Of a DNA stretch of 16,847 bases, positions 1-16,847 are shown in pieces (within the stretch, counting starts at the first letter, position 1; the number at the start of each line of letters is the position of its first letter). Both the position numbers and the translations under genes were made by a program. Under the pieces are notes generated by a model. That model saw nothing but the letters and a program-made list of their open reading frames with translations. It made no database searches and had not been told where the DNA came from. This DNA comes from Thermoflexales bacterium (GTDB lineage Bacteria; Chloroflexota; Anaerolineae; Fen-1058): assembly GCA_030834835.1 (NCBI GenBank), contig JAUQXD010000380.1:1-16847 (forward strand). The letters are read 5' to 3'.

Positions 1-21
1 TCTGGACTCGCGTTTCCGTTT

Positions 22-846
22 TTACCGGCTGCCTTCCCGCCGCAAAATCTCGCGGATCAACTCCTTGCGCGCCCCGCCGCTCAGCGTCTCCAACTTGCGC
101 ACGCCCAGCGGATCGATCGTCTCGCGCAGCAGCGCAATCTCTTCAATCGTGGGCGGCGGCGTCTCATGCACGTCGGGCGCAACATCCAGCGGGAAGCCGG
201 TCTTGACCTGGATCGACTCCGGCGATTGGCCAGGATGGAAGGCGATCAACCGCATCTGACCATTCGCAAAATCGAACTGACCCAGGTTGGTGACGCAATA
301 CTGCGGGCCAGCGCCACTCAGCCGATCGGGCGTGTGGCCCAGGCCGCTGATGAAATCGACTTTATCCACGAACACAGCGCGCGAATGGCGCGGCACGTAC
401 AACATCGTGCGCGTGTTGTACAGCGTCACATCGGGAATGCCGCCGCTGCCGGGCAGACGCATCTGCGGCCGGGCGTGATCCGCGCCGATGACGACGTTGT
501 TGAAGTTGCCGTGTTGATCGACTTGCGCGGGGCGCAGAAATTCCTTCGGCCGAAAGCGCGGCAAAAATTCACACGAAATTTGCGTGAACGACATCAGCGC
601 CAGGCCGTGATCGAGCCACGGCTGCTCGATGGTCGCCAGGCCCAGCGGTGCCCACTCGCGGCAGACGGTGCCGCCCACCGCCGAGGCCAGCCAGATGTCG
701 GGCGCGTGCGTGAGTTTGGCCAGGATCACACCCGCCATCACCAGCGGCGTGGCGATGCCCTGCACCACGGTCTCACCGTTGATAATCTGGCGCGCGATGC
801 AGACGGAGATCAATTCATCGATGGTGTAGTCGGTGGAAGGTGTCAT
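22..846 (-). CDS. CoA-transferase family protein, beta subunit (IpdB/GctB-like)
   Basis: The protein of 274 residues resembles the beta subunit of family I CoA-transferases such as glutaconate CoA-transferase and the actinobacterial ring-opening hydrolase IpdAB. Family landmarks are the opening DYTIDELISVCIARQI (6-21), the THAPDI segment (46-51), AQVDQHGNFNN (107-117) and the glycine-rich LPGSGG loop (131-136). Where transferases carry the catalytic Glu (an ESG/ENG-type motif) this protein reads ASAVGG (54-59), so a glutamate is not evident there. IpdB-type hydrolases also depart from the classical motif, so the reaction may be hydrolysis or ring opening. The ATG at 846 is chosen because the 35 upstream in-frame codons translate a repeat. 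No alpha subunit is visible; it could lie beyond the left edge. No close partner gene indicates the substrate. Confidence 0.85.
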   Translation of the reverse strand: MTPSTDYTIDELISVCIARQIINGETVVQGIATPLVMAGVILAKLTHAPDIWLASAVGGTVCREWAPLGLATIEQPWLDHGLALMSFTQISCEFLPRFRPKEFLRPAQVDQHGNFNNVVIGADHARPQMRLPGSGGIPDVTLYNTRTMLYVPRHSRAVFVDKVDFISGLGHTPDRLSGAGPQYCVTNLGQFDFANGQMRLIAFHPGQSPESIQVKTGFPLDVAPDVHETPPPTIEEIALLRETIDPLGVRKLETLSGGARKELIREILRREGSR

Positions 847-905
847 TATTCTTTCGCTCAACTTGCCTCGCGGCAGTATAGTCACGAACACCCGAAAACA
901 CAAGC

Positions 906-941
906 AAATCCGTGTTATCTGTGTAATCTGTGAAATCCGTG
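906..941. repeat. 9-bp tandem repeat, four units
   Basis: Four consecutive 9-bp units of pattern NNATCYGTG are AAATCCGTG, TTATCTGTG, TAATCTGTG and AAATCCGTG. The first and last units are identical. The array fills the gap between the two minus-strand genes, with its last unit 3 bp short of the stop codon of the gene at 944. Similar CACAGATTA-type words occur as intergenic repeats in many environmental bacterial genomes, by my recollection. Function is unknown. Confidence 0.85.
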
Positions 942-943
942 TC

Positions 944-1645
944 CTATTCATTCACCGCATACAACCACGCATTGCGTCGCTTGCCCACCACGTCCAATGT
1001 GCCCATCTTGCGCAGGCAATACGTGATCTTGTGCGCCAGCGCATCGGGCTGATCGAGCGCGGCGGCCAGTTCGTGGCTGGTGAACGGCGACGATAGATCG
1101 GGCGGGACGAAGCGGCGAAAATCATCCGGCGTGCTCAGCGCCACCCGATCGACCACCTTCAGCAAGCGGCGATTGAACGTCCGCCACGGGCGCAGCCAGC
1201 GCGATCGACGTTTGCCGGTGGCCGGACAGCGCAATTCCTCCTCGTGAATCAGCGCCACTTCCAGCGTGAAGTTGGGATGCGCCACCAACTGTGGAATGCT
1301 TACCAGTTCGATGAAGAGTTCGCTCAGATGGCCGCGATGCGGCGATTTGCGCCGGCCGATCACCGTGCGCCGATTCGCTTCGACGCGCACCACCCACTTC
1401 TCGGCCGCGATGGGATACACCAGCGTGACGGCGTGCTGCTCCAGCAGCCTGGGCAGCTTGTGCTTCAGTGCGGCGAAGTTATGCGTCTGAATCTCGATGA
1501 TGTCGCGGGCGATGCCGCCGACGCCGTCCGCACGCAACACGTCCACCACGTAGCCGTCCACGTTCGCCTCCAGCTGATCGATCGGGCGGGCGTAGTGCCG
1601 TTTGAGCGCGGCGTGCAGCTCGGTCTCGTGCAGTGTGCCAATCAT
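944..1645 (-). CDS. Hypothetical protein, PD-(D/E)XK-like N-terminus plus winged-helix-like C-terminus
   Basis: This protein of 233 residues belongs to a conserved family that I recognise only as hypothetical. The N-terminal half has a layout reminiscent of the PD-(D/E)XK nuclease fold: a first helix with E7 and E9, D35 ending a strand (GYVVDV), a strand with E51-I-Q53 (IIEIQTHNF), then a basic helix (K61, K63). The third active-site position is Q where most enzymes have K, so it may be a variant or inactive nuclease. The last ~49 residues (from about 185) look like a small winged helix, with FTSHELAAAL as the recognition-type helix and a Tyr-rich end. The ATG at 1645 matches the MIGTL opening I remember for relatives; a GTG at 1654 would add three residues. 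It is divergent from the gene at 1743. A nuclease or DNA-binding role is inference. Confidence 0.75.
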   Translation of the reverse strand: MIGTLHETELHAALKRHYARPIDQLEANVDGYVVDVLRADGVGGIARDIIEIQTHNFAALKHKLPRLLEQHAVTLVYPIAAEKWVVRVEANRRTVIGRRKSPHRGHLSELFIELVSIPQLVAHPNFTLEVALIHEEELRCPATGKRRSRWLRPWRTFNRRLLKVVDRVALSTPDDFRRFVPPDLSSPFTSHELAAALDQPDALAHKITYCLRKMGTLDVVGKRRNAWLYAVNE

Positions 1646-1670
1646 CGTCGTCACTCTGATCCAGAATCCC

Positions 1671-1698
1671 TTCGCATTATACCTGAGCGTGGTATAAT
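1671..1698 (+). promoter_or_regulatory. Sigma-70-type promoter for the 1743 gene
   Basis: A perfect TATAAT at 1693-1698 is preceded by TG at 1690-1691, giving an extended -10. TTCGCA at 1671-1676 matches four of six positions of the -35 consensus with a 16-bp spacer. Initiation would fall near 1705 and leave a leader of about 38 nt before the ATG at 1743. Confidence 0.7.
1676..1698. repeat. Perfect inverted repeat joining the two -10 boxes
   Basis: ATTATACC (1676-1683) and GGTATAAT (1691-1698) are perfect 8-bp inverted arms separated by 7 bp. Each arm contains one of the two divergent TATAAT boxes. The dyad could be simply two facing promoters or also an operator for a dimeric regulator. Confidence 0.75.
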
Positions 1699-1704
1699 CG
1701 TCGC
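1676..1704 (-). promoter_or_regulatory. Divergent promoter candidate for the 1645 gene
   Basis: On the minus strand a perfect TATAAT occupies 1681-1676 and is correctly oriented toward the gene starting at 1645. The -35 region (about 1699-1704, GCGACG) is poor, so the site would depend on an activator or on other contacts. It overlaps the plus-strand promoter. Confidence 0.4.
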
Positions 1705-1742
1705 TGCTAAATCATCCGAGAATTCCTGACGATTGTAGACCT

Positions 1743-2177
1743 ATGACGACTTTACCCAGGACTGCCCGTTCACTGCGACCGACGCTGGACACGCTGTTTC
1801 ATATCGACTATGACTGGTGGAGCAAGGGCGACCGCGATCTGCGCGTCTATCTGCGCAGCCACCTGTGCGCGGAGCATCGGGCGCTGATGGCCGAGTCCGG
1901 CGAGAACCTGGACATGATCGACTGGGTCGATCCGCGCACGGCCGAGGTGAAACGCCGCGATGGTCTGGTGCAGATCATGCGCACACACTGCTCGCAGCGG
2001 CCTGATTACATCGCCGAGCATACCAGCATCGTCGATGCCGCTTTCCGCGTCTTCCTGGTCAACGACAACGAGCCGCTGACGCCGCGCCAGCTGGCCGATC
2101 GCATCGAGCGCGATCCGGAGACCGTGTTGAAGACGCTGGCCGGCAAGCCAGTGTATCAGGGCCTGCGGCCCATCTAA
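1743..2177 (+). CDS. Conserved hypothetical protein, small
   Basis: The 144-residue soluble protein has no signal peptide or membrane segment. I recognise it only as a conserved protein of unknown function seen in Chloroflexota-like genomes. Visible features are an aromatic and acidic N-terminal stretch (LFHIDYDWW, about 18-26), a middle part with several His and Cys residues (HLCAEH, THCSQR) but no clear metal-site spacing, and a C-terminal helical segment (LTPRQLADRIERDPETVLK) that resembles a winged-helix or sigma-region-4-like helix pair. The gene follows a good extended -10 promoter, lacks an obvious Shine-Dalgarno, and is followed 5 bp later by the fusion gene at 2183. The two are therefore probably co-transcribed. 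No function is assigned. Confidence 0.8.
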   Translation: MTTLPRTARSLRPTLDTLFHIDYDWWSKGDRDLRVYLRSHLCAEHRALMAESGENLDMIDWVDPRTAEVKRRDGLVQIMRTHCSQRPDYIAEHTSIVDAAFRVFLVNDNEPLTPRQLADRIERDPETVLKTLAGKPVYQGLRPI

Positions 2178-2182
2178 AGCAT

Positions 2183-2887
2183 ATGAAGATCGCGGTCAAG
2201 CTGCACGGCATTTTGCGCGACTATCGACCGGCCGGCGTCAAGGTCGATCTGTTCGAGATCACCCTGAGCGAACCGGCGGTGGCGCGGCAGGCGGCTGAGT
2301 ACTTCGGCATTCCGCCCAAAAAAGTGCATGCGGCCTTCTTGAATAATGAGCCGGTCGATTTGAACGCGCCGCTGGCGGATGGCGATCATTTGCGGCTATT
2401 TCCGCCGGTCGTCGGCGGGTCCGATCGGGCAGTGGCGGCCCGCTGGCGAGTGTTTATCGCGGGCATCATGCAAGGCTCGCGTCGCGCCAACGATATCACC
2501 GCGCAGGACTATCGGCAGCAGATTGGCGCATGGCTGACGACGCATGTGCCCAGTGTCGAAGTGGTCGATCCATTTGAACTGCACCCGGACAGCGTCGGTT
2601 ACTCCGACGACGATGCGCGTCGCACCCTGATCGATCTGGCGCGGCTGGCGGGCCGCGTCGATGCGGTGGTGGCCTTTGTGCCGGAAGCCAGCATGGGCAC
2701 GGCGCTGGAGATGTGGGAAGCGTATCATCAGGGGCGCCCCGTCATCACCATTTCGCCGCTCGTGCACAACTGGGTCATCAAGGGCCTTTCGACGCGCGTC
2801 CTGGCCGATCTGGCCGAGTTTCGCGCTTTTGTAGAATCAGGCGAGTTTGAGCGCGTGCTGGCCGAATGGCCGGCCAAACCCGCCTGA
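2183..2887 (+). CDS. MoaD/ThiS-like ubiquitin-fold domain fused to nucleoside 2-deoxyribosyltransferase-like domain
   Basis: This 234-residue protein has two parts. Residues 1-79 read as a MoaD/ThiS ubiquitin-fold domain: MKIAVKLHGILRDYRP, then FLNNEPVDLNAPLADGDHLR, ending in PPVVGG. The diglycine at 78-79 corresponds to the C-terminal GG that sulfur carriers use for adenylation, but here the chain continues. Residues about 88-234 resemble the nucleoside 2-deoxyribosyltransferase-like fold: VFIAGIM (90-96), a DxxxxF-type segment near 129-131, the strand VDAVVAFVPEASMGTALEM (159-177) with E176 as the likely catalytic Glu, and RPVITISP. In the NDT family that Glu attacks the nucleoside C1'. The gene starts 5 bp after the previous one and ends 11 bp before the tRNA. 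Function as a sulfur carrier, a fused regulator or a base-exchange enzyme is undetermined. Confidence 0.85.
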   Translation: MKIAVKLHGILRDYRPAGVKVDLFEITLSEPAVARQAAEYFGIPPKKVHAAFLNNEPVDLNAPLADGDHLRLFPPVVGGSDRAVAARWRVFIAGIMQGSRRANDITAQDYRQQIGAWLTTHVPSVEVVDPFELHPDSVGYSDDDARRTLIDLARLAGRVDAVVAFVPEASMGTALEMWEAYHQGRPVITISPLVHNWVIKGLSTRVLADLAEFRAFVESGEFERVLAEWPAKPA

Positions 2888-3048
2888 TCTTTTATACGCC
2901 CCCGTAGCTCAATTGGACAGAGCAACGGACTTCAATGTGGAGCCTCATCAGGGAAACTTGTTGAGTGCATGTCACTATATGCGGGAATCCCCTTAGAGTC
3001 GCTGACACCCTGGCGGTAACAGTTCAGCGAATTGGGCAATCCGCAGGG

Positions 3049-3054
3049 AAGGAG
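3049..3054 (+). promoter_or_regulatory. Shine-Dalgarno that decides the CTG start of the endonuclease
   Basis: AAGGAG lies 5 nt upstream of CTG at 3060. There is no in-frame ATG, GTG or TTG between the stop at 3003 and the TTG at 3120, so this strong site supports initiation at CTG. Confidence 0.75.
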
Positions 3055-3059
3055 AAAGA

Positions 3060-3524
3060 CTGAACAAGCATCATACCAAGCTCAAAGGCGACATCGGCCT
3101 GAGTGCGATCATTAAGGATTTGACTATCAAAGGGTACTTCGTTTCTATCCCTGTTAGTGAAAATGCGCCCTTTGATCTCATCGCCAGCGATGATCACACG
3201 AACTACCGCGTTCAGGTGAAATCTCGGTCTGTATACCGGGGCGCGGTTGAAATCCAGTTCCGGACTTCCTGGGCCGATCGACACGGTACGCACTACACTC
3301 GATATGCCGGTGCTGACTTTGATGTGCTGGCCATCTACGTGCTCAATGCTGATCGATGCCTGTACTTTAAGCCGAAGGGTGAGCTGAGTGTCACCATTCG
3401 ACTAGAAGAACCTCTGAACAACCAGTCATCAGGGGTGCGAGTTTGGAGTGAGTTTCGGTCTTTTCCACCCTCAGAGACTATACGTGACACACCTAACGGC
3501 ACACTGCTCACGGTGAAGATATAG
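3060..3524 (+). CDS. Intron-encoded PD-(D/E)XK homing endonuclease (I-Ssp6803I-like)
   Basis: This 154-residue protein would cut intron-free copies of the tRNA gene and so spread the intron. It resembles the group I intron endonuclease I-Ssp6803I of the Synechocystis tRNA-fMet intron (about 150 residues). Shared segments are HHTKLKGDIGL near the start, APFDLIA, YRVQVKSR, EIQFRTSW and LNNQSS. Candidate active-site residues are D11, D39, Q52 and K54, matching the E-D-QxK set I recall for I-Ssp6803I. Starting at CTG 3060 keeps the helix that bears D11; the later TTG at 3120 would remove it. The last codons pass through P6', P7, P3' and P8, and the TAG stop lies in the 3' strand of P7. Composition looks more AT-rich than the neighbours, consistent with transfer. 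Confidence 0.88.
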   Translation: MNKHHTKLKGDIGLSAIIKDLTIKGYFVSIPVSENAPFDLIASDDHTNYRVQVKSRSVYRGAVEIQFRTSWADRHGTHYTRYAGADFDVLAIYVLNADRCLYFKPKGELSVTIRLEEPLNNQSSGVRVWSEFRSFPPSETIRDTPNGTLLTVKI

Positions 3525-3654
3525 TCCAGCCAGCAAGCCGCCTGTCGGCGGTGGTCACGGAAACGTGATGCTGGATGCTAATCCGCAGGTTGTGGGTTCA
3601 AGTCCCGCCGGGGGCGCCTGTTTATCACCGCGCGTCAAGCGTGTGGAGGAGAGC

Positions 3655-5265
3655 ATGTCGCATCGAAGGCTGCGCGTGACGCTGTTGTTTATGCTGGCGA
3701 TCGGGCTGGCCGCTTTACCGATCGGTCAGTGGCCGGCGCGTTCGGCGCAAGCGCAATCCGAATTGTTGATCAATCCCGGTTTTGAAGAACCGTTCACTTC
3801 GCAGGGTGGCAGCGTTTTCGTGGCCAATGGCTGGCAAGCCTGGTATCTGTCGCCCGACGGCGTAACGTATCCCACGCGCTGCCCGGAACCGACCGAGCCA
3901 ACCTGCAAGCCGTACGGCATCCCCAGTTATCGCGTCAGCCAGCCGCAGGATCAGCGGATGCCGCCCCATGCCCGATCGGGCAATTCCCAGCAATGGGGAG
4001 CCAGTTACGTCGTTTACGTCGCCGGCCTGTATCAGACCGTCGGCAACATCACGCCTGGCACGCGGCTGCGCTTCTCGGTGTTCACGCAGGCCTTCAATTG
4101 CAGCGACGATCGCGGCTGCTTTGGCGGCGTGGGCGAGGTGGGCAAGTCTTACGAGCCGGGCTTCAATGCGCTGCGCGTGGGCATCGATCCCACCGGCGGC
4201 ACCAACGCCTTCAGTACCAGTATCGTGTGGTCGGCCTTCGCCAATCCGCTCGACGCCTTTGTGCAGCAATCGGTTGAAGCGGTGGCCCAGAGTGCCAGCG
4301 TCACCGTGTTTATCTCGTCCGCACCCGATTACCCCGAAAAGCACCTGGACATCTATGTGGACGATGCCAGTCTGATCGCCGTAGGTCAGGGCGAAGTGCC
4401 AACCGCCGTACCGGCGACACCGGGCACACCCGCGCCCACGGCCACTCCCAGCACGCCGCAACCGACATCGACTATTCCGCCGAATACCGGCACGTACACC
4501 GTTCAATCGGGCGACACGCTATCCGCCATTGCGCAGACTTACAACCTCACGCTCGATCAACTGCTGGCGCTCAACCCCGGTTTGACGCGAGAGAGCATCC
4601 TGCAAGTTGGACAGGTGATCAACATCGGCGGCACGCCACAACCGGCAACGCCGACCGCCGCTCCGACGGCAACGCCCGAACCGACGACCGCCCTGACGAC
4701 GACTGTGGCTCCGACCACGACGCTGGTGACTTCGACACCCGTGTCTACTGACACGCCCGCGCCCAATGGCACGCCCGCATTGGCCAATTCCGGCTTATGC
4801 TTAAGCGCCTTTGACGATGTGGATGGCAGCGGCACGCGTGAGCCGGCCGAGATGGCCGTGATCGCCGGCGCACGCTTCGAGGTGGTCGATGTTCAGAATC
4901 AGGCCGTCGCGTCTTACACCAGCGATGGCGTCGAAAACCTGCACTGCCTGGGCAATCTACCCGATGGCCGTTACACCATCAGCATCACGCCGCCCGCCGG
5001 ACACACGGCCACGACCGATGTCAAGTGGTCGGTATCGCTGTTGTCTGGCACCAGCGTCAACGTCAACTTTGGCAGCCGTGTCGCGCCCATCGCTACCGCC
5101 ACACCCGCCGCTGAGGCGGCACCCACCGCCCAGGCCGCAGCCGCTGCGACACCCGCTCCGGCCGCGCGCAGCACGGGCGTGCCGCTGGGCCTGTTGGTCG
5201 GCGGCGCCCTGGTCCTGCTGGCTATGGCCGCCCTCGCCTTTGCCGTCAGCTCACGCCGTCGCTAA
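3655..5265 (+). CDS. Secreted, membrane-anchored LysM and SdrD-B-like domain protein
   Basis: The 536-residue protein begins with a signal peptide (about 1-34, hydrophobic core LLFMLAIGLAALPIG, cleavage near AQAQ). The next ~205 residues (ELLINPGFEEPF onward) look like a carbohydrate-binding jelly-roll type domain. A Pro/Thr-rich linker leads to one LysM domain (about 280-325, TYTVQSGDTLSAIAQTYN). A second Thr/Pro linker follows, then an SdrD-B-like Cna-B fold (about 380-478: FDDVDGSGTREP, LPDGRYTISITPP). An Ala/Pro linker and a final transmembrane helix with an SSRRR tail (about 508-536) close the protein. It should sit outside the membrane and bind glycan. GGAGGA at 3645-3650 supports the ATG at 3655; the longer reading frame overlaps the tRNA exon. 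It is the first gene of a three-gene run. Confidence 0.9.
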   Translation: MSHRRLRVTLLFMLAIGLAALPIGQWPARSAQAQSELLINPGFEEPFTSQGGSVFVANGWQAWYLSPDGVTYPTRCPEPTEPTCKPYGIPSYRVSQPQDQRMPPHARSGNSQQWGASYVVYVAGLYQTVGNITPGTRLRFSVFTQAFNCSDDRGCFGGVGEVGKSYEPGFNALRVGIDPTGGTNAFSTSIVWSAFANPLDAFVQQSVEAVAQSASVTVFISSAPDYPEKHLDIYVDDASLIAVGQGEVPTAVPATPGTPAPTATPSTPQPTSTIPPNTGTYTVQSGDTLSAIAQTYNLTLDQLLALNPGLTRESILQVGQVINIGGTPQPATPTAAPTATPEPTTALTTTVAPTTTLVTSTPVSTDTPAPNGTPALANSGLCLSAFDDVDGSGTREPAEMAVIAGARFEVVDVQNQAVASYTSDGVENLHCLGNLPDGRYTISITPPAGHTATTDVKWSVSLLSGTSVNVNFGSRVAPIATATPAAEAAPTAQAAAAATPAPAARSTGVPLGLLVGGALVLLAMAALAFAVSSRRR

Positions 5266-5287
5266 TACTCGCGTCCGGGTCCTATTT

Positions 5288-5923
5288 ATGCGCTTTCAAT
5301 TTCCTGCACGACTGGCGGCCATCATCAGTTTGATGGCCGTTGTCGGTCTGATGGTGCTGCCGATCAATCTCGATGTGCGCTCCGCGCAAGGCCAGGCCGC
5401 GGCCACCGCCACACCCCGATCGACCTCCACCCCGATCGCGGGCGTCCCAGGTACGGGTGTTCCGATCACGTACACCGTGAAAAGCGGCGATGCCTTCAAC
5501 GCCATCGCGCGCCAATTCAATTTGACGCCGCAACAGTTGCAGGCCTTTAACGCCATCACCAACACCAGCGTCATTCAGGTCGGTCAGATATTGATCGTGG
5601 GTGTCAGCACCTTCACGCCCACGCCCGCATCCACGAATACGCCCGCCCCCACGCCGACGGTCGCGCCCACCAAAACACCCACAGCCGCGCCGACTGAAAC
5701 ATCCACGGTCGAGCCAACGGCTGCGTCCACCATTGAGCCGACCGACGAACTGGCCCCAACCAATCAACCGGGTTCCACCTCCGTGCCGGCAGCGATTGAG
5801 CCGGCGGCAGCCGCGAGCGCGCCCACGGCCACCAGCGTTCCGATCGACGTTGTCCTCGTCGGCGTGTTGATGGTCTTCGCCGTCATCGGCATATTCATCG
5901 GCTTCCGCACCCAGCGCTATTAA
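5288..5923 (+). CDS. Small membrane-anchored LysM protein
   Basis: The 211-residue protein has a signal peptide or N-terminal anchor (about 7-36, LAAIISLMAVVGLMVLP). A short Thr/Pro segment precedes one LysM domain (about 61-106, ITYTVKSGDAFNAIARQFN ending in VGQILIVG). A Thr/Pro-rich stretch of about 75 residues follows, then a C-terminal transmembrane helix with an RTQRY tail (about 184-211). The layout is a reduced version of the preceding protein, without the N-terminal and SdrD-like domains, and suggests duplication and loss. The ATG at 5288 is chosen because the frame upstream only shadows the preceding gene and the signal peptide starts here. It lies 22 bp after the preceding gene and 8 bp before the glycosyltransferase. 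A glycan-binding surface role is inferred from LysM. Confidence 0.88.
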   Translation: MRFQFPARLAAIISLMAVVGLMVLPINLDVRSAQGQAAATATPRSTSTPIAGVPGTGVPITYTVKSGDAFNAIARQFNLTPQQLQAFNAITNTSVIQVGQILIVGVSTFTPTPASTNTPAPTPTVAPTKTPTAAPTETSTVEPTAASTIEPTDELAPTNQPGSTSVPAAIEPAAAASAPTATSVPIDVVLVGVLMVFAVIGIFIGFRTQRY

Positions 5924-5931
5924 TCGCGGTC

Positions 5932-7893
5932 ATGTTCAGTCATCCTGCGCGCCGCCTGCTTCGATCACCTCTCACGCTGATCGGCCTGATCGCGGCGGTG
6001 ACGCTGATCGCCGCCTATCAGGTCCGCGCGCCGCTGGTGTTGGACATGGCCGCCGACAGCGAAGAGATTTACCTGACGCGCGGATTTTATCCGCCGGAAG
6101 AAACCTTCGGCATCACCTATCGCTGGACCAGCGGCGATTCGCAGCTGATTTTCCCCGGTGTGGGCAGCGGCAACGCGCTGAAACTCAGCCTGAATCTGCA
6201 CGAATTTCGTCCCGCACCGTTGATGCCGCAGCCCGTCACGCTTGCATTGAACGGGCGCGACGTTATCTCCCTCACGCCCGACACGAATCTACAAGCCTAC
6301 GCGTTTGATCTGCCGCCGATTACCGATCTGCGCGGCGACGCCGTCATCGATCTGCGGTCGGACACGTTCATCCCCAAAGACAGCATTCCCAATAGTACGG
6401 ATGATCGATCGCTGGGGCTGTTCGTCGATCAAGTTAAGTTGGACTACGGCGCGGGCATCATCGTACCGCCGTTGACTACGTGGCTGCTGCTCATCGCCAG
6501 CGTGATCGGCGCGTACGGGCTGAGTAAGTCAATCGGCTGGAGTCAGCGCGTTAGTGCCTTCATTGGCGCTGTCATGTTGTTGATCGTGAGCGCGGGCGTG
6601 ATCGGCTATCGCACCTTCATCGCGCACAATGCGCCGTGGCTGGCCGCGACCGTGATTGCGAGTTGGTTGATTGCGTTGCGATTGCAGGATGCAAGAGGCA
6701 AGAGGCAGGATGCATTAGCGCCAGCCCCGGCTGTCGTTCGTCCTGCGTCGTCTGTCGTCGCGTTTATCATCGCGCTCGTCCTTGTGTGGCGCAGCGTGCT
6801 GGTACTCGTGCCCATTTTCGGCGAAGCCGCCCAAGGCGTGCGCGAATGCTGCCCGGAGGTGCTGCCCAAACCGGTCGAGTCGTGGCATGAGGCCGTGTTT
6901 ACCACCTGGTATCGCTGGGACGCGATCTGGTATGGCAGCATCGCGCAGGACGGCTATCAATACCTGGGCGAGCGCGAAGCGTCGAATGTGGCGTTTTTTC
7001 CGGGCTTTCCGCTGTTGAACGGCGTCCTCAGCCGCGTGACCACTTTGCCCGTGAACGTGAGCGGGCCGATCGTGTCCACGCTGTTGACGCTGGTCGCGTG
7101 CTGGCTGATATATCGCCTGACGCTGCGCGAGACAAACGATGACGATACTGCCCGACGATCAATCATCTACTGGCTGGCGTTTCCGGCGGCGTATTATCTG
7201 GCGCTGGGTTTCAGCGAGGCGCTTTACACGGTAGCGGTATTAGCGGCGTTTACTTTGGCGCGTGACGGCAAATGGGGCTGGAGCGGTCTGGCTGCTTTCG
7301 CGGCGGGCTTAACGCGCTTGCATGGCGCGTTGTTGATCGCACCGCTGGCCTATGAGTATCTGCGCCAGCAGCGCTGGCAGTGGCGCTCGATTTTCAGACC
7401 ACAGGTCATCAGCACCCTGGGCGCGCCGTTGGGCGTGCTGGCTTTCTTCGGCTATCTGGGCGTCCAGTTTGGCAATCCGCTGGCCTACTTCGACGTGCAA
7501 ACGCTCTTCTTCAAAGGCATCCGCGCCGAGGCGTTTCCCACGTTTCCGGGCACGACGCTGGCCAACTCGATCCACGGTCTGCTGAACAATACGCCGTCAA
7601 CTGAGAGCATCGCCGTGGTCAGCGCGCTGTTACTGTTGCTGTTTCTAACGCTGGAAACGTGGGCACGCCTGCCGCGTATCTATGGTGTCTACATGCTCGT
7701 CGTCGTGTTGTTCTCGCTCACCAGCGGCGATCTGATCTCGTTGCCGCGCTTCGTCGTGCCGATGTTCCCCGGCTTCATGGCGCTGAGCCTGATGGGTCGC
7801 AGACCCTGGCTCGATCGATTGATCTTGATCGTCTTCCTGATCTTACAGGGGGTCCTCGCACTGATGTTCACCAAAGGTTACTGGATTGCCTAA
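5932..7893 (+). CDS. PIG-V-like GT-C mannosyltransferase with N-terminal extracytoplasmic domain
   Basis: This 653-residue polytopic membrane protein has a first helix at about 12-32. An extracytoplasmic beta-rich region follows (about 35-180, EEIYLTRGFYPPEETFG onward), of a kind common at the N-terminus of Chloroflexota GT-C proteins. The C-terminal two thirds resemble PIG-V (GPI mannosyltransferase 2) enzymes: TTWYRWDAIWYGSIAQDGY (about 324-342) and FFPGFPLL (about 355), then about eight helices. Family members transfer mannose from a polyprenyl-phosphate donor on the outer membrane face, and the Asp of RWDAIWY is the likely catalytic residue. The gene follows two Thr/Pro-rich surface proteins by 8 bp, which hints that they are its acceptors. 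Codons around 252-277 consist of heptamer repeats and form a loop between helices. Substrate is inferred. Confidence 0.85.
   Translation: MFSHPARRLLRSPLTLIGLIAAVTLIAAYQVRAPLVLDMAADSEEIYLTRGFYPPEETFGITYRWTSGDSQLIFPGVGSGNALKLSLNLHEFRPAPLMPQPVTLALNGRDVISLTPDTNLQAYAFDLPPITDLRGDAVIDLRSDTFIPKDSIPNSTDDRSLGLFVDQVKLDYGAGIIVPPLTTWLLLIASVIGAYGLSKSIGWSQRVSAFIGAVMLLIVSAGVIGYRTFIAHNAPWLAATVIASWLIALRLQDARGKRQDALAPAPAVVRPASSVVAFIIALVLVWRSVLVLVPIFGEAAQGVRECCPEVLPKPVESWHEAVFTTWYRWDAIWYGSIAQDGYQYLGEREASNVAFFPGFPLLNGVLSRVTTLPVNVSGPIVSTLLTLVACWLIYRLTLRETNDDDTARRSIIYWLAFPAAYYLALGFSEALYTVAVLAAFTLARDGKWGWSGLAAFAAGLTRLHGALLIAPLAYEYLRQQRWQWRSIFRPQVISTLGAPLGVLAFFGYLGVQFGNPLAYFDVQTLFFKGIRAEAFPTFPGTTLANSIHGLLNNTPSTESIAVVSALLLLLFLTLETWARLPRIYGVYMLVVVLFSLTSGDLISLPRFVVPMFPGFMALSLMGRRPWLDRLILIVFLILQGVLALMFTKGYWIA
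6684..6758. repeat. Two heptamer-periodic arrays inside the mannosyltransferase gene
   Basis: Array one (6684-6711) is four 7-bp units: GCAGGAT, GCAAGAG, GCAAGAG, GCAGGAT. After a spacer of about 19 bp, array two (6731-6758) is CTGTCGT, TCGTCCT, GCGTCGT, CTGTCGT. The second is roughly complementary in pattern to the first, so the block could form an imperfect hairpin. It keeps the reading frame and encodes a charged, Ala/Pro-rich loop between predicted helices. Confidence 0.7.
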
Positions 7894-7897
7894 CTTC

Positions 7898-7949
7898 CAC
7901 GCACCACGCCCTACGCACCCCGCGTGGTTCGTGATGCGTGTTGCGTGAC
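7898..7949. repeat. Heptamer-periodic palindrome between convergent genes, possible terminator
   Basis: The arms CACGCACCACG (7898-7908) and CGTGATGCGTG (7930-7940) match at 10 of 11 positions. Both sides are built of 7-bp words (CACGCAC, CACGCCC, TACGCAC on the left; TTCGTGA, TGCGTGT, TGCGTGA on the right). The element fills nearly the whole 57-bp gap between convergent stop codons. The transcript hairpin could end transcription from either side, but no U-tract follows. Confidence 0.7.
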
Positions 7950-7950
7950 G

Positions 7951-9750
7951 TTACTTCAACAGCAAGTAGCGGCTGATCTCAATATACTGCGTCGGCGCAT
8001 CCACATACACTCGCTCGCCAGTCTCTTTGATGCGCGGCCCCAGCAGCGGCGCGGGATCGATGTGCGCCCACGTCAGCGCGGATACATACACCATCGCCGG
8101 TTCGGACGTCGTCTTGCGCAGCAGTTGAATCAGGTTGAACATCGCCTTGTCGTCTTCGGCCAGCAGCCAGATTTTATCGGCAAACGTGTATGGCGTGCCC
8201 TGCGGGATGAACCAGCCATCCGTCACCACCACGCGCTCCGGCGAGTTCCCGATCACCTCCGACATGAACTCGCTGGACACCTGACTGCGGTGTATGAACT
8301 CGACGCCGCGCCACGTGGAGTAACCTCCCGCGATGAACAACATGGCGCTGAGCAGCGCCAATCTGATGCGATCACCGCGCCCGATTGAGGCCCACATCCG
8401 ATCGAGCCGTGTGACGATCACGATCGCCAACGGCGCGATCGCCGGCAGCAGGAAGCGTGGCCCCCATTGAGTGCCGCCCTCGAATGGACTAATGAGCAGC
8501 ACCAGTCCAATGAAGGCGAGCGACGTGATCAACAAGAATCGAACGGGGGCGAGGTAGTGTGTGCCGGGTGAGGCGAGTGGCACGAGCAGCAGCGCCACCA
8601 ACGGGAATGTGGTAAGCAAATCGTTGGGGCGTTGGTCCTGTGTCAATCGCCACGTTGTCAGGGCAGCCATGCCGATCAACAGCGCCGTTAATAGCCAGCG
8701 CCCGCCGCGCTGCAAACCAACGGGCGACCTCTGAATTCGTTGCAACACCGCAAGGCCTATGGCCAACACCACCGCACCGATCAGCAACGCGACCAACACG
8801 TCCTGTCCCGCGCCATCGATCGGCCACAGCATCACTTCATTATGGCCGGTGGTGTCGCCCAGCCGCGTCAGCATTTGATCGCCGCCCAGACCGGGGAGAT
8901 TCTGCGCCAGGCGCGGCCCCAGCGGGCTGCCCCAGGCGATCGTTTCGTACAGCCACCATGGCCCGGCGATCAAGAGGCCGCCCAGCGCCACCCACCGCAG
9001 CGGCAGTAACACTCGCTCGATCATGTGCCGCGGCGAGTAGGTCTCCAGCGCTGCCGAGGCCGATCCGGCGCGCCGAATCGTCGTCCAACCAATGATGACG
9101 GCGATCGGATATACGTACAGTTCAGCGCGCATCGTCAGGCTCAGGCCCATTGCCGCGCCCGCTACAATCAGCCAGCGCGTCGGCGAATAGGCTTCATTCG
9201 CCTTGATCAAAGCGGTCAGCGCAAGCAGCGCCAACAGCGTGCCCAGAGTGTGCTCCCAGAATTCCAGCGAATAGATCAGCAACGGGCTGCTGACGCCGAT
9301 CACGATCGGGACAAGTGAGGCCCATCGGGAGGGCGACACCCGCCAGGCCAGCCACGCCGCCACGATCACGATCAACACGCCGCTCAACCATGGCACGATC
9401 AACAGTCCGGCGTGACCCAGCAGCGCATACAGCGGCACGCTGATCCAGATGAAGGGCGAGGTGTATTCGGAGTAGGGCAGGCCGTTTTGCCACAGAAACC
9501 ACGGCGGCACAAACGGCGAGTACTTATGTTCCGGGTCATAGATTGCGCCGGGATAATCGATCGGCGCGAGCAGTTGGCCGGTGTGCAGAATGCCCTGCAC
9601 CTGCCACAACTTCACGCCCGCATCACTCGACGCGAAACCGTGCACCGTGGCGCTGTGTGCAGCCAGCGCCGTGTAAAGGATGGCCACAGCCAGCACTGAC
9701 AGTTGTAATAAGCGGCGCGGTGCCGACCAGATCGATTGAATCACTCTCAT
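7951..9750 (-). CDS. GT-C-like integral membrane glycosyltransferase
   Basis: The protein has 599 residues from ATG 9750 and is polytopic, with roughly eleven to thirteen hydrophobic helices, a large N-terminal extracytoplasmic loop and a soluble C-terminal part of about 110 residues. The first helix is followed by HGFASSDAGVKLWQV, whose Asp (residue 43 from this start) occupies the position of the catalytic Asp in the first outer loop of GT-C enzymes. WFLWQNGLPYSEYTSPF follows. I place it in the GT39-like superfamily but cannot name the donor or acceptor. GTG at 9762 would add four residues; ATG 9750 has a weak GAG at suitable spacing. It lies about 58 bp after the related gene at 9808-11715 and ends convergently with the mannosyltransferase gene. 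Confidence 0.78.
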   Translation of the reverse strand: MRVIQSIWSAPRRLLQLSVLAVAILYTALAAHSATVHGFASSDAGVKLWQVQGILHTGQLLAPIDYPGAIYDPEHKYSPFVPPWFLWQNGLPYSEYTSPFIWISVPLYALLGHAGLLIVPWLSGVLIVIVAAWLAWRVSPSRWASLVPIVIGVSSPLLIYSLEFWEHTLGTLLALLALTALIKANEAYSPTRWLIVAGAAMGLSLTMRAELYVYPIAVIIGWTTIRRAGSASAALETYSPRHMIERVLLPLRWVALGGLLIAGPWWLYETIAWGSPLGPRLAQNLPGLGGDQMLTRLGDTTGHNEVMLWPIDGAGQDVLVALLIGAVVLAIGLAVLQRIQRSPVGLQRGGRWLLTALLIGMAALTTWRLTQDQRPNDLLTTFPLVALLLVPLASPGTHYLAPVRFLLITSLAFIGLVLLISPFEGGTQWGPRFLLPAIAPLAIVIVTRLDRMWASIGRGDRIRLALLSAMLFIAGGYSTWRGVEFIHRSQVSSEFMSEVIGNSPERVVVTDGWFIPQGTPYTFADKIWLLAEDDKAMFNLIQLLRKTTSEPAMVYVSALTWAHIDPAPLLGPRIKETGERVYVDAPTQYIEISRYLLLK

Positions 9751-9807
9751 TTCGTTTCTCACACCTGTGGCTCAAACTTGAGATTAGTACGCCTCGAACA
9801 CAGCCCG

Positions 9808-11715
9808 CTAGCGCGACAGGCTAATTGGCTCTGTCTCAACGTGATCGATCTGTATCCCATCAGCCGCGTTGATTACCGGCACGCGCGCGCCCGTCCGCGC
9901 GTCGTATAACCCGATCGACAGGCGATATTGCCCGGGCGGCACTTGTGATCCCAATGGAATCACGTGCCGATCGAGATACACTTCGCCGGGCTGCCAGCAC
10001 GTCATCAGCGGGGAGCCCGCTTGCGGGCGGCCATCGGCCTGTGCCACGATTTGACCACTCGCGTCAACCACGTGGTTGAACACCACATACGGTCGATCGA
10101 TCTGACGCAGGTCGCGCCAGTAGAGCGTCAAAATGAGTTGATCTTGATCGGGCTGGGTTTCGTACCCGATCAGCCGGGCCATGCCGCTGAAATCGGCCTG
10201 CGCTGTGGTGGCCGAGCCAGGCAGTGCGGCGACGGTTTCGCGCGGCGGCAGCCCGTACAGCCCCACTTCCATGACGCGCAGCACACCCAGCATCACGACG
10301 ACCTGCACAACCAGCAAACTCCAGATTCCCGCCCACACTCGGCCGCGATTTGGGAGCCTGGCAAACAACTGCGCCACAACGACCACAGCCAGAGGCATAA
10401 ACATCATCCACGTGCGCGCCGTTTCGTCACGCGCCGGATCGACGATGGACAGGATCACCAACCCCAGACCCAATGAGATCGATAACACATCAATCGCACC
10501 CGATCGGGCCTGGCGGATCGATCGGATGGTGATGACCGCTAATAACAGTGCAACCGGTAAGCCGCCGAATACGGCAAATTCGTACGGATGATTGATCAGC
10601 CACGTCAACCGATCGAATTCATAGCCGGTATGGATCGGATACATCGCCGTCACAATCTGCATCAGACTCACGCCGTACACAGCCTGATAGACGCTCCAGA
10701 CCGAGAACACGCCCATCAGCGCGGCAGCCAACGCCCACAGCAGGAATTTCAAATCGCGCCAGAGATTGCTGCGTTCAACTAAATATCCCAGTAAAATATA
10801 CAACATTAGAAACAGCGCCAGGGCGGCTGTGCCCAGCTCAAGAAAGGTGCTGATCGACAGCAAACTGCCCGCGATAAAAAACCAGCGCGCTTGCCGGCGG
10901 CGCAGGCCAGCATCCATCGCCAGCCAGGTAAAGACCGCCAGGCACGGATAGACTTGAGACCACGAGCCGGGGAATAGCACCGCCGAAGGCACGCTGACCC
11001 ACATTGCGGCGGCAAACAGGCCAGCTCGTGCACCGAATCGATCTTTCGCCAGTTTGAACACACCTAACACTGTGAGCAGGTTGGCCAGCAGCGGCAACAC
11101 CATGCCTGCCAGCGCGCTCGCCAGCTGGTCGTCGGACAGCAGCATCAGATTGACGTCGTTGCATTCCAGACGGCGAAACCACAAGGCGACGGGCCGCGCC
11201 ACATCTGGCACGGCCTCAAAGACGCGGGCTGTCGCCCAGTAGATCAGAGGGATGCCGGGTGGGTGAACTTGCGGGTGAATAGGGAAAGTGGGCATCAGCG
11301 CGGGATATTGCCGCAGGAAATCATCCACACTGCCGATCTGGTGACCAACGGTAAAGTAGCCGTTTGCCGCCACATCCACCGCCCGATCGAACAGCGCTTC
11401 CAGCGGATTCAGGCGTTCAACACGCAGAGCTAACAACTGGACAAGCGGCGCGGCGATGATCAAGCCCATCAGCCCGACGGCGATCCAACGCCGGGCGCGT
11501 CCGGCCACCGCCCGCCGATCGATCCACCATACGCCGAGCGCCACCGCGCTGAGCGCGACGATGACCGGCCAGACGAACTCCCACCGGCCCGTCGGCCAGC
11601 GCGCCCAGCGCCATTCTTCCGGTCCGCGGACAAGCGGCGTAAGATCGAAAACCAGGACTAAGCTATAGACGGCAACGACTGCGGCAGTGATTAGCCAAAC
11701 ACGCCGAGCCATCAT
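9808..11715 (-). CDS. Large integral membrane protein, GT-C glycosyltransferase-like
   Basis: This 635-residue protein has about eleven to twelve hydrophobic helices and a C-terminal soluble domain of about 140 residues. The motif HPQVHPPGIPLIYW (147-160), in the outer loop after the third helix, recurs in Chloroflexota GT-C proteins of unknown specificity. The C-terminal domain (about 495-635: LILTLYWRDLRQIDRPYVVF, then PGQYRLSIGLYDARTG) looks like a beta-sandwich of the kind attached to such enzymes. No donor or acceptor can be deduced. The ATG at 11715 is followed directly by a second ATG and has no clear Shine-Dalgarno; a perfect 12-bp palindrome lies 7 bp upstream. It precedes another GT-C-like gene on the same strand, so both may belong to one envelope-glycan pathway. 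Confidence 0.78.
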   Translation of the reverse strand: MMARRVWLITAAVVAVYSLVLVFDLTPLVRGPEEWRWARWPTGRWEFVWPVIVALSAVALGVWWIDRRAVAGRARRWIAVGLMGLIIAAPLVQLLALRVERLNPLEALFDRAVDVAANGYFTVGHQIGSVDDFLRQYPALMPTFPIHPQVHPPGIPLIYWATARVFEAVPDVARPVALWFRRLECNDVNLMLLSDDQLASALAGMVLPLLANLLTVLGVFKLAKDRFGARAGLFAAAMWVSVPSAVLFPGSWSQVYPCLAVFTWLAMDAGLRRRQARWFFIAGSLLSISTFLELGTAALALFLMLYILLGYLVERSNLWRDLKFLLWALAAALMGVFSVWSVYQAVYGVSLMQIVTAMYPIHTGYEFDRLTWLINHPYEFAVFGGLPVALLLAVITIRSIRQARSGAIDVLSISLGLGLVILSIVDPARDETARTWMMFMPLAVVVVAQLFARLPNRGRVWAGIWSLLVVQVVVMLGVLRVMEVGLYGLPPRETVAALPGSATTAQADFSGMARLIGYETQPDQDQLILTLYWRDLRQIDRPYVVFNHVVDASGQIVAQADGRPQAGSPLMTCWQPGEVYLDRHVIPLGSQVPPGQYRLSIGLYDARTGARVPVINAADGIQIDHVETEPISLSR

Positions 11716-11722
11716 TTGATAA

Positions 11723-11734
11723 CCACACGTGTGG
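11723..11734. promoter_or_regulatory. Perfect 12-bp palindrome upstream of the GT-C gene
   Basis: CCACACGTGTGG is a perfect dyad 7 bp before the start codon at 11715, in the only substantial gap (80 bp) of the minus-strand block. It could be an operator or could affect ribosome access. Confidence 0.4.
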
Positions 11735-11785
11735 CACTTAGGTTGCCCGAATGCGACATACTAGACTTGCCTTATAGAATTTGGA

Positions 11786-11805
11786 GCGCCGTCACTTAGC
11801 GGCGC
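11786..11805 (-). terminator. Weak hairpin at the end of the kimA-like gene
   Basis: GCGCCG (11786-11791) and CGGCGC (11800-11805) form a perfect 6-bp stem around an 8-nt loop that contains the stop codon region. On the minus strand it is followed by TCCAAATTCT, a poor U-tract, so termination is uncertain. Confidence 0.35.
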
Positions 11806-13646
11806 AGATGATACGGCACATCGATGATCACCCGTTGATAGCCGCGATTGCGCCGATTATACAACAGCGCCGATTTGATCAGCGACGCCGATTGATTGTG
11901 CAGCAGGCTGTGCCACCATCGGGCGGGCACAAATTCCGGCAGCACCACGGCCGCTTGCTGGCCGTCATTGTGCAGCAGATCGGTTTCATCGAGGAATTCC
12001 AGCAGCGGCTCCACGATCGATCGATACGGCGACGGCTTGATCACCAGCGGCACGTCCGGGAACCAATCGTGCCACGTTTCGCGCACGCGCTCGCCTGTGC
12101 CCGGTTCAAATTCGACGTACACCACCGTCACATCATTCGCGATCGATCGCGCAAAATCGATCGCGTCCACGATGCCGCGATGCACGCCAGAAATAGGCAT
12201 GACCACGCGCGGGGCTGGAAACGGCTTGATCGAGGGCGGCAGGCCGCGCAGCGTCAACTGTCTTCCCACATCTCGATAATGCGCGCGGATCCGATAGAAT
12301 ACCGCTACCATCATCGGGATCAGCGCGATCGTGATCCACGCCCCTTCCGCGAATTTGCTGATCGCCACCACGCCAACCGTCACGGCCGTTACAATCGCGC
12401 CGAGGCCGTTGGCAAACATCTTCAGCAGCCAGCGCGAGTCGCGCCGCGAGTTATGCTCGCGCCACCAGTGCACCACCATGCCCGTCTGCGACAACGTAAA
12501 AGCCAGAAACGCGCCGATGGCAAACAGCGGAATCAGCGCGTGCGTGTCGCCGTTGAAGATCACGATCAGGCCGCCGCCCACCAGCGACAACACGACGATG
12601 CCGTTGGCAAACACCAGTCGATCGCCCAGGCCCATCAATTGGCGGGGCAGAAAACCTTCCTTAGCCAGCAGGGCCGCCACGCGCGGAAAGCCGGCAAAAC
12701 TGGTATTGGCCGCCACGCCCAGAATCAGCAGCGTCGAAAACTGCACCACGAAATACGGCAAACCCGGCCCCAGAATGCGCCGCGCCAACGCCGACAAAAT
12801 CGTTTCGTCCGGCCCGGCCACCACCGCAAAGGCCTGCGTCAACCCGATGCTGCCCACAAACAGCGCGCCCATCAAGGCAGCCATGGCGATCAACGTGCGG
12901 CCGGCATTCTTCGACTCTGGCGGTTTGAAGACCGGCACACCATTGCTCATCGCTTCGATACCCGTCAGGGCCGTGCAGCCTGTAGCGAACGTGTGCAAGA
13001 CGATGTACAGGCTCAACTCTTGAGTGGGCAGTGGCGCATTCGCGCTCAACGAGCCTGGTCCTTCGATCAGCAAACGCACGACACCAACGGCCAACATCAA
13101 GAAGAACGCGATCAGAAACACGTACACGGGCACGGCCATAAACGTGCCCGTTTCACGCAGGCCGCGCAAATTGATCAGCGTGATGAGCGCCACCAGAATC
13201 AGCGACAACTCCACCCGATAAAGCCATAACGCTGGAAAGGCCGAAGCGATGGCCGCCACGCCGGCCGTGGCGCTCACCGCGACGTTCAACACGTAATCGA
13301 TCGTTAAGGCCGTCGCCGCGATCAGGCCCGCCAGCGTGCCCAGATTCTCGCGCGCCACGATGAACGATCCGCCGCCGGACGGATAGGCGTGGATCGTCTG
13401 AAAATAAGACAGCGCCACGATGATCAACAGCCCGGCAATCGTCAACCCGATCGGCCATGCCAGCAGCAGGCCCGCGCTGCCCGCGACGACTAAACCGAGA
13501 TAAATCTCCTGATTGGCATACGCAATCGACGACAACGCATCCGGCGAAAACGCCGCGAGTGCGCGCAGTTTGTTGAGTCGGTTATCGGCCAGTTGATGCG
13601 TGGGTAACGGAGGACCAATCAGCAGATGTTTGATCTTATCGATCAT
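11796..13646 (-). CDS. kimA: KimA-like high-affinity potassium importer (KUP/APC superfamily)
   Basis: This 616-residue protein aligns along its length with Bacillus subtilis KimA (formerly YdaO), a proton-coupled K+ importer of about 607 residues. Conserved segments are FSPDALSSIAY (33-43), YPSGGGSFIVARENLG (88-103), IDYVLNVAVS (116-125), CTALTGIEAMSN (224-235) and the terminal LPEFVPARWWHSLLHNQSA. D36, Y43, D117, Y118 and S125 fall at the same numbering as residues I recall for ion handling in the B. subtilis structure; T121 there is N here. Twelve helices are followed by a cytosolic USP-like domain (about 450-616) that dimerises in KimA. GAGG 4 nt upstream supports ATG 13646. It lies 32 bp after the MFS gene, leaving no room for the c-di-AMP riboswitch that precedes kimA in Bacillus. 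Confidence 0.9.
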   Translation of the reverse strand: MIDKIKHLLIGPPLPTHQLADNRLNKLRALAAFSPDALSSIAYANQEIYLGLVVAGSAGLLLAWPIGLTIAGLLIIVALSYFQTIHAYPSGGGSFIVARENLGTLAGLIAATALTIDYVLNVAVSATAGVAAIASAFPALWLYRVELSLILVALITLINLRGLRETGTFMAVPVYVFLIAFFLMLAVGVVRLLIEGPGSLSANAPLPTQELSLYIVLHTFATGCTALTGIEAMSNGVPVFKPPESKNAGRTLIAMAALMGALFVGSIGLTQAFAVVAGPDETILSALARRILGPGLPYFVVQFSTLLILGVAANTSFAGFPRVAALLAKEGFLPRQLMGLGDRLVFANGIVVLSLVGGGLIVIFNGDTHALIPLFAIGAFLAFTLSQTGMVVHWWREHNSRRDSRWLLKMFANGLGAIVTAVTVGVVAISKFAEGAWITIALIPMMVAVFYRIRAHYRDVGRQLTLRGLPPSIKPFPAPRVVMPISGVHRGIVDAIDFARSIANDVTVVYVEFEPGTGERVRETWHDWFPDVPLVIKPSPYRSIVEPLLEFLDETDLLHNDGQQAAVVLPEFVPARWWHSLLHNQSASLIKSALLYNRRNRGYQRVIIDVPYHLRR

Positions 13647-13678
13647 GCAACCTCGCGCGGTGAGTGGGTGTGCGTCAA

Positions 13679-15124
13679 TTATGCCGCACGAATGGCCGAA
13701 GTGAAAATTCCGAGGACTGCCAGTCCGATGGCGACGGCGAAGCTGGCCGTCACGCCCATCACGATCGCGGTCGCGCCCGCCGCCGCGTTCTGGGCCTGCA
13801 CCGTTGTAAACACTGCGCCCGCCAGACCCACACCCAACACCATGCCCACGTTGCGCGCACTCGCCAGCACCCCGGCTGCAATGCCCTGGCGATGTTTCGG
13901 CGCGGCCCCCATCAACGCGCTGCTGTTCGGCGCGATGAACGTCCCCGTGCCAAAGCCCACCACCGCCAGCGCCAGGGTCACCTCACTCGTCGTCGATTGC
14001 AGCGTCAACCGCGACAGCAGCCACAGGCCCAGGGCCAGCACCAGCATGCCAGACACACTCAACACGCGCGCCCCGATCCGATCGGATAACTGGCCGCTAA
14101 GCGGCGCAACGATCGCCATCACAATGGGTTGTGTGGTCAGAATCAGCCCGGCCTGTGACGGTGACAGACTGCGGCCCTGAATCAGGTAAAACGGCAACAG
14201 AAACAGAATCATGTAGACGCACACGTAATTCAAAATCGCGCTGGCCGTCGAGGCGGAAAACGTGCGGCTGCGAAACAACGTCAAATCGAGCATGGGATTG
14301 GCGACGCGCCCCTCGATCACAATGAAGATGACCAGCAGCATCAACGCGCCGCTCAACAGACCGAGGATCGCGGGCGAGGTCCAGCCCCAACTCGAACCTT
14401 GATTCAAGCCCAGCAATAGCGCGATCAGGCCCGCCATAAAGACGGCGGCCCCCGCCCGATCGAATTTCTCGGCCCGTTCGGCTGGAGCATCCCTGGGGAT
14501 AAAGCGCCAACTCAGCCACAGGGCCAGCAGGCCGACGGGCACGTTGATGTAAAACACCGCGCGCCAACTGAATTGCTCCGTCAACCAGCCGCCCAGTGAC
14601 GGGCCGACCGTCAGGCCCAGATACGTCATCGTGCCCTGCAAGCCCAGCGCACGGCCGCGTTCGCTGGCGGGAAAATTTTTCGTCAATATCGCGGGCGAGT
14701 TGGCAAATAACATCGCCGCGCCCAGAGCCTGAATCGCTCGTGAACCGATCAACATCAGCGGCGACTGCGCCAGTCCGCACAGGGCCGAACTGGCAATGAA
14801 GATCGTGAAGCCCGTCAGGTACACCGGCCTGTGGCCGCGCAGATCGCCCAATCGGCCGAAACTCAACAACAGGCCGCTGACCACCAGTAGATAAACCGTC
14901 ACCACCCATTCCATCGTCGCCACGTCGCTGCGAAAATCGCGCGTGGTCACGGGCAGCGTCGTGTTGACCACGCTGCCATCCAACGCCGACATGAACGTGC
15001 CTACGCCGATGGCGAGCAGGACGAGCCATTTGTGATCGAGCCGAGTCCGTTTGGCGAGAGGTGTTGTGGTCTGCATGGTTAGTCCAGATAGGAAGCCAGA
15101 TCCGACGATCGCAGAATCGGTCAT
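13679..15124 (-). CDS. MFS exporter, DHA2 (EmrB/QacA) family, 14 helices
   Basis: The 481-residue transporter would export a drug or metabolite by proton antiport across the inner membrane. The DHA2 signature is ALDGSVVNTTLPVTT (about 47-61, with D49). Motif A follows in GRLGDLRGHRP (90-100) and motif C-like YLGLTVGPSLGG lies near 170. The second half begins with GQLSDRIGARVL. Hydrophobicity suggests 14 helices. The ATG at 15124 lies 3 bp after the TAA of the preceding gene, which favours coupled translation. Starting at residue 17 (15076) would give a shorter N-terminus that fits homologues equally well. It precedes the kimA-like gene by 32 bp. Substrate is unknown; there is no regulator of TetR or MarR type beside it. 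Confidence 0.88.
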   Translation of the reverse strand: MTDSAIVGSGFLSGLTMQTTTPLAKRTRLDHKWLVLLAIGVGTFMSALDGSVVNTTLPVTTRDFRSDVATMEWVVTVYLLVVSGLLLSFGRLGDLRGHRPVYLTGFTIFIASSALCGLAQSPLMLIGSRAIQALGAAMLFANSPAILTKNFPASERGRALGLQGTMTYLGLTVGPSLGGWLTEQFSWRAVFYINVPVGLLALWLSWRFIPRDAPAERAEKFDRAGAAVFMAGLIALLLGLNQGSSWGWTSPAILGLLSGALMLLVIFIVIEGRVANPMLDLTLFRSRTFSASTASAILNYVCVYMILFLLPFYLIQGRSLSPSQAGLILTTQPIVMAIVAPLSGQLSDRIGARVLSVSGMLVLALGLWLLSRLTLQSTTSEVTLALAVVGFGTGTFIAPNSSALMGAAPKHRQGIAAGVLASARNVGMVLGVGLAGAVFTTVQAQNAAAGATAIVMGVTASFAVAIGLAVLGIFTSAIRAA

Positions 15125-15127
15125 GGG

Positions 15128-16847
15128 TTACGGTTCAAGTTGCAGATCGATCGAGCGAATGGCGAAACTTAAAGCGCGATCGTCGCCGCCGCCATAATCA
15201 CTTAAGCGGAAGTTGCCCGCTTGCAGATTCAGTGTGATGATTTGCAGGCCGGGTTCAAGTTCCAGCGGCACCCGGAGTTCTTGGTTGAGCACGGCCGGCA
15301 CGCTGGCCACCACCCGATCACCAATTGATACGTTCAGCATGCCGTGTCGATCGGGACTGGCAACGGCGCTGGGATCGGCGGCCGACGGATCAAACAACAA
15401 GCCCAGTGTGATCACAAGCTGCGCAGATTGCTGGCGCGTGGACACCACATTCAACGCGGCCGGCGATGCGGCCCAACGCCAATCGTCTTCACGCGCGTAC
15501 CAGTTTGTGCTCAGCGTTAACGTCGTGGTCAGCGCGGTCGGTGCCACCGTGAAAACCTGCGTCAACTCGTCGTCAACGATCGGCGGCTGATCGCCGAACA
15601 TCTTCTTGATCAATTGCTGCGCTTCAGTTTCACCCCGGCTGCCCGGCCGATAATCGGCATACTCCGGCTGCGGCTTGTGAAACACCACGTAACGATAGTT
15701 GTAATGCAACAGATCAAACTGGCCGTTGAGTGTGCAATCGATGACGCGGCCATCGACCAGCACATCCTCATTGCGCGGCTGCCTGGCAAAGAAACAGGGC
15801 AGAAATGGGTGTTGCGGGTAATTGAAAGACAGATAACCGACCGCGATCCCTTTGTGATGGGTCATCTGGTAGACCTGATAATGTGACGAGTAGACATCAC
15901 TGGCGGTGCCGGGCAAAGGCTTGACGGGTAGATCAAACACACCGTACGTCGCCGGATCATTCGCAATCTGCTGATAGAAAGCGGGCGTCGTTCGCAGTTG
16001 TTCCTGCGGCCACGCGTGCGGCCACGTTTCGATCAGCAAGCCCGCAATTGCCAGTAACCCGATCGGATGGCGCCACCGGCGCGCGCGTTGTACCAACCAG
16101 GTCAGACCGTAACTGGCCGTCATCCCGAAGCCCACAAAACCGATCAGCATGAAGCGGCCCGGGGCACGCATAAAATCCAGGCCGGGCAATGCCGTCAACA
16201 CGGCATAGGGCAGCATAATCGGCAATTTGTATTCGGTGAACTCGGTCGCGCCCAGGACTTTTAGTTGCGGACCCAGGGCAAAGAGCACGCAGGCTATACC
16301 AAACAACAACCAGCGCCATGCCGATCGATTGCGGCTGACGACGGCCAGGCCGCACAGCAGGAGACCGATGTACGACAGCGAGACCGTTGTCTCAATCGTG
16401 CCATGGATTTCATGCGCTTCCAGCCAGTTTTTAGTGCTGGCACCGAACAACCACGAGCCGGGAGCGGGCAGGAAGAATTCCACGAGATCCGGTGCGAGGT
16501 CGGCCGAGGCCAGGTTTCGATTCCGGGTTACTGGAATTTGAGCCGCGGCCTGTTGAATCACAATCAGCGCCGGAACGGTACATGCCAGGATCGAAAGACC
16601 AATCAGCAATTCACGCCGCAGCAGCTGCCACCCTTGTCGTCGCTCGCCAGAGAACCACACCATGAGCAGGAAAAGACCTACGGCCAGAGCCGCCAGTATA
16701 AAGTGCCAGCCATCATAGAAGAGTGTAATGAGCAGCAGGACGCCCACCAGTATCGCCCAACGCCGGCCGCGCTTTAGATCCAGAGCGCGATGCAGCGCCA
16801 ACAAAATCAGCGGCGGGAAACCGAGGAAGGTCTTATCGAGGTGGCCT
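15128..16847 (-). CDS. Large integral membrane protein, GT-C or YfhO-like (5' end beyond window)
   Basis: The reading frame is open to the right edge. It encodes GHLDKTFLGFPPLIL before the first possible in-window start (TTG at 16804), so the N-terminus is missing. The 573 visible residues contain about eight helices and a long extracytoplasmic C-terminal half. The motif LPGLDFMRAPGRFMLIGFVG (about 215-235 of the visible part) is a RAPGRF-type segment found in large GT-C or YfhO-like membrane proteins. The C-terminal region (about 430-573) appears beta-rich, with ELRVPLELEPGLQIITLNL. It is probably a membrane glycosyltransferase or related enzyme; neither donor nor acceptor is evident. The gene ends 3 bp before the MFS gene. 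Confidence 0.75.
   Translation of the reverse strand, partial: GHLDKTFLGFPPLILLALHRALDLKRGRRWAILVGVLLLITLFYDGWHFILAALAVGLFLLMVWFSGERRQGWQLLRRELLIGLSILACTVPALIVIQQAAAQIPVTRNRNLASADLAPDLVEFFLPAPGSWLFGASTKNWLEAHEIHGTIETTVSLSYIGLLLCGLAVVSRNRSAWRWLLFGIACVLFALGPQLKVLGATEFTEYKLPIMLPYAVLTALPGLDFMRAPGRFMLIGFVGFGMTASYGLTWLVQRARRWRHPIGLLAIAGLLIETWPHAWPQEQLRTTPAFYQQIANDPATYGVFDLPVKPLPGTASDVYSSHYQVYQMTHHKGIAVGYLSFNYPQHPFLPCFFARQPRNEDVLVDGRVIDCTLNGQFDLLHYNYRYVVFHKPQPEYADYRPGSRGETEAQQLIKKMFGDQPPIVDDELTQVFTVAPTALTTTLTLSTNWYAREDDWRWAASPAALNVVSTRQQSAQLVITLGLLFDPSAADPSAVASPDRHGMLNVSIGDRVVASVPAVLNQELRVPLELEPGLQIITLNLQAGNFRLSDYGGGDDRALSFAIRSIDLQLEP

Follow-up and report, generated by a model that had tools for sequence, protein, structure and literature searches.

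A probable group I intron with its own endonuclease in the tRNA-Arg(UCU) gene of an Anaerolineae bacterium, and an endonuclease lineage found with this tRNA gene

The window analysed here, a stretch of 16,847 nucleotides from a Thermoflexales bacterium (Chloroflexota; Anaerolineae), carries a tRNA-Arg(UCU) gene in two pieces, between which there very probably lies a group I intron with its own endonuclease (Table 1). Joining the exons (2898-2932 and 3578-3616) gave a cloverleaf with a TCT anticodon broken between U34 and C35; reading by eye showed an A27-C43 mismatch as the terminal pair of the anticodon stem, and one G-U pair in the T stem. The joined exons were 95% and 93% identical to the uninterrupted tRNA genes of genomes G002 and G004, respectively. 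As stated in the initial annotation, the 5' exon ends in U (U34) and the intron in G (G3577), and the expectation that tRNA finders would overlook the gene was borne out by ARAGORN, which called no tRNA in the window. An intact tRNA-Arg(UCU) elsewhere, which that annotation had named as evidence against its reading, was not found, the TCT anticodon being absent among the 34 tRNAs of the genome (33 typed and one not; genome 90.7% complete, 7% contamination). The arginine anticodons present among these tRNAs were CCG, GCG and TCG, and the split gene is the only tRNA-Arg(UCU) gene detected in the genome. Since tRNA finders miss the interrupted gene, it would be scored as lost; AGA codons are normally read by tRNA-Arg(UCU) alone, so translation would hinge on splicing. 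Elsewhere in the tRNA set, one tRNA-Arg has a GCG anticodon (L016; G000:C345), with the usual ACG absent among the 34 tRNAs, and a tRNA-like gene of unassigned type (L034, G000:C452:10500-10590) has a four-base anticodon (tgca) according to ARAGORN.

Table 1. Features at the interrupted tRNA-Arg(UCU) locus (positions in the window).
Feature	Positions	Strand	Evidence
Gene upstream of the tRNA, syntenic in intron-less genomes	2183..2887	+	Synteny comparison
5' exon of tRNA-Arg(UCU), last base U34	2898..2932	+	Intron-less syntenic genes (L066, L067) run directly into the 3' exon
P1, exon 2928-2932 with guide 2940-2944	2928..2944	+	Strands in aligned copies
Predicted group I intron, 645 nt, terminal G (G3577)	2933..3577	+	Rfam Intron_gpI (E 1.4e-4); covariation; 22 aligned copies
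P3, 5' strand (partner 3484-3489)	2970..2975	+	132/132 pair cells standard, both-sided changes, 22 copies
P4, 5' strand (partner 3041-3045)	2980..2984	+	105/105 pair cells, 21/22 copies
Shine-Dalgarno-like AAGGAG and start codon; predicted partner ~3456-3467, where the frame nears its 3' end (P6/P6a)	3049..3062	+	Duplex energy
Predicted PD-(D/E)XK homing endonuclease, 154 aa, probable CTG start, TAG stop inside the P7 3' strand	3060..3524	+	Pfam PF11645; PDB 2ost; alignment
P7, 5' strand, guanosine site (partner 3521-3526)	3476..3481	+	128/132 pair cells, 22 copies
P3, 3' strand	3484..3489	+	Same P3 count
P8, 3490-3493 with 3512-3515	3490..3515	+	88/88 pair cells, 22 copies
P9, 3530-3533 with 3571-3574, enclosing P9.2 hairpin 3555-3568	3530..3574	+	85.5% and 98.9% of cells paired, 19 sequences
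3' exon of tRNA-Arg(UCU), first base C35	3578..3616	+	Joined-exon cloverleaf; intron-less syntenic genes
Gene downstream of the tRNA, syntenic in intron-less genomes	3655..5265	+	Synteny comparison

The Rfam Intron_gpI model (RF00028) matched positions 2923-3540 with 26.5 bits, giving E values of 1.4e-4 in a search of 821 bases and 2.6e-4 over the whole genome, and the four remaining Rfam matches in the 821-base search had E values of at least 1.1. The check proposed in the initial annotation therefore returned a significant match, but nothing was reported at the gathering threshold of the model because 26.5 bits lies below its score of 50, which is a library cut-off and not a biological feature; our guess is that the reading frame inserted in the intron lowers the score. 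Intron_gpI matches were also obtained in five of 14 control genomes at E values up to 1, two of them above the cut-off. The pairings of the window itself were complete, as annotated (P3 6/6, P4 5/5, P7 6/6 and P8 4/4). For comparison across copies, 22 introns with both exons present were aligned, covering the window, L098 from Chloroflexota, 15 copies from Gammaproteobacteria (two titled only “Proteobacteria” and “endosymbiont”), L118 from Acidobacteriota, L151, L155 and L156 from Bacillales and L192 from a viral contig, and the helix strands were located by script patterns. The P4 count covers 21 of the copies, the script not having picked up the 3' strand in L118, and P9 was paired in 87 of 88 cells. 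The aligned copies had a 5' exon ending in CTT and a 3' exon starting with CTAA, together with the U34.G pair and the terminal G. In the window, P1 consists of U34.G2940, U33-A2941, C32-G2942, an A31xC2943 mismatch and G30-C2944, and four of the five P1 positions were paired in 21 of the 22 rows with position 31 mismatched in each, the remaining row (L192) reflecting a script offset of one base. The guide read GGAGCC in all 22 copies and differed in the three nearest Anaerolineae relatives (GGAGCG in L237 and L241, GGAGTG in L244).

Covariation was assessed on 19 related 3' domains in a MAFFT alignment (18 Arg(UCU) copies and the Lys(UUU) intron L223), using a structure written by hand. Standard pairs made up 95.6% of the pair cells, both-sided changes were present in 12 of the 19 pairs, and the covariation score was 0.433 compared with a shuffle mean of 0.137 (none of 500 shuffles as high) and values of at most 0.085 for slid partners. 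The structure of the window thus exceeds chance. An identical insertion was found in G001, a genome of the same genus, with record JAGOBP010000061.1 showing the same locus, and G002 and G004, from another genus of the same family, had an unbroken tRNA gene at the position syntenic to the window intron. Gene order was kept around the intron-less tRNA in both, with 1743-2177 and 2183-2887 upstream and 3655-5265 downstream, so that their comparison with the window amounts to an empty-site comparison, and the intron-less allele that the initial annotation had suggested looking for in relatives is present. G003 belongs to a third genus of the family; searches there recovered no full-length intact tRNA gene (best E 2.6e-10) and no intron. 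These data bear on whether the locus might be a pseudogene or an assembly artefact, that is, broken tRNA halves with a chance structure between them. The assembly is of metagenome type, with 1452 contigs and 7% contamination, which would favour such a reading; the recurrence of the structure in JAGOBP010000061.1, the unbroken genes that two other genomes have at this locus and the covariation make it highly improbable. The comparisons instead agree with the initial claim of a tRNA-Arg(UCU) gene split after U34 by a group I intron, and the intron is real and probably functional.

A reading frame at 3060-3524, absent from the initial annotation, passes through P7, P3 and P8 and so overlaps the ribozyme core. 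Its product matched the Pfam PF11645 profile with 97.5 bits against a cut-off of 26.1 (E 8.4e-28) and PDB entry 2ost (E 4.2e-5), which we take to be I-Ssp6803I of the Synechocystis tRNA-fMet intron; Bonocora and Shub reportedly tied I-Ssp6803I to this intron in 2001. Residues E34, P37, D39, Q52, V53 and K54 (motifs PFD and QVK), presumably catalytic, were invariant in 11 sequences. By these profile and alignment matches the protein is assigned to the PD-(D/E)XK homing endonucleases of the I-Ssp6803I family, and it is the likely means by which the intron would have been gained through DNA homing. A large protein search gave 10 significant hits out of 19 candidates (P0001-P0010), of which P0001, in a further record, is 93% identical to the window endonuclease. 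P0002-P0008 (compared at the protein level) start with M at the position of the window CTG. The C-terminal motif PPSETIR.[AT]P was common to the window and P0001-P0008; being encoded by P7, P3 and the first part of P8, it may owe its conservation to the RNA. At the predicted duplex over the start site, the energy was -20.6 kcal/mol in the window (41 of 1000 letter shuffles as low) and -25.1 kcal/mol in L098 (4 of 1000). Folding of the intron for splicing may thus hide the endonuclease start site, an effect that is weak in the window. A one-base difference separates the window from L098 at the 3' end of the frame, and, given the CTG start as well, the endonuclease may be in decay or expressed at a low level.

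The analysis was extended to the group I introns of Anaerolineae. At E values up to 1, Intron_gpI matched in 26 of 100 relatives, 11 of them above the cut-off, and a 3'-domain model gave matches in 60 of 396 genomes of the class. The 30 loci fetched, with host anticodons read from the joined loops, were in tRNA-Arg(UCU) (12, including the window and G001), Leu(UAA) (7), anticodon-CAU tRNAs (5), Val(UAC) (2), Lys(UUU) (2), Ser(UGA) (1) and probably Lys(CUU) (1), a count biased towards Arg, since 18 of the 19 copies used to train the model were Arg and the other was Lys. Hosts in the class other than tRNA-Arg(UCU) include Lys(UUU) (L243 and L248), Val(UAC) (L236 and L238), Ser(UGA) (L231) and, by our own reading, Asn(GUU) (L196, L199 and L206). 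Introns in tRNA-Arg(UCU) were also found in Gammaproteobacteria, Bacillales, one Acidobacteriota genome and a viral contig. The suggestion in the initial annotation that tRNA-Arg(UCU) was a new host does not hold, since an interrupted tRNA-Arg-TCT is already in print for Beggiatoaceae (PMC4853749) and 21 further copies were aligned here, with more in Anaerolineae.

As to coding content, the endonuclease frame in tRNA-Arg(UCU) introns of Anaerolineae outside the genus of the window was intact in L229, shortened in L230 and fragmentary in L232 and L233, which in the last three of these related introns suggests loss of the endonuclease; no comparable long frame was present in the other fetched tRNA-Arg(UCU) introns outside the genus. 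The Ser(UGA) intron L231 encodes its own PF11645 endonuclease, and the one Leu-intron protein scanned (L245) was HNH-like, under curated cut-offs. It is possible, though less likely than not, that the window intron is fixed, still splicing and no longer mobile, with a decaying endonuclease and a distribution that follows vertical descent in the genus; this explanation shares the identity of the element and denies its present mobility. The CTG start, the one-base difference near the frame end between two members of the genus and the relatives in the class that lack the frame or bear its remnants are in line with it, while residues of the catalytic region are kept, the frame is open over 154 codons and the 93% identical P0001 occurs in a further record. 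On balance, we lean slightly towards a window intron that is mobile today.

In the intron tree, the window grouped with L241, L237 and L244, from tRNA-Arg(UCU) of three other families (98/97), near the Lys, Val and Ser introns; on the 3' domain alone this close group was not starred, the smallest larger starred set being 12 rows (Arg, Lys, Val and others). Leu(UAA) introns formed a separate branch (100/100, and 94/87 on the 3' domain alone). The trees rest on 151 and 90 columns, with Leu(UAA) introns represented by those of the class; the 5' domains of the first were trimmed unevenly (48 to 84 nt), and the tree was repeated on the 3' domain alone. An alternative origin would be a shift from another tRNA with a 5' exon ending in CUU, by reverse splicing and not by endonuclease-driven homing. 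In its favour, related introns of the class interrupt tRNA-Lys(UUU), Val(UAC), Ser(UGA) and Leu(UAA) after U34, as in the window, and have guides close to that of the window. Against this, the nearest introns lie in tRNA-Arg(UCU) of other Anaerolineae families, Leu(UAA) introns branch apart, and both trees need four host changes for five host states, the least possible number, which together render a host shift unlikely. The earlier proposal of a site-shift from tRNA-Leu(UAA) in particular was not upheld for the Leu(UAA) introns of this class.

The relatives of the endonuclease were then considered together with their genomic context. Loci came from a genome collection (best 80 of 87), a viral collection (18) and 301 genomes surveyed within the phylum, of which 16 contained PF11645, and those with a tblastn score of at least 75 bits and known context were tallied. 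Among the resulting 98 loci (window included), 95 were associated with tRNA-Arg(UCU): 72 were free-standing at no more than 620 nt from an intact gene, 19 were intronic in it and four lay beside an ORF-less intron in it, with three elsewhere. From the 30 loci of the phylum survey, 20 with tblastn scores below 75 bits, eight without a tblastn match and the window duplicate L078 were set aside; L173 and L177, both adjoining tRNA-Arg(UCU), were excluded for short frames, and the database proteins P0001-P0010, which come without genomic context, stand outside the 98. L079 and L162 encode identical proteins on contigs of equal length, so one contig was probably counted twice, and L142, whose contig ends in the 3' exon, is among the 19 intronic loci and outside the 22 aligned copies. 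In some phage contigs (for example L180, L182 and L183) tRNA-Arg(UCU) is one of many genes in a tRNA array, so that nearness to it says less there. All loci found in Actinomycetota and Nostocales were free-standing endonucleases, and Gammaproteobacteria had both forms within Pro-Arg-His-Lys tRNA arrays (L113 and L150 free, the rest intronic). Because most relatives are free-standing beside an intact gene, the endonuclease lineage appears tied to tRNA-Arg(UCU) independently of the intron. By ARAGORN, a tRNA lay within 1000 nt in 16 of the 20 weaker PF11645 loci from the phylum, including Met(CAU), Thr, Lys, Tyr, Val and one Arg(UCU); targeting of tRNA genes may thus be habitual in the family.

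Several loci showed further arrangements. In Bacillales (L151, L155 and L156), as judged by eye, the tRNA-Arg(UCU) intron keeps an apparent end of the endonuclease frame and a full endonuclease gene lies just downstream. In the viral contigs L178 (about 2927-3522), L184, L185 and L190, the endonuclease is followed directly by an intact tRNA-Arg(UCU), both between the halves of another tRNA, and an Rfam search at E values up to 0.05 found no group I core between these halves; L181 has a similar left end, there preceded by the 5' half of a different tRNA. Behind the free-standing endonuclease of L145 (Planctomycetota, after 2097), partial tRNA 3' halves were seen by eye to recur, a trace that insertion beside the target might leave, and a similar repeat was seen behind the tRNA of L109.

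In the endonuclease tree, the intronic forms of Chloroflexota type (the window, L098 and eight database proteins called intronic from their C-termini alone) made up one branch (SH-aLRT 99) and those of Gammaproteobacteria a separate one (16 rows, support 82), with free-standing forms between. A single clade of intronic endonucleases was weakly rejected (p 0.0445 with 27 rows, 0.101 without the long-branched L118), so that repeated embedding of the endonuclease in introns is put forward as a suggestion. We tentatively propose, at a little under even confidence, that the lineage became a specialist for the anticodon loop of tRNA-Arg(UCU) either before it joined an intron or independently of that step, and that it entered introns there more than once, separately in Chloroflexota and Gammaproteobacteria. 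For the window, the proposed sequence is that the transcript would splice itself with guanosine and restore the anticodon, and that the endonuclease would cut intron-less tRNA-Arg(UCU) genes at the anticodon loop, repair of the cut then copying the intron in. The folded intron would hide the endonuclease start by pairing, in which case splicing and translation exclude each other. If the proposal is true, genomes hold every stage (an intact gene, a free endonuclease beside it, the endonuclease inside an intron, and a remnant inside with a separate copy), and the “pre-adapted endonuclease” route to mobile introns would have an example in cells that spans phyla. The endonuclease loci form a natural series for that model, and the sequence of steps by which a mobile intron arises becomes testable with endonucleases from each state. 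The wider pattern, a lineage tied to one tRNA in free and intronic form across phyla, therefore matters more than the single gene.

Compared with known systems, the intron is of a known type and its host tRNA has already been noted in Beggiatoaceae; the unusual part is an endonuclease lineage that follows tRNA-Arg(UCU). The I-Ssp6803I system of Synechocystis is, like the window, a tRNA group I intron with a related PD-(D/E)XK homing endonuclease, and it differs in host tRNA and insertion site; the passage of the frame through the ribozyme core is described here for the window alone. The tRNA-Leu(UAA) introns, including those of cyanobacteria, share with the window the insertion after U34 and the 5' exon end CUU, whereas those of the class belong to a separate RNA branch. 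Among titles and abstracts searched, with thin coverage of subscription journals, none linked this endonuclease lineage to tRNA-Arg(UCU). Interrupted tRNA-Arg-TCT genes with putative group I introns are described for “Ca. Maribeggiatoa” (citing MacGregor et al. 2013a) and “Ca. Thiomargarita nelsonii” (PMC4853749), the host tRNA being the same as in the window; that paper states that the structure or type of the tRNA introns was not determined there, and the Thiomargarita locus, at ~324 bp computed from its coordinates, is too short for an endonuclease of the window type. The tRNA-Arg(CCU) introns of Alphaproteobacteria, for which self-splicing has been demonstrated in Bartonella, also interrupt an arginine tRNA missed by finders, in a different isoacceptor (PMC7717549), and the tRNAscan-SE 2.0 paper names fMet and Ile2 tRNAs as missed because of introns (PMC8450103). 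Claimed “group I introns” with lengths of 22-49 nt from cyanobacterial tRNAs (PMC5733544) were set aside as too short, in our judgement, for a group I core. The closest parallel in process is the “collaborative homing” of phages, in which a free-standing endonuclease and an intron share one target, reported in a 2014 review that places the phage introns observed until then in protein-coding genes (PMC3984707). Both cases have one lineage outside and inside introns at one target gene; here, in contrast to the phages, the targets are tRNA genes, mostly in cellular genomes across phyla, and cleavage is predicted from sequence alone.
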